From Corynebacterium halotolerans (GTDB taxonomy: Bacteria; Actinomycetota; Actinomycetes; Mycobacteriales; Mycobacteriaceae): a DNA stretch of 64,000 nucleotides. The stretch covers positions 310,001 through 374,000 of the forward strand of contig NZ_JVMD01000015.1 in assembly GCF_001056295.1 (NCBI RefSeq), written 5' to 3'. Positions 1 through 64,000 of this stretch are shown piece after piece. A program made the translations under genes and the position numbers. Positions within the stretch are counted from its first letter, which is position 1, and every line of letters begins with the position of its first letter. The notes under the pieces are model-generated. The model was not told the origin of the DNA. It saw nothing but the letters and a program-made list of their open reading frames with translations, and ran no database searches.

Positions 1-52
1 TGTTCCGGCGGGGAGCCGGGGTTGGTCCATGGTCCGGCAGGTAGCCGGGCCC

Positions 53-103
53 GATGGAAATGGTGCCGTGATTGAAATCGTGCCGCGACCGAAATGGTGC
101 CGC
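53..103. repeat. three tandem 17-bp units
   Basis: Units at 53-69, 70-86 and 87-103 share the core GAAATsGTGCCG. They lie just beyond the xseA stop codon. No start of an xseB gene, which usually follows xseA, is visible between 1 and 118. Confidence 0.6.
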
Positions 104-118
104 CGCGTTCGGGGACGG

Positions 119-1354
119 TCAGTCGGCGGGCTTTACGCCCATGGCCGCCGCAGTAATGGAACCGTCGGCGACGCGGATGCGCAACTGCGAACCCGGGGGA
201 GCCTGCTCGATGGTCGTGACCACCTGGTCCCCGGAGCCGTCGCGCGGCTGCACCTGCACCACGGAGTACCCGCGGGCGAGGGTCGCCGCCGGCCCCAGCG
301 CGGAGACCTTGCCCCGCAATCCCGCGACCATGGATTCCTCGCGCTCGAGGCGCCGGGAAATGGCGCCGCGCAGGCGATCGCGGCCCCGCCCGATGTCCTC
401 GGCCCGGGCCCTGATCGGGGTCATCGGATCCGCCAGCACCGGACGCGAGCGCAGGTCGGAAATGATCCGCGCCTCCCGGTCGACCCACCTGCGCAACGCG
501 GCGGCGGAGCGCGCCCGCAGTTCGTTCAGCCGGTGGCGCTCCTCCTTCACGTCCGGCACCACCCGCTTCGCCGCGTCCGTAGGGGTCGCGGCGCGCAGGT
601 CGGCGACGTGATCGAGCAGCGGATTGTCCGGCTCGTGGCCGATCGCCGAGACCACCGGCGTGGTCGCCCGGCTGACCGCGCGGACCAGGGCCTCGTCCGA
701 AAACGGCAGCAGATCCTCCACGGATCCGCCGCCGCGAGCGATGATGATGACGTCGATGGTCGGGTCCGCATCCAGCCGCTCCAGCGCCGGGATGATCTCG
801 GACACCGCCTTGCCGCCCTGGACGATGGTGTTGACCACCTCGAAATCCACCTCGGGCCAGCGGGCCTGCGACACCGACAGCACATCGCGCTCGGCGGCGG
901 AACCGCGGCCGGTGATCAACCCGATCCTGCGCGGCAGGAACGGCAGAGGACGTTTCAGGCGGGCGTCGAAAAGCCCCTCCGCGGCCAGGGCCACCCGCAA
1001 CCGCTCGATGCGCGCGAGCAGTTCGCCCACGCCCACCGGCCGCCACTGCGTCGCCCACAGGGAAAAGGAACCGCGCCCGGCGTAGAACGCCGGCTTGCCC
1101 AGCATGACCACCCGGTCGCCGGTGCTCAGCGGATGCGCCCGCAGCGACGCGGTGGAACACGTCACCGAGACCGAAGCGTCGGCCTGGGTGTCGCGGAGCG
1201 TCAGATAGGACAGCTTCCAGGTCGGCTTGGAACTGATCTGCGCGATCTCGCCCTCGACCCAGATCTGGCCGAGCTGCTCGATCCAGTCCTTGATCATCTG
1301 GTTCAGGCGGCGGACCTGGACCGGAGCCTCCGGCGTGGTGGTCAACTTCGACAT
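119..1354 (-). CDS. xseA: exodeoxyribonuclease VII large subunit
   Basis: Large, catalytic subunit of exodeoxyribonuclease VII, which with several XseB subunits degrades single-stranded DNA to short oligonucleotides in the cytoplasm. The 411 residues are the usual length. An OB-fold nucleic-acid-binding domain covers about residues 12-105 (VEGEIAQ near 33, conserved SLW near 98). The catalytic core has [13 protein letters not shown] (145-157) and [16 protein letters not shown] (206-221), both family hallmarks. A coiled, Arg-rich C-terminal part follows. It is read 25 nt after the 1380-1883 gene on the same strand, as in mycobacteria. The partner xseB is not in the window. Confidence 0.97.
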
Positions 1355-1379
1355 GCGGTGATCGTGCCCCCGGATCCCG

Positions 1380-1883
1380 TCAGCCGCGCAGGGCGTTGTC
1401 GAGGAGCGTGCGGAACGCCGGGCGGTCGCCGAGAGTCCGCTCGTGGCGGCTCAGCGCCGACAACTGGACGGCGTCGAGCGTCGGGATCAGGTCCTCCAGG
1501 TCTTCCGCGTCCATCTCGGCGTAACCGACGTCGGCGGCGACCTGGGCGGGCGTCGGCATCTCGTCGGCATGCGCCGCCCTGGCATCCGCCGCGGCCGATG
1601 CCGACCGGCCGGCCGCCGCGCCCGGCTCGACGTCCTCGTCGAACGTCGCCCACGCGGGCTGCTCTTCCACGGGCGTGGACAATTCCTCCAGCACCATGTC
1701 GCCGCGCGCCACCAAGTCCGTGACGTTCTGGCGCGCCCGCATCGCCGACCCGGCGGCCGACGTCAGCGCCTGGCCCGCCAACTGGCCCGGCAGGCGGCGA
1801 AGGCGGTAGGGGAGGCGGAACGCCTCTTCCACGGTGGCGGCGGCGATGCCCGCCGCCAGGCGGATGGGCAACGGTGCGGGCAT
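1380..1883 (-). CDS. lipid droplet-associated protein homologue (Rv1109c-like)
   Basis: A 167-residue protein whose N-terminus ([20 protein letters not shown]) and position between xseA and ispH match the mycobacterial Rv1109c family, labelled lipid droplet-associated in some databases. The N-terminal 60 residues are Ala/Leu/Arg-rich and could form an amphipathic helix that attaches to membrane or lipid. The C-terminal half is acidic with repeated EDL/EMD stretches. A ribosome site (GCAGGAG) lies 7-8 nt before the ATG. A divergent -10 (TACAAT, complement of 1925-1930) probably drives it and xseA. Identity rests on synteny and the N-terminal pattern. The biochemical role is not shown by the sequence. 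Confidence 0.75.
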
Positions 1884-1942
1884 GTCAACACTCCTGCTGT
1901 ACGGGAAAGGATCGCTGTTCGTAGATTGTAGGTGCCTTTGGC

Positions 1943-1948
1943 TAGGGT
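1943..1948 (+). promoter_or_regulatory. ispH -10 hexamer, leaderless layout
   Basis: TAGGGT ends 7 nt before the ATG at 1956, so transcription would begin at or next to the start codon. Confidence 0.6.
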
Positions 1949-1955
1949 GGTGCGC

Positions 1956-2933
1956 ATGACGACAACCTCAACCGACGCAACCGCCGCCGAGAAGAAGGTG
2001 CTGCTGGCCGCCCCGCGCGGGTACTGCGCCGGCGTCGACCGCGCCGTCGAGACCGTGGAAAAGGCGCTCGCCATGCACGGCGCCCCTCTGTACGTGCGCA
2101 AGGAAATCGTGCACAACAAGTACGTGGTCGAGACCCTGGAGGACCAGGGAGTCATCTTCGTGGACGAGACCGACGAGGTCCCCCACGGCGCCAACCTGGT
2201 GTTTTCCGCCCACGGCGTCTCGCCTGCGGTGCACGCCCAGGCCAAGGCGCTGGACCTGCACACCTTCGACGCGACCTGCCCGCTGGTGACGAAGGTCCAC
2301 AACGAAGTCAAGCGCTTCGCCCGCGACGGCTACCAGATCCTCCTCATCGGCCACGAGGGCCACGAGGAAGTCGAGGGCACCGCGGGCGAGGCCCCGGAGC
2401 GCGTGCACCTCATCGACGGCGCCGAGTCGGTCGAGGCCCTCGACTTCGGCCCCGACGACAAGCTCGTGTGGCTGTCGCAGACCACCCTGTCGGTCGACGA
2501 GACCATGGAGATGGTCGACCTGCTCAAGCGGAAGTTCCCCCACATCCAGGACCCGCCGAGCGACGACATCTGCTACGCCACCCAGAACCGCCAGGTCGCC
2601 GTGAAGGCCCTGGCCCCCGAGTGCGACCTGGTCATCGTGGTCGGCTCGCAGAACTCCTCGAACTCCAAGCGCCTGGTCGAGGTCGCGCTGCAGGCCGGCG
2701 CCCGCGACGCGCACCTGGTGGATTACGCGCACCAGATCCAGGAGGAGTGGTTCGACGGCGTCACCACCGTCGGACTGACCTCGGGTGCCTCGGTGCCGGA
2801 GATCCTGGTCAAGGGCGCCCTCGATCACCTCGCCGAGCGCGGTTACGCCGACGTGCGGGAAGTCCGCACCGCCAGCGAGAAGATCGTGTTCTCCCTGCCC
2901 CGCGAGCTGCGCGAGGCCCGCGTCCAGCGCTAG
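1956..2933 (+). CDS. ispH: 4-hydroxy-3-methylbut-2-enyl diphosphate reductase
   Basis: Last enzyme of the MEP pathway: an iron-sulfur enzyme that reduces HMBPP to isopentenyl and dimethylallyl diphosphate in the cytosol. The 325 residues carry the three cluster-binding cysteines in RGYCAGV (C24), DATCPLV and [11 protein letters not shown], the HGVSP loop, and the NSSNSKRL substrate-binding motif. The frame is also open from a GTG at 1932, but the ATG at 1956 is preferred: it sits 7 nt after a TAGGGT hexamer and gives the family's usual N-terminus. The gene is divergent from the xseA pair, as in Mycobacterium. Confidence 0.97.
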
Positions 2934-3028
2934 TTGTTATGTCCCGGTCGGTTGCGAACGCTGCCTACCGGGGCATCGCGGGTCCTGGGGCGGTCCAGTG
3001 CCGGTCGGTGCACCGCCCCTTTACGTAG

Positions 3029-3090
3029 ACCCACCCCGAATGCGCAGACCCACCTGTTACAGCGGGTGGGTCTGCGCATTCGGGGTGGGT
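3029..3090. repeat. 26-bp perfect inverted repeat, copy 1
   Basis: Arms 3029-3054 and 3065-3090 are perfectly complementary around a 10-nt loop. Each arm starts or ends with the ACCCACCCCGAATGCG family of sequence. It lies about 95 bp after ispH. A second copy is at 48612-48673. It could act as a strong terminator or be a dispersed palindromic element. Confidence 0.85.
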
Positions 3091-3178
3091 TAGCTGCGAA
3101 GGTTGCGCCGGCCGGGCCCGATTCGGGGTGGGTTAGCTGCGAAGGTTGCGCCGGCCGGGCCCATTCGGGGTGGGTTAA
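3078..3178. repeat. 43-bp tandem repeat, about 2.3 copies
   Basis: Units begin at 3078, 3121 and 3163 (partial). Each unit opens with ATTCGGGGTGGGTTA, the last part of the 3' arm of the adjacent hairpin, followed by about 28 bp of GCTGCGAAGG-type sequence. The tandem array therefore seems to have grown from the palindromic element. No gene is seen in 2934-3258. Confidence 0.8.
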
Positions 3179-3258
3179 CCGGTGCGTCCAGGCGGGTTGC
3201 GGTGGCAGGGCGGCTCAACCGCCGCAGAAGCCAGTCGCAACGTCACGGAACACGACGG

Positions 3259-4611
3259 CTAGTCGCGCTCGCCGCGCGTGTGGCGCGGGCGTTCGTGGCG
3301 CGGCGGCCATTCCTGCACGGGCCGGCGGCGGGGCGCCGCTTCACGACGCCCATCGCGCCGTTCCGCCTGCCGGTACCGGTCGTCGCGGCGCATGTCTTCC
3401 CGGCCGGGGCGATCGCGCGGATCCATCCGGCGGTCCGCCCGCGGATCTTCGCGGCGGACGGCACGGCGGTCATCGAAGCGGTAATCGCGCATGCCCCGGT
3501 CATCGGCGCGGCCGCGGCGCGGGTCCTCGCGGCGGCGCGCATCACGATGCACGTCGCGGTGATCGGATCGGCCGAAATCCCGGCGATCGTCGATGCGCCG
3601 CGGGTCCTCCCGACGGCGCTGGGGCGGGCGACCGGCGGCCGCGCGCTGCTCCATCATCCGCTGCTCGGCACGGGGATCGCGCCGCCGGACCGGCCGCTCG
3701 GGTGCCTGCGCCGGTTCGCGTTCGGGGCGGCGGCGCTCCTCGGCGGCCGGACGCGGCGGCGGCTCCGGTGCACGCCGGTGTTCCTGCGTGCGGCGGGCCT
3801 CCTGTGCGGCGCGGGCCCGCTCGGCGGCGCGACGGCGCCTCTCCTCGGCGGCCTGGATGATCTCGGACGCGGGCCGTCGTGAAGCGCCCTCGCCCCGCGC
3901 ATGGCGCACGCGCGCTTCGGTCTCCACGTCACGGGCGTGGCGCACTCGGGCTTCCGCCTCCGCGTCTCGCGCGTGGCGTACCCGAGCTTCCGGCGCTCGG
4001 GCTTCCGACATCCGAGTTTCCGACTCCGCACCCCGGGCGTTCCTCACCCGCGCATCCGACTCCGCGACCCGCTTGCGGGCGCGCGTGGCGGAAACCTTCG
4101 TGGACTCCTCGGCCTTCTGCAGGCGGGCGTTGCCGCGGCGGGTTTCCTTCTCCGTCTTGGCGTTGACGCGCGTGATGTCCAGGTACCGCCAGATGGCGAT
4201 GGCCGTGCACACCACCGGGATCGCCGCCATCCAGGGGAAATACTGGACGATGGGATACGCGGCGGTGATCAACCTGGTCTTCGTCGGCGTCGAATCGAGG
4301 GCGCCTCCCACGGACGGATCCGACCAGGAGCCGATCAACCACGCGACGATCGGCGTGAAGATGGTGAACATCAGCGGCTGCTGCGCGACGGTGACGACCA
4401 GGCCCCGGGGATCGACCAGCATCGTGCCGATCACCGCCGCAGCGGCGAAGGCGAGGAGGTACGGCAGGCCGATGTTGCCGGTGGGCAGCGCCGCGACGAT
4501 GCCGATGATCGCGGCCACCACATACAGCAACGGCGGCGCCCAAATGGGCAGCCGCCGTGGCCCGGAACGTCGCGCGGCGTTCGGGTGAGCGGAGGTTGCG
4601 GTATCGGACAC
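3259..4611 (-). CDS. DUF6542 membrane protein with long Arg/Asp-rich tail
   Basis: Homologue by position and N-terminal pattern of mycobacterial Rv1111c, between ispH and ychF. The 450 residues begin with about four hydrophobic segments between residues 20 and 165 (LPIWAPPLLYVVAAIIGIVA first). A charged region follows with 14-residue tandem units of the type EARVRHARDxExE (about 205-245) and then a low-complexity tail of RRED, DRR and RPER runs to the C-terminus. The tail is strongly basic yet Asp-rich and probably disordered; it could bind nucleic acid or acidic partners. The GTG start has a CTGGAGG stretch just upstream and a TAAGGT hexamer 8 nt away. Function unknown. Confidence 0.8.
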   Translation of the reverse strand: MSDTATSAHPNAARRSGPRRLPIWAPPLLYVVAAIIGIVAALPTGNIGLPYLLAFAAAAVIGTMLVDPRGLVVTVAQQPLMFTIFTPIVAWLIGSWSDPSVGGALDSTPTKTRLITAAYPIVQYFPWMAAIPVVCTAIAIWRYLDITRVNAKTEKETRRGNARLQKAEESTKVSATRARKRVAESDARVRNARGAESETRMSEARAPEARVRHARDAEAEARVRHARDVETEARVRHARGEGASRRPASEIIQAAEERRRRAAERARAAQEARRTQEHRRAPEPPPRPAAEERRRPEREPAQAPERPVRRRDPRAEQRMMEQRAAAGRPPQRRREDPRRIDDRRDFGRSDHRDVHRDARRREDPRRGRADDRGMRDYRFDDRRAVRREDPRADRRMDPRDRPGREDMRRDDRYRQAERRDGRREAAPRRRPVQEWPPRHERPRHTRGERD

Positions 4612-4692
4612 GCCTCCAGACCTTACCGCCTGCCGTCCCCCGCGACCGGCAATGGGCGAGAGGCGCGCCGCGGGAATCGCCCCCGGCTGCGG

Positions 4693-6240
4693 TCAGCGGC
4701 GGCGGAAACGTCCCGTCACCGCGTCACCGAGGCGGCCGAAGGCGGTCGTCGTCGGCCCGTCGCCCGGCTTGCCGGCCAGCGGATCGTTCGCCGTCGCGGT
4801 AGTGGGCGCGGGAGCGTCGCCGTCCTTCGGGCCCTCGGCGTCGTCATCGTCGCGCTTGCCGCCCAACCGCAGCGACGCCAGGCGATCGCGCATGGCGCGG
4901 CCGGCGGCCTCGGTCTGCAGGCCGGAGATCGACCCGGCTTCGGTGGCGAACTTGATGTCCGCGGCGGTCTTGTCGCCCGTGCGCAGATCCGTCAGATCGC
5001 CCAGGTAGCGCAGCCACACCGCGAGCACCGCGGCGACCGGCACCGCGAGGAACGCGCCGACGATGCCGAACAGCGTGCCGCCCAACGTCACGGCAAGCAG
5101 CACGATGGCGGCGTGCAGGTTCATGGCGCGGGACTGCAGCATCGGGGAGAGGATGTTGCCCTCGACCTGCTGGACCACGACGATCAGCGCCAGAACCAGC
5201 AGCGCGGTGGTCAGGCCGTTGGCCATCAGCGCCACGACGACGGCGATGAAGCCGGCGGAGACCGCACCGATGATCGGGATGAAGCCCGCGAAGAACGTGA
5301 TCACGGCCAGCACCAGCGCCAGCGGCACGTTGAGCAGCCACAGGCCCAGGCCGATGAAGATCGCGTCGATGAAGGACACGAGCGCCTGGGTGCGGATGAA
5401 TCCGCCCAGGGTGTCCCACGAGCGGGTCAGGACCTCGGTGAGGTGCCAGCCCAGGCGGCGGCCGGCGATGGAACGCAGCCACGGCAGGAACTTGCGGCCG
5501 TCCTTGATGAAGAAGAACGTGAGCACCAGCATGACGAGCAGAGTCACCGTGACGTTGCCGACGACCGTGATGCCCTGCAACACGGTGTTGGCGATGTCGC
5601 CGGAGCGGCGCTGCACCCACGAGGTGGCCTGGTCGAGCAAATCGAGCAGCTGCTCGTCGCGCACGTTGAAGGGCGGCCCCTGCAGCACCTTCTGCAGCTC
5701 CATGATGCCCTGGGTGAACTGGTCCTTCAGGTGGGGCAGCTGGGAGCGCACGGTCGGGGCGATGATGGCGATGACGCCGCTGACGATGGCCACCGCGCCG
5801 AGCAGCGACACCGCCGCGGCGGCGGCATCCGGCCACTTGTGGCGGATGAGGTACGCCGCCGGCGGCCCGAGGACGGTCGCGACGATCAGCGCCAGCAGCA
5901 CGGGCAGGAGCCCGGCCCACACCTTGCCCAGCGCCGTGAAGGCGACGAACAGGGCGGCGCAGACGATGAGGAAGCGCAGGCACCAGCCGGCGAACCAGCG
6001 GGCGCCTTCGCCGATGACGTCGGCGCGGTCGATGGTCTCGCTCTCCGACTCCTCGATCAGGTCGCCGAGCTCCTTCCCGCCCTCCTTGAGGTCCGGGGTG
6101 GACGCGCGGTGCTCGTGCGCGTCGTCCGGCACGGACAGCGCCTGGTCAACGCGCATGGGTTCGGTGCCCAGGACCTCGTCGATCATGTCGCGATCGTCTC
6201 GGGCGTGATTGTCGCCGCGGGTTCCTTCGTCTTTGTTCAC
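4693..6240 (-). CDS. AI-2E family transporter (PerM/YdiK type)
   Basis: Predicted integral membrane transporter of 515 residues from the AI-2E exporter/PerM superfamily, whose members export small molecules or act as ion antiporters; the substrate here is unknown. About eight membrane segments lie between residues 75 and 420. The C-terminal membrane half holds the family-typical GFIPIIGAVSAG and LSPMLQSRAMNLHA stretches. The frame is open from 6282, but the GTG at 6240 is chosen because a CATAAT hexamer (complement of 6247-6252) ends 6 nt upstream, in the leaderless layout common here. Both termini are charged and cytosolic. Confidence 0.88.
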   Translation of the reverse strand: MNKDEGTRGDNHARDDRDMIDEVLGTEPMRVDQALSVPDDAHEHRASTPDLKEGGKELGDLIEESESETIDRADVIGEGARWFAGWCLRFLIVCAALFVAFTALGKVWAGLLPVLLALIVATVLGPPAAYLIRHKWPDAAAAAVSLLGAVAIVSGVIAIIAPTVRSQLPHLKDQFTQGIMELQKVLQGPPFNVRDEQLLDLLDQATSWVQRRSGDIANTVLQGITVVGNVTVTLLVMLVLTFFFIKDGRKFLPWLRSIAGRRLGWHLTEVLTRSWDTLGGFIRTQALVSFIDAIFIGLGLWLLNVPLALVLAVITFFAGFIPIIGAVSAGFIAVVVALMANGLTTALLVLALIVVVQQVEGNILSPMLQSRAMNLHAAIVLLAVTLGGTLFGIVGAFLAVPVAAVLAVWLRYLGDLTDLRTGDKTAADIKFATEAGSISGLQTEAAGRAMRDRLASLRLGGKRDDDDAEGPKDGDAPAPTTATANDPLAGKPGDGPTTTAFGRLGDAVTGRFRRR

Positions 6241-6340
6241 TCTTCCATTATGGGGCAATTCGAACGTCAGTGTCGGGCGCATCGCGACGTTTCACTCGTT
6301 CGTTGAGCAAAATTCACCCCGCACGGGGCCGGGTGACGGC

Positions 6341-6387
6341 GAAAGGGCCGCCGGCGCATGCATCGCGCATGCTCCGGCGGCCCTTTC
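6341..6387 (-). terminator. hairpin after metPS
   Basis: Arms 6341-6354 and 6374-6387 (GAAAGGGCCGCCGG and its complement) pair perfectly, with a further inner GCATG/CATGC pair. It lies between the metS stop and the start of the AI-2E-type gene, so it would end the metPS transcript. Confidence 0.75.
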
Positions 6388-6464
6388 TGGGACCGTGGCC
6401 GGCGCTTCCGCCGACCGTTCGGCGAATCGGGGCCGACACTCGGTCGGCGCTCCGGTGTCCCCGG

Positions 6465-6632
6465 CTACTGCTGCTCGAGCGCGGCGAGTTCCTCGTTGCT
6501 CGTGGCGGCGTACTGGCCGAGTTCGCCGGCGGATTCATCGGGGTTGTTGGACAGGTTGACCAGGGCGGTGACGAAGCCTCCCCAGATGATCACGATGAAC
6601 AGGACCATCATGATGATTGCGATTCCGGACAT
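6465..6632 (-). CDS. metS: methionine/alanine import NSS transporter small subunit
   Basis: A 55-residue single-span membrane protein (IAIIMMVLFIVIIWGGFVTA near residues 4-23, acidic C-terminal tail ending LAALEQQ). Small subunits of this type are needed for activity of the sodium-coupled MetP carrier in Corynebacterium glutamicum. The gene starts 4 nt after the metP stop and is clearly co-transcribed. The frame is open further upstream, but that part overlaps metP and has no family resemblance, so the ATG at 6632 is used. Confidence 0.93.
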   Translation of the reverse strand: MSGIAIIMMVLFIVIIWGGFVTALVNLSNNPDESAGELGQYAATSNEELAALEQQ

Positions 6633-6636
6633 TGCG

Positions 6637-8370
6637 CTACACCTTCCCGCCGCGGTCGATGGGGGAATCCGGCGATGACGCGGCGGTCGCCGTTCCGGGG
6701 GAGCCGCCGACGGTGACGGGGGCACCGTCGGCGTGGGAATTGCCGTCGGCGGGCGAGTTGCCGTTGACGATCGTGTTGCCGTTGGAGCGGTCCTTCTCTC
6801 GGGAGGAGAAACCGACCGGCACGCCGAAGTCCGAGCCGGGCGGGCCGGAAAGGGAGTGGGTGCCGCGCCAGGGGGCGACCGCCATGATGACCGACGACAC
6901 CAGGATGAAGCCGATGACGCCCCAGCCGAAGACGTTGATCTGGATGTCCGAGTAGCCCTCGTAGTTCTCGGCGAGCAGGCCCTTCAGCTCGTTGAACAGG
7001 GTGATGGCGAGCACGATCGGCGTGATGATGAACGTGCAGACCTTCCACAGGACGCCGACGCGGAACGACGAGACGGCGTTGATGTGCAGCGCCAGCTCGT
7101 CGCCGCGGCGGAGGATCCACCCCAGCGAGATCAGCGAGATGATGGCCACGCCGACGATGCCGACGTTGTTGGTGAATTTGTCCATGACGTCCAGGGTCAC
7201 CAGGCCCGAGGTGGTCGGGAACAGGAGCACCGACACGACCGCCATGACGCCGCCGACGGCGAGCACCGCGGGCACGCGCGGCAGGTGCAGCTTGTCCTGC
7301 ACGGCGGAGATGACGACCTCCACCAGCGAGACCAGCGAAGTCAGGCCGGCGATGGCCAGCGAGAGGAAGAACGCCACGCCGAAGATCGGGCCGATGGCGT
7401 CGGGCATCTGCGAGATGACCGCGGGGAACGCGATGAACGCCAGGCCGATGCCGCCGGTGACGACCTCTCCGACCCCGACTCCGGTCTGGGCGGCCATGAA
7501 GCCGAGGGCGGCGAAGACGCCGACGCCGGCGAGGACCTCGAAGGAGGAGTTGGCGAAGCCGGCCACCAGCGCCGAGCCGGTCAGGTTCGAGCGCGGCTTC
7601 AGGTAGGAGGCGTAGGTGAGCATGATGCCGAAGGCGATGGACAGCGAGAAGAAGATCTGGCCGTAGGCGGCGATCCACACCGAGGTGTCCTTAAGGGCGG
7701 CCCAGTTCGGCGTGAAGAAGGCGTCGAGGCCGGCGGTCGCGCCGTCGAGGGTCAGGGTGTAAACGACCACGCCGACGAACAGCACGGCGAGCAGGGGGAT
7801 GAAGACCAGCGCGGTGCGGCCGATGCCCTTGTCCACGCCCAGCGCCAGGATCCCGATGACGATCAGCCACACCACGGCCAGCATGATCGTGATGGGCACC
7901 ACGAAGTCGAAGGACGACAGCGCGTTGGCGTCGAGCTGCAGGAAGTCGCCCATGAAGTGGGTCTCGGGGTCGCTGCCCCACGCCTTGTCGATCGACTTGA
8001 ACGCGTAAATGGCCGCGTAGGCGATGATCACCGCGTAGTAGATGGTGATGAAGAATGCGACGCCGACCTGGATCCAGCCGATCGTCTCCGCCCACGGCTT
8101 GATGCGGCGGAAAACCTTGGGGGCGGAGCCGCGGTAGCGGTGGCCCAGCGCGTAGTCGAGGAACAGCAGCGGGATGCCGGCGGACATCAGCGCGACGATG
8201 TAGGGGATCAGGAAGGCGCCGCCGCCGGATTCGTAGGCGACGTAGGGGAATCGCCAGATGTTGCCCAGCCCGACGGCGGAGCCGATCGCGGCGAAGATGA
8301 ACGCCGCCCGGGTGGAAAACACCTCCCGACCCTGCTTCGTGCCGGCGTGGCCGGTCTTCTGGTTGCTCAT
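6637..8370 (-). CDS. metP: sodium-dependent methionine/alanine transporter
   Basis: Neurotransmitter:sodium symporter family protein of 577 residues with about eleven to twelve membrane spans; imports methionine and alanine with sodium. The NSS signature is clear near the N-terminus: FIFAAIGSAVGLGNIWRFPY with the unwound TM1, then GGGAFLIPY. ATG 8370 is chosen over 8388 because GGAG lies 5 nt before it. The C-terminal 80 residues are polar and Asn/Gly/Asp-rich. A -10-like TAAAAT lies further upstream, near 8410. It forms an operon with metS. No McbR box was found at this promoter. Confidence 0.95.
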   Translation of the reverse strand: MSNQKTGHAGTKQGREVFSTRAAFIFAAIGSAVGLGNIWRFPYVAYESGGGAFLIPYIVALMSAGIPLLFLDYALGHRYRGSAPKVFRRIKPWAETIGWIQVGVAFFITIYYAVIIAYAAIYAFKSIDKAWGSDPETHFMGDFLQLDANALSSFDFVVPITIMLAVVWLIVIGILALGVDKGIGRTALVFIPLLAVLFVGVVVYTLTLDGATAGLDAFFTPNWAALKDTSVWIAAYGQIFFSLSIAFGIMLTYASYLKPRSNLTGSALVAGFANSSFEVLAGVGVFAALGFMAAQTGVGVGEVVTGGIGLAFIAFPAVISQMPDAIGPIFGVAFFLSLAIAGLTSLVSLVEVVISAVQDKLHLPRVPAVLAVGGVMAVVSVLLFPTTSGLVTLDVMDKFTNNVGIVGVAIISLISLGWILRRGDELALHINAVSSFRVGVLWKVCTFIITPIVLAITLFNELKGLLAENYEGYSDIQINVFGWGVIGFILVSSVIMAVAPWRGTHSLSGPPGSDFGVPVGFSSREKDRSNGNTIVNGNSPADGNSHADGAPVTVGGSPGTATAASSPDSPIDRGGKV

Positions 8371-8651
8371 GGTGTCTCCATTTGCCAAGGGGGATAGTTG
8401 GCTGTGATTTTATCAGCCAGACTTAAGGTTGCTGACCTTTTGCCCGGTCGCCCGGGTAAGGACAGCATATGGTTTCGGCGGCCATATTGTAACCCCCGTC
8501 ACACTTTCCGTTCATCTGGCGGTGCGTTTGCGTCCATCCGTGCGTCGTCCCCGGCGTCGGCTTTCGCTTGACGACGCCCACGCGCCACCCCGCAACCGGG
8601 ATCCGGAGTGGGTGGGGGAGACCGGATCGTCGTAAAGCGAAACCGGGGCCG

Positions 8652-8657
8652 TAGGAT
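8652..8657 (+). promoter_or_regulatory. ychF -10 hexamer, leaderless layout
   Basis: TAGGAT ends 7 nt before the GTG at 8665. A GCTTNNCGACG copy in reverse (8628-8638) covers the expected -35 region, and another lies at 8566-8576. Confidence 0.65.
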
Positions 8658-8664
8658 GGGGCGC

Positions 8665-9744
8665 GTGAGCCTTACTCTTGGAATCGTCGGTCTGCCCAAC
8701 GTCGGCAAGTCAACCCTGTTCAATGCGCTGACCCGCAATGACGTGCTCGCCGCGAACTACCCGTTCGCCACCATCGAGCCCAACGTCGGCGTGGTCGAGC
8801 TTCCGGACCCGCGGCTGGAGAAGCTCGCCGAGATCTTCGGCTCCGAGCGGATCCTGCCGGCGACGGTGTCCTTCGTGGACATCGCCGGCATCGTCAAGGG
8901 TGCGTCGGAAGGCGAGGGCCTGGGCAACAAGTTCCTGGCCAACATCCGCGAAGCCGACGCGATCTGCCAGGTCGTGCGCGTCTTCGCCGACGACGACGTC
9001 GTGCACGTCGACGGCAAGGTCGATCCCGCCAGCGACATCGGCGTCATCGAAACCGAGCTGATCCTCGCCGACATCCAGACCATCGAGAAGGCCATCCCGC
9101 GCCTGGAGAAGGAAGCGAAGAAGGACAAGGAGAAGGCCGGCGAGGTCGAGGCCGTCAAGAACGCGCTGGCCGTGCTGGAGGAGGGGCGCACCCTCTTCGC
9201 CGCCAAGGGCGACGTCAACATGGCGGCGCTGCGCGAACTGCACCTGCTCACCGCCAAGCCGTTCCTCTACGTGTTCAACGCCGATGAAGAGGTGCTGGCC
9301 GACGAGGACAAGCGCGCCGAGCTGGCCTCTGCCGTCGAGCCCGCCGACTGCGTGTTCCTCGACGCGAAGGCCGAGTCCGACCTGCTGGAGCTGGACGAGG
9401 AGTCCCGCAACGAGCTGCTCGCCGAGATCGGCCAGACCGAGCCCGGCCTGAACTCCCTGGCCCGCGCCGGTTTCCGCACCCTGGGCCTGCAGACCTACCT
9501 GACCGCCGGGCCGAAGGAATCCCGCGCGTGGACGATCCCGAAGGGCGCCACCGCCCCGCAGGCCGCCGGCGTGATCCACACGGACTTCGAGCGTGGCTTC
9601 ATCAAGGCGGAGATCGTGTCGTTCAACGACCTCGTCGAGTGCGGCTCCATGGCCGAGGCGAAGGCGAAGGGCAAGATCCGCCAGGAGGGCAAGGACTACA
9701 TCATGCACGACGGCGACGTGGTGGAGTTCCGTTTTAACGTGTAG
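8665..9744 (+). CDS. ychF: redox-regulated P-loop ATPase/GTPase YchF (OLA1)
   Basis: Universally conserved Obg-family P-loop protein that prefers ATP and binds ribosomes; acts in stress and translation control. The 359 residues match the family. The P-loop is GLPNVGKS (9-16), the G3-like [20 protein letters not shown] stretch and the NxxE-type base site (FNADEE) follow, and the C-terminal TGS domain ends in [13 protein letters not shown]. The GTG at 8665 fits both the leaderless promoter and the family N-terminus ([15 protein letters not shown]). The last 24 bases are duplicated at 11115-11138. Confidence 0.97.
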
Positions 9745-9837
9745 CGGACTCGCCGCGGCGGATAAGAAATAGCGGGTCTCAGCGGATAGGTCGCCTCGGG
9801 CGTCAATACGACCCGTGATTACACCGCGGAGTCTGCC

Positions 9838-9951
9838 ATGTCCGTCGATCCCAACGCCCGATCCCGCGCCGATGCCCATCGCCGTCGGTGCGCCGAGCCG
9901 GCAATCGATGAGATCGAGGCTGGGCCTCGTGACGTCGAGGCCCTTTCATGA
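9838..9951 (+). CDS. small open frame inside the islet, uncertain
   Basis: A 37-codon frame (MSVDPNARSRADAHRR at its start) in the 291-bp gap between ychF and the SDR gene. No ribosome site, no recognisable domain. It may be a fragment of a gene carried in by the islet or not a gene at all. Confidence 0.2.
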   Translation: MSVDPNARSRADAHRRRCAEPAIDEIEAGPRDVEALS

Positions 9952-10023
9952 TGCCGTCACTGAAGTTGTCCGAAGGGCGTTCTGACTCGCTCGGTCGATG
10001 GCTTTCAGATCGGTGGCACTTGG

Positions 10024-10029
10024 TAACAT
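10024..10029 (+). promoter_or_regulatory. SDR gene -10 hexamer, leaderless layout
   Basis: TAACAT ends 6 nt before the ATG at 10036. Confidence 0.55.
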
Positions 10030-10035
10030 CAAGAG

Positions 10036-10812
10036 ATGATCGATCCTAAGCTTCAGGGCAAGACCGTACTTGTGACCGGTGGAGCCATGAACATTGGAGC
10101 CGCGATCTCCAGGGCGTTCGCTGTGCAAGGCGCGCGAGTGGCAGTTCACCATGTAGGCGGTGAGACGCCGGGCGGAACGCTGGAACACCAGCGGTCATCA
10201 GGCGATCAGGTAGAAGCCTTTGTCGAGTCGCTGCCGGGTGCCATCTCCGTTGAGGGCGACTTCCTGGAACACGGGGTGGCCTCCCGCGTATTCGACGAGG
10301 TCTATGAACGAATGGGGTCGGTCGATGTTCTTGTGAACAACGCGGGATATACCGACGCCGACGATACTTACGCGACTATCGACGATGCCAGCTTAGAGCG
10401 CAGCTACAGGGTCAATGTGATTGCTCCGGCCATGATGATGGCTGAGCTCTCTCGTCGACTGCCTGAGGAAGCGGCGCCGGGAAGTATTGCCGTCATCAAC
10501 ATCTCCACTGACGCCGCACGTGCGTTCCCTGGACAAGTGGGCTACGGCACCTCAAAGGCGGCTCTGGAGTCACTCACGAGAGGGGCGGCACTAGATTTAG
10601 GGCCACAGATCAGGGTCAACGCGATTGCCCCAGGGCCAGTTCAGACCGGTTGGATGACTGAAGAGCTGATTGAGTCGGTGTTGCCTGACATTCCACTTGG
10701 CCGGGTCGGTACTCCTGACGACATTGCGGAGGCAGCCGTGTTCCTCGCTTCATATCAAGCGCGGTGGATCAGCGGCCAGATTATTCAGGTCGCAGGCGGA
10801 CACTCGCTCTGA
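10036..10812 (+). CDS. SDR family NAD(P)-dependent oxidoreductase
   Basis: Classical short-chain dehydrogenase/reductase of 258 residues. The Rossmann nucleotide motif is a variant (TGGAMNIGAAI, 14-24), then NNAG (101-104) and the catalytic Ser157, Tyr170 and Lys174 (YGTSK). The C-terminal APGPVQTGWMT and GQIIQVAGGHSL are typical. Substrate cannot be read from the sequence. Codon use is less GC-rich than in flanking genes (TTA, AGG, TCA and ATA codons occur), which fits acquisition with the islet. TAACAT 6 nt before the ATG suggests its own leaderless promoter. Confidence 0.9.
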   Translation: MIDPKLQGKTVLVTGGAMNIGAAISRAFAVQGARVAVHHVGGETPGGTLEHQRSSGDQVEAFVESLPGAISVEGDFLEHGVASRVFDEVYERMGSVDVLVNNAGYTDADDTYATIDDASLERSYRVNVIAPAMMMAELSRRLPEEAAPGSIAVINISTDAARAFPGQVGYGTSKAALESLTRGAALDLGPQIRVNAIAPGPVQTGWMTEELIESVLPDIPLGRVGTPDDIAEAAVFLASYQARWISGQIIQVAGGHSL

Positions 10813-10823
10813 CAAGGACCGTC

Positions 10824-10904
10824 GTGGCCGCTGACGAGCACCGTAAGAGCTCGTTCGAGATTCTTGCTGACCTCGTCAACCCCGACGGCATCGCAGGCGC
10901 ATGA
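10824..10904 (+). pseudogene. possible gene remnant after the SDR gene
   Basis: A 26-codon frame from a GTG (MAADEHRKSSFEILADLVNP near its start) that reads like a piece of a protein but stops early. The rest of 10813-11270 shows no gene; it contains the right-hand copy of the ychF 3' end at 11115-11139. Function not recognised. Confidence 0.25.
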
Positions 10905-11270
10905 CGGTGACGGTCCGGCCCCTGACAAGTCCGGTATGTGCGGTCAAGGCTAGGACGGGATTCCGGGATCTGGAACCCTACAATCGAGCGCAGCCCCCTG
11001 CACGGCTCGGCGATCACCAGGCTTGCCGAATGATCCCCGCGAGTAGAGCTGTCAGTTGCAGGTGCGGATACCCAGGGTGTTTCGGATCGAAATGTTCGTA
11101 CCGTGCGGAACTCAGTGGAGTTCCGGTTCAACGTGTAGCCGCCGACCGGAATTCGGCCGGGATCTCCCGGACGTGATTGGCCGCGTGGGGACTTCCCCAC
11201 TCGAAGCCGAGGGGCGCAAGGGCCGGTCACTCGTCCTGCGGGCCGTGGAGGCGCCACGTATCGTTCTTCC

Positions 11271-11645
11271 ATGGCTTTTCCCACCGATGAATCACGTATC
11301 CGCGCTGCTGAGGAAGCATTGGGGCGCACCTTCCCGGACGCTTTGCGGCAGCGCCTGATGTCGGAGAACGGCGGCGAAATCGACGACGCCGACGAGGGAT
11401 ACTGGTTCCTCTACCCGGTGTATGGCAATTCCGACCGCCGCCGTCTCGCCCGCTCGGCGAATCACGTGGTCAAGGAAACCGAAACGTGGCGCTCCGAGGC
11501 CCACGGATTCCCACAGGACGCCGTCGCCGTCGCCGACGATCAGGAGGGCAACGCGATCATTCTCCTGCCCGGCGACGACCGCTTTTACGTCTGGGACCAC
11601 GAACAGCCGGAACCGGAGCCGATCGAGCTGATCTTCGACGAGTGA
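11271..11645 (+). CDS. SMI1/KNR4 (SUKH) family protein
   Basis: A 124-residue acidic protein with the SUKH-fold pattern: an N-terminal helix ending in LGRTFPDALRQRLMSENGGEI (residues about 17-37), then strands with FLYPVYG and a C-terminal DDRFYVWDHE. SUKH proteins often act as immunity proteins against secreted toxins or contact-dependent nucleases, but no toxin gene lies beside it. TATCGT (11259-11264) ends 6 nt before the ATG, the leaderless layout. It sits just past the islet boundary. Confidence 0.85.
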   Translation: MAFPTDESRIRAAEEALGRTFPDALRQRLMSENGGEIDDADEGYWFLYPVYGNSDRRRLARSANHVVKETETWRSEAHGFPQDAVAVADDQEGNAIILLPGDDRFYVWDHEQPEPEPIELIFDE

Positions 11646-11715
11646 CGCTCGTCTGAATCCGGGGCGGATCCGCGGCTCAGATGCGCCATTTCCGTTTCAG
11701 GCCCGGCCGCTGCGG

Positions 11716-12357
11716 CTACGGGTGGTCGAGGGCATCGCGCCGCGCCCGGGCGATGCTGTGCGACGTGTGCCCCAACTGCAGCAGAGCCAGCACCAATCGC
11801 GAGTACCGGTGCGTGCCGACGGCTACGTTCATCACAATCCGGTCGCGGGAGTCGTCCATGTCGATGGCCGACCCCGAGATCGCATCGACGGCGCCGGCGA
11901 TGACGGCGAGGTGATCCTCGTCGACGTCGAGGCCGAGCCTCATCAGCTCATCGACCACCGCCACCGCCGCGTTCCGGGCGATGCTGGGGGAGTCGGGCCA
12001 CTTTTGCCCGGCGACGACGCCGTCGATCAGCGCCTCGGCCGCCGGATTCTCGACCTCGGGCAAACCGTCGGCATCGGGTATCAGGCCGCCGCCGAGGACC
12101 TGGGCGGTCTGCATGATCGTCAGAATCCCGGTGCCCGGGTCGTCGATTGCGGTGGTCAAGGTGCGGATCTGGTTGATCGAGAGGCCGACGAGGCGTCGTA
12201 AAGCGGAAATCAATTCGAGGCGCTCGCGGTGCGCGGGGCCGTAGACGGACGTGGTCTGGTTCTTCTTCGCCCCGGGCGGAAGCAGGCCCTCGCGGATGTA
12301 GTACTTGATGGTCGCGGTCGACGTGTCCGTGGCCGCCGCCAGCTCGCCGAGCTTCAT
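11716..12357 (-). CDS. MerR family transcriptional regulator
   Basis: DNA-binding regulator of 213 residues. The N-terminal winged helix-turn-helix is complete: MKLGELAAATDTSTATIKYY (1-20), IREGLLPPG, then an arginine-rich second helix (RERLELISALRRL). The C-terminal 130 residues are an all-helical effector region without a Cys pair of the metal-sensing type, so the inducer is unknown. Its ATG has AAAGGG 7 nt upstream and a TAAGAT -10 near 12400. It is divergent from irtA and may control it or itself. The stretch encoding ALRRL contains a TTA codon made by a GCTTTACGACG motif. Confidence 0.92.
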   Translation of the reverse strand: MKLGELAAATDTSTATIKYYIREGLLPPGAKKNQTTSVYGPAHRERLELISALRRLVGLSINQIRTLTTAIDDPGTGILTIMQTAQVLGGGLIPDADGLPEVENPAAEALIDGVVAGQKWPDSPSIARNAAVAVVDELMRLGLDVDEDHLAVIAGAVDAISGSAIDMDDSRDRIVMNVAVGTHRYSRLVLALLQLGHTSHSIARARRDALDHP

Positions 12358-12442
12358 CCGTCGCCCTTTCGATCGTGGATGGCCGCATTGGGCAGTGGCG
12401 CTATCTTACCGATGGCCGGGCCCAATGGAACCCTTCACATAC

Positions 12443-12461
12443 TTAGGCTAGGCTGCCCTTT
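12443..12461 (+). promoter_or_regulatory. DtxR/IdeR-type iron box upstream of irtA
   Basis: The 19 bp starting TTAGGCTAGGCT match the DtxR consensus TTAGGTTAGGCTAACCTAA at 14 of 19 positions, with the left half nearly perfect. It overlaps a plausible -10, so iron-loaded DtxR would repress irtAB. Confidence 0.65.
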
Positions 12462-12523
12462 AACTGTCTACGTCGGTCCCGTGCGCTTTGCGACGGGACC
12501 CATCCTCGAAAGGTGAGTGGTCG

Positions 12524-15196
12524 ATGGCGAAGGGGTTTGAGGCCGTCGTACTCCGCGGCCTGGGCGCCAAGGAACATGCGGTGACCGTGATCGGGAAACG
12601 CCGGCTCGCGCCGCACTTCATCCGGGTCACGTGCCGCTCGGAAGGGCTGCTCGATCCGAAGGGGGAAGCGCCGGCGAACTGGCTGCGCCTCTGGTTCCCC
12701 GACCCCGACGGCGGCCCGAAGGAGTTCCAGCGCGGCTACACGCTCGTCGATCCCGATCCGGCGACCGGCGAGTTCTCCATCGATTTCGTCATCCACGAGC
12801 CCGCCGGGCCCGCCTCGCACTGGGCGGTGAACTGCGAGGAGGGCGACCGGATCGTCGCCATGCGCTACGGCGAGCAACCCTTCGCCCCGCCCGAGCCGCC
12901 CCCGGCGGGGTACTTGCTGCTCGGGGACCTCGCCGGCTATCCGGCGATCCGCGCTCTGGTCGCCGCCATCCCCGAGGACAGCCCAGTGGTCGTCTACCTG
13001 GAGCGGCACAGCCCCGACGACGACCGCATCGCCCTGCCCGAGGGCCCGAACATCACCGCGTCCTGGGTCGACGAGCTTCCCGACGGGCAGGCGCTGGTCC
13101 AGGCGATCAGCGACGGGGACTGGGCCGGCTGGTACGCCTGGGTGACCGCGGAAACCGCGTCGACCCGGCACGCGAAGACTCTGCTGCAGAGGAAATTCGG
13201 ACTCAACCGAGCGACCTTGCACGCGCATGCCTACTGGGTCCGCGGACGCCAGATGGGCAAGACGCAGACCATCGATTCGGCGGGTCCGGAGGCAACCGGG
13301 GCGAAGGGCGCGCCGGCTGCGCCCGCTGCTCCCGCTGCGCGCGCAGTCGCCGACGCTTCAGCCGCCGCCTCTGCCGCCGGTTCCGCTGTCAACGCCACGG
13401 CGGCTGCCTCCGGTGCCGGCGCCACCGGCTCCACCGACGCTCCCGCACCCCGGCAAACCCCCGCCGCCGACGCCTCCGAGGACGGTGTGCTCCGGCCGCT
13501 CAAGCGTCCGCTCATCGTCGCCGGCATCGTCGAGGGGGTGCTGTCCCTGCTGCAGCTGATCCCCTTCATCCTGTTCGCGGAGCTTGCGCGGCTGTTCGTC
13601 GAAGGGGCCCCGGCGGAAGCCTTCGCCCAGCCGGCGATCTGGGCCGTGGTCGCGGTGGCCATCTCGGCCGTGGGAACGTCGCTGTTGGTGCTGTGGCTGC
13701 ACCACCTGGACGCCAACTTCGCCACGGCGCTGCGGCATCGCCTCATGGCGAAATTCTCCCGGCTGCCGCTGGGCTGGTTCATGCGCGGCCGGGCGGCCGA
13801 CGTCAAGAAGATCGCCGGCGACGACGTCAGGTCGCTGCACTACCTGGTCACCCACGCGGTGCCCGACATCGTCGGCGCCGTCGTCGCGGCACTGGGCAGC
13901 CTGATCTACCTGTTCGCCGTCCAATGGCGATTGGGGCTGGTCCTGCTCCTGCCGATCGTCGCGTACATCTACGTCCTCAAGGGGATCCAGCGCCGCGACA
14001 AGGAAAAGGTGCTGCAGAACCAGAGGTACGAGGTGCTGGCGGCGGGCCAGACGCAGGCCTTCATCGGCTCGCGCGGGACCTCCGCGGTCTTCGGGCCGAA
14101 GGCGGTCGTCGACCTCGAGGGCACGCTGCGGGAATCCGGTGACTTCATGGCGGATTGGCAGCGCGACACCGGCCCCCGCAAGATCATCGCGGTGATGACC
14201 AACCGCCCCACCACGGTGCTGGGCGTGCTTCTGGTGGCGGGATTCGCCATGGTCGTGGCGGGCTGGATGCCGGCGACGGATCTGATCCCCTTCCTCATCC
14301 TGGGCACGTCGTTCGGCGGCCGGCTGCTGAACCTCGGGTTGGGCGCGGCGAGCCTGTCGGGCGGACTCGATGCGAAGGCCGGCGTCGAGCTGTTCCTGGC
14401 GACGCCGGAGCTCGCGCCGCCGGTGGAACGGCCCGCGCCCCCGGGCCACGTGCGCTTCGACCACGTCGATTTCACCTACGGCGGCGGCCGGAAGGTCATC
14501 GACGATCTTTCCCTCACCCTGGAGCCCGGCAGCGTCACCGCGCTGGTGGGCCCGTCGGGGGCGGGCAAGTCGACGGTGGCGGCGTTGCTGGCCCGGCTGT
14601 GGGACGTCACCGGCGGTTCCGTCAGCATCGACGGCGTCGACGTGCGCGATCTCACCCAGGAGCAGCTGTATTCCTCGGTGTCGGTGCTGCTGCAGGACGC
14701 CCAGCTGGTGCACGCGAGCATCCGCGACAACATCGCGCTGAACCGCCCCGAAGCGACCGACGCCCAGATCCGCGAAGCCGCGGAGGCGGCGGACGTGCAC
14801 CGGGTCATCGAAGCGCTTCCCGACGGCTACGACACCGTGGTCGAACCGAACCGTCTTTCCGGCGGTGAGCGCCAGAGGGTGGCCATCGCCCGCGCGCTGC
14901 TGGCGAATACCCCGATCGTCGTGTTGGACGAGGCCACTGCCGCGGCCGACCCGGACTCCGAGGCCGCGATCCACCGGGGGCTCGAACGCCTGCTGGCGGG
15001 CAAGACGGTGCTGATGATCGCCCATCGGTTGCACACGATCAGGAACGCATCGCGGATCCTCGTCCTCGACGAGGGGAAAGTGGTGGAAGAGGGCACGCAT
15101 TCCCGGCTCGTCGCGGCGGGCGGGGCTTATCGGCGGATGTGGGATGCGCATTGCGGCGCACCCGTGGCCGTCGCCGTTGAATCGGAGGAGAACTGA
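12524..15196 (+). CDS. irtA: siderophore importer with FAD reductase domain (IrtA type)
   Basis: Fusion of a siderophore-interacting FAD-binding reductase domain (about residues 1-250, with the FAD-site RGYTLV near 70 and GDLAGYPAI near 135) to an ABC half-transporter. An Ala/Pro-rich linker (about 255-315) precedes six membrane spans (about 325-600) and a nucleotide-binding domain with GPSGAGKST (near 675), LSGGERQRVAIARAL (near 776) and VVLDEATAAAD. In mycobacteria IrtA pairs with IrtB, imports ferric mycobactin-type siderophores and reduces the iron. The 890 residues agree with that architecture. ATG 12524 has AAAGGTGAG upstream. A DtxR box and a divergent MerR gene lie before it. Confidence 0.93.
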   Translation: MAKGFEAVVLRGLGAKEHAVTVIGKRRLAPHFIRVTCRSEGLLDPKGEAPANWLRLWFPDPDGGPKEFQRGYTLVDPDPATGEFSIDFVIHEPAGPASHWAVNCEEGDRIVAMRYGEQPFAPPEPPPAGYLLLGDLAGYPAIRALVAAIPEDSPVVVYLERHSPDDDRIALPEGPNITASWVDELPDGQALVQAISDGDWAGWYAWVTAETASTRHAKTLLQRKFGLNRATLHAHAYWVRGRQMGKTQTIDSAGPEATGAKGAPAAPAAPAARAVADASAAASAAGSAVNATAAASGAGATGSTDAPAPRQTPAADASEDGVLRPLKRPLIVAGIVEGVLSLLQLIPFILFAELARLFVEGAPAEAFAQPAIWAVVAVAISAVGTSLLVLWLHHLDANFATALRHRLMAKFSRLPLGWFMRGRAADVKKIAGDDVRSLHYLVTHAVPDIVGAVVAALGSLIYLFAVQWRLGLVLLLPIVAYIYVLKGIQRRDKEKVLQNQRYEVLAAGQTQAFIGSRGTSAVFGPKAVVDLEGTLRESGDFMADWQRDTGPRKIIAVMTNRPTTVLGVLLVAGFAMVVAGWMPATDLIPFLILGTSFGGRLLNLGLGAASLSGGLDAKAGVELFLATPELAPPVERPAPPGHVRFDHVDFTYGGGRKVIDDLSLTLEPGSVTALVGPSGAGKSTVAALLARLWDVTGGSVSIDGVDVRDLTQEQLYSSVSVLLQDAQLVHASIRDNIALNRPEATDAQIREAAEAADVHRVIEALPDGYDTVVEPNRLSGGERQRVAIARALLANTPIVVLDEATAAADPDSEAAIHRGLERLLAGKTVLMIAHRLHTIRNASRILVLDEGKVVEEGTHSRLVAAGGAYRRMWDAHCGAPVAVAVESEEN

Positions 15197-16917
15197 TGTT
15201 GCGGGATCTGCACTTCGTCGTCGGGGGCGGTCGTCCCCTGTGGTCCTTCTTTGGTGCGGTCGCCGTGTCGGCGCTGCTTCAGGTGGCGGCCGTCGTCACC
15301 CTCTACCCGCTGCTGGGTGAGCTGTTCTCGGCGGATCCGGGGGGCGCGCTGCCGTGGCTGGCGCTGTTGCTGCTGTTCGTGGTCTGCAGCTGGGGCGTCG
15401 ACATCTTCGCCGCCCACCGGGGGCTCGATCTGGGCATCGCCGTCATGCGCGAGATCCACGGCAACGCCCCGGGCGCCGTGCTCTCGTGGCCGGATGCTCG
15501 CCTGACTTCCGAAAAGGAAGGTGCGATCCGCGATTTGATCACCAAGGCCAGCACGGTCACTTCAGCGGTGATCCTGCTGATCGGGCCCCTGATCACCTCC
15601 ATCGTGTTCATCTTCGGGCTTGGCGTCGGGCTGCTGCTCGTCTCGCCCGCCCTCGGCGCGGTGACGTTCCTCGGCGGCATCGCGTGCCTGGGTTCGCTGT
15701 GGGCGTCGGCGAAGCTGGAGGACAGGTCCACGGCGGAATACGCGGCGGCCAATGCCGCCCTCGATGACAGGCTTTTCGAGTTCGCGCTCGTGCAGCCGAC
15801 CCTGCGCACCGCGCGCCGGGTGGACGCGAGCACTCGGTTGGTCGACCGGGCCATCGCCGAAGCGCGGCGGAAGACGCGCCGGGTCCTGCTGTGGCAGATC
15901 CCCGGGCAGCAGGTGTTCACGGTCGTGGTGCAGCTGGTGCTGTTGGCGTTCGGGTTCACGGTGTGGTGGTCCTACGACCGTTCGGCGCTGACCGGGGCCG
16001 CGGCCGCCGCGTCGATCGTGGTGCTGCTGCGCGTCGTCGAGCAGGCCAACGTCCAGGCGGGATCGGTGGGTGCCGTCGTCGATCTGCGGCGTTCCCTGAC
16101 CGAGGTGCGCGAGTTGATGGAAGTCGAGCGGGTCCGCGCCGGCGGCCCGGGCGAGGGCCCGGCCACGGTGGAGCTCCGGGGCGTGGACGTCACGTTCCCC
16201 GACGGCACCACGGGGCTCGACGGCATCGACGTCGACTTCGCGCCGGGCACGATCACGGCCGTCGTCGGCCCGTCCGGCAGCGGCAAATCGACGCTGGTGT
16301 CGCTGTTGGCGGGGCTGACCGTCCCCGACGCGGGCACGGTCGACGTCGACGGGAAAACGGCTTCCCCCGGCGACCTGCGCGGCCGCGCCGCGATGGTGTT
16401 CCAGCGCACCGTCCTGCACACGGGGTCGATCCGCGAGAACCTGCTCGCAGTGAATCCGGATCTGACGCAGCCGGAATTGGACGCGATCGCGGTCAATTGC
16501 GGTCTGGCCGAGGCGATCGAGCGATTGCCCGAAGGCTGGGACACTCCCGTCGGCGAGCTGGGCAATCGGCTGTCCGGGGGTGAGCGGCAGCGGCTGGGCC
16601 TGGCCCGGGCCCTCGCCAAGCCGGCATCGGTCCTGCTCGTCGACGAAGGCACATCGGCCCTGGATGGACGCAGCGAGCGGACGGTGACCGATGCCCTGTC
16701 CGGGCTGCGCGGCTCGTACACGACCGTGGTCGTCGCCCACCGACCGGCGATGGTGGAGATCGCCGATCGCGTCATCGTCATGGAATCGGGGCGCGTGGTG
16801 GAAGCCGGCCCCATCGACGAGCTCGAAAGGGCCGATGGTCCCTTTGCCCGCATCGCCGAGCAGTGGCGGGAAGCGGCGACGTGGGGGATCGGCGAGGCGC
16901 AGAGCGTCGGCGGGTAG
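15196..16917 (+). CDS. irtB: siderophore ABC importer subunit (IrtB type)
   Basis: Second half-transporter of the IrtAB pair, 573 residues: six membrane spans (about 15-290) and a nucleotide-binding domain with GPSGSGKST (near 357), FQRTVLHTGSIRENL, LSGGERQRLGLARAL (near 458) and LLVDEGTSALD. The Walker B glutamate and switch histidine (VVAHRP) are present. Its ATG overlaps the irtA TGA (TGATG), and GGAGGAG sits just upstream, so translation is coupled and a heterodimer is expected. It lacks the reductase domain carried by IrtA. Confidence 0.93.
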   Translation: MLRDLHFVVGGGRPLWSFFGAVAVSALLQVAAVVTLYPLLGELFSADPGGALPWLALLLLFVVCSWGVDIFAAHRGLDLGIAVMREIHGNAPGAVLSWPDARLTSEKEGAIRDLITKASTVTSAVILLIGPLITSIVFIFGLGVGLLLVSPALGAVTFLGGIACLGSLWASAKLEDRSTAEYAAANAALDDRLFEFALVQPTLRTARRVDASTRLVDRAIAEARRKTRRVLLWQIPGQQVFTVVVQLVLLAFGFTVWWSYDRSALTGAAAAASIVVLLRVVEQANVQAGSVGAVVDLRRSLTEVRELMEVERVRAGGPGEGPATVELRGVDVTFPDGTTGLDGIDVDFAPGTITAVVGPSGSGKSTLVSLLAGLTVPDAGTVDVDGKTASPGDLRGRAAMVFQRTVLHTGSIRENLLAVNPDLTQPELDAIAVNCGLAEAIERLPEGWDTPVGELGNRLSGGERQRLGLARALAKPASVLLVDEGTSALDGRSERTVTDALSGLRGSYTTVVVAHRPAMVEIADRVIVMESGRVVEAGPIDELERADGPFARIAEQWREAATWGIGEAQSVGG

Positions 16918-17055
16918 CGGTCCCGGGCCCCGGGCCGGTGGCAGGCCCGGCTGCCGGTCGGTTGCGTGACGACGGCCGTCGTAAAGCATCGAGGGGCCGT
17001 CGGATAGTGGAAATCGGCGCCGCTATCCACGTTGAGGCACTTTGGACAGCCGCAC

Positions 17056-17061
17056 TATCTT
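17056..17061 (+). promoter_or_regulatory. -10 hexamer of the DUF2306 gene, leaderless layout
   Basis: TATCTT ends 7 nt before the ATG at 17069. Confidence 0.6.
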
Positions 17062-17068
17062 GGCGGCC

Positions 17069-17557
17069 ATGGGAACCATTCCAGCGGTCATCCTGGTTCA
17101 CGCCGGCGCCGCATTCCTCGTCCTTCTCATTGGCCCCATCAACATCTTCCGCCCGCGACGCGACGCCGTGCACCGCACGCTCGGCCGCACCTGGGTGGCG
17201 CTCATGTACATCACGTGCGGCTCCAGCTTCTTCTTCGGCCTGGAGGACGGATTCACGCTCCTGCATGGCCTGTCCGTGTTCACCATCATCACCGTCAGCC
17301 TCGGCGTGCTCGTCATCGTGCGCGGGAACCGGCGGGCGCACGCGGGCAACATGATCGGCTCGTACATCGGCACCGTGGTCGCCTTCGGGTTCGCCGCGCT
17401 GCTGCCCAACCGGCTCATCTGGACCACGGCCGTCACCAATCCGGTCGCGCTGTTCCTCTTCGCCGCCGCCCTGACCGCGGTCGCCGCTTCCTGGTTCGCC
17501 GTGGTCAGGGCGAGGGGCGGTGCCATCTCCCGCCGCGCCCCTTCGCCGGCCCGGTGA
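17069..17557 (+). CDS. DUF2306-type membrane protein
   Basis: A 162-residue integral membrane protein with four hydrophobic segments. The first (IPAVILVHAGAAFLVLLIGP) and the motif RPRRDAVHRTLGRTWV between the first two spans match the DUF2306 pattern, in which buried histidines suggest heme or quinone contact. Function unknown. The ATG at 17069 lies 7 nt after TATCTT. The 3' end overlaps the convergent EamA gene by 53 bp. Confidence 0.8.
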   Translation: MGTIPAVILVHAGAAFLVLLIGPINIFRPRRDAVHRTLGRTWVALMYITCGSSFFFGLEDGFTLLHGLSVFTIITVSLGVLVIVRGNRRAHAGNMIGSYIGTVVAFGFAALLPNRLIWTTAVTNPVALFLFAAALTAVAASWFAVVRARGGAISRRAPSPAR

Positions 17558-18530
17558 GCTGACCGGCGCCGGTGGCGGTAAGCGCCACGACGAAGCCGAC
17601 CAGCTGCGTCGCCGTCAGGTTTTCGCCGGCGACGAACGCGCCGAGCAGTGCGGCCACCAGCGGCGACAGGAGCCCGAGCAGTGCCGCCGCGGTCACGGGC
17701 AAGCGGCGGATCCCCGCGAACCACAGGCTGTAGGTGATCAGCGCCCCGAACAATCCGAGCCACAGGTAGCCCGCGGCGGCACGGGCGTCAATGCCGGGCG
17801 GGATGCCGTCGACGAGCAATGCGGGCACCAGCAGCACGACACCGGCGGCGGTGAGCTGCCATCCGGCGAGGCCCACGGCCGAAACCCCTTCGGGGCGCCC
17901 CCACTTTTTCGTGAGCACCACGCCGGTGCCCATCGACGCCACGCCGCCGAGGCAGGCGAGAACGCCGACCGGATCGAGCGCCGCGTCCGGGCCGAGGACC
18001 ACGAGCGCCACGCCGAGCATCCCGAGCACGCCCCACGCCACGCGCCACGTCGACAACCGTTCGTGCAAAATCGCCACGGCGAGGAACGCCACCACGATCG
18101 GCTGCGCGGACAGCAGCGTCGCCGCGACGCCGCCCGGTAGGCGCTGGGCCGCGACGAACAGCAGCGGAAAGAACGCGCCCATGTTCAGGGTGCCCAGCAC
18201 CAGGCTCTTCCACCACCACGAGCCGCTCGGCAGGCGCCGGGCCAGCAGCAGCGCGAGGAGACCCGCCGGCAGCGAACGCATCATCGCGGCGAACAGCGGG
18301 TGTCCCTCGGGGAGCATGTGCGTGGTGACGATGTACGTCGTGCCCCAGATCATCGGCACCACGGCGGTGATGGCGGTCAGCCCCGCGAGGCGCGTGCCCG
18401 TTGGCTGGGTCGCGGCGATCGGCGCGGGCGAGGGGGAGGACGGAGAAGGGGAGGTCGGAGAGGAGGAGGCCGTGGTGTTAGCGGTGGCCGTGGTGGCGCC
18501 GGTGTCCGTGGTGTTGGTCGTCGTTGTCAT
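17505..18530 (-). CDS. EamA (DMT) family exporter
   Basis: Drug/metabolite transporter family protein of 341 residues with ten membrane spans in two EamA repeats. The first repeat begins at VVPMIWGTTYIVTTHMLPEG and the second includes SMGTGVVLTKKWGRPEG and ALITYSLWFAGIRRLP. Such carriers export amino acids, metabolites or toxic compounds; the substrate is unknown. A Thr/Ser/Pro-rich N-terminal stretch of about 40 residues precedes the first span. A GTG at 18569 in frame is an alternative start. It is divergent from a LysR gene 78 bp away, which is the usual arrangement of a regulated exporter and its regulator. Confidence 0.9.
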   Translation of the reverse strand: MTTTTNTTDTGATTATANTTASSSPTSPSPSSPSPAPIAATQPTGTRLAGLTAITAVVPMIWGTTYIVTTHMLPEGHPLFAAMMRSLPAGLLALLLARRLPSGSWWWKSLVLGTLNMGAFFPLLFVAAQRLPGGVAATLLSAQPIVVAFLAVAILHERLSTWRVAWGVLGMLGVALVVLGPDAALDPVGVLACLGGVASMGTGVVLTKKWGRPEGVSAVGLAGWQLTAAGVVLLVPALLVDGIPPGIDARAAAGYLWLGLFGALITYSLWFAGIRRLPVTAAALLGLLSPLVAALLGAFVAGENLTATQLVGFVVALTATGAGQLTGPAKGRGGRWHRPSP

Positions 18531-18608
18531 GCCTTCATGGTCGGCGGGCGGCACCGATGAGTCCAACACATTGTTGTCATCTCACCGATGAGCGCGCATC
18601 ATGTATGC

Positions 18609-19481
18609 ATGGAGCTCCAGCAAATGCGCTACGCCGTCGCCGTCGCCGAGGAACGCAGCTTCACCCGGGCCGCGAAGCGATGCCACGTCGTCCAATCGGC
18701 GCTGAGCCACCAGATCAAGGCGCTGGAGCGGGAACTGGGGGTCGAGCTTTTCGCCCGCACCAGCAGGCGCGTCGAGATCACCGCCGCCGGGGAGGCTTTT
18801 CTCGGTGCCGCGCGGGCGAGCATCGACGCCGCGGAGCGGGCGGTGGCCGACGCCTCCGCCGCGACGGGCGAAATCCGCGGCACCCTGACCGTCGGTCTCA
18901 TCCCGACGGTGACGGCCTTCGACGTCCCGGCCGCGATCGCCGCATTCCATCGCGCTCATCCGCGGGTGGGGATCCGCCTGCGCGGCGGCGGCAGCGACCG
19001 GTTCATGGACGCCATCGCCGCGGGAAGCATGGACGTCGCCGTCCTCGGCCTGCCCGATGCGATGCCGCCGAAGAACGTGGCCACCCGCGCGCTGTCGCGT
19101 GAGCGCCTGGTCGCCGTCGTCGCGGCGGGTCACCGGCTGGCGCATCGCCGCAGGTTGCGGTTGCGGGAGCTTGCCGACGAAGCATTCGTCGATTTTCCGG
19201 CGGGGAGCCCCGCGAGAATTCAATCGGACACGGCGTTCGACGCCGCCGGATTGCGCCGGGACGTGCCCTTCGAATCCGTGAGCGTCGATCTGATGCTGGG
19301 GCTGGTCGGGAACAACCTGGCCGTCGCGATGTTGTCGGGCACCGTCGTCCCCGAGGACGGTGGCCTGCGGGCGATTCCAGTCACCGACGGGCCGACCCGC
19401 GTCGAGTATCTGGCGTGGAGCGATTTCAATCCGTCGCCGGCGGCGCGGGCGTTCGTGGACTCGGTTGCCGCCGCCGGTTAG
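18609..19481 (+). CDS. LysR family transcriptional regulator
   Basis: Regulator of 290 residues. The N-terminal helix-turn-helix is clear (LQQMRYAVAVAEERSFTRAA and SALSHQIKALERELGVELF, residues 3-50), followed by the linker FARTSRRVEITAAGEAFL and the type 2 periplasmic-binding-like effector domain (about 90-285). A CATCAT hexamer ends 6 nt before the ATG. The neighbouring divergent EamA exporter is the likely target. The stop overlaps the end of the convergent 19478-20182 gene by 4 bp. Confidence 0.94.
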   Translation: MELQQMRYAVAVAEERSFTRAAKRCHVVQSALSHQIKALERELGVELFARTSRRVEITAAGEAFLGAARASIDAAERAVADASAATGEIRGTLTVGLIPTVTAFDVPAAIAAFHRAHPRVGIRLRGGGSDRFMDAIAAGSMDVAVLGLPDAMPPKNVATRALSRERLVAVVAAGHRLAHRRRLRLRELADEAFVDFPAGSPARIQSDTAFDAAGLRRDVPFESVSVDLMLGLVGNNLAVAMLSGTVVPEDGGLRAIPVTDGPTRVEYLAWSDFNPSPAARAFVDSVAAAG

Positions 19482-20182
19482 CCCTGATGCCAGTTGCTTC
19501 GATCCCACAGCTGGATGGGCTCGTTGCGCGCCGGGTACCGGAGCACCGGGTCGACGACTTCGTCGACGTCGTCGAACTCGAGGAAACCCATCGAGTCGTC
19601 GTCGCGCTCGATGAGCGGCCGACCGAACACGTCGCGCACCGTGGCGGCCTGCTCGTCGGTGAGCAGGTGCTCGTGCGAGCGCAGCCAGTCCGCGGCGTTG
19701 CGTTCGGGGTCGTCCTCGCCCAGGAGGTCGTCGTCGTAGAACTCGGCGGCCGACTCGATCATGTCGGCGAAAACGAAGCCCGCCAGGTCCGGGGCCAGGC
19801 GCAGGTCTTCGTCATCGTCGTTCTGCAGGAGAACCACCGGAACGGAACCGCCCTCGGCGGCGCCGGTGTGGAAGCAGTAGAGGTTGCCGTCGGCCTGCAT
19901 CCCGAAAGGCAGCAGCCCGGCGGCCGGATCGATGCGCCACATGTCATCCGGTTCGGCGAGACGCGCCAAATGGTCGGCGATCTGCGCGGGACCGAGGGTC
20001 TCGAACGACGTGCTGAAGTGGAGCAGTGGATGGCACGGAGACTCTTCGGAATCCCCGTCGGGCTGAGGCTCCGAACCCGGCGAAACGGTCTGCAACCCCG
20101 CTTCGGCGAGAGCCAGGTATTCCTCGGGCCACGTGAGCGAATGCTTGGCCGCGATGTCCCGCAGTTCCGTCGCCATCGACAT
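19478..20182 (-). CDS. SMI1/KNR4 (SUKH) family protein
   Basis: A 234-residue acidic protein. SUKH pattern: SLTWPEEYLALAEAG near the N-terminus, then IDPAAGLLPFGMQADGNLYC (strand core, about 105-125), PVVLLQNDDDEDL, and LAGFVFADMI. A C-terminal acidic extension of about 80 residues has repeated DDD and EDD runs. Proteins of this fold are often toxin immunity or housekeeping binding proteins. It is unrelated in detail to the shorter SUKH protein at 11271. AAGGAG lies 7 nt before ATG 20182. It converges on the LysR gene. Confidence 0.85.
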   Translation of the reverse strand: MSMATELRDIAAKHSLTWPEEYLALAEAGLQTVSPGSEPQPDGDSEESPCHPLLHFSTSFETLGPAQIADHLARLAEPDDMWRIDPAAGLLPFGMQADGNLYCFHTGAAEGGSVPVVLLQNDDDEDLRLAPDLAGFVFADMIESAAEFYDDDLLGEDDPERNAADWLRSHEHLLTDEQAATVRDVFGRPLIERDDDSMGFLEFDDVDEVVDPVLRYPARNEPIQLWDRSNWHQG

Positions 20183-20407
20183 GTCAAAACTCCTTCGTCC
20201 TGATGAATGTGAATCGGAGCCTACTCAGGTGCGGGTGGTTCCGTCGCGTGGAATTTCGGGCGACGTCGCGAGTCTCCTCGGCGCTCTCGCGTCCCGATCG
20301 CACAACCGCCGCTGAACGCGATCGATGCGGGCCACTCGGGTATGGTGCGCCGATGAACGGGGGAGGTGCGGGGGCACATCCAAGTTTCAGTGAAGGAGTA
20401 ATCGGCC

Positions 20408-20848
20408 ATGAGCTTCAACGTCTACCTTTCGGGTGAGATCCACACCGATTGGCGCGAGGAGATCCAGCGGGGCGCGGAAGCCGCCGGGCTGGACGTGGTG
20501 TTCACCGCCCCGGTGACGGACCATCCCGCGAGCGACGCCGCCGGAGATCACCTGGCCGAGACGTCGAGCCAGTTCTGGCGCGACCATCAGTCGTCGAAGG
20601 TCAATTCCATTCGCACCCGCACGCTGATCGAGAAGGCGGACATGGTGGTCGTGCGTTTCGGCGACCAGTACAAGCAGTGGAACGCCGCCTTCGACGCCGG
20701 GTACTGCGCCGCGTTGGGCAAGCAGTACGTGACGCTTCACGACGAAGGGATCGTCCACCCCCTCAAGGAGGTCGACGCGGCGGCGCAGGCGTGGTGCACC
20801 GCCACGGATCAGGTCGTGGAAATCCTGCGCTACGTGCTCCAGGGGTAA
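20408..20848 (+). CDS. YtoQ family protein
   Basis: A 146-residue protein of the YtoQ family, which shares the nucleoside 2-deoxyribosyltransferase fold. Visible family features are the N-terminal MSFNVYLSGEIHTDWREEI, the NSIRTRTLIEKADMVVVRFG core (about 72-91) and KQWNAAFDAGYCAALGK with the conserved acidic and glycine residues of the nucleoside pocket. No activity is proven for the family. AAGGAG lies 9 nt before the ATG. It runs with the next gene with only 5 nt between them, so both are likely one transcript. The GCTTNNCGACG motif at 20734 is inside it. Confidence 0.9.
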   Translation: MSFNVYLSGEIHTDWREEIQRGAEAAGLDVVFTAPVTDHPASDAAGDHLAETSSQFWRDHQSSKVNSIRTRTLIEKADMVVVRFGDQYKQWNAAFDAGYCAALGKQYVTLHDEGIVHPLKEVDAAAQAWCTATDQVVEILRYVLQG

Positions 20849-20853
20849 TCGAC

Positions 20854-21342
20854 GTGGCCACGGTCAAGCAGAAACTCGGCACGGCGGGCGAGAAACTCGT
20901 CGCAGACCATGCGCGTTGCCCCGGATGCAAACGGACGGACAAGACGTTCAAACTGTTGCCCGCCAATTTCAAATGCGCGGATCTCGTCTGCGACTTCTGC
21001 GGGTACCTCGCCCAAGTGAAGACCAAGAGAATCAAAGGCGAATTGCCCGAGACCATCACGGGGACCATTCCGGGAGCGGCGCGGGGTCCGCAGCGCGAAC
21101 GAATGGAAGCGGGGATCTACTTCAGCTTGTACGTGGTCTTGGTGAGCGAGGCGGGGTGGGCGAGCATCTATTTCCTTCCCCGGGATTTGCAGACCGAGGC
21201 GATGTTCGTTCCCCGCAAGCCATTGGGGCCGGAGGCGCGGAGAGCGGGTTGGCAGGGGTTCATGATCGACATGGACAAGGCGATGGCCGATGTCGTGCGG
21301 ATCGACGACGCCGGCGTCGACAGGTTCCCCTTGGCCGTCTGA
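20854..21342 (+). CDS. DpnI-like restriction endonuclease domain protein
   Basis: A 162-residue protein that resembles the N-terminal catalytic domain of DpnI, which cleaves N6-methyladenine GATC sites. Shared features: a zinc knuckle (CPGC at 22-25, CDFC about 46-49), the catalytic series D-x10-QVK beside it (DLVCDFCGYLAQVKTK), and the very conserved RKPLGPEARRAGWQGFMID, matching RKPLAPTARRAGW in DpnI. The glutamate of the DpnI ExK motif is Gln here, a variant seen in other PD-(D/E)xK nucleases. The C-terminal winged-helix domain of DpnI, which helps read the methylated site, is absent. GTG start 5 nt after ytoQ, so the pair is co-transcribed. Confidence 0.8.
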   Translation: MATVKQKLGTAGEKLVADHARCPGCKRTDKTFKLLPANFKCADLVCDFCGYLAQVKTKRIKGELPETITGTIPGAARGPQRERMEAGIYFSLYVVLVSEAGWASIYFLPRDLQTEAMFVPRKPLGPEARRAGWQGFMIDMDKAMADVVRIDDAGVDRFPLAV

Positions 21343-21376
21343 CGTTTCATTCGGCACTGTTTCGGCGGCCGCGCCC

Positions 21377-21865
21377 CTACCAGCCGAAATACCCCTTCGC
21401 CACAAGGAGGGCGGCCGTCGTGCCGAAACCCGAGATGGCCGCGATGGCGCCACCGAGGACGGCCTGATCCGTGCTTTTCCGGGACATTTCCCGGCCGTTG
21501 ACGGGGGCGATGAAGATCTCGGGCTGATCGGGGTCGTAGTAGACGGTGACCGAATGGCCCTGCCGGTTGGCCATCCCGATGTCGGAGTGGGCCGGCGTGG
21601 CCAGGCATTCTTCGCCGCGCAGGGTGGTGAACTTGATGGTTTCGATCAGATGGTCGCGGACCCGATTGCTGTCGTCGACGGAACTGTACGTGTCCACGGC
21701 AACGACCTGTCCCGTTGTCCGCTGCCCTCTTTCCACGAGGCGCGCGGAGAGCCGGCTTTTCCGGGTGGCGAGAATCGTGCTGACCAACCCGGATACTCCG
21801 GTCACCGCGGACATGAAAATGAACGTGGAAAAGATGAGCGGCATCGGATCGGACATGTCGAACAT
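21377..21865 (-). CDS. DUF3592-type membrane protein
   Basis: A 162-residue protein: one N-terminal membrane span (PLIFSTFIFMSAVTGVSGLV), a central domain with RTTGQVVAVDTY and the strand HSVTVYYDPDQPEIF, typical of DUF3592 proteins, and a C-terminal span (AVLGGAIAAISGFG). Function unknown. The frame opens at 21955, but the ATG at 21865 places the first span at the usual distance. A related protein is encoded at 29667-30077. It converges on the DpnI-like gene with 34 bp between them. Confidence 0.75.
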   Translation of the reverse strand: MFDMSDPMPLIFSTFIFMSAVTGVSGLVSTILATRKSRLSARLVERGQRTTGQVVAVDTYSSVDDSNRVRDHLIETIKFTTLRGEECLATPAHSDIGMANRQGHSVTVYYDPDQPEIFIAPVNGREMSRKSTDQAVLGGAIAAISGFGTTAALLVAKGYFGW

Positions 21866-22085
21866 TGGAGTGCCTAACGGGTGCGGGAATCCGAGGCCGC
21901 GAGCCGACGGATCCGGTGGGAGGTGGTCGCCTCCGAAGGGGCGATGATCGCTCAATGTAGACGCCGCCGACGGCTACCGATCACGGATCCGCGCGCGCTG
22001 CGTCCGCAACTCCTGCTGGTCACCTGGGCCTGGCACCTCTGCCCGTCACTTGGGCCTGGGCCCCTATGCGCGTACCCTCGCCCCG

Positions 22086-22529
22086 TCACATCGGATCGGG
22101 GCGCCGCCTCGCCGACTTGATCTCCGAGCGCCGCTTCTTCGCCGCGAGCCGGCGCCGCACCGAACCCCGGGTCGGTTTGGTGGCGCGCCGGGGTGGCGGC
22201 GGCGGGGCGAGCGCCTCCCGCAGCATGGCGGCCATCCGCTCGCGGGCTTCGGCGCGGTTGCGGATCTGCGACCTCCGGGTGGTCACGGCCACCGTGAGCA
22301 CCGTGCCATCCAGCCGGCTCCGGAGGTTGCGCAGGACACGGCGGCGCTGGGCGTCGGAAAGCGCGCCGACGGCGGCGATGTCGATGGAGAGCTGAACCTT
22401 GCTGTCCGTCGTGTTGACGCCCTGGCCGCCGGGGCCGGACGACCGCGCGAACCGCTCCGTCAGATCCCCCGCGGGAATGACCAGACCGCCGGGGATCCCC
22501 GGGCCCGGTGCGATGGTCAATCCGTCCAT
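22086..22529 (-). CDS. arfB: alternative ribosome-rescue factor / peptidyl-tRNA hydrolase ArfB
   Basis: Codon-independent release factor that frees stalled ribosomes. The 147 residues include the catalytic GGQ in SSGPGGQGVNTTDSKV (about 30-45) and the basic, Lys/Arg-rich C-terminal tail (RRRLAAKKRRSEIKSARRR) that enters the empty mRNA channel. The leaderless-type -10 TAGGGT (complement of 22537-22542) ends 7 nt before the ATG and contains the TAG stop codon of the upstream serine hydrolase gene. Confidence 0.95.
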   Translation of the reverse strand: MDGLTIAPGPGIPGGLVIPAGDLTERFARSSGPGGQGVNTTDSKVQLSIDIAAVGALSDAQRRRVLRNLRSRLDGTVLTVAVTTRRSQIRNRAEARERMAAMLREALAPPPPPRRATKPTRGSVRRRLAAKKRRSEIKSARRRPDPM

Positions 22530-22539
22530 GGCGACAACC

Positions 22540-24027
22540 CTAATCGGGCCTGTCCTGGTCGGGCGCGTCTGGATCGTGTTGATCGGGCGCGTCTGGATCG
22601 GGCCGGGCTAGCTCCCACCCGTTCGGCGCTCGCCGGGACATCACCGCCGCGGCGAGCATCGCCGCGGGCACGGCGGCCGCCGCGATCACCGCGCCCGGTT
22701 CCCACAGCCAGAAGTACCGCGGCGGCACGCCCATCAGCAGCGGAGCCCCGACGAGCGCCACGGCCGTCACCGCCACGGCGATCACCGCCCACACCACGGG
22801 CCGGACGGTCCGCCGCGCGAACCACCCGGCGACCAGGACCACCAGCGCCAGCCCGAGCAACGCGGCGGGCACGATGACCGCCAACCTTCCCACGCCGGAA
22901 TCGCTCGGCTCCGAGTCGCGCGATGTGGCCCCGGTGAACTCGTCGAACGCCAGCCGCGTCAGGCCCGCGAGCTGCTCCTCGCTCAGGTACCCCGAGGCGT
23001 TGAGCAGCACCGCAACCCCGTCGCGGCGGGAGGGGTCGAGGTAGACGGCCGAGAAGTAGCCGGGCACGGTGCCGGTGTGCCACACGGTGGTTCGGCCGTC
23101 CGATTCTTCGGTGATGCGCCACCCCGGCCCGTACCGTTGCCGCGGCTGCGACGTCGGTTGCGCGTCCGCTTGTTTCGCGGCGATTTCTGCGGCCGCGTCC
23201 AACTGCGACACCGCGAACTCGGCGAGGTCGTCGATGCCGCCGCAGGAGTACCCGTAGGCGGCGCCTGCGCCGTCGTATCCGGTGGTCATCGGCCACGCGA
23301 AGGGGCCGGCGAGCCGGTGCCCCCGGGGCACGCCGGCGCATTCGCCCGCCGACGCGCCCACACCGGTCGCGCCGGGCGTTGCCCGCACCGCGTCCTGGTA
23401 CGTGCTGCCCGTGGCGGATTCGACGACGGCCTGCAGGACCAGATAGCCCAGGCTCGAGTACCGGTGGGCGCCGCGTTCGCCGTCGGCGGCGGCGATCTCG
23501 CCGGCGGCGTCGGCGACGACCTCGGTGGCGGTGGTGCCGGGCCGGTCGACGTCGAGAAGCTCCGCCCCGAAACCCAGGCCCGCCGTGTGATCGAGCAGGG
23601 ACCGCACCGGCGCGTCGGGCGCGCCGTCGACGTACCGGCTCGCGGGCGCGTCGAGGTCGAGCGCCTTTTCCTCGGCGAGCCGCTTGACGACGGCCGCCGC
23701 CACCGGTTTATACACCGAACCCCACAGCATCGGCGTGGTGTCGTCGATCGGGTCGCCGTCGCCGTCGTGGCCGAAGGTTTCCGTGCGGGCGACGCCGTCT
23801 TCGATGCGGGCGACCGCGCCGCCCGGCACGCCGAGTTCGGCGGCCTCGGCGGCGAAGCGGGAGTCCCCGTCGGCGGCGTGGGCGATGTCGGCGGAGTGGG
23901 CGGCCTGGGCGACGGGGACGGCGTGCGAGACGTGGGCGGGATCGGCGACGTGGATCCGTGCGACGGCGAGCAGGATCAGGACGATCAGGGTCGAGGCGGA
24001 TGGTTTCGCGGGCGAACGTGCCTCCAT
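22540..24027 (-). CDS. serine hydrolase of the beta-lactamase/class C PBP family
   Basis: A 495-residue secreted or membrane-anchored serine hydrolase. A hydrophobic N-terminus (STLIVLILLAVARIHVA) can serve as signal anchor. The catalytic domain has SVYK (SxxK nucleophile), YSS (the YxN-like tyrosine, in RYSSLGYLV) and HTG (KTG-like box, in WHTGTVPGY). Four membrane spans close the protein (about 360-470), then an Asp/Pro-rich tail with two DPDAPDQ repeats. This is the layout of penicillin-binding-protein-like esterases or peptidases. The same frame stays open upstream to 25044, but that part lies antisense to the GNAT gene; ATG 24027 has TATAAA 7 nt upstream (24035-24040). Confidence 0.88.
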   Translation of the reverse strand: MEARSPAKPSASTLIVLILLAVARIHVADPAHVSHAVPVAQAAHSADIAHAADGDSRFAAEAAELGVPGGAVARIEDGVARTETFGHDGDGDPIDDTTPMLWGSVYKPVAAAVVKRLAEEKALDLDAPASRYVDGAPDAPVRSLLDHTAGLGFGAELLDVDRPGTTATEVVADAAGEIAAADGERGAHRYSSLGYLVLQAVVESATGSTYQDAVRATPGATGVGASAGECAGVPRGHRLAGPFAWPMTTGYDGAGAAYGYSCGGIDDLAEFAVSQLDAAAEIAAKQADAQPTSQPRQRYGPGWRITEESDGRTTVWHTGTVPGYFSAVYLDPSRRDGVAVLLNASGYLSEEQLAGLTRLAFDEFTGATSRDSEPSDSGVGRLAVIVPAALLGLALVVLVAGWFARRTVRPVVWAVIAVAVTAVALVGAPLLMGVPPRYFWLWEPGAVIAAAAVPAAMLAAAVMSRRAPNGWELARPDPDAPDQHDPDAPDQDRPD

Positions 24028-24034
24028 GGTGTTT

Positions 24035-24068
24035 TTTATACGGCACGGCCGGGGGGCGCCGCTATCGT
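24035..24068. promoter_or_regulatory. divergent leaderless promoter pair
   Basis: TATAAA (minus strand, 24035-24040) ends 7 nt before the hydrolase ATG; TATCGT (plus strand, 24063-24068) ends 7 nt before the GTG at 24076. Only 48 bp separate the two start codons, so the two -35 regions interlock. Confidence 0.6.
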
Positions 24069-24075
24069 CGGCACG

Positions 24076-25212
24076 GTGAAACGACTGCGCGTGGAGAAGC
24101 ATGAACACCTGGGAACGCCATCCGATCCGTCGCCGGCGGCCATCGACGCCGCCCGCGTGTGGGAGGCGGCGGAGACGGCGATCCTCGGCCACGCCGACTT
24201 CTCCTACGGCGCCGGCGAGATCGCCGCTTACGCCGCGGAGGACGCCGACGAGGCGATGGTGCTCTTCCTGGTCCGCGACGGCGATCGCTGCGTCGGGTTC
24301 TTGCACGCCGATCTTCCGCTGCGCGACAACGTGCACCTGGCGCACGTCGAACTTCGTGCCATGCCCGACGTCGACGCCGTGGCGGTCCTCGATGCCGCAT
24401 GGCCCGAGTTCGCGGCGTTCTGCCGGGAGAAGGGGCGCACGGCGATCACCTTCTGGGAGTTGTCGGGCACGGATGGGGCGACGATCCGGGCGGTCAACGG
24501 CGACGGGGCGGTGGCGCCGACTCCGGTGACGGAATGGTTGGCCGCCCGCGGCTTCTTCCTGGACCAGGTCGAGGTGGCCAGTACGGCGACGGTCGATTCC
24601 GCGCCGGTTGGCGTGCCCGACGCCGCGACCGACACTGCACCCGACGCCGGGATCGCGGACGGTTACCGCGTGCGCACCTGGGAAGGGCCCACGCCGCCGG
24701 ACCTCGTGGATGGCCTGGTGCGGCTGCGGGCCCGCATGTACGTCGATGCGCCGCACGGCAGCCGAACCCAGGAAGAAGGCAACTGGGACGCCGACCGCGT
24801 CCGCCGGGTCGATGCGCAGATCGCCGAGGCCGGGCGGACGGCGTTGTGGGCGGTCGCCCTCGACGAATCCGATGAACCCGTCGCGTACACGTGCCTCGAA
24901 TGCCCGGGTTTCCGGCCCGACGTCGCGTTCCAGCAGGACACGTTCGTTCGCCGCGATGATCGGGGACACGGTCTCGGCATGGCAGTGAAAGCCGCCAACC
25001 TGCGGCAACTCCGCCGCGTGCGCCCGCAGGTGGCCAGGGTGCACACCTGGAACGCCGGGGAGAACGAGTGGATGCTCGCGATCAACCGCGAGCTCGGTTA
25101 CGTGCCGACGTGCGTCGTCGGTGCCTGGGAGTTGGGCACCGCCGGAATGGGAGCCACGGAAGTCGGCACGGCGGAAACGGCCACGGCGGAAACTGGGGCG
25201 GCGGGGGAGTAG
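24076..25212 (+). CDS. two-domain GNAT family acetyltransferase
   Basis: A 378-residue protein with two GCN5-related N-acetyltransferase halves. The C-terminal half has the acetyl-CoA loop DRGHGLGMAVKAANLRQL (about 315-332) and the typical NxxLGY end (NRELGYVP). The N-terminal half keeps the fold (VGFLHADLPLRDN) but lacks an obvious CoA loop and may be structural, as in mycothiol synthase-like tandem GNATs. Substrate unknown. The C-terminal 30 residues are a low-complexity GTAxxATE run. GTG start follows TATCGT by 7 nt. It ends before a strong terminator shared with the convergent VOC gene. Confidence 0.88.
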   Translation: MKRLRVEKHEHLGTPSDPSPAAIDAARVWEAAETAILGHADFSYGAGEIAAYAAEDADEAMVLFLVRDGDRCVGFLHADLPLRDNVHLAHVELRAMPDVDAVAVLDAAWPEFAAFCREKGRTAITFWELSGTDGATIRAVNGDGAVAPTPVTEWLAARGFFLDQVEVASTATVDSAPVGVPDAATDTAPDAGIADGYRVRTWEGPTPPDLVDGLVRLRARMYVDAPHGSRTQEEGNWDADRVRRVDAQIAEAGRTALWAVALDESDEPVAYTCLECPGFRPDVAFQQDTFVRRDDRGHGLGMAVKAANLRQLRRVRPQVARVHTWNAGENEWMLAINRELGYVPTCVVGAWELGTAGMGATEVGTAETATAETGAAGE

Positions 25213-25246
25213 CCCACCCCCTTCCCTGGCGGGCGCCGCACCGCTT

Positions 25247-25277
25247 CACGTGCGGGGCCACGGGAGCCCCGCACGTG
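25247..25277. terminator. bidirectional terminator hairpin
   Basis: Perfect 12-bp arms (CACGTGCGGGGC and complement) around a 7-nt loop, between the convergent GNAT and VOC genes. Confidence 0.8.
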
Positions 25278-25290
25278 GCGGAGACACCGG

Positions 25291-25716
25291 TTACGACGCG
25301 CTGCCCGGCACGTCGAACGCCCACATGACCCCGAACTTGTCGAACGCCTGGCCATAGTGGTCGCCCCACGGGGCTTCCTCGAACGGCATGGCCACGGAAC
25401 CGCCGTCCTCGGCGAGACGGGCGATCAATTCCTTCGCCCGTCCGACGTCGTCAAGCTGGTACAGCAGCGAGTACGCGCTGCCGCGGATGGGGAAGTCCTC
25501 GCCGGGCATGGCGTCGCCGCCCGTGATGGTGCCGCCCGGCAGATCGAGGGTCGCATGCGCCACGTGCGCGGGATCCGGCTCGAAGGGCATGCCCTCCATC
25601 GGAGGCATGTCGCCGTACTTCATCATGTTCAGCGAACCGCCGAAAACGTCGGCGTAGTAGGCGAACGCCTCGGCGGCGTTGCCGGGAAAAGCGATGTAGG
25701 TGGACAGGTTGGCCAT
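25291..25716 (-). CDS. VOC family (PhnB/glyoxalase-like) protein
   Basis: A 141-residue protein of the vicinal-oxygen-chelate superfamily, PhnB branch. It begins with YIAFPGNAAEAFAYYADVFGG, the usual first beta-alpha module, and ends with PWGDHYGQAFDKFGVMWAF. HATLDL and DHYGQ hold candidate metal or substrate ligands. Many of these have no known reaction. TAGGAG lies 7 nt before the ATG. Confidence 0.92.
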   Translation of the reverse strand: MANLSTYIAFPGNAAEAFAYYADVFGGSLNMMKYGDMPPMEGMPFEPDPAHVAHATLDLPGGTITGGDAMPGEDFPIRGSAYSLLYQLDDVGRAKELIARLAEDGGSVAMPFEEAPWGDHYGQAFDKFGVMWAFDVPGSAS

Positions 25717-25797
25717 GACGGTCAGCTCCTAGAGGTGGGGCCGGCGGACGCCGGTCTCGGTGAGCCCGCACCACGACGATTGCGGGTGCCCACGACG

Positions 25798-26640
25798 CTA
25801 TTCGCCGGTCCCCGCTGGCGCTTGTCCCGGATTGCCCACTTCGATGTCGAGGTTTCCCGCCGCCGCGTCGACGAGGAGCTTCGGCAGGTTCAGCGTGATC
25901 GGCGGGTCCGACGGCACCGCGCCGCGCAACTCCAGCGTCACCTCCGCCGGGGCATCGAGCGGGAAGGACACCGGTTCGCGCAGCAGTTGCCGGCGATTGC
26001 CGCCCATGTGGAAGTACCCGCGCACGTCGCCCGACCGGGGGACCTCGACGACCATCGGGTAATAGTCGCCGTCCGGGATGGCGGAGACGGAATGCTCACA
26101 CGTCCCGAACATTGCGATCCCCAGCACCGGCGAGCCCTTGACCAGCGGATCCGGGTGGAGCGCGGCGAAAAGTGCACTGCCCGGGCGCGCACCCGCGACG
26201 CGGAGGTTCAGCGGGTGCGGCTGGGCGTGCGGCTCCGGCTCGAAGTCCCGGTGCAGGACGATCGTCGGCCGCCGCACGTCCTGGTGGCGCATCACATGGG
26301 CGGCCAGCGCCCGCATTTCGGAGCGGTACCGCGACGGGGCGACGCCCGTGTGCCGCCGGAAAGCGCGGTGGAAACTCGACGGCGAGTCATGCCCGGCATC
26401 GGTCTGGGACCGCGTCACGGTGTGCCCGGCGACCAGCCCTTCGATGCTGCGGTCGACCTTCGCCGCGGCGATGAAATCCCGCAGCGGGAAACCCAGGTGC
26501 TTCTTCAGCAGCCGGGACAGGTGAAAACGGCTGAAGTGCGCCGCGGCCGCCAAGTCTTCGAGTGATCGGGCCTCGCCGCGCCGGGCGGCCTCCAGCAACC
26601 GGTCGAGGTCCCCGCCCCGCGGGTTCGTCGATGGTGACAT
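25798..26640 (-). CDS. AraC family regulator with C-terminal GyrI-like effector domain
   Basis: A 280-residue regulator with the DNA-binding part at the N-terminus: two helix-turn-helix units, SLEDLAAAAHFSRFHLSRLL (about 26-45) and a second ending DSPSSFHRAFRRHTGVAPSRYR (about 85-106). The C-terminal half (about 125-275) is a GyrI/SOUL-like small-molecule domain with DGDYYPMVVEVP and HMGGNRRQLL. The order matches multidrug-sensing regulators of the Rob type. CATAAT (complement of 26648-26653) ends 7 nt before the ATG. The adjacent VOC gene on the same strand could be a target. Confidence 0.9.
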   Translation of the reverse strand: MSPSTNPRGGDLDRLLEAARRGEARSLEDLAAAAHFSRFHLSRLLKKHLGFPLRDFIAAAKVDRSIEGLVAGHTVTRSQTDAGHDSPSSFHRAFRRHTGVAPSRYRSEMRALAAHVMRHQDVRRPTIVLHRDFEPEPHAQPHPLNLRVAGARPGSALFAALHPDPLVKGSPVLGIAMFGTCEHSVSAIPDGDYYPMVVEVPRSGDVRGYFHMGGNRRQLLREPVSFPLDAPAEVTLELRGAVPSDPPITLNLPKLLVDAAAGNLDIEVGNPGQAPAGTGE

Positions 26641-26686
26641 GGGTCACATTATGCGCCGGATCGCCGGAACGCGCCCGCGCGCGGCC

Positions 26687-27349
26687 TCAGAACTGGCCCC
26701 GCCACGCCATCTCCAGCGCGCCGTCGAGGAACCTGGCGAACTCCGCCCTTTTCATTTCCTTCATGACGGGGATGCGGATCATGGTCGGCTTGTCCTTGCC
26801 GAAAACCGTCTTCCGGAGCCCCGGATCCAGGGCTCTCCCGGCCTCCGGCGGCAGTGCCGCGGCGCGCCGCATCCCCGCCTCGTTGAGCGGCATGACCAGG
26901 GTGAGCGTGCGCCCTTCGTCGTGAAGCGCGCGTTCCATCCGCCGCGTCGTCGGCTCGACGTCGGACCAGGGCACCGGCCCGACGCCGTCGACGGTGATGC
27001 CTCGCCGATCGATCGTCCACCACGACCCCCGCGCCCGCCGGCGGGACTGGCGCACCACCGCCACGGCGACGAGTCCGAGGCCGAGGATGACGGTCGCGAT
27101 GAAGCCGGGGCCGATCACCGACTTCCGGTCGGCGAAAACCGACGTGGTGTGATTGGCGAACACCATGGTGGTGGAGATCATGACCAGGACGGCAATCGCC
27201 AACACCGCCATGCCCGCGACGGTGTGGCCCGGGATTCTGGCCTCGAGCGTCACGCTCCCTCGCGTACGCAGTTCGTGCCACAGATCTTCCGGGGTCCTGT
27301 CCCGCTGCCCGGTTCCGGTCCCTGCGGCCGGTCGGTTTCCCCGCCCCAT
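26687..27349 (-). CDS. PH-domain-like membrane protein
   Basis: A 220-residue protein with two membrane spans (VAGMAVLAIAVLVMIST and PGFIATVILGLGLVAVAVV), then a domain starting SWWTIDRRGITVDGVGPVPW that resembles bacterial PH-like domains, in which a Trp-containing turn precedes a W-S-D-V strand. It resembles the protein at 29012-29635 in layout and in this motif, so the two look like paralogues. Its ATG overlaps the stop of the lipoprotein gene before it (TGATG), so they are co-translated. Function unknown. Confidence 0.7.
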   Translation of the reverse strand: MGRGNRPAAGTGTGQRDRTPEDLWHELRTRGSVTLEARIPGHTVAGMAVLAIAVLVMISTTMVFANHTTSVFADRKSVIGPGFIATVILGLGLVAVAVVRQSRRRARGSWWTIDRRGITVDGVGPVPWSDVEPTTRRMERALHDEGRTLTLVMPLNEAGMRRAAALPPEAGRALDPGLRKTVFGKDKPTMIRIPVMKEMKRAEFARFLDGALEMAWRGQF

Positions 27350-27846
27350 CACGCCCTCCCCGGCACCGCGACGGTCACCGTGTCGCCGCCGTACCCGTTG
27401 GCCATGTCGCGGCCTTCGACGACGACTTCGGTGACGCCCTCCGGGATCTTGAACGGTCCGCGGGAGCGGGTGAAGGGCTGCTCGTTCGCGTGGTCGTGGG
27501 CGAGGTCGTGTTCGGCCAGGACGTCGCCGTCCGTCGTCTTCACGCGCCACCCGTCGGCGTATCGCTCCGGGGTGTCGTATGGCGAGGAGATGGTCACGGC
27601 AATCCGGTACCCGTCGCCGTCCGCCGTCAGTTCCGCCTCGAGGACATCGGGGAACTTCCGGTCGCCCGCGTCGGCTGCGCCGGACGTGCCCGCGCCGGCG
27701 TCGTCACGCACGGCCGTCGACGGCTCCCGCCCCGCGTCGCCCCCGGGTTCGCTGTCACCGTCGGGCTCGCCGCCGCAGCCGGCCAGCGCCGTGGCCCCCA
27801 GAATCCCGGCGGCGAGCAGTGCGGCGGCGTGTGAGCGTCGTCTCAT
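27349..27846 (-). CDS. putative lipoprotein
   Basis: A 165-residue exported protein with a classic lipoprotein signal: basic MRRRSHAAALLAAGILGATA, lipobox LAGC with the modified Cys near 24, then a Gly/Asp/Glu/Ala-rich linker. The mature part (about 65-165) is beta-rich with YRIAVTISSPYDTPERYADG and EVVVEGRDMANGYGG. No family recognised. TACGGT (complement of 27854-27859) ends 7 nt before the ATG. It is coupled to the PH-like membrane gene that follows. Confidence 0.8.
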   Translation of the reverse strand: MRRRSHAAALLAAGILGATALAGCGGEPDGDSEPGGDAGREPSTAVRDDAGAGTSGAADAGDRKFPDVLEAELTADGDGYRIAVTISSPYDTPERYADGWRVKTTDGDVLAEHDLAHDHANEQPFTRSRGPFKIPEGVTEVVVEGRDMANGYGGDTVTVAVPGRA

Positions 27847-27893
27847 GCGGTCGACCGTAGCAACGGCGCCGCTGCTTCGCGACGGGTCCGCGC

Positions 27894-28946
27894 CTACCCC
27901 CGAAACGGCGGCGCGTGGGTCAGGGTGTCGTCCAGCCCGCGTCGCCGCAGCTCGGCGCGTGCGCGCTCCAGGCCCCCGTGCTCGAGTGCCGCCAGCGACG
28001 TCGTGCCCGTCCAAACGTGCCGGCCGAACCGGGACACCGTCACCTTCAGGTCGCCGACCAGGTGCTCGAGATCGCCCGGCGTGTTCCGGTGCTCGCTGGG
28101 CAGCGGCACCGGCAGCACGAACGCCTGGTCCAGCGGCGCCGAAGCCTCCACCTCGATGCGCCACCCGAAGCCGCGGCCCGAGAGCCGCCATTCTTCGTCC
28201 GACGTGGTCGTGCTCACGGGGCTGACGACGGGATCGCCGAGCCGGATGACGCGGCCGTCGGGAAGCATGACCACCAGGGCCGTGACCTCCACCCGCAACG
28301 GGCCGGAGGTGACCAGGCCGCCCGCGAAGGCCAGCGACGCCCCGGGCTCCGCAAAGCCCTGGGCCTGGCCCCACCACCACGCTTCGGGGAAACCCTCGCG
28401 GCCCCAGTTCTTCTCCGAATACACCTGTGCGCCGTCGAACTCCCACGTCTCGCCGCCGACCGTCGCGGTCCCCGACGCACGGCCGCCCGGCAGCCACGGG
28501 TGCCAATACTGGTTGAGGGCGGGGATGGTCTGGAAGATGCTCGACCCGCCGACCGCGCGGTGCGGCCACGGGGCGAGGTCATGGAAGGTGACGTCGAGTT
28601 TCGCGTCGGCGCCGAGGTCGACGTGCAACTCGCGGTCGTCGCCCCGGAACGCCGGAGTCGAGCGGCCCTTGGTTCCGCCCCGGACGCCGAGACCGTCCGG
28701 ATCGGTCCACGAACCGTCGAGGGCCTCCGTGCGCACGAATCCATTGGGCCACGACGCCAGGCCAATCGTCGACCACGTGCCTTCCGGTCCTTCGTTCGCG
28801 CCGCACAACGCGATGACCACCCGGCCCGTCGCCGGATCCGTGATCCGCCAGAAGTAGCCCTCCATCGCGACGCCGCGGTGCGCGCGCCGGGGATCGCCGA
28901 AAAAGGGATCGGCTCCGGTGGAACGGTATCGGCGCAGGATGCTCAT
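27894..28946 (-). CDS. tocopherol cyclase-like family protein
   Basis: A 350-residue protein of the tocopherol cyclase-like family. Typical features are RRYRSTGADPFFG near the N-terminus, MEGYFWRITDPATGRVVIAL (about 28-47), HRAVGGSSIFQTIPALNQYW, and VYSEKNWGREGFPEAWWWGQ (about 180-199). In plants this fold closes the chromanol ring; bacterial members are uncharacterised and may bind or cyclise a prenylquinone or carotenoid-like lipid. The frame is open to 29444 but the sequence upstream of ATG 28946 lies antisense to nothing recognisable and has no family similarity. No signal peptide. Confidence 0.85.
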   Translation of the reverse strand: MSILRRYRSTGADPFFGDPRRAHRGVAMEGYFWRITDPATGRVVIALCGANEGPEGTWSTIGLASWPNGFVRTEALDGSWTDPDGLGVRGGTKGRSTPAFRGDDRELHVDLGADAKLDVTFHDLAPWPHRAVGGSSIFQTIPALNQYWHPWLPGGRASGTATVGGETWEFDGAQVYSEKNWGREGFPEAWWWGQAQGFAEPGASLAFAGGLVTSGPLRVEVTALVVMLPDGRVIRLGDPVVSPVSTTTSDEEWRLSGRGFGWRIEVEASAPLDQAFVLPVPLPSEHRNTPGDLEHLVGDLKVTVSRFGRHVWTGTTSLAALEHGGLERARAELRRRGLDDTLTHAPPFRG

Positions 28947-29011
28947 GCGGCCAGTGAAACACAGCCGGCGGATTCGAGGGGCGGGCGGAGGAGAAGCCGC
29001 CCGCAGCCTCG

Positions 29012-29635
29012 TCAGCGCCGGGCACGGTGTTCGTGAAGCGGTGACCCGAATTCGCGATGCGCGCGATCGAGGAGTTGATGGAGCGCTTTCGGGCCCCCGG
29101 TGAAACTCCGCATGGGCACGTCGCGTTTTCCGTACAGGTTCTGCAACACTCGGCGATTCGCCGGAGGGAGCGTGTCCACGTACCGGGCATAACGATCGGG
29201 GGTCAGGGCCAGGAACACGTTGTAGAAGCCCCTGTGAGGCCAACGCTCGCCCAAGTACCGGCCGGAGACGGACTCGATGTCGCTCCAGGAGAACTCCCAG
29301 AGCATGGTGCGTTTGCCGTCTTTCACGTGGTATTCGCCGATGCCATCCCAGGTAATGACCAGGGCCGAGGTATGCAAGAGAATCTGGACCACCATCGGAA
29401 CGAGCACACCCCCGAAGACCAGGGCGAATCCCAGGCCAAGCCACGTGTAAGGCTCGGTGACGACATCCGTCCAGTCGTCGGACTCGAAGATCACCGTGGC
29501 GATCACCGCCACACCGAGCCCCGCCAACAGCACGAGCACGATCAACGCGACGCTGTAGACCATGACGGAGAGGGGGATGTCGACGCGCCCCGTCGTCCGC
29601 AACTGCCCGAGGCGTTTCTCGGCGATCTTTTTCAT
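29012..29635 (-). CDS. PH-domain-like membrane protein
   Basis: A 207-residue protein with two membrane spans (SVMVYSVALIVLVLLAGLGV and WLGLGFALVFGGVLVPMVVQ) and a C-terminal domain with ALVITWDGIGEYHVKDGKR and FSWSDIESVSGRYLGERW, comparable to the protein at 26687-27349. The closing PMRSFTGGPKALHQLLDRAH suggests a helix that completes a PH-like barrel. Function unknown. It contains AAA/AGA codons and is slightly lower in GC than its neighbours. Confidence 0.7.
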   Translation of the reverse strand: MKKIAEKRLGQLRTTGRVDIPLSVMVYSVALIVLVLLAGLGVAVIATVIFESDDWTDVVTEPYTWLGLGFALVFGGVLVPMVVQILLHTSALVITWDGIGEYHVKDGKRTMLWEFSWSDIESVSGRYLGERWPHRGFYNVFLALTPDRYARYVDTLPPANRRVLQNLYGKRDVPMRSFTGGPKALHQLLDRAHREFGSPLHEHRARR

Positions 29636-29666
29636 GCGAACAGACTACGGCCCGCCCGCCCCGAAC

Positions 29667-30077
29667 TCAGTATGTCGCCTGCATCAGCACGAACATCCCG
29701 GCCAGCACGAACGCCACGCCCGCGGCGGCGAGGAGCGCGTTGAGGATGAACGTGGGGTTGGTCTGCCGGGGCACGCGGACGCGGCCCGGTTCGCCGTCGC
29801 CGGCGGGGCGCTCGATCTCCACCTCGACGAGCTGCCCCACCCGGCCGGCGGCGAAGTTGCTGTAGAAGGTGTCGGTGATGGTGCGGGTGGTGCCGTCGCG
29901 GTCGGTGACCTTCAGCACCATCGCCCGCAGGTCGTCGTCGGGCCGGCCCATCGAGCCGACGACGACGGCGTCGGTGCGGTATCGCCGCCCCGCCCTCCGT
30001 TGGCGCAGCGCGAACCATGCGATGGCGGCGGCGATGGCCAGCGCGCCGATCGCGATGAAGATGGACGCCACGAGCAT
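29667..30077 (-). CDS. DUF3592-type membrane protein
   Basis: A 136-residue protein with an N-terminal span (MLVASIFIAIGALAIAAAIA), a soluble strand-rich centre (YRTDAVVVGSMGRPDDDL, GQLVEVEIERPAGDGEPG) and a C-terminal span. The ATG at 30077 is chosen because a full GGAGGTGATC site lies 7 nt upstream; the GTG three codons earlier overlaps that site. Layout resembles the protein at 21377-21865. Function unknown. Confidence 0.75.
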   Translation of the reverse strand: MLVASIFIAIGALAIAAAIAWFALRQRRAGRRYRTDAVVVGSMGRPDDDLRAMVLKVTDRDGTTRTITDTFYSNFAAGRVGQLVEVEIERPAGDGEPGRVRVPRQTNPTFILNALLAAAGVAFVLAGMFVLMQATY

Positions 30078-30125
30078 CCCGATCACCTCCAGGTGGTGAC
30101 CACGCTACCGCCGCCCACCGGCCGG

Positions 30126-30443
30126 CTACGAAATGCTGAACCCGGCGGCCGGTCCCGGCTTGTCGACGGGATTGCCGTCACCGTCGACGTTCCACTTGAT
30201 CTCCAGCTCCAGTTCCCGTTCGATGCTGGCGCGCTTGGCGGAGTCGGTGACCTCCATCGTCGTGCGGAACGACGGCGGCATGGGCATGGTCACGGCTGCG
30301 TCGCCGGTGCCGAGCGTCATCTCTCCGGCGCGGATGCGTTCGGCGAGGTTCTCCAGCAGCCCGGCGAGTTCGTCGGGGCCGAAGGTGGCTTTGCTCTTGA
30401 CCAGCTTCTCGTTTTTCCTCGGCGCCTTCGGTGCCTGTTTCAT
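30126..30443 (-). CDS. amphi-Trp domain protein
   Basis: A 105-residue protein with a basic N-terminus and a C-terminal amphi-Trp-type domain: LAGLLENLAERIRAGEMTLG (helix) followed by paired strands and ELELEIKWNVDG, where the conserved Trp closes the strand. Role unknown; the domain is thought to bind membranes or other proteins. AAAGGAGAA lies 6 nt before the ATG. Confidence 0.85.
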   Translation of the reverse strand: MKQAPKAPRKNEKLVKSKATFGPDELAGLLENLAERIRAGEMTLGTGDAAVTMPMPPSFRTTMEVTDSAKRASIERELELEIKWNVDGDGNPVDKPGPAAGFSIS

Positions 30444-30542
30444 GGCGTTCTCCTTTCATTCGATGTGGCTCTTTGTCTCCATCATCTCATGAATAAGTGC
30501 CGTTGAACAGGGCATAAGGGAGTAATGCCTGGCGTTGACGAG

Positions 30543-30584
30543 CGGTCACCGTCCGGCGAAAACCGACGGTCACCGTCCGGCGAA
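30543..30584. repeat. 18-bp direct repeat at the MFS gene end
   Basis: CGGTCACCGTCCGGCGAA occurs at 30543-30560 and 30567-30584; the second copy contains the stop codon of the MFS gene. Confidence 0.8.
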
Positions 30585-31868
30585 GACGCCCGCGCGCAGC
30601 TGGACGGACCGCACCAGCGCCGACCCGACTGCCACCGCCGCGAGGACGAGCAGCGGGATGGTCGGCCCCGCGATGGGCAGCAGGGCCTCCAACAGCACGG
30701 GCAGCCCGAAACCCAGGTACGTGAACACGTAATAGATGCCGATCGCCGTGCCGCGGTGCTCGGGCGGCGAGAACGTCTCGATGTCCAGCAGCCCTTCGCG
30801 CAGGCACAGCCCGTAGGCGGTGCCCAACGCCATCGATGCGGCGATGAACAGCCACACGGGAGGGGTCTGCGCGCCGAGTCCCGCCAGCGTCATGCCGGCG
30901 GCGGCGAACAGGGCGCCGGCGATGCCGGATTTCGGGCCGAAGCCGTGCTTGCGGCCGAGGGCCTGCGCGGTGAGCCCGGAGCCGAACGCGAACACCGCCG
31001 CGACGCCGGGCAGCAGCACGCCGGATTCGAAGTGCGTGCTGACCCGCCCCGCCAGCACCAGGAAGGCGGTGGTCACGCACGCGAACACCCACAGCGCCAT
31101 GGGCAGGGAGGTCATCAGCGCGATGCCCATCCCGCGCGGGTGGTCGTGGCCCGGGCCCGGTTGCTTTGCGACGCCCGCCGCCCCATCGGAGGCCACCCCT
31201 TCATTGGCGGCCCCTGCTCCGGCCGCCTCATCGGCCGTCCCTTCTTCGGCCGTGGCGGGGCTGAGCCGCACGGGTTCATGGCGTGCGTCGCCGATGACGG
31301 CGGACGCGGCCACCGCGGCCAGGGAGAAGACCACGGTGACGATGAACGGGACGGCGATGGTGGCGGACTCCGGCAACGCGAAGGCCAGCAGGCCCGAGGC
31401 GATCGGCCCGGTGGCGAAGCCGGAGGTGAGCATGATGCCGGCCAGGGTCACGCCGCTCGCGCCGCGCAGCTTGCCCGCCCAGGCGGTGCCCGCGCTCATG
31501 GCCAGGCCGACGCCGAGGCCGACGATGAAACGGCCGATCATCAGCCCTGCAGCGCCGTGCCACAGCAGCAGGGCGAGGTTGCCCAGCGCCGCGACCACGC
31601 CGCCGACGAGGACCACGGGCCGTGCGCCGACGCGGTCGGCGAGGGCGCCGCCGAAGAGCAGGCACGGCACGAGCCCCAGCGCGTAGATGCCGAAGGCGGC
31701 GTTGACCAGGACGGGGGAGTAGTTCTGCTGGTCGCGCAGGACCACGAGGACGGACGCGAAATGGTTGGCGGCCCACCCGGAGCTGAGCAGCAGCGCCGCG
31801 ACGGTGGCGAAAACCAGCCCCGTCGGGGCGTGCCTGTCCGTCGGGCGTTGGGCCACGGCGTCGTTCAT
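30570..31868 (-). CDS. MFS transporter
   Basis: Major facilitator protein of 432 residues with twelve membrane spans split by a central charged loop (about 200-245). The signature after the second span is GGALADRVGARPVV; the matching motif in the second half is QALGRKHGFGPKSG. Substrate unknown. GGGAG lies 9 nt before the ATG and a TAACGT -10 lies on the minus strand at 31915-31920. It is divergent from the methyltransferase gene at 32056. Its last codons fall in an 18-bp direct repeat. Confidence 0.92.
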   Translation of the reverse strand: MNDAVAQRPTDRHAPTGLVFATVAALLLSSGWAANHFASVLVVLRDQQNYSPVLVNAAFGIYALGLVPCLLFGGALADRVGARPVVLVGGVVAALGNLALLLWHGAAGLMIGRFIVGLGVGLAMSAGTAWAGKLRGASGVTLAGIMLTSGFATGPIASGLLAFALPESATIAVPFIVTVVFSLAAVAASAVIGDARHEPVRLSPATAEEGTADEAAGAGAANEGVASDGAAGVAKQPGPGHDHPRGMGIALMTSLPMALWVFACVTTAFLVLAGRVSTHFESGVLLPGVAAVFAFGSGLTAQALGRKHGFGPKSGIAGALFAAAGMTLAGLGAQTPPVWLFIAASMALGTAYGLCLREGLLDIETFSPPEHRGTAIGIYYVFTYLGFGLPVLLEALLPIAGPTIPLLVLAAVAVGSALVRSVQLRAGVFAGR

Positions 31869-32055
31869 CGGGCGTGCTCCCTTCCGGTGTTTTCGGGCAC
31901 GGTGATCGGGGGAAACGTTACGCCAGTGTCGCGTGGGTCACAGCGGGGTGGTCGGCTTGGCCGCGATCACCGCCGCCCCGGCCCGGTCCGCCCGTAGCCT
32001 GGAGGTGCGATCCGCCGGCGAATCGCGCCGGCGGCGGGTCCGGAGGGAGCGGCCG

Positions 32056-32673
32056 ATGGCGGGCGACGGTGGAGCGGGGGCGTCGCGGGAGCGCATCCGC
32101 GAGGCGATGGGGCGGATGCGGCGCACGGAGTTCTTGCCGGGCGACGTCAAACGCCTGGCGCGCATGGATTCCGCGTTGCCCATCGGATTCGGCCAGACGA
32201 ACTCGCAGCCCTCGACGGTCGCCGCGATGATGGAGCTCCTCGACGTCCCCGAGGGCGCGCGGGTCCTCGACGTGGGTTCCGGGTCGGGGTGGTCGACGGC
32301 GATCCTGGCCGACCTCGTCGGGCCGGGCGGCGAGGTCCACGGCGTCGAGCTCGTGCCGGAGCTGGTGGAGCGCGGCCGCCGCAACGTCGCCGCGTTCGAC
32401 GTGCCGTGGGCCGTCATCCACCCGGCCGAACCCGGGGTGCTGGGTTTGCCGGGCCTCGCGCCCTTCGACCGGATCCTCGTCTCCGCCATGGCGGAGACGC
32501 TGCCGGAGGAGCTCATCGCCCAGCTCGGGCCCGGCGGGATCATGGTCGCGCCGGCCGATGGCCAGATGTACCGCGTGCGAAGGGGAGTCGCCGATCCGGC
32601 GGACGGCGATCCGCGTGACGACGCCCCGGTGATCACCTCCCACGGCGCCTACGTGTTCGTGCCGCTCAGGTGA
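32056..32673 (+). CDS. protein-L-isoaspartate O-methyltransferase family protein
   Basis: SAM-dependent methyltransferase of 205 residues in the Pcm family, which repairs isoaspartyl residues. The pre-motif MDSALPIGFGQTNSQPST (about 37-54) is family-typical, as is motif I LDVGSGSGWSTAIL (about 70-83), then FDRILVSAMAETLPEELIAQ and LGPGGIMVAP. It is slightly short at the C-terminus. GGAGGGAG precedes ATG 32056. The frame is open from 31933, but without family sequence there. Confidence 0.88.
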   Translation: MAGDGGAGASRERIREAMGRMRRTEFLPGDVKRLARMDSALPIGFGQTNSQPSTVAAMMELLDVPEGARVLDVGSGSGWSTAILADLVGPGGEVHGVELVPELVERGRRNVAAFDVPWAVIHPAEPGVLGLPGLAPFDRILVSAMAETLPEELIAQLGPGGIMVAPADGQMYRVRRGVADPADGDPRDDAPVITSHGAYVFVPLR

Positions 32674-32749
32674 TTCGGCGGGCGTCGTAAAGCGCAAGTG
32701 CCGGCAGGGGGGCGCGGGAAAGCCCCGACGAACGGCCCGTGACCTGGGC

Positions 32750-32755
32750 TAATCT
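32750..32755 (+). promoter_or_regulatory. -10 hexamer of the CNNM/CBS gene, leaderless layout
   Basis: TAATCT ends 6 nt before the GTG at 32762. A reverse GCTTTACGACG copy lies at 32683-32693. Confidence 0.6.
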
Positions 32756-32761
32756 GGATGC

Positions 32762-34105
32762 GTGAGCATCTTCGCGAGCTTCGCCTGGGTCATGGCCTTC
32801 ATCCTGGTCGGCGGAACCTTCGCCGCCACGGAGATGGCCCTGGTCAGCCTGCGCGAATCACAGATCTCGCAGCTGTCCCGCGGGCGCGGTGCGGGCAAGA
32901 AGGTCGCGGCGCTGGCGAAGGATTCCGGGCGGTTCCTGTCGGCGGTGCAGATCGGCGTCACCTTCGCCGGCTTCCTGTCCTCGGCGTTCGGCGCCTCGGC
33001 GATCGCGCCGCAGATCGCGCCCGTCCTGGAGCGGTGGGGGATGCCCGACGGCCTGGCCGCGGGCGTGTCGCTGGTGGCCATGACCGTGCTGGTGTCCTAC
33101 CTGAGCCTGGTGTTCGGCGAACTCGTGCCCAAGCGCATCGCCATGCAGAAGGCCAAGCGGGTGGCGGTCATCGTCGCGCCGCCGCTGGACCTGTTCGCGA
33201 AACTGATGACGCCCGTCATCTGGGTCATCGACACCTCGTCGAGCCTCATCCTGCGGGGCCTCGGCTTCGACCCGAAAATGCGTACCTCGGCGATGACCAC
33301 CGAGGAGATCCGGGAAATCGTCAGCTCCCACAAGGGCTTCGGGCTCGGCGAGCGCGAACTGGTCACCGAGGTCTTCGAGGCCGGCGCGCACACGCTGGCG
33401 GAGCTGATGCGCCACCGCAGCGAGATGCAGGCGTTTTCCGCCGACCGCACCATCGGCGACGTGCTTCCCGACGTCGTCGAGGGGCCGTACTCGCGTTACC
33501 CGATCTACCGCGGCACGGTCGACCAGATGATCGGGTTCTTCCACGTCCGCGACCTGCTGGAGGCCGTGGTCTCCGGCCGCGCGGAGGAACCCATCCCGTC
33601 GATCTGCCGCGACATCCCGCACCTGCCCAGCTCGCTCGGCCTGCCCGCGGCGCTGCGGCGCATGCGGCAATCGGGGCAGCACATCGCCATCGTCGTCGAC
33701 GAATACGGCGGCACCGACGGCATGGTGACCCTCGAGGACCTCATCGAGGAACTGGTCGGCGAGATCTGGGACGAGTACGACGACGAGGAGCGCCGCATCT
33801 ACCTGGGCCTGCACGAAAGCCGCATCCTGGATGGGGCGACGAACCTGCAGGACTTCGCCGCCCGCACCGGCATCCACCTTCCCGAGGGGCCGTACGAGAC
33901 CGTCGCCGGCTGGATGCTCGCCCGCCTGGGCCGCCTGGGACGCGCCGGCGACGTGGTGGAGATCCCCCACGAATGCACCGAGGACGTGGAGGACGACGAC
34001 ATCGCCGGCGGCGTCTTCTACCGGTTGGAGGCCGTCGGGGTGGAGGGCACGCGGATCGTGTCGGTGCGCCTGTCCAAGTCCGCGATCAAGGGCTCCGGAG
34101 AGTAA
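32762..34105 (+). CDS. hemolysin-like CNNM/CBS-domain membrane protein (CorC/HlyC family)
   Basis: A 447-residue membrane protein with three domains: a CNNM-type transmembrane region (about 1-190, with FAATEMALVSLRESQISQL, VAMTVLVSYLSLVFGELVPK), a CBS pair (about 210-330, MRHRSEMQAFSADRTIGDVL and IVVDEYGGTDGMVTLEDLIE), and a C-terminal CorC/HlyC domain (about 345-440). Members move or regulate magnesium or sodium. The name hemolysin is historical. GTG start with a leaderless-type -10. It is followed by GuaB1 at 76 bp, with its own promoter. Confidence 0.93.
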   Translation: MSIFASFAWVMAFILVGGTFAATEMALVSLRESQISQLSRGRGAGKKVAALAKDSGRFLSAVQIGVTFAGFLSSAFGASAIAPQIAPVLERWGMPDGLAAGVSLVAMTVLVSYLSLVFGELVPKRIAMQKAKRVAVIVAPPLDLFAKLMTPVIWVIDTSSSLILRGLGFDPKMRTSAMTTEEIREIVSSHKGFGLGERELVTEVFEAGAHTLAELMRHRSEMQAFSADRTIGDVLPDVVEGPYSRYPIYRGTVDQMIGFFHVRDLLEAVVSGRAEEPIPSICRDIPHLPSSLGLPAALRRMRQSGQHIAIVVDEYGGTDGMVTLEDLIEELVGEIWDEYDDEERRIYLGLHESRILDGATNLQDFAARTGIHLPEGPYETVAGWMLARLGRLGRAGDVVEIPHECTEDVEDDDIAGGVFYRLEAVGVEGTRIVSVRLSKSAIKGSGE

Positions 34106-34154
34106 GCCGCGAGGCCGCCGCGCCACCTTGCGCCACCTCGCGCCGCGCGGTTGA

Positions 34155-35618
<1,464 letters not shown>

Positions 35619-35759
35619 GACCGAACCCGGCGCCGGCAACGACGCCGACTCCGACGCCCACTCCGACTCCGCCGCCGAGGCGCCGGGGTATCGTTTTCGT
35701 GGGCGCCGGCGGGCATCGGCCGGGCCGGACGATGCGAGCGAGGAGGCGGCTGACCCGAC

Positions 35760-36557
35760 GTGGATAACCTGTGGTTCGCCTTCGGCCTGACCATGGCCGC
35801 GGGCCTGTCGACCGGCATCGGCGGCTTGATCTCCGTTCGCCGCCGCAATCCCGGCCCCCGGTTCATGGCCGGGGCGCTCGGCTTTTCCGCGGGCGTCATG
35901 CTCTACGTCTCCATGATGGAGATCCTGCCCAAGGGCGTCGATCAGCTCACCGAGGCGTGGGGCAAGGTCAACGGGAACTGGGCGGCGGTCGGGGCCTTTT
36001 TCGCCGGCATCGCGCTGATCGCGATCATCGACCGCCTGGTCCCCGAGCCGATCAACCCGCATGAGCCGGGCACCATCGACGACCCGGAGGTCTCCGCGCA
36101 GCGCCGCCGGATGATGAAGATGGGCACGATGACGGCCCTGGCCATCGGCATCCACAATTTCCCGGAGGGCTTCGCCACCTTCATCTCCGCGATGGAAGAC
36201 CCGCAGCTGGCCATCCCGGTGGCCGTGGCCATCGCGATCCACAACATCCCGGAGGGCATCGCCGTGGCCGTGCCCATCCACCAGGCCACGGGAAGCCGTC
36301 GCAAAGCCCTGAGCTGGACGTTCCTGTCCGGCCTGGCCGAGCCCGCGGGCGCGCTGGTCGGGTTCCTGGTGCTCATGCCTTTCCTCGGCCCGGTCACCAT
36401 GGGCGTCGCGTTCGGGATGGTCGCGGGCGTCATGGTCTTCATCTCGCTCGATGAGCTGCTGCCCGCGGCGGAGGCGACGGGCCGCCACCACACGTCGGTC
36501 TACGGCCTCATCGCGGGCATGGCCACCATGGCCGTGAGCCTGCTGCTTTTCCTGTGA
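35760..36557 (+). CDS. zupT: ZIP family metal transporter
   Basis: Zinc and divalent metal importer of 265 residues with eight membrane spans. Both metal-site motifs are present: HNFPEG (TM4, near 129) and HNIPEG (TM5, near 162), plus the TM2 SAGVMLYVSMMEILPKG. A short variable loop between TM3 and TM4 (about 95-120) lacks the His-rich repeat of some family members. GTG start; GAGGAGG lies 13 nt upstream, rather far. The 141 bp before it hold only Asp/Ser-codon-like repeats and no gene. Confidence 0.93.
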   Translation: MDNLWFAFGLTMAAGLSTGIGGLISVRRRNPGPRFMAGALGFSAGVMLYVSMMEILPKGVDQLTEAWGKVNGNWAAVGAFFAGIALIAIIDRLVPEPINPHEPGTIDDPEVSAQRRRMMKMGTMTALAIGIHNFPEGFATFISAMEDPQLAIPVAVAIAIHNIPEGIAVAVPIHQATGSRRKALSWTFLSGLAEPAGALVGFLVLMPFLGPVTMGVAFGMVAGVMVFISLDELLPAAEATGRHHTSVYGLIAGMATMAVSLLLFL

Positions 36558-36615
36558 TGCGTTACCGTGACCGGGAGGAACCGGGCCCGGGGAGCCCGGG
36601 GAGGGGAGAAGGACG

Positions 36616-37059
36616 ATGAAGGGTGGGGCGCTTTTCACCCGCATCCGGCTTGACGACGCCGCTCCGTGCCCGTGCGGCGGCGCGGCCCGCGGGCAAGGGG
36701 CGGAACCGCCGCGCTACGGGGACTGCTGCGCGCCCCTGCATCGGCGCGAACGTCTGCCGGAGACCGCGGCGGAGCTGATGGCCGCGCGCTACAGCGCCTA
36801 CGCGGCGCATGAGGCGGACTTCATCTGGATGACGTGGCACCCGCGCCGCCGCCCGGATGCGGTCACCTTCGACCCGGACGTGGAATGGCTGGGCCTGGAG
36901 ATCATCGACGTCGTCGACGGCGCCGAGGGCGACCGCGAGGGGATCGTCGAGTTCCGGGCCCGCTACCGCGACGCGGACGGCCGCGGGGAACTGTGGGAAC
37001 GGTCGACGTTCATGCTTCGCTCGAGGCGCTGGATGTACGTCGACGGCGAGTTCAAGTAG
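36616..37059 (+). CDS. YchJ family SEC-C-like protein
   Basis: A 147-residue protein of the YchJ (UPF0225) family. The N-terminal metal-binding cysteine set is APCPCGG (about 17-23) and YGDCCAPLH (about 34-42), spaced as in SEC-C zinc motifs. The rest is an NTF2-like fold (RYSAYAAHEADFIWMTWHPR, LWERSTFMLRSRRWMYVDGE). Function unknown. The motif GCTTGACGACG at 36648 supplies the codons for LDD. Confidence 0.92.
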   Translation: MKGGALFTRIRLDDAAPCPCGGAARGQGAEPPRYGDCCAPLHRRERLPETAAELMAARYSAYAAHEADFIWMTWHPRRRPDAVTFDPDVEWLGLEIIDVVDGAEGDREGIVEFRARYRDADGRGELWERSTFMLRSRRWMYVDGEFK

Positions 37060-37085
37060 GGGCCTTCGCCCGGAGGCGGGGAGCC

Positions 37086-38234
37086 TCAGCGGCGGGTCTT
37101 CTTCGCGTCGCGGTCGGCCATGAAGCCGCCCGGCGTGGCCGAGCCCGCCGACGCGCGGATGTGCGAGGTGCGCGCGCCGGTGGCGTGGGCGTCGCCCGCG
37201 TGCTTTTCCCCGGCAACCGCGCCATGATCCGCTCCGTGATCCGCGCCCTCGTCCCCGTCCGCGCCATGTTCTCCGTCGCGGTCCGCACCGTGGTCGTCGC
37301 CGTGCCCGAAGGGCAGGACGTGCAGCACGGCGACGAGGATCGCGCCCCAGATGGCGCCGATGATCAGCGAGCACACGGTGTTGACCACCCAGGCCAGGAA
37401 GCCCGCGGGGACCATGGTCTCCAGGTGGTGGACGAAGTCATGCGGCGCGTGCCAGCCCAGTTCGTTGACGCCGACGAGGAGGATGTGGCCGCCGACCCAG
37501 AGCATGGCGAAGGTGCCGATGACCCCGATGACGGTCAGCACGATGGGCATCGCCTTGACCATGCCCATGCCGAACTTCCCCGCGAACCCGTCGCTGCGGT
37601 CGGCCATGGCCATGCCGATGTCGTCGATCTTCACCAGCAGCCCCACGACGCCGTAGACCAGCAGCGTGATGGCCAGCCCGACGACGACCAGGATCAGCGC
37701 GCGGCGCAGGAACGGCTGATTCGCCACCTCGTTGAGGCTGATCACCATGATCTCGGCCGAGAGGATGAGGTCGGTGAAGATCGCGGATTTCACCAGGGAG
37801 TCCTCGTCCGCGGGCTCCCGGTCGACGACGGCGGACTCGCGGGCGGCGCGTTCCTCGTCGGTTTCGCGGGACAGCTTGTGCGAGATCTTCTCCCACACCT
37901 TCTCCATGCCCTCGAAGCACAGGTAGGAGCCGCCGAGCATGAGAATCGGCGTGAGCAGCCACGGCAGGAACTGCGACAGCAGCAGGGCGATCGGCAGGAT
38001 GATCACGAGCTTGTTGACCAGCGACCCCTTCGCGATGCGCCAGATCATGGGCAGCTCGCGCTTGGGCTGGATGCCCGTGACGTACTGCGGGGTCACCGCG
38101 GCGTCGTCGATGACGACGCCGGCGGCCTTCGCGCCCGCCTTGCCCGTCGCCGCGGCGATGTCGTCCGTCGAGGCGGCGGCCGCGCGGGCCAGCGCGGCGA
38201 CGTCGTCGAGCAGGGCCGCGAGACCGCCGCTCAT
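37086..38234 (-). CDS. DUF808 membrane protein (YedI type)
   Basis: A 382-residue integral membrane protein. It begins with GGLAALLDDVAALARAAAAS and has DDAAVTPQYVTGIQPKRELP (about 43-62), the family hallmark, followed by about six to seven spans. The C-terminal 65 residues are a cytosolic or external His/Asp/Gly-rich stretch (HGDDHGADRDGEHGAD) that looks like a metal-binding tail not typical of the family. Function unknown. Convergent with ychJ. Confidence 0.92.
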   Translation of the reverse strand: MSGGLAALLDDVAALARAAAASTDDIAAATGKAGAKAAGVVIDDAAVTPQYVTGIQPKRELPMIWRIAKGSLVNKLVIILPIALLLSQFLPWLLTPILMLGGSYLCFEGMEKVWEKISHKLSRETDEERAARESAVVDREPADEDSLVKSAIFTDLILSAEIMVISLNEVANQPFLRRALILVVVGLAITLLVYGVVGLLVKIDDIGMAMADRSDGFAGKFGMGMVKAMPIVLTVIGVIGTFAMLWVGGHILLVGVNELGWHAPHDFVHHLETMVPAGFLAWVVNTVCSLIIGAIWGAILVAVLHVLPFGHGDDHGADRDGEHGADGDEGADHGADHGAVAGEKHAGDAHATGARTSHIRASAGSATPGGFMADRDAKKTRR

Positions 38235-38364
38235 CGGGCCGCCCCCCGGGACTCGGTGGGGCCGGTGCTCGTGCGTTGATCCATGGAACGGATTCTATGC
38301 GGGTGCACCGGCATCTTCCCGATATCGGCGCGTGGCGCGGTGCCCGGCGGTAACGTTTCCGGGC

Positions 38365-38823
38365 ATGCGAATGACCCCCCGACGACTCACCAGGTTCATG
38401 TGGATGTGGCCGCCGTTCCTCGGCGCCGGCGTGCGCGTGGCGGAGGCCGACGACGACGGCACGCGGGTCGTCGTCAAGCACCGCCTGCGCCCGTGGAACG
38501 CCAACGCCGTCGGGACCGTCTTCGGCGGCACACTGCAGTCGATGACGGACCCGTTCTTCATGATCCTCGCGATGCACCAGCTCGGCCGCGGTTACCGCGT
38601 GTGGGACACCGAGGCGTCGATCGAGTTCATCAAGCCGGGCCGGGGCCCCGTCACCGCGGAGATCAGGATGCCGGCCGAGGTCATCGAGGAGATCCGCGCC
38701 GAAACGGCCGGCGGCGACAAGCACCTGCGCTGGTTCGAATGCGACATCGTCGACGAGGACGGCGACGTGGTGGCGAAGGTCCGCAAGCGCCTGTATTTCC
38801 GCAAGGCGAAGCCGAAGGCCTGA
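38365..38823 (+). CDS. DUF4442 hot-dog-fold thioesterase-like protein
   Basis: A 152-residue single hot-dog domain. Family pattern: N-terminal TRFMWMWPPFLGAGVRV, then NANAVGTVFGGTLQSMTDPF (about 47-66), where the VGTVFGG helix lines the active site, and YRVWDTEASIEFIKPGRG. These proteins may hydrolyse acyl-CoA or just bind acyl chains. TAACGT ends 8 nt before ATG 38365; ATG 38371 is an alternative. The GCTTNNCGACG copy at 38469 is in the VVVKH codons. Confidence 0.85.
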   Translation: MRMTPRRLTRFMWMWPPFLGAGVRVAEADDDGTRVVVKHRLRPWNANAVGTVFGGTLQSMTDPFFMILAMHQLGRGYRVWDTEASIEFIKPGRGPVTAEIRMPAEVIEEIRAETAGGDKHLRWFECDIVDEDGDVVAKVRKRLYFRKAKPKA

Positions 38824-38876
38824 CCCCGGCGGCCGCGGTGCTCCGCCGTCCGCGGGCCATGGCATGATCGGGAACC

Positions 38877-39701
38877 ATGAACGAGCAGGAGAACCAGCCC
38901 GGACGCCGCCCGGAGCGGCTCGATCTGCAGCCCGGCCGGCAGCCCGACCCGGCGGGCGATCCCGCGGCGTCCCCGCAGGCCGACCCGTCGCAGATCCCGA
39001 ATGATCCGTCGCAGATGACCTCGCGCCGGCCGTCGTTCGCCGACACCTACCGATCCGTGCGGACGGCCAACGAGGAGCAGGCGGTCGAGGACCCGGAAGA
39101 GCGCCCCACCACGGCGTTCGTGGTCGTCGACGCGCAAAACGACTTTTCCGAGGGCGGCTCGCTGGCCGTCGACGGCGCCATCGCCGCCTACCGCGCCACG
39201 CACATGCACCTGGCCGGCCGCGCCGGGAAGTACGCCGTGCTGGTGACCACCCGCGACAACCACATCGACCCGGGCGACCACTGGTCCGAGAACCCCGATT
39301 ACGCGGACACGTGGCCCCGGCACTGCGCGGCGGGGGAGCCCGGCTCGGAACTCCACCCCGAGATGGTCCGCGCCCTGGATTACTTCGCCGCGACCAACCC
39401 GCAGGCGGTGCGCATCGACGTCACCAAGGGCGAGTTCGAGGCCGCCTACTCCGGTTTCGAGGGCAGGACGGAGGCCGGGGTCCTGCTCGCCGACGCCCTG
39501 CGCGCCGCCGACGTGACGCACCTCGAGGTCGTCGGCGTGGCCACCGACCACTGCGTCCGGGCCACGGTGCTCGATGCGCTGCGGGAGGGATTCGAGGTCA
39601 CCGTGCACGCCAACCAGATCGCCGCCGTCGACGCCGAGCGCGGGGCGAAGGCCCTTCGGGAGATGGCGGACGCCGGGGCCGAGATCGCCTCGGCGAAATG
39701 A
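38877..39701 (+). CDS. pncA: nicotinamidase (isochorismatase family)
   Basis: Hydrolyses nicotinamide to nicotinate for NAD salvage (and would activate pyrazinamide). The catalytic triad is visible: Asp85 (VVVDAQNDF), Lys184 (DVTKGEFEAAYSGF) and Cys226 (VATDHCVRAT). The metal ligands Asp127, His129 and His135 are in RDNHIDPGDHW. It has an unusual 75-residue N-terminal extension rich in Pro, Gln and Arg, of unknown role. CATGAT ends 8 nt before the ATG. The next gene overlaps its stop (ATGA). Confidence 0.93.
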   Translation: MNEQENQPGRRPERLDLQPGRQPDPAGDPAASPQADPSQIPNDPSQMTSRRPSFADTYRSVRTANEEQAVEDPEERPTTAFVVVDAQNDFSEGGSLAVDGAIAAYRATHMHLAGRAGKYAVLVTTRDNHIDPGDHWSENPDYADTWPRHCAAGEPGSELHPEMVRALDYFAATNPQAVRIDVTKGEFEAAYSGFEGRTEAGVLLADALRAADVTHLEVVGVATDHCVRATVLDALREGFEVTVHANQIAAVDAERGAKALREMADAGAEIASAK

Positions 39702-40243
39702 GCGCGGGCGCCGGGGTCCACGGGGGAGATGCCGCCTGCGCGTGCGGCGGTTCTCATGCGGACGATGCCGCCTGCGCGGGCGGCGGGCCCCACACCGGCG
39801 ACGGGGCCCATGCGGGCGTGAGCGAGCGGGCCGCGTCCTGGCTGGCCACCACGCCCGCCGGGCCGCTGCTCGTGGCCGGTGGCGCGGCCTGCGGGTGCGC
39901 GGTACTGGCCGTCGCCGATCCCACGAACCCGGGCGGTCCGATTCCGGTGTGCCCGACGAAGGCCCTGTTGGGGGTCACCTGCCCCGTCTGCGGCACGACG
40001 CGGATGCTGTACTCGCTGTCCCACTTCGACCTCACCGGTGCGATCCGCTACAACGCCGTCGCCCTGGTGGCGGTGGTCATGCTCGCGTGGCTCTGGGTGG
40101 TCTGGTTGGGCCGGACCGTCGGCAAGCGCCTGCCCACGTGGACGACGTGGCGGTGGCTGACGCACGTCATCGTCGGGGTGCTGGTGGCGTGGACGGTCAT
40201 CCGCCTGCTGCCCTTCGCGCCCTTCACCGCCCTGCACGTGTAG
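39698..40243 (+). CDS. DUF2752 membrane protein
   Basis: A 181-residue protein with a Cys/Gly/His-rich N-terminal stretch (two copies of the pattern GDAACxCGGxH-DDAACAGG) and three membrane spans. The DUF2752 core is CPTKALLGVTCPVCGTTRML (about 88-107). The family sits in bacterial membranes with unknown job. ATG overlaps the pncA stop, so it is co-translated with the nicotinamidase; a functional link is possible but unproven. Confidence 0.88.
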   Translation: MSAGAGVHGGDAACACGGSHADDAACAGGGPHTGDGAHAGVSERAASWLATTPAGPLLVAGGAACGCAVLAVADPTNPGGPIPVCPTKALLGVTCPVCGTTRMLYSLSHFDLTGAIRYNAVALVAVVMLAWLWVVWLGRTVGKRLPTWTTWRWLTHVIVGVLVAWTVIRLLPFAPFTALHV

Positions 40244-40337
40244 TCGGCCGCACCCGCCGTCCATCCGGTCGGTATCCCGCACCCCTCCGACCGCCCGTCC
40301 AGCATCGCGCCCCCGCAACGTCACGGGGACGCGACTC

Positions 40338-40907
40338 CTAGTCGAACAGCACGTCCGACAGCGGGACGGGCGAGATGCCGTCGTGCATGCGCGCGGTGTC
40401 CACGTACTTTGCGGCGTGGTGGACGAAGCCCCGCACGGTCTCGTCGTCGAGCTCGCGGCGCACCTTCGCGGGCACGCCGGCGGCCAGGGAACGCGCGGGG
40501 ATCTCCTGGTTCTCCAGGACCACGGCGCCGGCGGCGATGAGGCAGCCCTCGCCGATGACGGAGTGCGACAGCAGCGCCGACTTCATGCCCACCAGGGTGC
40601 CGTCGCCGACCCGCGTTCCGTGGATCAGCGCCATGTGGCCGACGGTGACGTCGTCGCCCAGCACGGTTTCGGCGTCGGAGTCGACGTGGATGGTGGAGTT
40701 GTCCTGGATGTTCGTCCGCGCGCCGATGGTGATGGAGTTGACGTCGGCGCGCAGCACGGACCCGTAGAACACCGAGGAGTCGGGGCCGATCTCCACGTCG
40801 CCGATGATCACCGCGCCGGGGGCGATCCACGCCGACCGGTGGATGCGGGGAGTCTTTCCGTTGCAGGGGAAGATCAGCGGGGCCAGATTGATTGGGTTCG
40901 CGTCCAT
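40338..40907 (-). CDS. gamma carbonic anhydrase family protein
   Basis: A 189-residue left-handed beta-helix protein of the YrdA/CaiE gamma-carbonic-anhydrase-like family. Hexapeptide repeats run from IHRSAWIAPGAVIIGDVEIG through IQDNSTIHVDSD. The three zinc histidines fit HVD, GHMALIHG; the catalytic acid region is NIQDNS. It may hydrate CO2 or be a relative with another role. ATG 40916, three codons upstream, is an alternative start. Confidence 0.92.
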   Translation of the reverse strand: MDANPINLAPLIFPCNGKTPRIHRSAWIAPGAVIIGDVEIGPDSSVFYGSVLRADVNSITIGARTNIQDNSTIHVDSDAETVLGDDVTVGHMALIHGTRVGDGTLVGMKSALLSHSVIGEGCLIAAGAVVLENQEIPARSLAAGVPAKVRRELDDETVRGFVHHAAKYVDTARMHDGISPVPLSDVLFD

Positions 40908-40993
40908 GCCGACCATTTTGCCCAAGAACGCGTCGGCACGGGGCCGAACCGCCCGTTCCGGGCCCCTGCTTTGCGACGGCCCGCGTCCCCGCA

Positions 40994-41671
40994 TCACACG
41001 TGCAGGCCGGCTTTCCGGCGGCGTTCCCGATTGGCCAGCGCCACGGCGGTGCCCGCGACGATCATCGCGGTGACCACCCACACCGCCTTGAGGCCGACCG
41101 TCGTGAAGCACCAGCCGCCGAAGACCGCGCCGAGCGCGAGCGACGCCCACAGCAGGAAGTAGTTGATCCAGTCGCGGTGGGATCCGCCGAAGAAGGCGCC
41201 GACGAAGCGCTGGGACATCTTCACCAGGGTGCCGGTCATGTAGGTCAGCGAGATGGAGACTTCGCCGTCGCGCTCGAAGATGCTGTTCATCGCGCCGACG
41301 GTGAAGGAAAGGCTGAGCACCGCCGGCAGCTCCGAACCCGTGACCACCCAGATCGAGGCGATGGTGGCGGTGAGGCACGTGAACAGCAGCACCGCCTCGC
41401 GCGGCCGCGTCGGCGGCAGGTGGCGGTGGCCGAGGCGGCTGATCAGCGCGCCGATCATCACCCCGACCAGGAAGAGCGCCATCACCCCGGCGGCCTTGCC
41501 GGCGACGTCCCAGGCGCCCTCGGCGAACGCGGCGGTCAGTCGCGTGGTGTTGCCCGACATGAAGGACAGGAAGAAGCCGCCGAGGTACAGGAACCCCAGA
41601 GCGTCGATGAACCCCGTGATGGATGACAGGTACACGGCGAGCGCGCGCTCGCCCGGGCGGTAACCCTCCAC
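40994..41671 (-). CDS. YoaK (DUF1275) family membrane protein
   Basis: A 225-residue protein with about six spans. Family features: YLSSITGFIDALGFLYLGGF (about 15-34) and FLSFMSGNTTRLTAAFAEGA just after. Function unknown. GTG 41671 is chosen because GAGGAGG lies 6 nt upstream; the reading frame stays open to 44023 but that part is antisense to the BCCT gene. It is divergent from the BCCT carrier. Confidence 0.9.
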   Translation of the reverse strand: MEGYRPGERALAVYLSSITGFIDALGFLYLGGFFLSFMSGNTTRLTAAFAEGAWDVAGKAAGVMALFLVGVMIGALISRLGHRHLPPTRPREAVLLFTCLTATIASIWVVTGSELPAVLSLSFTVGAMNSIFERDGEVSISLTYMTGTLVKMSQRFVGAFFGGSHRDWINYFLLWASLALGAVFGGWCFTTVGLKAVWVVTAMIVAGTAVALANRERRRKAGLHV

Positions 41672-41731
41672 TCGAACCTCCTCGAACACCGTTTGGCCAG
41701 GCCACGCAAGTGAACGAGGTTGCCCAGGCGC

Positions 41732-41745
41732 TATTATGATTATGT
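41732..41745 (+). promoter_or_regulatory. AT-rich promoter core before the BCCT gene
   Basis: The run TATTATGATTATGT stands out in GC-rich DNA and holds overlapping -10 candidates (TATTAT, TATGAT). It is 32 nt before ATG 41777, so this gene has a 5' leader unlike many neighbours. Confidence 0.5.
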
Positions 41746-41776
41746 CAGCGTCAACCAGACACGGAAGGCACTCAGG

Positions 41777-43705
41777 ATGAATCCCCAGGATTCGATTCCC
41801 GAAAAGCAATCTACCGGCACCGCGGACGGCTCCACGGGCGCGGACGCCGACGAGAAACCGCGGTCCATCACGGAAGTCGGCGCAGACGGGAAGAAGAGGA
41901 CCCGGTTCCGCTGGCTGAAGACCGACCCCCTCATTTTCTTCGCCTCGGTCGGTTTCATCCTGGTTTTCGTCGCATTCACGGTCTTCATGGGCGACACCGC
42001 CCGCCAGGCGTACTCCACCGCCTCGACCTGGGTGACCGGCAACCTCGGCTGGCTGTTCATCGGAGGCGTGTCCGCGGCCCTGATCTTCCTGATCGGCGTC
42101 TTCGTGTCGAGGTACGGCAACCTCAAGCTCGGCGATGACGACGAGGACCCCGAGTTCACCGTCGCCGAGTGGTTCGGCATGCTCTTCGCCGGCGGCACCG
42201 GCTCGATGCTGATGTTCTGGGGCGTCGCCGAGCCCATGAACCACGCCATCAATTCGCCCCGCAACTTCGAGCCGATGAGCATCGAGGCGCGCCAGGAGGC
42301 GATGGCCTTCACCACCTACCACCTGGGCATCCACATGTGGGTGATCATGGCGCTGCCGGGGCTGGCGCTGGGGTACTTCATCTACAAGCGCAAGCTGCCG
42401 CCGCGCGTGTCGTCGATTTTCGCGCCGCTGCTGGGCGAGAAGATCTACGCCTGGCCGGGCAAGCTCATCGACGCGGTGGCCATCATCGGAACCGTGTTCG
42501 GCATCGCGGTGTCGGTGGGCATGGGCGCCATGCAGATCAACTCCGGCGCCTCCCGCGTCCTGGGCCTGGCGGAGAATTCGATGGTCCAGCTGCTGCTCAT
42601 CGCGGCGATCATCATCGTCGCCTCCATCTCCGTGGCCCGCGGCCTGGACAAGGGCATCAAGCTGCTGTCCAACATCAACATCTGGATGGCCGTGGCGCTG
42701 ATGGTCTTCGTGCTGCTGATGGGCCCGACGCTGACGCTGCTCAAGCAGGTGGTCGACACCGTCGGCATCTACGCCGGCGAGCTGCCGCGGATCATGTTCT
42801 GGACCGACTCGTACAACCTCAACCCGGAGTGGTCGCAGGGCACGTGGACGGTGTTCTACTGGGCGTGGACCATCTGCTGGTCGCCGTTCGTGGGCATGTT
42901 CGTCGCCCGCATCTCCCGCGGCCGGACGGTGCGCCAGTTCATCGCGGGCGTCATCGCGCTGCCGACGATCTTCGTCATCATCTGGTTCTCGGTATTCGGG
43001 CGCGCCGGCTTCGAGCTGGAGGCCGCCGACCCGGGCGTCCTGTCGGAGCCGGTGGTGAAGGGCGGCGACCCGTCGCCCGCCCTGTTCATTCTGCTGGAGC
43101 AGTACCCGCTGGCCACCGCGATGAGCGTGATCGCGCTGCTGGTGATCATGATCTTCTTCGTCACGTCCATCGACTCCGCGGCGATGGTCACCGACATGAT
43201 GTCGACCGGCGAGGAGAACAAGGCGCCCACGTCCTACCGGATCCTGTGGGGCGTGATGATCGGCGCGGTCGCCGGCGCCATGCTGGTGATTTCCGGCGAG
43301 TCGGGCATCCTCGCGCTGCAGGAGGTGGTGATCCTCATCGGCGTGCCGTTCTTCTTCATGCACTTCGTGATGATGTGGTCGCTGATCAAGGGCATGAGCG
43401 ACGACCACATGGCCGTGCGCCGGCCGCGGACCCGCTCGTGGGAGAAGACCGATACGCCCGAGAAGCTCGCCGCCCACGAGGCCGCCCCGGCGCCGGGGTA
43501 CGACGAAGAAGGCAACGAGCTGCCGCCGATCGAGTACTCCTACGACGAGGACGGGACGTTGGTCATCTCCGGCGACGTCCGCGTCGACGGCGAGTTCATC
43601 GACGACGACCGCGAGGGCGATGCATCGTCGGGCGCGTCCGCCACGATGCCCGCCGATGACCGCGGCACGCCCCCGTCGGGGACGAACGAGGGCCCCCGGA
43701 AGTAG
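41777..43705 (+). CDS. BCCT family compatible-solute transporter
   Basis: Betaine/carnitine/choline transporter of 642 residues with twelve spans. The family signature WAWTICWSPFVGMFVARISR is at about 365-384, and the sodium/substrate stretch GMGAMQINSGASRVLG is in TM3. Long charged tails flank the core: about 55 residues at the N-terminus and about 90 acidic residues at the C-terminus. In C. glutamicum carriers of this family, tails of this sort sense osmotic stress. Substrate (betaine, ectoine or proline) cannot be settled. GGAAGG lies 9 nt before ATG 41777. Confidence 0.94.
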   Translation: MNPQDSIPEKQSTGTADGSTGADADEKPRSITEVGADGKKRTRFRWLKTDPLIFFASVGFILVFVAFTVFMGDTARQAYSTASTWVTGNLGWLFIGGVSAALIFLIGVFVSRYGNLKLGDDDEDPEFTVAEWFGMLFAGGTGSMLMFWGVAEPMNHAINSPRNFEPMSIEARQEAMAFTTYHLGIHMWVIMALPGLALGYFIYKRKLPPRVSSIFAPLLGEKIYAWPGKLIDAVAIIGTVFGIAVSVGMGAMQINSGASRVLGLAENSMVQLLLIAAIIIVASISVARGLDKGIKLLSNINIWMAVALMVFVLLMGPTLTLLKQVVDTVGIYAGELPRIMFWTDSYNLNPEWSQGTWTVFYWAWTICWSPFVGMFVARISRGRTVRQFIAGVIALPTIFVIIWFSVFGRAGFELEAADPGVLSEPVVKGGDPSPALFILLEQYPLATAMSVIALLVIMIFFVTSIDSAAMVTDMMSTGEENKAPTSYRILWGVMIGAVAGAMLVISGESGILALQEVVILIGVPFFFMHFVMMWSLIKGMSDDHMAVRRPRTRSWEKTDTPEKLAAHEAAPAPGYDEEGNELPPIEYSYDEDGTLVISGDVRVDGEFIDDDREGDASSGASATMPADDRGTPPSGTNEGPRK

Positions 43706-43747
43706 ATTTCGCGGGCCGCTCGGCGAGCGGGAGGCCGGATTCCCGGT

Positions 43748-43753
43748 TACGTT
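43748..43753 (+). promoter_or_regulatory. -10 hexamer of the hydrolase gene, leaderless layout
   Basis: TACGTT ends 7 nt before the GTG at 43761. Confidence 0.5.
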
Positions 43754-43760
43754 GCGTTGC

Positions 43761-44777
43761 GTGCGCACGATCACCGCGACCGAACCCCTGCTTGCCGACG
43801 GCGTCCCGTTCGACGTCCGAGCTCGCGTCGCCGCGGGCATGATCGCGCGGTTGCCGGACACGGCGCGGTTCGCCCAGATCAAGCGGCACGCGCGCGATTC
43901 CGAGGGCCTGCGGCCGGTCCTGGTGGGGCCGGGGCACCGATATGCGGCGATGGACCTGATCGGCCGGAAGGCCGATGCCACGGTCGTGTTCGTGCCGGGG
44001 GCGCGGGCGTTCATCTCGGACATCGACCGCTATTCGGAGAACATCTTTTCCGTGCGCCGCTCGCTGCGCCGCGACGCCGGGCCGGGTGTCCGCACCATCG
44101 TGTGGGCGGGCCATGACGTGCCGGGGACGTCGTTCATGTGGACCCACGACGGCATGCGGGTGTGCACCGGCGGCGTGGCGCTGGCCGATTTCGTCGCCGC
44201 CATCCGGGCCGAGGAGGGCGAGGGGCACCGCATCATCGTCGACGGGTTCAGCCTGGGCGCGTCGATCGCCGCGATGGCGGCGATGGTGCTCCACGCCCGC
44301 GGCGAGGCGCCCGTCGATGCGCTGATCATGGGCGGGTGCCCGGGGGTGCCCTACGACGACGTCGCCCAGCTGGGCATGCCCGTCGAGCGGGTCTTCGCCC
44401 ACCGCAGCGCCAACGACGTGTGCGGGTGCGGGGTCCTGGGCCACGATCCGCACGTCGACGAGCTGTCCTCCTGCCTGCACATCCCGATCCACGGCATCCG
44501 GCACGTCCCGCCGCGCGCGATCCCGGGCACGCCCTTCGACCGCTACGTCGATTTCCTCTGCGCGCTGATCGCCGACGGCGAAGCCGGCGGGTTCGTGGCC
44601 AAGCACCGCAAGCGCAGCCGCGTCGAACTCGGCGGCGTCGGATTCCGGCAGCTCAGGCGCTCGCGCACCCGGAATCTGGCGTTGTACCGGCCCTTCCTCG
44701 ATGCGGTGCCGGCGCCCGTTCCGGAGCCCGCCGAACCCCTCGCGAAGGTGCGCCGCGCGCGTATGCTGGCCTCATGA
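43761..44777 (+). CDS. alpha/beta hydrolase (DUF1023-like)
   Basis: A 338-residue hydrolase. The nucleophile elbow is VDGFSLGASIAA (GxSxG, Ser near 159), preceded by strands ATVVFVPGARAF and RTIVWAGHDVPGTSF. The catalytic His is likely in IHGIRHVPP. This pattern matches the alpha/beta hydrolases of mycolic-acid bacteria with a WAGHD-type motif. The C-terminal 70 residues are basic (KHRKRSRVELGG). The substrate is unknown. The stop overlaps the next gene (ATGA). Confidence 0.8.
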   Translation: MRTITATEPLLADGVPFDVRARVAAGMIARLPDTARFAQIKRHARDSEGLRPVLVGPGHRYAAMDLIGRKADATVVFVPGARAFISDIDRYSENIFSVRRSLRRDAGPGVRTIVWAGHDVPGTSFMWTHDGMRVCTGGVALADFVAAIRAEEGEGHRIIVDGFSLGASIAAMAAMVLHARGEAPVDALIMGGCPGVPYDDVAQLGMPVERVFAHRSANDVCGCGVLGHDPHVDELSSCLHIPIHGIRHVPPRAIPGTPFDRYVDFLCALIADGEAGGFVAKHRKRSRVELGGVGFRQLRRSRTRNLALYRPFLDAVPAPVPEPAEPLAKVRRARMLAS

Positions 44778-45097
44778 TTTTCATCGTCGTCAAGTTCCCC
44801 GTGAAGCCCGAGTACGCCGACGAGTGGATGACCCACGTCGCCGATTTCACGTCCGCCACCCGCACGGAGGCCGGAAACAAGTGGTTCGAGTGGTCCCGCT
44901 CGGTCGAGGACCCCAACGAGTACGTCCTGGTCGAGGCCTTCGAGGACGACGCCGCCGAGGCGCACGTCACCTCCGACCACTTCAAGGCGGCGCTGGAGAC
45001 CATGCAGCCGCTGCTCACCGAGACCCCGCGCATCGTCTCGCAGACGATCGAGGGCATGGACGGCTGGGACCGCATGGGCGAGCTGGAGGTCAATTGA
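44774..45097 (+). CDS. antibiotic biosynthesis monooxygenase domain protein
   Basis: A 107-residue ferredoxin-like ABM-domain protein of the putative quinol monooxygenase type. It starts IFIVVKFPVKPEYADEWMTH and has GNKWFEWSRSVEDPNEYVLV and the AHVTSDHFKAA loop that supplies the conserved histidine. These small enzymes oxidise quinols or degrade heme. The ATG overlaps the hydrolase stop, but TATGCT (44762-44767) also ends 6 nt before it, so it may be read both from the upstream mRNA and from its own leaderless start. Confidence 0.88.
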   Translation: MIFIVVKFPVKPEYADEWMTHVADFTSATRTEAGNKWFEWSRSVEDPNEYVLVEAFEDDAAEAHVTSDHFKAALETMQPLLTETPRIVSQTIEGMDGWDRMGELEVN

Positions 45098-45645
45098 TGC
45101 GCATCGGCCGAAGCCGGGCGGGGTTCCGGCGTGGCTTCGCGGCGGCCGGCGTCGCCGCCGCTCTCGCGTTGACCGGCTGCGGATACGATCCGAGCACCGC
45201 CGGAAAGCAGGAACCGCCGACCGGTTCGGCGCCGTCGGTGGGGGACGTGGACGTCGCAAAGCAGCGCGCCGCCCACCTCGTCGCCGACGCGGGGCAGCTG
45301 CTCCGCGCCACCGAGCACGTCCAGGGCGACGGTGCGGTGCCCGGTGAAATCAAGGATCTGGCCGGCCAGGTGCGCGGCCTGCTGGAGATGCAGACCGGGC
45401 GGCTCGATTCCGACGGCGGGGCATCCATGCTCACCGACGGCGAGCTCCAATCCGTGCTCGGCGCGTCGGGTCAGCAGGCCGGGGACGCCTACGTCGCCAT
45501 GCTGCGCACCCACGTGCCCCGATTGAAGAGCGGTTGGGAGGGCCTGGTGGAAGCGGGCGATCCCGACGTCGCCGGCGTCGCCCGGGACTCGGTCGAGCGC
45601 CTCGGTGCCCTCGAGGCGAAGCTCGCGGAGCTGCCCGGGAACTGA
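45097..45645 (+). CDS. putative lipoprotein
   Basis: A 182-residue exported protein. The signal has a basic start (MRIGRSRAGFRRGFA), a hydrophobic core and the lipobox LTGC with the modified Cys near 28. The mature protein is helical with EIKDLAGQVRGLLEMQTGRL, MLTDGELQSVLGASGQQAGD and AYVAMLRTHVPRL, which recalls the four-helix DUF305-type fold, though the His motif of that family is only partly present. The ATG overlaps the stop of the ABM gene (TGATG), making a three-gene unit from 43761. Confidence 0.75.
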   Translation: MRIGRSRAGFRRGFAAAGVAAALALTGCGYDPSTAGKQEPPTGSAPSVGDVDVAKQRAAHLVADAGQLLRATEHVQGDGAVPGEIKDLAGQVRGLLEMQTGRLDSDGGASMLTDGELQSVLGASGQQAGDAYVAMLRTHVPRLKSGWEGLVEAGDPDVAGVARDSVERLGALEAKLAELPGN

Positions 45646-45851
45646 CCCGGAAGGCCCGGCGGCGGCAGCGGTTCGGCTGGCGGTTGCGGCGGTGCGGCCG
45701 GCCCTGGGTAATCCGCGGTTCGGCCGGCGGCATCGGCGGTTCGGCGGGCCCGGGGCAATCGGCGGTTGCGGCCGTTCGGCCGGCCCCGGGTAAATCGACG
45801 GTGTTGGCGCATCGGCGCGCCCGTTCCGGCCCGCAAACCGTGAATGGCGGG
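45646..45851. repeat. degenerate GGCGGTTCGG-type repeats in a gene-free gap
   Basis: The gap holds at least five imperfect copies of GCGGTT(C/G)(G/C)GG and three of the type CCsGGGyAAtC. No gene or ribosome site is seen. A promoter for fadB2 lies at its right edge. Confidence 0.45.
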
Positions 45852-45857
45852 TAACGT
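45852..45857 (+). promoter_or_regulatory. fadB2 -10 hexamer
   Basis: TAACGT ends 6 nt before an in-frame ATG at 45864. The mRNA would either be leaderless and encode 37 extra residues or have a 111-nt leader before ATG 45975. Confidence 0.5.
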
Positions 45858-45974
45858 GGGCAAATGTCAGTGAGCGCGATCACCGAGGCGGCCCGCCGGC
45901 CGCCGCGACCGGGGCGCAAACGCCCCCGGGCGGGTGATCGCCACGCACCGAAATCCACGGGAGTGAACCTAAAC

Positions 45975-46844
45975 ATGGCGAATGAAATCACCCGCGTCGG
46001 CGTCGTCGGCGCCGGTCAGATGGGCTCCGGCATCATCGAGGTCTGCGCGAAGGCGGGCAGCGACGTGCTGGTGTGGGAGGCCAAGCAGGAGTACCTCGAC
46101 GGCGGCAAGGACCGCATCGAGAAGTCCCTGGACAAGGCCGTGTCCCGCGGCAAGCTGGAAGAATCCGCCCGCGACGAGATCCTCGGCCGCATCTCCTGGA
46201 CCACCTCCTTCTCCGATTTCGCCGACCGCCAGTTGGTCATCGAGGCCATCGTGGAGAACCCCGAGGTCAAGGCCAGCGTCTTCGCCCAGCTCGACGAGGT
46301 CGTCGAGGATCCGAACGCGATTCTGGCGTCGAACACCTCCTCGCTGCCGATCCAGTCGATCGCCGCGGCCACGAAGCGCCCGGAGCGCGTCATGGGCCTG
46401 CACTTCTTCAACCCCGTGCCGGTTCTGCCGCTCGTCGAGCACGTGGCCACCCTGTCCACCGGCGAGGTGCAGTCCGAGCGCGCCTACGCCTACGCCTCCG
46501 AGGCCCTGGGCAAGACCGTCATCAAGGCGACGGACCGCTCCGGCTTCATCGTCAACGCGCTGCTCGTGCCGTACATGCTCGGCGCGATCCGCATGCTGCA
46601 GGACGGCGTCGCCACCAAGGAAGACATCGACGCCGGCATGGTCAACGGCTGCGCCCACCCGATGGGCCCGCTGACCCTGGCCGACATGGTGGGCCTGGAC
46701 ACCATCAAGTTCATCGCCGACGCGATGTTCGACGAGTACTCCGACCCGATGTACGCCGCCCCGCCGCTGCTCAAGCGCATGGTGGAGGCCGGCCGATTCG
46801 GCCGCAAGTCCGGCATCGGCTTCTACGACTACTCCTCGAAGTAG
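45975..46844 (+). CDS. fadB2: 3-hydroxybutyryl-CoA dehydrogenase
   Basis: NAD(P)-dependent 3-hydroxyacyl-CoA dehydrogenase of 289 residues. N-terminal Rossmann motif VGVVGAGQMGSGI (about 7-19), then the catalytic Ser in SNTSSLPI (about 117-124), His in GLHFFNPVPVLPLVE (about 139-153), and the C-terminal NALLVPYMLGAIRML, HPMGPLTLADMVGLD and RFGRKSGIGFYDY. It acts in fatty-acid or polyhydroxybutyrate-type metabolism. ATG 45975 fits the family N-terminus, although the promoter points at ATG 45864 in the same frame. Confidence 0.93.
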   Translation: MANEITRVGVVGAGQMGSGIIEVCAKAGSDVLVWEAKQEYLDGGKDRIEKSLDKAVSRGKLEESARDEILGRISWTTSFSDFADRQLVIEAIVENPEVKASVFAQLDEVVEDPNAILASNTSSLPIQSIAAATKRPERVMGLHFFNPVPVLPLVEHVATLSTGEVQSERAYAYASEALGKTVIKATDRSGFIVNALLVPYMLGAIRMLQDGVATKEDIDAGMVNGCAHPMGPLTLADMVGLDTIKFIADAMFDEYSDPMYAAPPLLKRMVEAGRFGRKSGIGFYDYSSK

Positions 46845-47006
46845 AAGCGGGAGCGGGAGCAGGGGCGGGGCCGCGGCGAGGGGGACACAGTAGTTCGCCG
46901 CGGTGAGGCGGCCACGGGAATCGGCCGCCGTAAGTGTCCGCCGTGAATGGCCGCGCAGAGCCGGCCACGGGAACCAATCGCGGGGCGAGGCGCCCGCATC
47001 CACGCA

Positions 47007-47036
47007 TCGGGGCCGGAAGATTTCTTCCGGCCCCGA
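47007..47036. terminator. perfect hairpin after fadB2
   Basis: Arms of 14 bp (TCGGGGCCGGAAGA and complement) around a TT loop. It is the strongest structure in the 364-bp gap 46845-47208, which otherwise shows no gene. It probably ends the fadB2 transcript. Confidence 0.75.
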
Positions 47037-47208
47037 AAGCATGGCCTGCAATTAACCTATCGTTTACTCCGACTTTGACGATTTGCCCCCAAGTGGCAAG
47101 GGGGTCGGGATAGCGTTCATTCGATCTCGGATCGACGACGGCCGCAGCAACGGCGCCGTGCGTCGCCGCCGTCGAATTAACGAACCCCGCATCAGGAGTA
47201 CCCGCACC

Positions 47209-48528
47209 GTGAAGATCGGTTCCCGCCGTTTCGCGCGCGCCGGATTGCGTTCCGCCGCCGCCGTCACCGCCCTCGCCATCACCCTTCCGTTGGCGCCGGC
47301 CGCCATCGCCCAGGAGCTCCCGGGCCTGCCCTCCCGCGAGTCCGCCCAGGGCACCGGTGGCCTCCCGCCGATGGGCGCGCCGAGCTTCCTCCAGGGGCAG
47401 GAGGCCGTCGCCGTCGACGAAAACGGCGCGCCCGTCCCGCAGCCGTTCCCGGCCGACCTCGTCGCCCGCGCGTTCAAGTCCGATGCGTCGGACGAGGGCG
47501 GGTTCTACCATTCCGTGGTCGATCCGTTCCGTGACCTGCAGCAGAACCATCCCGAGGTCATGGACGAGAACCTCGAGATCGTCGTTCGCATCAACAACGC
47601 CGCGAAGGACGACCGCGCGGCCCAGCTGCTCGCGCTGCAGGACGATCACGACGACCCGCTGGTGAACCTCTCCGCCGGGTTCGGCGAGAACCTCGGCGCC
47701 CACTTCCGGGCCGCGGTCGAGGAGGGACGGCTGCCCAAGATGACCGCGCTGATGTCCGGGAACCTCGCCCGTGCCGGCGGAGTGGCGTCGTCGTCGTTCG
47801 CGGAGAAGTACACGTACAACTACGACCGCCCCTTCGTGGTCGCGCCCGACCGCATCGAGCGCTACTACCGCGACAACCCGGGCGACGACGACCCGTACTC
47901 GCAGACCCCGTCCTACCCGTCGGGCCACACCAACAAGGCCGCCTGGACCGCGACGCTGATGGCCATGATGCTGCCGGAGGTCGCCCCGCAGATCCAGGCC
48001 CGTTCCTCCGAGGCCGGCCAGTCCCGCCTGGTCATGGGCGTCCACTACCCGCTCGACGTCGTGGGCGGCCGCATGATGGGCAACCAGGCCGCCGCCGACC
48101 GCTGGGCGGACGCGGAGTTCCGCCCGCTCATCCAGGCCGCCGCCGCCGAGGTGCGCGCCGAGCTGGAGTGGCGCTGTGGCGCGACGCTGGCCGAGTGCGT
48201 CGCCAACGACACCCCGTACCTGCCCGACGACGCCGCGGTGGCGCAGTACACCGAGCGCATGTCCTACGGTTTCGAGCGCGTCGGCGAGGCCGGCGCCCCG
48301 GTGTCGGTGCCGAAGGGCTACGCGGGCCTGCTGGCGACGACGCACCCCGACCTCACCGACGAGCAGCGCGTCAAGGTCCTCGAGGCCACCGCCATCGATT
48401 CGGGTTACCCGCTCGACCGCACGGATGGCCGCGGCTCGCACATGCGCATGAACATGGCGGCCGCGATGGCCGCCGACGTCACGGTCAACGCCGACGGTTC
48501 CCTGACCGTCAACGGCGTCCGGGTCTAG
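47209..48528 (+). CDS. secreted PAP2-type acid phosphatase
   Basis: A 439-residue exported phosphatase of the class A nonspecific acid phosphatase/PAP2 superfamily. Signal peptide: basic FARAGLRSAAAVTALAITLP, cleavage likely at AIA|QE near 33. The catalytic motifs are DRPF (with KYTYNYDRP), YPSGHTNKA (PSGH) and SRLVMGVHYPLDVVGG (SRxxxxxHYPxD). The C-terminal 130 residues form an extra domain unlike minimal PAP2 enzymes, with CGATLAEC, a possible disulfide. GTG 47209 is chosen for AGGAG 9 nt upstream and the signal peptide. Confidence 0.9.
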   Translation: MKIGSRRFARAGLRSAAAVTALAITLPLAPAAIAQELPGLPSRESAQGTGGLPPMGAPSFLQGQEAVAVDENGAPVPQPFPADLVARAFKSDASDEGGFYHSVVDPFRDLQQNHPEVMDENLEIVVRINNAAKDDRAAQLLALQDDHDDPLVNLSAGFGENLGAHFRAAVEEGRLPKMTALMSGNLARAGGVASSSFAEKYTYNYDRPFVVAPDRIERYYRDNPGDDDPYSQTPSYPSGHTNKAAWTATLMAMMLPEVAPQIQARSSEAGQSRLVMGVHYPLDVVGGRMMGNQAAADRWADAEFRPLIQAAAAEVRAELEWRCGATLAECVANDTPYLPDDAAVAQYTERMSYGFERVGEAGAPVSVPKGYAGLLATTHPDLTDEQRVKVLEATAIDSGYPLDRTDGRGSHMRMNMAAAMAADVTVNADGSLTVNGVRV

Positions 48529-48611
48529 CGGTTGCGCCCCGTGGGGTCGTGAGCGGCCTCCGCGGGGTTTGCCCGCCCGGCCACCGCACCTTCGCCGGGA
48601 CGCGCCGGCAA

Positions 48612-48673
48612 ACCCACCCCGAATGCGCAGACCCACCTGTTGCAGCGGGTGGGGTTGCGCATTCGGGGTGGGT
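48612..48673. repeat. 26-bp inverted repeat, copy 2
   Basis: The left arm (48612-48637) is identical to that at 3029-3054; the right arm (48648-48673) differs at two positions, and the loop at one. It lies between the convergent phosphatase and aecD genes, where it could end both transcripts. Confidence 0.85.
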
Positions 48674-48739
48674 TTACGTGAGGGGGCGGTGCGCCGACCG
48701 GATAGGCGGAGGGTGCGCTGAGCCGGCTGCCGTAGCGCG

Positions 48740-48778
48740 CCCAGGGGAGGAGTGCGGTGCGCCCCAGGGGAGGAGTGC
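48740..48778. repeat. 16-bp direct repeat
   Basis: CCCAGGGGAGGAGTGC at 48740-48755 and again at 48763-48778, just past the aecD stop (period 23 bp). Confidence 0.75.
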
Positions 48779-48804
48779 CGTGCCGGCCGCAGCGGCGTCC
48801 ATGC

Positions 48805-49962
48805 CTACTTCGCCAGCGCCGCGCCGATCCGGTCGAGGGCCTCGTTCAGGATCTCGGGCGACGTGGCGAAATTCAGGCGTACATGGCCCTCGCCGCCTTC
48901 GCCGAATGCGGGCCCCGGGTTGAGCGCGACCTTGGCGTTGTCCAGCAGCCACTTCTGCGGCTCCACCGGATTTCCGTCGCCGTCGACCATGCCGTCGACG
49001 CCCCGGAAGTCGATCCATGCCAGGTAGGACGCCTGCGGGCGCGTGAACGCCGCGCCCGGGGCGACCTCCGGAAGACGCCGCTCGATGATGTCGAGGTTGC
49101 CGCGCAGAACGTCCTTCAGCTCGTCGAGCCAGGCCCGCCCGTCGCGGTAGGCCGCGGTCGCCGCGACCATGCCCAGCGTGGACACGCCTTCCTTGATCAC
49201 GGGCGACAGCCCCCGCCACGTTTCGTCGTCGGCTTCGTTGAGCAGCAGCTGCGCGCACTTCAGGCCCGCCGTATTCCAGCCCTTCGACGTGGCGGTGACG
49301 GTGATGGTGACGGCGTCGGCGACGTCGGACACCGACGCCGCCGGGACGTGCCGGCCCTCGAGCACCACCGGCGCGTGGATCTCGTCGGAGATGATCCGCG
49401 CGCCGTACTTGGCCGCGATGTCGGCGAGTTCGCGCAGCCGCTCGGCGGTGAACGTGAAGCCCAGGGGATTGTTGGGGTTGCACAGGATCAGGCTTCCCGC
49501 CCCGTCGGCGAACGCCTTCTCCACGGCCGCAGGATCGGGGCCGTCGGCAAGCGTGGGAACGTGCACGGTGTCGCGGTCCGCGGCGGGCCCGACCTCGAAG
49601 AAGGGCATGTATGCGGGCACGGGGAGCACGATCGCGGAGTCCGGCTCGGTCAGGTACCGGACGGCCAAGGTCACGCCCCGCACGACATCGGCGACGGGGT
49701 GGATGCGGTCGGGGTCGGGCCGCCAGCCGTACTCGTCGGCGTACCAATCCGACGTGGCCTCCGCGAGCTCCGCGACGCTGCGGCGCGGGTACCCGAAGTA
49801 CTCGCGGTCGACCGCACCGCGCACGGCGTCGAGGACGGCCGGGCAGGTGGCGGCGTCGGATTCGGCGACCCACAGCGGCAGGACGTCGTCCGGGTAGGCC
49901 GTCCATTTCAGGGTTCCGCGGGCGCGCAGGGTGTCGATGTCGGGGAAGATCACGTCGGGCAT
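48805..49962 (-). CDS. aecD: MalY/PatB family C-S lyase (cystathionine beta-lyase, AecD type)
   Basis: PLP-dependent enzyme of 385 residues that would split cystathionine or cysteine conjugates (to homocysteine, pyruvate and ammonia). Fold type I landmarks: LPLWVAESDAATCPAVLDAV, NPNNPLGFTF (about 166-175), ISDEIHAPVV with the PLP-stacking Asp, and TATSKGWNTAGLKCA with the Schiff-base Lys (about 235). TATCGT (49970-49975) ends 7 nt before the ATG, and a perfect McbR box lies at 49997-50012, so repression by McbR under methionine/SAH sufficiency is likely. The GCTTNNCGACG copy at 49542 encodes LAD. Confidence 0.9.
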   Translation of the reverse strand: MPDVIFPDIDTLRARGTLKWTAYPDDVLPLWVAESDAATCPAVLDAVRGAVDREYFGYPRRSVAELAEATSDWYADEYGWRPDPDRIHPVADVVRGVTLAVRYLTEPDSAIVLPVPAYMPFFEVGPAADRDTVHVPTLADGPDPAAVEKAFADGAGSLILCNPNNPLGFTFTAERLRELADIAAKYGARIISDEIHAPVVLEGRHVPAASVSDVADAVTITVTATSKGWNTAGLKCAQLLLNEADDETWRGLSPVIKEGVSTLGMVAATAAYRDGRAWLDELKDVLRGNLDIIERRLPEVAPGAAFTRPQASYLAWIDFRGVDGMVDGDGNPVEPQKWLLDNAKVALNPGPAFGEGGEGHVRLNFATSPEILNEALDRIGAALAK

Positions 49963-49996
49963 GCGGCACACGATACACCCGGCGGCGCACCCAAAG

Positions 49997-50012
49997 TAGA
50001 CAGAGGTGTCTA
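49997..50012. promoter_or_regulatory. McbR-type sulfur operator at aecD
   Basis: TAGAC-AGAGGT-GTCTA is a perfect match to the known McbR site TAGAC-N6-GTCTA. It is centred about 30 bp upstream of the aecD -10, over the -35 region. Confidence 0.75.
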
Positions 50013-50117
50013 TAAGCCGCCGCGGCCGCCGGAAGGCCGTGCGTGCGGCTCGAAATCACATGGGGCAAAACCGCGATCGGCCCCCGCGCGGCACCCGAAT
50101 CCTGGCACACTGGAGCC

Positions 50118-51065
50118 GTGACGTTTGATCCTGAAAAGTATCCCATGGACTGGGTGGACATCGGGGCCGTCGCCCTGGTCACCAACCCGCGCGCCGGCCA
50201 TGGCCGCGCGTCGCATGCCGCCGAGCGGGCGATGGCGCGGTTCACCGAGCGCGGCGTGACGGTCGTCGCCGTGCAGGGCCGCGACGAAGCCGCGTCGCGC
50301 GACCTGTTGGCCGAGGTCGCGGCCGATGAGCGCGTCGATGCGCTCGTGGTCGTCGGCGGCGACGGCATGATCAACCTGGCGCTGCAGGTCCAGGCGGGGA
50401 CGGGGCTGCCGTTGGGCATCATTCCCGCCGGCACGGGCAACGACCATGCCCGCGAGTACCGTCTGCCCACTTCGCCGGAGGCCGCGGCCGACGTCGTCGC
50501 CGACGGGTTCGCGATCACCACCGACCTCGGCCGCATCACGGCCGAGGACGGCACGTCGCGGTGGTTCGGCACGGTCATGTGCTCCGGCTTCGACTCGCTG
50601 GTGTCGGACCGGGTCAACAACATGTCCTGGCCGCACGGCCGCATGCGGTACAACCTGGCCATCGTCGCGGAATTCCTCAACTTCCGCGCCCTGCCGTTCC
50701 GCATCACGCTTGACGACGGCACCGTGCTCGACGATCCCGTGACCTTGGCGGCGTTCGGCAATACCCGCAGCTACGGCGGCGGGATGAAGATCTGCCCGGC
50801 GGCGGATCACGCCGACGGCCTGCTCGATGTCACGGTGATCGGCAAGGCGTCGCGCACGAAGGCGGCGATGACGTTCTCCAAGGTCTTCACGGGGGAGCAC
50901 GTCGAGGTCGACGAGGTCACCGTCCACCGGACCCGCAGCGCACGAGTGGAGTTTCTCGGCGGCGGAGCCCACCGGGCCTACGCCGACGGCGACGTCATGG
51001 CGACGCTGCCGGTCACCGTCGAGGCGGTGCCGGCGGTCGGGCGCTACATCGTGCCCCGGCCCTGA
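50118..51065 (+). CDS. diacylglycerol kinase family lipid kinase (YegS/DgkB type)
   Basis: A 315-residue lipid kinase-like protein. The nucleotide motif is VVVGGDGMINLALQV (GGDG, about 78-92), preceded by LVTNPRAGHGRA and followed by LPLGIIPAGTGNDHAREYRL. The C-terminal domain closes with AFGNTRSYGGGMKICPAADH and DGLLDVTVIG. Members phosphorylate diacylglycerol or related lipids; in mycolic-acid bacteria some act in phosphatidylinositol-mannoside metabolism. GTG start chosen for GGAG and protein length. The motif GCTTGACGACG at 50708 encodes LDD. Confidence 0.9.
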   Translation: MTFDPEKYPMDWVDIGAVALVTNPRAGHGRASHAAERAMARFTERGVTVVAVQGRDEAASRDLLAEVAADERVDALVVVGGDGMINLALQVQAGTGLPLGIIPAGTGNDHAREYRLPTSPEAAADVVADGFAITTDLGRITAEDGTSRWFGTVMCSGFDSLVSDRVNNMSWPHGRMRYNLAIVAEFLNFRALPFRITLDDGTVLDDPVTLAAFGNTRSYGGGMKICPAADHADGLLDVTVIGKASRTKAAMTFSKVFTGEHVEVDEVTVHRTRSARVEFLGGGAHRAYADGDVMATLPVTVEAVPAVGRYIVPRP

Positions 51066-51196
51066 TCGTCCCGGTTCGGGGGAGGTAGGCGGTCCCGCCG
51101 AAGAACCCCTCCGTCCCGCTTCGGAGAAGGTCGGCCGTCCCGCCGGTGAATCCCATCCGTCCCGTTTCCGGAAAAACGTTGGCCCCGGCGCCAAAA

Positions 51197-51212
51197 TAGA
51201 CTAAGCTGTCCA
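51197..51212. promoter_or_regulatory. near-perfect McbR-type operator
   Basis: TAGAC-TAAGCT-GTCCA has one mismatch to TAGAC-N6-GTCTA. The flanks (CCAAAA before, ATTAGTC after) resemble those of the aecD box. Confidence 0.6.
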
Positions 51213-51289
51213 TTAGTCGCCGGAAAGCATCCGGCCGCCCGCCGGATGCCCGGCCCGGGCCACGCCACATCGACGGAAGGGAGCACCCG

Positions 51290-51367
51290 ATGGTCCACGC
51301 GAACATTCATCGTGCGGTTCCGTCGTCGTCGATGCGCCGCTGTCATCCGTCCGCGCCGCGACCGTAG
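51290..51367 (+). CDS. possible leader peptide (uORF)
   Basis: A 25-codon frame with a good ribosome site (GGAAGGGAG, about 7 nt upstream) right after the McbR-like box. It encodes MVHANIHRAVPSSS followed by an RRCHPS end with a Cys preceded by two Arg. Cys-containing leader peptides control some actinobacterial sulfur operons by attenuation, so this could be such a sensor. It does not match the best-known leader consensus. Confidence 0.35.
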   Translation: MVHANIHRAVPSSSMRRCHPSAPRP

Positions 51368-51460
51368 CGCGCCCCTTCTCGGGTCCCACGGTTGCCGCGC
51401 GGACGTCGCCGTCGCAAAGCGAAAGACAGCCCGCCGCACCGATGACCCGGAGACCTCCCC

Positions 51461-51616
51461 ATGACCGCCGCACTGGCCGCCCCCGACACCCTCGAGCACG
51501 ACGCCGCCGATTCCTTCACCTTCGCCGACTACGTCACCCTCTTCGCCTACGACGGACCACGCCGGCCCGTGATCCTGGGCGACGAGCTGGTGACCTGGGT
51601 CGACGGGGCCTCGTAG
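51461..51616 (+). CDS. 51-residue unknown or truncated protein behind McbR box
   Basis: A 51-codon frame with CCGGAGAC 8 nt before the ATG and the GC-rich codon third positions of real genes (starts MTAALAAPDTLEHDAADSFT, includes FADYVTLFAYDG). It stops shortly before the convergent ABC gene. It may be a genuine small protein or the 5' end of a sulfur gene lost by deletion. No family recognised. The rest of 51066-51682 holds the McbR box and leader frame described separately. Confidence 0.45.
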   Translation: MTAALAAPDTLEHDAADSFTFADYVTLFAYDGPRRPVILGDELVTWVDGAS

Positions 51617-51682
51617 CCGTCCGCTCGCCCCGCGCCGGCGCGGAGACGCTCCGCGTCCGTACCGCGCCCCGGCCGGTGTCGC

Positions 51683-53599
51683 CTAGACCTCCAGGCCGTA
51701 CTTCTTCAGCCGCCTGCGGTCGGCCGCCGACGCCGACGCGGTGAGCTTGAGCAGCTCGGCGTAGATGCCGCCCGACACCGCCAGCTCGGCGGGGGAGCCG
51801 ACCTCGCCGACGCGGCCGCGGTCCAGCGTGACGATCGTGTCGACGTTGGAGATCGTGGACAGGCGGTGGGCGATGATGATGGTCGTCCGGCCCTCCATGA
51901 GCTGCTCAAGGCCGCGTTGCACCTCCCGCTCGGCCTTCGTGTCCAGGGCGGAGGTCGCCTCGTCGAGGAGCAGCACGGGCGCGTCCTTCAGGATCGCCCT
52001 GGCGATGGCCACGCGCTGCTTCTGCCCGCCGGACAGCTTCAGTCCGCGTTCGCCGATGGTGGTGTCGTAGCCGTCGGGGAAGCGGCGGATGAACCCGTCG
52101 GCGTTGGCGCGGCGGGCGGCGTCGCGGATCTGCTCGTCGGTGGCGTCGGGGCGGCCGTAGGCGATGTTCTCGCGGATGGTGCCGGAGAAAAGCGCGGCGT
52201 CCTGGAAGACCACGCCCACCGAGTCGCGCAGCGCGTCGGTGTCCACGTCGCGGACGTCGGCGCCGCAGACCTCCAGCGTGCCGCCGGTGGGCTGGTAGAA
52301 CCCGAGGATCAGGTTGACCAGCGTGGACTTGCCGCCGCCGGATTCGCCGACGAGCGCGACCTTTTCGCCGCGGTCGGCGTGGAAGGTCACGCCCTCGAGG
52401 ACGGGGTTGCCTTCCTCGTAGGCGAAGGAGACGTCGTCGAGCGAGATGACCGGCGAGCCGTCCTCCGGCGGGGCCAGGCGCTTCGGCGCGCGGGCGGGGT
52501 CGGCGCCGGCCGTGGTGGCGCCGCGTTCGGCTCGCGTGCTTTGCGACGTCCCGGCGCCCCTCTTCGCCCCGCCATCCGTGGCGGCGGCCGCGACGAGTTC
52601 CTTCGGGGCGGACTCCTCGGAATCCAATGCCATGACGTCGAAGTAGTCGCGGGAACCGGCGACGGCGCGCTGGGCGGCGTCGACGAGGAAGCTCATCATC
52701 GTCGCCGGCTGGCGGGCCATGTTGACCAGCTGAATGAGCATGACCATCGTGCCGATGGAGAAGTCGCCGTGCAGGGTGCGCAGGAACAGCAGCAGGTAGA
52801 TGCCGAAGAAGATGGCGTTGAGGATGCCCCCGCGCAGCGCGTCCATCCGGTGCCACCAGGTCGATTGCTCGCGGGTGAGGTCGACCGTGGCGTCGTAGTG
52901 CGCGGCGAAGTCGCGGACCTCGCGGGTCTCGGCGGTGAAGGAGCGGACCACCTTGACCTGGCCGACGACCTCGGCGAAGCGGCCGCCGGCGACGTCGATG
53001 CGGGCGTTCTTCCGGCCCTCGATCTTCTGCCAGCGCTTCGACGTCAGCGCCGTCAGCCACATGTACGTGGGGAAGACCAGCGCCAGCAGCAGCGCCAGCG
53101 GCCAGTAATGCCAGCCCGTGATGCCGAGCACCGCGAAGACGGTGAGCAGCATGGGGAAGAAGTTGTTGGAGAACGACTGCAGGAACTGCGTGACGTTGGT
53201 GATCGACCGTTCCAGGCGGGCGATGATCGTGCCCGTCACCTGGTCGTCGAAGTACCTCTGGGGCAGCGACAGGAGCTTGGCGAAGTAGCGGGTGGACAGG
53301 ATCTCGCGCATGCGCGCCGTCATGACGTCGCCGAGGTAGCCGCCGATGTTGTGCACGATCGTCTGCACCAGGTCGGCGACGAGCAGGCCGATGCCCAGCC
53401 AGATGATCGCGGTCGCCGCCCGCGAGATGGTGTCCGGGTCGCCGGCGCCGACGGCGTCGACGATGGTGTCCGTGGCATCGCGGATGAGGAACGGGCTGAC
53501 CAGCGCCGCGATGGCGGTGGCGATCGAACTGACGATGATGCCCACGTAGAAGGGCCACAGCACCTTCGTGGTGCCGAGGATGCGGGCCAGATAATGCAC
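51683..53599 (-). CDS. ABC transporter, fused permease and ATPase (exporter type)
   Basis: A 638-residue ABC exporter half. Six membrane spans (about 15-300), with HNIGGYLGDVMTARMREILS and LPQRYFDDQVTGTIIARLER in the coupling region. An Ala/Thr/Arg-rich linker (about 325-370) precedes the nucleotide-binding domain with GESGGGKST (near 435), FQDAALFSGTIRENIAYGRP, LSGGQKQRVAIARAI (near 535) and LLLDEATSALD. It would work as a homodimer or with a partner elsewhere; lipid or drug efflux is usual. GTG 53599 follows AAGGAG by 6 nt. Convergent with the small McbR-box frame. Confidence 0.93.
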   Translation of the reverse strand: MHYLARILGTTKVLWPFYVGIIVSSIATAIAALVSPFLIRDATDTIVDAVGAGDPDTISRAATAIIWLGIGLLVADLVQTIVHNIGGYLGDVMTARMREILSTRYFAKLLSLPQRYFDDQVTGTIIARLERSITNVTQFLQSFSNNFFPMLLTVFAVLGITGWHYWPLALLLALVFPTYMWLTALTSKRWQKIEGRKNARIDVAGGRFAEVVGQVKVVRSFTAETREVRDFAAHYDATVDLTREQSTWWHRMDALRGGILNAIFFGIYLLLFLRTLHGDFSIGTMVMLIQLVNMARQPATMMSFLVDAAQRAVAGSRDYFDVMALDSEESAPKELVAAAATDGGAKRGAGTSQSTRAERGATTAGADPARAPKRLAPPEDGSPVISLDDVSFAYEEGNPVLEGVTFHADRGEKVALVGESGGGKSTLVNLILGFYQPTGGTLEVCGADVRDVDTDALRDSVGVVFQDAALFSGTIRENIAYGRPDATDEQIRDAARRANADGFIRRFPDGYDTTIGERGLKLSGGQKQRVAIARAILKDAPVLLLDEATSALDTKAEREVQRGLEQLMEGRTTIIIAHRLSTISNVDTIVTLDRGRVGEVGSPAELAVSGGIYAELLKLTASASAADRRRLKKYGLEV

Positions 53600-53690
53600 G
53601 GGGTTCTCCTTGTTGGGTGGGCAAGGTCGCCAATTCAATGCAACCCCGCGGACGCCCCGGGTATTCCGTCCGGGGGTCTCCCGGGCGAGT

Positions 53691-55751
53691 TCAGAGCGCC
53701 TGCGGCACCGTCTTCGCCCGCGCCGCGCGGAGCCCGTTGAGGATGACCACGACCTCGGCGACCTCGTGGATGAGCACCACCGCCGCCAGGCCCAGCACCC
53801 CGGTCAGCGCCAACGGCAGCAGCCCGCCGATGATGAGCAGCGACAGGCCGATGTTCTGCTCCATGATCCGCCGGCCGCGGCGGGCGTGCGCCAGAGCCTG
53901 GGGGAGCAGGCGCAGGTCATGGCCCGTGAAGGCGACGTCGGCGGATTCCACGGCGGCGTCGGAGCCGGTGGTGCCCACCGCGATGCCGACGTCGGCCGAG
54001 GCGAGGGCCGGGGCGTCGTTGATGCCGTCGCCGATCATGGCGACGCCGCCGCGCCGGCCGCGCCGGCCGCGCCGATGGGGCCGATCGGACCCGCCCAGTT
54101 CCGCCACGGCGTCGGACTTGTCGCGCGGGGCGAGTTCGGCGCGGACGTCGTCGATGCCGGCGGCCGCCGCCAGCGCCCGTGCCGCGCGGCGGTTGTCTCC
54201 GGTGAGCATGGTGACCCCGATGCCCGCCCGCTTCAGCGCGGCGATCGCGCCGGCGGCCTCCGGGCGCAGTTCGTCGCGCACCGCGATCGCGCCGACCGGG
54301 GCACCGTCGCGGTGGACGATGACCACGGTGTTGCCCTCGGCTTCGAGGCGGGCGACGTCGTCGCCGAGGTCGCCGGGATCGAGGCTGCGCGGATTGCCGA
54401 CGGCGATGGCCGCGCCGCCGACGGTTCCCGTGAGCCCGATGCCGGGGCGCTCCTCGACATCGACCGCCGCCGGGAGAGCAGGGTCTTCCGCGGTGGCGCC
54501 CACGATGGATCCCGCGTCGGAGATCGTGATCCGCGCCGCCGCACCTGCATCCCGCGCCGCCGCACCGGCCATGATCGCCGCCGCGAGCGGATGCGAGGAA
54601 TGCCGTTCCAGGGCGGCCGCCCACCCGAGCACGTCGGCGGCGCCGTAGCCGCCGTCGACTGCCGGCGACACCGCCACCTCGGTGACGGTCGGCTCATTGC
54701 GGGTGAGCGTGCCCGTCTTGTCGATGGCGACGTGCCCGACCGCCCCCAGTCGCTCGAAGGCGGCGCCGGACTTCACCACGACGCCGAAGCGGCTGGCCGC
54801 GCCGATCGCGGAGATCACCGTCACCGGAACGGAGATGGCCAGCGCGCACGGCGACGCCGCGACCAGCACCACCAGCGCGCGGGTGATCCACTCGAGCGGG
54901 TCGCCGAACGCCGCGCCGAGGATCGCCACCGCGGCGGCGAGCACCAGCACGCCGGGCACCAGCGGCCGGGCGATGCGGTCGGCGATCCTGGCGCGCCGGC
55001 CCTTCTCCGCCTGGGCGTTTTCCACCAGCGCCACCACGGCCGTCAGCGAGTTGTCGTCGCCGGGCGCGGTCGCCGTCACCGAGATGGGGGAGCCGACCGC
55101 GATGACGCCGGCCATCACCGCGTCGCCCGCGGCCAGCTCCACCGGGATGGACTCTCCGGTGACGGACGACGAATCGATGGTCGCGTGGGCGTCGTCAAGC
55201 ACGGAATCGGTGGGCACCCGCCCACCCGCCGGCACCGCCAGCCGCATGCCGGGCCGGACCCGGCGGGCGGGGATCGTGCGGCGCGAGCCGCAACCCGGAT
55301 CGACGACGGTGGCGGTGTCGGGGATGAGGGACAGCAGCGAGCGCAGGCCGCGGCGGGCGCGATCCATCGCCTTGTCCTCGAGGGCCTCCGAAATCGAATA
55401 GAGGAACGCCAGGGCGGCGGCCTCGGCGACGTAACCCAGGGCGACCGCGCCGACGGCGCTGATGGTCATGAGCAGGCCGATGCCCGCGCGGCGATGCCGG
55501 ACGAGGCCGGTCAGCGCGCCGGGCACGAACGTCGACGCGCCGAGCAGCAGCGCGGCCCAGTACAGGGCGAGCGGGGCAATTCCGGAGGTGGGATCGGCGT
55601 GGCCGAATGCGAACGCCGCGACCAGGGCGACGCCGGAGAACACGGGGACCAGCACCTCGCGGTCGCGCCACCACGGGGTCGGCGGGGCCTCGGGCTCCGA
55701 GAAATCGAGCGGTTCCGGGGCGTCGTGGGAGCAGCCGCACGCGGAGGTCAT
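53691..55751 (-). CDS. ctpG: heavy-metal P1B-type ATPase (CtpG/ZntA type)
   Basis: Metal-exporting P-type ATPase of 686 residues. Landmarks: Cys-rich N-terminal MTSACGCSHD instead of a full metal-binding domain, TGES (actuator), SPCALAISVP (membrane metal site), DKTGTLT with the phosphorylated Asp, MLTGDN and GDGINDAPAL. The SPC motif and the partner CmtR suggest cadmium, lead or zinc. A basic low-complexity insertion (RPHRRGRRGRRGG) sits in the nucleotide-binding region and is unusual. Its ATG overlaps the cmtR stop by 4 bp, so it is translated with its repressor. Confidence 0.93.
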   Translation of the reverse strand: MTSACGCSHDAPEPLDFSEPEAPPTPWWRDREVLVPVFSGVALVAAFAFGHADPTSGIAPLALYWAALLLGASTFVPGALTGLVRHRRAGIGLLMTISAVGAVALGYVAEAAALAFLYSISEALEDKAMDRARRGLRSLLSLIPDTATVVDPGCGSRRTIPARRVRPGMRLAVPAGGRVPTDSVLDDAHATIDSSSVTGESIPVELAAGDAVMAGVIAVGSPISVTATAPGDDNSLTAVVALVENAQAEKGRRARIADRIARPLVPGVLVLAAAVAILGAAFGDPLEWITRALVVLVAASPCALAISVPVTVISAIGAASRFGVVVKSGAAFERLGAVGHVAIDKTGTLTRNEPTVTEVAVSPAVDGGYGAADVLGWAAALERHSSHPLAAAIMAGAAARDAGAAARITISDAGSIVGATAEDPALPAAVDVEERPGIGLTGTVGGAAIAVGNPRSLDPGDLGDDVARLEAEGNTVVIVHRDGAPVGAIAVRDELRPEAAGAIAALKRAGIGVTMLTGDNRRAARALAAAAGIDDVRAELAPRDKSDAVAELGGSDRPHRRGRRGRRGGVAMIGDGINDAPALASADVGIAVGTTGSDAAVESADVAFTGHDLRLLPQALAHARRGRRIMEQNIGLSLLIIGGLLPLALTGVLGLAAVVLIHEVAEVVVILNGLRAARAKTVPQAL

Positions 55752-56206
55752 CGGCGGGCCTCCGCCTGCGCTGCTGCGTTGCTCGTTGCGGTGGCGTCGT
55801 CCGCGCCGGGCGCAGCGGCAGATCCGGCGCCGTCGTCGAATTGTGCGTCGTCACCGTCGCCCGTGCCCCCGCAGCCGCTCACCGTGCACCCGGGATCGAG
55901 GCAGGGCGCGTCGGCGTCGACGGCGAGCGTGACGTCGAGGAGGTCGTTGAGCGCCTGCCGCAGGTGCGGATCGGCGATGTCGTACCTGGTCCGGCGGCCT
56001 TCCGGGGTCGCGAAGATGATGCCGCAATCCCTCAGGCAGGCCAGATGGTTGGACACGTTGGTGCGCGTCAGCCCGAGCTCTTCGGCGAGCTCGCCGGTGT
56101 AGGCGGGGCCGTCGAGCAGGGTCATGAGGATGCGCGACCTCGTCGGATCGGCCATGGCGCGGCCGAGCCGGTGCATGACGTCGAGGCGCGGGGCAATGGT
56201 CAGCAT
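55748..56206 (-). CDS. cmtR: ArsR/SmtB family Cd/Pb-sensing repressor, CmtR type
   Basis: A 152-residue repressor. The winged helix matches Mycobacterium CmtR (LGRAMADPTRSRILMTLLDG, TRTNVSNHLACLRDCG). The metal ligands sit at exactly the known positions: Cys57 and Cys61 (CLRDC) and Cys102 (DAPC). Metal binding would release it from DNA. The C-terminal 45 residues add a CxxxGC-x-VSGCGG Cys cluster and an acidic Ala/Asp tail that mycobacterial CmtR does not have. TACGGT ends 6 nt before the ATG. Two inverted repeats flank and cover the start. Confidence 0.93.
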   Translation of the reverse strand: MLTIAPRLDVMHRLGRAMADPTRSRILMTLLDGPAYTGELAEELGLTRTNVSNHLACLRDCGIIFATPEGRRTRYDIADPHLRQALNDLLDVTLAVDADAPCLDPGCTVSGCGGTGDGDDAQFDDGAGSAAAPGADDATATSNAAAQAEARR

Positions 56207-56240
56207 GCGCTGACCGTAGCACCCGTCAGCATTTGCTGAC
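56198..56240. promoter_or_regulatory. twin CmtR operators over the cmtR start
   Basis: GGTCAGC-ATGC-GCTGACC (56198-56215) covers the cmtR start codon and part of the -10; GTCAGC-ATTT-GCTGAC (56225-56240) lies just upstream. Both are perfect inverted repeats with the same 4-nt centre spacing, as expected for autorepression. Confidence 0.75.
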
Positions 56241-56299
56241 CTATCGCGGTCGGCGGCCCGTGGCGAGCCCCCGCTCAGTCGTCCGTGGCGAGCCCCCGC

Positions 56300-56794
56300 T
56301 CAGTCGATGATGTGGCACACCGCCGAATCGGTCCACCACGTCCCGTTGCCCGGATGCCGGACCCATAGGCGGCGCGGGGCCGGCCCGGGCGCGACATCCC
56401 CGTCGAGCAGGACGTCGGTGGCGGTGCGCGTCGACCAGCGGAACAGTCCCTCGCGGAAGAAGTGCAGGCGGCGGCCGCCGGCGTCGCGCAGGATCAGGGT
56501 CTCGCCGTCCCCGGAACTCGTGAGTCCCTCGACCGTCGCGTGCAGCGCCCCGGCCGGGGGAGCCTCCGGCGCGACGATCGGCTCCGGGTAGGCGGGGCGC
56601 AGGGCGGGATCGCTTGACGACGTCCCGCCGCCCGGATGGGCGCCGCCGTTGCGCCGGTGCCACGTTGCGGCGAATCGGAGCCTGCGGGCATCGGGGCCGT
56701 CTTTGGGTGAATCCGCGGCTGCGGCGGGATCGTGCGGCGAGTCCGCGGCTGCGGCGGGGTCGTGCGGATGGGTGGCGTGGATGGTCGTGCGCAT
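56300..56794 (-). CDS. unknown protein behind a perfect McbR-type operator
   Basis: A 164-residue protein with no recognised family. The N-terminal third is low complexity with two copies of DPAAAADSP. The C-terminal half looks folded: LHATVEGLTSSGDGETLILR, RRLHFFREGLFRWSTRTATD and GNGTWWTDSAVCHIID, a strand-rich pattern with conserved Trp. GGGAGGAC lies 9 nt before ATG 56794; the frame stays open to about 56950 through a GTG. The TAGAC-N6-GTCTA box at 56953-56968 is upstream of it, so control by the sulfur regulator McbR is likely. It follows the mak gene on the same strand. Confidence 0.6.
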   Translation of the reverse strand: MRTTIHATHPHDPAAAADSPHDPAAAADSPKDGPDARRLRFAATWHRRNGGAHPGGGTSSSDPALRPAYPEPIVAPEAPPAGALHATVEGLTSSGDGETLILRDAGGRRLHFFREGLFRWSTRTATDVLLDGDVAPGPAPRRLWVRHPGNGTWWTDSAVCHIID

Positions 56795-56950
56795 GTCGGG
56801 CGTCCTCCCGGTCGAGTTCTTCCGACCGCCGCAAGTCGCGGCGGTGGCCGGTCTTCCCGGGAGGGCACCGTGGCTCGGACCGCGGTTGCCGTGCGGCGAT
56901 GAAGTCCCGGGGCCTTGTGAAGCCCGCCGCAACTCTGGACCTGCCGCCAC

Positions 56951-56970
56951 TATAGACCAAGCGGTCTATA
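56951..56970. promoter_or_regulatory. perfect McbR-type operator
   Basis: TATAGACCAAGCGGTCTATA is an 8-bp inverted repeat with a 4-nt centre and contains TAGAC-N6-GTCTA. It lies between the mak stop and the unknown gene at 56300-56794. Confidence 0.7.
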
Positions 56971-56987
56971 AAGTGTCAAGGGCGACG

Positions 56988-58444
56988 CTACACCGCGTCC
57001 CCGGGCTCGAGCAGCCGCGCCACCGCGGCCAGCGGCAGTTCCAGCCACCCCGGCCGGTTCTGCGCCTCGTACAGGCACTCGTAGATGGCCTTGTCCAGGA
57101 TGAACGCATCCAACAGCGCGGCCTCGTCCCGCGGGTCGCGGCCCGACGTCGACGCATAGCCGTCCAGGAACGCCCCGACGTTGCGCTCCGCCCACTCGTG
57201 GACGCGGTAGCGCTGCTGGCGGGAATCCTCGCGGCCCGTCAACAGCGGGTAATGCGCCGCGTAATCGAAGGAGCGCACCATGCCCGCGACGTCGCGCAGC
57301 GGATGGTCCGGCAGCCGGCGCTCGTCCCACGGCCGCGACGGCTCGCCCTCGAAGTCGATGAGCAGCCAATGCCGCGGCGTGCGCAGCACCTGACCCAGGT
57401 GCAGGTCGCCGTGGATGCGCTGCACCGGCACGCCATCCGCGTCGACCGAGGCGGCCGCCTTGGCGAAGATCTCTTCCGCGGCGTCGTAAAGCTCCTTGAC
57501 CTGGGGGACGAGCCCCGCCACGTGCTCCAGTCGCGCCCGCATCGGCGCGACCAGCTCCTCGCCCGACACCCGGCGGCGCACCGGCACGGTCGCCGCGAGG
57601 TTGTCGTGGACCTCCGCCACCGCGGCGCCCAGCGCCGCGGACTCGACGCCGAAATCGGTGCCCAGGTCCTCCGGCTGGAGGTCGCCCTCGCGAATGATGT
57701 CGCGCACCGACGTCAGGGCCATCGACCAGCCGTCGGCGGAATTCGGCACGAACTCCTGCAGCATCGACGTCGTGTACGCCTCGCCGCCGACCTCCAGCTC
57801 CGTCCACCCGTACAGGTGCGGGACCGACCAGCACTCGGCCGCCGACAGCGCCGCCAGCAGCTCGACGTCGGCGTTCGTGCCCGGGTGGAGGCGGCGGAAG
57901 AACTTCACCATCACCACGTCGTCGTAGATGACGGAGGTGTTCGACTGCTCCACGCCCATCGGCCGGCCCTTTTCCGGCGCGGCCAGCTCGGCGCCCGGCA
58001 CGCGGTGGAGCGTCATCGGCCCCAGCGCGCCCTCGGCCGCCAGCGTCGTGCCCAGCGCCGTCACGGCCGCGGGGTCGACCAGGGCGTCGTAGCCGAGCAC
58101 GCCCTCGCCGGCGACGAGCAGCGCGTCCTCGTGGCCCTCGGGCAGCGAGTCGCCCCACGCGATGGGCAGCAGGTACGCGGGGGCGGCGTCGCCGCAATGC
58201 ACCCGCACGAACAGGATGTCCACGTCCGGGGACTCCGCGTCGCCGCGGACGGCCGGTTCGCGCACCAGGATCTCCAGCCGGTCGATCCCGGTGGCCTTGT
58301 CGGCGAAGAACCGCTGCGCGGGCAGCGTCCGGACCAGCTCCGAGGCGATCAGGTCGACGTCGGGCAACTCGATGCCGGAAGCGTCCGGGCCGGCCGACGC
58401 GCCGCCGCGGGCGCCCTGGGTGGGGTTAGCGTTTCCGTTGTCGT

Positions 58445-58448
<4 letters not shown>
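56988..58448 (-). CDS. mak: maltokinase
   Basis: Phosphorylates maltose (made from trehalose by TreS) to maltose-1-phosphate for GlgE-dependent glucan synthesis. The 486 residues match actinobacterial maltokinase: an aminoglycoside-kinase-like catalytic loop [11 protein letters not shown] (about 352-362), [14 protein letters not shown] with the metal Asp, and [19 protein letters not shown] (about 168-186) for the nucleotide site. The N-terminal 25 residues are a flexible Asn/Gly-rich start. The ATG overlaps the treS stop (ATGA), so the two are coupled, as in mycobacteria. Confidence 0.93.
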
Positions 58449-60211
<1,763 letters not shown>

Positions 60212-60286
60212 GATGACCAGCGTAGGGAAACGCCGGTCAACTCGCAGACGGCCGATGCCGGGCCGTCCCGGACCGCTTTGCGACGG

Positions 60287-61810
60287 CTATGCGCCGCGCC
60301 GTTCGTCCAGCACCCGGACCAGGCGCGCGGCGTCGTCCGGCGCGAGCTGCGCCGCGGTGACGGAGACGGGGCCGCCGACGAGGTCGATGCGGACGTCGAC
60401 GAGCGACAGCGCCCGCGACAGGGGCCCCTGCCGCAGGGTGCGGCCCTGGATGCGCGACCAGGGGAGGACCGCCCGGCGGCGGTGCAGCCGGCCGGAGGTG
60501 ACCACCAGCGCCCGCGGGGTGATGCGCACGGTCTGGTTGCGCCAGTCGATGGGGGACAGCCACACGGCGCGCCGCGGCGACGCCCACCGGGCTTCGGAAG
60601 GCTGGTGGCGCTGCCCCGTGATGCGGCCGATGAGGCCGTCGACCACGGCATCGGCTTCGGCCAGCGGCGCGACCGGCAGGAGGGTCGTGGATACGTCCGA
60701 GCCTTCGCCGGCGTAACCGGCGACGTTGATGCGCACGGTCGCCCAGTGCAGCGGCCGCCACCAGGCGGGTTCGACGATCTGCATCGCGTGGATCCGTCGG
60801 ACGGGGATGGTCTGGCGGCGCGTCGACGTCAGGCCGGCGCTGATGTGGAGGCGACCGGCGGCGTCGTCGGCGGACAGGGTGAAACCGTGGAATTTGTTCC
60901 ACCTCTGCCACGCCGACGCGACGATGCCGGCGAAAAACACCGCGATGCCGATGAACGACGTGCCGGCGACGGCGCCGATGGCCAGTGCCACGGCTTCGCC
61001 GAGCGTGACGCCCCCGCCGAGGCCGAAAGCGGTCGTCGCCGCGAAGGCGGCGCCGACGAAGACCACGGGCAACGCCAGCAACAGCAGTCCGGGGCCGATG
61101 ATCGCCGACCCGAACAGGCGCGGCGGCGGGACCGGGCCGTGGAGGACCGTCGTGGAGCCGGGGGCCGGGCTCGCGGCCGCGCCCCAGTCGCCGGTGGTGA
61201 ACGGGTCGTCGTCCGTGTCGTGGAAGTGCGTGTCGTGGATTCGCGCGGCCGTGTCTCCCGCGTCGCCCGCGGTGTCCCGTTTCGCCTCGAGCACCGCGGC
61301 GCGCACCGCCCGGCAGTCGTCCAGGGGGAGGAAGCGGATGGTCAGGTCCGAGTGGTCGCCGCCGGCGGTTTCCACCTTCACTTCGCCGAGCCCCGCCAGT
61401 CGCGCCAGCAGCGGCTGGTTGACGTCGACCGCCTGCACGCGGTCGAACCGGGCGGTGCGGCGCGACCTGATCAGCCATCCCGAGCCGATCCGGACCTCGT
61501 CGTCGGCGAGCTCGAAGAACCGGTGGCGCCAGGACACCCAGGACGCGACTGCGGTGATGGCGAGGACCAGCACCGAGACGCCGGTGACCGACAGCCAGAG
61601 GAGGGGGCCCGAACCCGTGGCCAGTTCGATCAGCTCGCCCGCGAAGGTCGCCTGCTGGACGACGTTGAACGCGATGACGGCGATGATCGCCGCCAGCGCC
61701 CGTGCGCCGGCCAGCAGCGGGGTGAGGGGGTGGACCCGGCGGCGGCCGGGCCCGATCGGGCCCCCGTGGCCGGCGGAATGGCCCGCGGGCCGGGGTTCGG
61801 GGTGGGTCAC
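60287..61810 (-). CDS. PH-domain membrane protein (YdbT type)
   Basis: A 507-residue protein with up to three bacterial PH-2 domains and about four membrane spans in pairs (about 45-95 and 240-310). The PH-type motif FFELADDEVRIGSGWLIRSR is near 108-127, then FDRVQAVDVNQPLLARLAGL and a further TIPVRRIHAMQIVEPAWWRP. Members work with a shorter YdbS-type partner and may protect the membrane or bind lipids. Its GTG overlaps the stop of that partner gene (GTGA). Function not established. Confidence 0.88.
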   Translation of the reverse strand: MTHPEPRPAGHSAGHGGPIGPGRRRVHPLTPLLAGARALAAIIAVIAFNVVQQATFAGELIELATGSGPLLWLSVTGVSVLVLAITAVASWVSWRHRFFELADDEVRIGSGWLIRSRRTARFDRVQAVDVNQPLLARLAGLGEVKVETAGGDHSDLTIRFLPLDDCRAVRAAVLEAKRDTAGDAGDTAARIHDTHFHDTDDDPFTTGDWGAAASPAPGSTTVLHGPVPPPRLFGSAIIGPGLLLLALPVVFVGAAFAATTAFGLGGGVTLGEAVALAIGAVAGTSFIGIAVFFAGIVASAWQRWNKFHGFTLSADDAAGRLHISAGLTSTRRQTIPVRRIHAMQIVEPAWWRPLHWATVRINVAGYAGEGSDVSTTLLPVAPLAEADAVVDGLIGRITGQRHQPSEARWASPRRAVWLSPIDWRNQTVRITPRALVVTSGRLHRRRAVLPWSRIQGRTLRQGPLSRALSLVDVRIDLVGGPVSVTAAQLAPDDAARLVRVLDERRGA

Positions 61811-62292
61811 AGCCCCGCCATTCTCTCGCGGGCGCGGCCGGAGAGGCGCTCGCGCAGGGCGCGGGCTTCGTCGCGGGGGATTCCCGACAGCTGAGCGTCG
61901 GATGACGCCGACGCGGTGTTCAGCTTCACGGTGGCCAGGCCGAACGCGCGCAGGAGCGGGCCCTCGTCGATGTCGATGAACTGGATGCGCCCGTAGGGGA
62001 CCACCGTGACCGAGCGCCACCACCGGCCGCGGGCGACGATCATGTCCTCCGCGTCCTCCCGGTAGCGGTGGGCCGACACCTGGCGGCCGATGATCCAGAG
62101 GGTCCACGCGAACGCCGCCGCGACCAACGCCACGGCGATCCACGACAGCGGGTGCAGGAACACGGCCGCCGCCGTCGCCGCGATGAGCGGCGGGAGGAAC
62201 CAGATGGCCGCCGAGATGCGGCGCACGGCCGCGAGTTTCGGGGACACTGGGGTCAATTCGGGATCATCCGGATCCAGCAGGTCGAGCGCCAT
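61807..62292 (-). CDS. PH-domain membrane protein (YdbS type)
   Basis: A 161-residue protein with two membrane spans (AIWFLPPLIAATAAAVFL and IAVALVAAAFAWTLWIIG) and one PH-2 domain: DMIVARGRWWRSVTVVPYGR and IQFIDIDEGPLLRAFGLATV. It is the short partner of the YdbT-type protein that follows. TAGCTT (62300-62305) ends 7 nt before the ATG. Confidence 0.9.
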   Translation of the reverse strand: MALDLLDPDDPELTPVSPKLAAVRRISAAIWFLPPLIAATAAAVFLHPLSWIAVALVAAAFAWTLWIIGRQVSAHRYREDAEDMIVARGRWWRSVTVVPYGRIQFIDIDEGPLLRAFGLATVKLNTASASSDAQLSGIPRDEARALRERLSGRARERMAGL

Positions 62293-62366
62293 GGGATTGA
62301 AGCTAGCAGCAGCCGGGGATCGGCGGCGGGTGAGTGGAGGCCGCTCGATTTCGGCATGATGGGGGC

Positions 62367-62579
62367 ATGGAACCGCAGCGACGAGACGACGATCCCGCCC
62401 CGCGATGGGACGGCAGCCCCGATCCGCGCCCGATGCATGAGCGCGGCGGGCCCGATGGCGATCCGCACGGCGACAACCTCTTCATGAAGTACCGCGGCCT
62501 GTGGGCCGTGCTGATCACGCTGATCACCCTGCTGGCGTGCTGGCAGATCCTGCAGATCGCCCTCGACGCGGGGTTCTGA
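62367..62579 (+). CDS. small single-span membrane protein
   Basis: A 70-residue protein with a polar Asp/Arg/Pro-rich N-terminal part and one membrane helix (GLWAVLITLITLLACWQILQ, about 44-63). CATGAT (62355-62360) ends 6 nt before the ATG. Divergent from the PH-domain pair, 74 bp away. Function unknown. Confidence 0.6.
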   Translation: MEPQRRDDDPAPRWDGSPDPRPMHERGGPDGDPHGDNLFMKYRGLWAVLITLITLLACWQILQIALDAGF

Positions 62580-62643
62580 TCGGCTCCGCGGATTCGGCGC
62601 CTCCGGCGGTGCACCGCGAAAACGCCCCCATCGCGGGCCCGCG

Positions 62644-62715
62644 GATATAACGTCTCTAACGTCGACCCGCAGATCTAACGGATCTAACGGAGAAATGAAG
62701 ATCTAACGGATCTAA
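62644..62715. repeat. 9-bp repeats in a 28-bp register upstream of the AAA ATPase
   Basis: GATCTAACG units start at 62672, 62681 and 62700, with a shortened one at 62709 and degenerate ones at 62644 and 62653. They form pairs of adjacent 9-mers repeated every 28 bp (62644, 62672, 62700), three turns of DNA with a small offset. They lie 74-145 bp before the ATPase start and suggest a binding array for a regulator. Confidence 0.7.
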
Positions 62716-62788
62716 CAAAACGTCGCCAAGCACAACCCAACCGACGACCCCGGGGCGCGTCGACGCCCCGACGACAGGAGCGCCGACG

Positions 62789-63928
62789 ATGGCCGAGCAC
62801 CCGCGCCCACGCAATCCCTTCCGCCCGACGTTCGGGGTGTCGCCGCAGGTCCTGGCCGGTCGTGACCGGCTTCTCGAGGATTTCGAGCTCGCCCTGGCCG
62901 AGGGACCGGGCAGCCCCTACCGGGCGATTCTCGTCAGCGGGTCGAGGGGCATCGGCAAGACCGTCCTGCTCAACGAGCTCGAGGACGTCGCCCGTGGCCG
63001 GGGATGGGTGATCGCGCGGGCGCACGTGGGCGAATCGCTCGTCGACGACCTCGTGCGCACCACGTTGCCGGCGCTCATCGCGGACATCGCGGATGAGCCG
63101 CCCCGCCGCGCGGTCACCGGCGCGTCGATCACCGGGCTCGGCTCCATCACCGTGTCCGCGCCCGCCGACGACCGGCCGGCGCCGACCCTCATCGGCCGCC
63201 TGCGCGAGGTCTCGGAGCTGCTCCGCGCCCGCGGCACGGGACTGCTGATCACCGTCGACGAGGTCCAGAGCGCCGACCCGGCGGCCATGAAGACGCTGGC
63301 GATCGCCTACCAGGACCTGATCCGCGACGATTTCGACGTCGCCTTCGCCGCCGCCGGCCTGCCGCGCGGCATCGACGAATTGCTCCAGCTGGAGGGCACG
63401 ACCTTCCTCCGCCGCGCCGAACGCCTCGAGCTCGGCCCCGTCGACCGCGACGCCGCCATCGACGCCCTCGCGCGCACTTCCGCCGACGGCGGCATCCCCA
63501 TGGACGGCGACGCCGCGGCCGCGGCGGCGGACATCTCGCGCGGGTACCCGTACCTGATCCAGCTGGTGGGCTCGCTGGCGTGGGCGCGGGCTTCGCTTGA
63601 CGACGGCACGGCGATCACCCGGTCCGACGTAGCCGCGATCCGCGACCGCGCCATCGAGCGCATGGGCGCCCAAGTGCACAGGCCCTCCCTGCGGGAGGTG
63701 CCCGACGGCGAGCGCATCGTGCTGGAGGCGATGGCCGACATCATGGCGGAGACCGGGGAAGATTCCGCGGCAACCGGCGAGATCGCCGAGCGGCTCGGCC
63801 TGACTCCGCAGGGGTTGTCGCCCCGGCGGGCGCGGCTCATCGAACGGGAACTGGTCCGGGCCCCGCAGTTCGGCCGGCTCGAGTTCGCGCTGCCGTACTT
63901 CGCCGAGTACCTGCTGTCGCTGCGCTGA
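62789..63928 (+). CDS. AAA family ATPase with C-terminal winged helix
   Basis: A 379-residue STAND/ORC-like ATPase. Walker A is GSRGIGKT (about 51-58), Walker B LLITVDEVQ (about 151-159), with sensor-type ALAAAGLPRGIDEL region after. The C-terminal 100 residues hold a helix-turn-helix (AATGEIAERLGLTPQGLSPR, about 330-349). Related proteins act as ATP-dependent regulators or as part of mobile elements, but no partner is near. AGGAG lies 9 nt before the ATG. The upstream gap 62580-62788 contains the 9-bp repeat array and a GCTTNNCGACG copy at 62721. Confidence 0.88.
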   Translation: MAEHPRPRNPFRPTFGVSPQVLAGRDRLLEDFELALAEGPGSPYRAILVSGSRGIGKTVLLNELEDVARGRGWVIARAHVGESLVDDLVRTTLPALIADIADEPPRRAVTGASITGLGSITVSAPADDRPAPTLIGRLREVSELLRARGTGLLITVDEVQSADPAAMKTLAIAYQDLIRDDFDVAFAAAGLPRGIDELLQLEGTTFLRRAERLELGPVDRDAAIDALARTSADGGIPMDGDAAAAAADISRGYPYLIQLVGSLAWARASLDDGTAITRSDVAAIRDRAIERMGAQVHRPSLREVPDGERIVLEAMADIMAETGEDSAATGEIAERLGLTPQGLSPRRARLIERELVRAPQFGRLEFALPYFAEYLLSLR

Positions 63929-64000
63929 GGAATCCGGGCTTCGGCTCGGGAACCCCGGGGCCGAATCGGGGCCGGTACCGGGTGCCCGAATCCGGTGCCG

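Follow-up and report, generated by a model that had tools for sequence, protein, structure and literature searches.

Which protein reads the paired 9-bp direct repeats that precede an ATPase gene of Corynebacterium halotolerans, and which gene do they serve? Within the window—the whole 64,000-nucleotide stretch analysed here—the first-pass annotation had placed such repeats every 28 bp before an AAA ATPase with a winged helix, and the register (9 + 9 + 10) proved exact for all three pairs (62644, 62672, and 62700; Table 1), though the first is degenerate and unlike the others at three of 17 positions. A search with the 17-bp pair allowing up to three mismatches returned three matches in the window, all at the array (0.04 expected; none of 100 shuffles reached three), and GATCTAAC matched four times, again exclusively there (0.27 expected). 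Across the whole genome (3.15 Mb), the pair search found six places, namely the three array pairs and three scattered single pairs with two to three mismatches; its reversed-pattern control gave one match. Chance is thus not the source of the array, which occurs once in the genome. We also rejected a regulon, as the genome holds no further good pair, and an artefact of coding or promoter sequence: the array is flanked by an 81-codon frame (62334–62579) and the ATPase start at 62789, with no sigma-70-type promoter or terminator found around it. Four units do contain GATC, as annotated; the attached remark on DpnI is unsupported because GATC belongs to one word class only (see below), and a DpnI/Dam site was rejected, the other word classes being without GATC. 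Upstream of the array, the minus strand (56988–62292) encodes two bacterial PH-domain proteins, along with frames that we take to be maltokinase-like and trehalose-synthase-like.

Table 1 Features of the repeat array and the following ATPase gene (window coordinates).
Feature	Position	Strand	Evidence
Array pair 1, degenerate: GATATAACG (62644) + TCTCTAACG (62653)	62644..62661	+	Sequence, register, pair search
10-bp linker after pair 1	62662..62671	.	Sequence
Array pair 2: GATCTAACG (62672) + GATCTAACG (62681)	62672..62689	+	Sequence, register, pair search, word count
10-bp linker after pair 2	62690..62699	.	Sequence
Array pair 3: GATCTAACG (62700) + GATCTAACA (62709)	62700..62717	+	Sequence, register, pair search, word count
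AAA+ ATPase, 379 aa, AAA_16 + C-terminal winged helix, proposed array reader	62789..63928	+	Pfam, AlphaFold2, fold matches
Winged-helix part, residues about 305–379	63701..63925	+	Model secondary structure; limits are our reading
Predicted recognition helix, residues 340–352 (341 and 346 track the word)	63806..63844	+	Model helix, word–residue scans

The protein encoded behind the array matches Pfam AAA_16 (E = 1.5e-16) and, in an AlphaFold2 model built from 77 homologues (mean pLDDT 93.8), ends in a winged helix, which bears out the domain composition annotated at first pass; it is 86% identical to the protein of a C. xerosis record. G51, G54, G56, K57, T58, D157, and E158, Walker residues among them, are invariant in the 77 aligned homologues. 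Nearly whole-length fold matches were obtained with the archaeal ATPases PABY2304 (2qen; Z 23.2, 3.5 Å over 311) and SSO1545 (2fna; Z 22.9), followed by Aeropyrum Orc2 (1w5t; Z 21.5), behind which Orc1/Cdc6 structures (2qby, Z 17.3; 2v1u, Z 16.3) and NLR/apoptosome ATPases also rank. Judged by the model, the protein folds like archaeal ATPases and Orc/Cdc6 and may also be termed STAND-like. Unlike SSO1545 and PABY2304, to which it is 12–17% identical, the window protein has its Pfam match in AAA_16; at E up to 0.001, it matched AAA_16 and AAA_22 only, with no match to PF01637, which we take to be the Archaeal ATPase family. We know of no upstream array for either archaeal protein. Membership of a defence, phage, or named protein family was ruled out: no NCBIfam model matched, PADLOC did not identify a known anti-phage defence protein (best model Cas3b, E = 0.069), PHROGs returned only phrog_6841, of unknown function, a PDB sequence search gave nothing below 0.034, and one phage record among 50,697 carries a family member. 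At E up to 0.001, the family is present in 166 of 201 sampled Corynebacterium genomes and in 110 of 150 genomes sampled from the order.

Conservation of the array before related genes was one of the points on which the first-pass annotation had staked its reading, and the layout proved to be conserved. Among 116 near-full-length homologues—chosen best-first from a family search, not randomly, and including two loci of one species (L007 and L008)—86 carry at least four copies of one 8-mer (one mismatch allowed) in the 220 bp upstream, with at least one step of 8–10 bp; of the 123 ATPase loci fetched, L019, L047, L101, L102, L115, L116, and L121 were left out of this count. The same count gave 4/116 directly downstream, 15/115 about 600 bp downstream, 0/116 in mononucleotide shuffles, and 10/60 in tiles of the GC-rich window. 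With at least three sites, the numbers were 96 upstream, 16 directly downstream, 34 about 600 bp downstream, eight for shuffles, and 18 for window tiles. Some low upstream scores stem from GC-rich words that are not part of an array (e.g., L055, L067, and L070).

Constant across subfamilies is the layout, with units 8–9 bp apart and a linker of about 10 bp, whereas the word differs by subfamily. Within word classes, neighbouring units are separated by lags of 9 bp (118), 8 bp (54), or 10 bp (4), and clusters by lags of 17–19 bp (107); a lag of 28 bp also occurs (16), and triplets with the same linker occur in L076 and L040. Orientation is nearly uniform, with 393 matches on the coding strand versus 17 on the other. 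The vocabulary comprises the [AT]TCTA-type word of the window (GATCTAAC), TTTATCAA, TTTATCGG, TTCTCAA, and [AG]TCTCC, further [AT]TATCCA, TTATGCG, TCGTACA, TTTATA, and TTCTCGAA, and, in more distant paralogues, GATAGTAAA, TTCATAAA, TTGAATAA, and others. As we read them, most words would fit a T-rich constant 5′ half joined to a variable 3′ half. TTATCCA (upstream in L042, L044–L046, and L048) resembles the DnaA box, a likeness that probably arises by chance from the T-rich 5′ half. Only a sister branch showed an inverted layout, in which tandem pairs upstream of the start codon point towards each other and form an inverted repeat (11 loci: L120, L204–L208, L217, L223, L225, L227, and L228); the arms are 14 bp long with at least 13 complementary bases, and shuffles gave 0 in every group. 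By eye, repeats are visible in five of nine plasmid or phage records (L132, L133, L134, L137, and L139), the other four being unclear.

The words are also private to their genes. Matches to RATCTAAMRRATCTAAM number 21, spread over 13 of 201 genomes, with none for the reversed pattern; 19 of them immediately precede a family gene (the two in the window being judged by place), and the two exceptions form one array in genome G113. TTTATCAATTTATCAA matched 36 times in 25 of 201 genomes (control again 0): 24 of the 30 fetched loci lie at a family gene (one partial), six places lack an adjoining family gene, and the six unfetched matches belong by position to the same arrays. In nine genomes, each of the 42 paralogues has a tandem word—a count for which a single pair suffices, a level that shuffles reach in 19/116—and a paralogue's word stood in tandem before another paralogue in one of 178 ordered cross-comparisons (L202 to L118), from which fragments, the divergent pair of G063, and genome G129 were omitted. 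Divergent paralogues within one intergenic region have different arrays, each by its own start (L035/L194; L047/L115). This pattern suggests that each ATPase may read a private address at its own gene. Separately, a palindrome-like TACATAATGTACATTATC stretch recurs in intergenic positions beside L035, L047, L191, and L194 (genomes G063, G064, and G083) and, in two of these three genomes, sits between divergent paralogues.

On a tree computed from residues 9–300, which exclude the winged helix, the word classes—set by eye, with L072 reassigned into a class later—require 16 changes, against a minimum of 10 and a mean of 59.6 after shuffling. On this tree, TTTATCGG originates at four points, each time with I, L, or V at residue 346, whereas TTTATCAA readers have T. 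Residue 346 (I/L/V versus T/P/S) is the best of 371 columns at separating TTTATCGG from AA-ended words (GG versus AA, 1.00 versus 0.04; next column 0.875), with one exception in 35 rows (L104, a mixed word). Residue 341 (K/R) ranks first for C versus A at the third core base (40 of 40 rows; three runner-up columns at 0.967 versus 1.0), and both residues fall within model helix 340–352. Readers of TTATCCA and TTATGCG likewise differ, having SQLR and SRLR, respectively. Independent switches number three for residue 346 and one for residue 341 on starred branches (four and three on all branches), and sign tests cannot reach 0.05 because such switches are few. By plain mutual information, R346 comes first, with F361, Q341, P345, and R349 among the first eleven columns. 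In an identity-controlled regression over 313 columns, P340 ranks 4, Q341 9, R346 21, F361 22, R349 45, and P345 143, and enrichment of the recognition helix in the top 15 has p = 0.064; once overall identity is accounted for, the word effect shows no concentration in the recognition helix and the plain covariation signal is weakened. The case for the winged helix of the adjacent gene as the putative array reader is good but not decisive.

A promoter position for the array emerged from the start-codon flanks. In 58 of 115 genes, TANNNT is placed 6 or 7 nt ahead of the chosen start codon, against 0–6 genes at every other distance. We read it as the putative –10 box of a leaderless promoter, just upstream of which the array would cover the –35 region; such a placement favours repression by occlusion but may also allow activation. 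The window gene departs from this: its leader is longer, the leaderless –10 pattern is absent, and a search of its surroundings gave no sigma-70-type promoter.

We consider it likely that the array serves as a private operator for the ATPase gene behind it, and that the ATPase, as an oligomer, binds its own array and autoregulates its promoter. The winged helix of one protomer would read one 8–9 bp unit, neighbouring protomers would lie next to one another on a tandem pair, and pairs would load a larger, ATP-controlled oligomer; once bound, the ATPase would most likely repress its own promoter. Each subfamily would have changed its word together with recognition-helix residues, a coupling that would insulate paralogues of the same cell from one another. 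The first-pass guess, an array for a cooperative regulator that the winged-helix ATPase could itself bind, gains support from the observed conservation of the repeats, their privacy, and the tracking of word by residue; DNA binding is predicted, and we infer the oligomer, ATP control, and sign of regulation in the same way. MalT and other STAND regulators form ATP-controlled oligomers on repeated sites and act on other genes, whereas the present array belongs to its ATPase gene alone. IniR, a mycobacterial STAND ATPase that regulates transcription and whose ATPase domain has been compared with SSO1545, is 818 residues long, its middle part resembling MalT and its DNA-binding end SdiA (PMC5760070), in contrast to the 379 residues and Orc-type winged helix of the window protein. 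Among open-access papers, preprints not included, we found none on this ATPase family with its arrays. An uncharacterised but common ATPase family gains a first handle in the form of a likely DNA target, and the many natural reader–word pairs, several per genome, provide a test set for specificity change in winged helices and for paralogue insulation.

Arrays without a cognate ATPase occur in three genomes (G113, G142, and G162). At the orthologous place in G113 (L177, 1501–1546), two perfect pairs and no ATPase are present; the array abuts the end of a carboxylesterase gene, whose stop codon lies inside an array unit, and no ATPase family member was found in this draft genome. The simplest reading of the junction is a simple deletion. 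Six TTTATCAA pairs lie away from a family gene, two elsewhere and four just before tyrS (TIGR00234, E = 2.1e-113). The latter (a perfect TTTATCAATTTATCAAT pair near 1501 in L141, L143, L150, and L169, with no adjoining ATPase) are exact in 4 of 201 genomes, and none of the 123 ATPase loci contains tyrS; they are therefore not explained as leftovers of a known ATPase place. G142, one of these four genomes, showed no cognate ATPase word. The words readable before the family genes of G142 and G162 differ from the orphan pairs of these genomes, which are thus left without a visible cognate reader and may be relics, or targets of an unrecognised protein.

That orphan pairs persist in G113, G142, and G162 without a cognate family gene would fit an unlinked regulator, rather than the ATPase, as the reader of the arrays. 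However, the words are many, and each is tied to the subfamily and to the recognition-helix residues of the adjacent gene, so that as many unlinked regulators would be needed; we rate this reading as very unlikely. The gene-less G113 array abutting the carboxylesterase gene could also be taken to mark an end of a small mobile element comprising array and ATPase gene, or a site that it targets, and the neighbours of the family genes are varied and many gene copies broken. Yet this reading is highly unlikely: no array was seen at the 3′ side of the genes (4/116 by the strict count), Pfam reveals no recombinase domain in the protein, and the G113 junction is explained by simple deletion.

Initiation of replication, the iteron option also named at first pass, draws its positive evidence from the fold, with Orc2, Orc1, and Cdc6 structures among the best matches. 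An Orc/Cdc6-like or iteron-binding ATPase would then make each gene–array unit a present or past origin, acquired with mobile DNA; 112 of 72,556 plasmid records carry the family, and two of the nine that were read have it close to ParA- or ParB-like genes. The nearest known parallel is the haloarchaeal orc/cdc6 genes, with adjoining origin boxes that vary in sequence according to protein family (PMC3528665). Like them, the window gene combines AAA+ followed by a winged helix, in an Orc-like fold, with cognate repeats beside the gene, a tie between array and protein family, and several copies per genome; unlike them, the hosts are bacterial and the repeats, tandem pairs of direct 8–9 bp units, lie at the promoter of the adjoining gene itself. 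The window array, with its 8–9 bp direct units and 10-bp linkers, does not have the layout of long boxes that surround an AT-rich unwinding element. The fold and the linkage are shared, but host, unit length, direct order, and promoter position differ, and we therefore file the genes as a self-addressing autoregulator family. The Corynebacterium genes are, moreover, chromosomal, with up to 13 matches per genome (fragments included), and the array sits on a promoter, which leaves initiation very unlikely. An extension that we regard as unlikely would posit a widespread bacterial Orc/Cdc6-like ATPase family, each member with a private, evolvable array whose word is changed after gene duplication through a simple code in the recognition helix. 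Taken to its extreme, this view would make the unit a portable bacterial equivalent of orc/cdc6 and origin boxes, and a Corynebacterium chromosome might then contain as many as about ten additional initiator sites that are normally silent. With these genes, an Orc/Cdc6-like protein and its cognate repeats become accessible in ordinary, easily handled bacteria. As a side observation, the stretch from the ATPase stop codon to the convergent gene downstream contains several AATCCGG/AATCGG-type repeats, both in the window (63930–64000) and in L007 (2640–2740).
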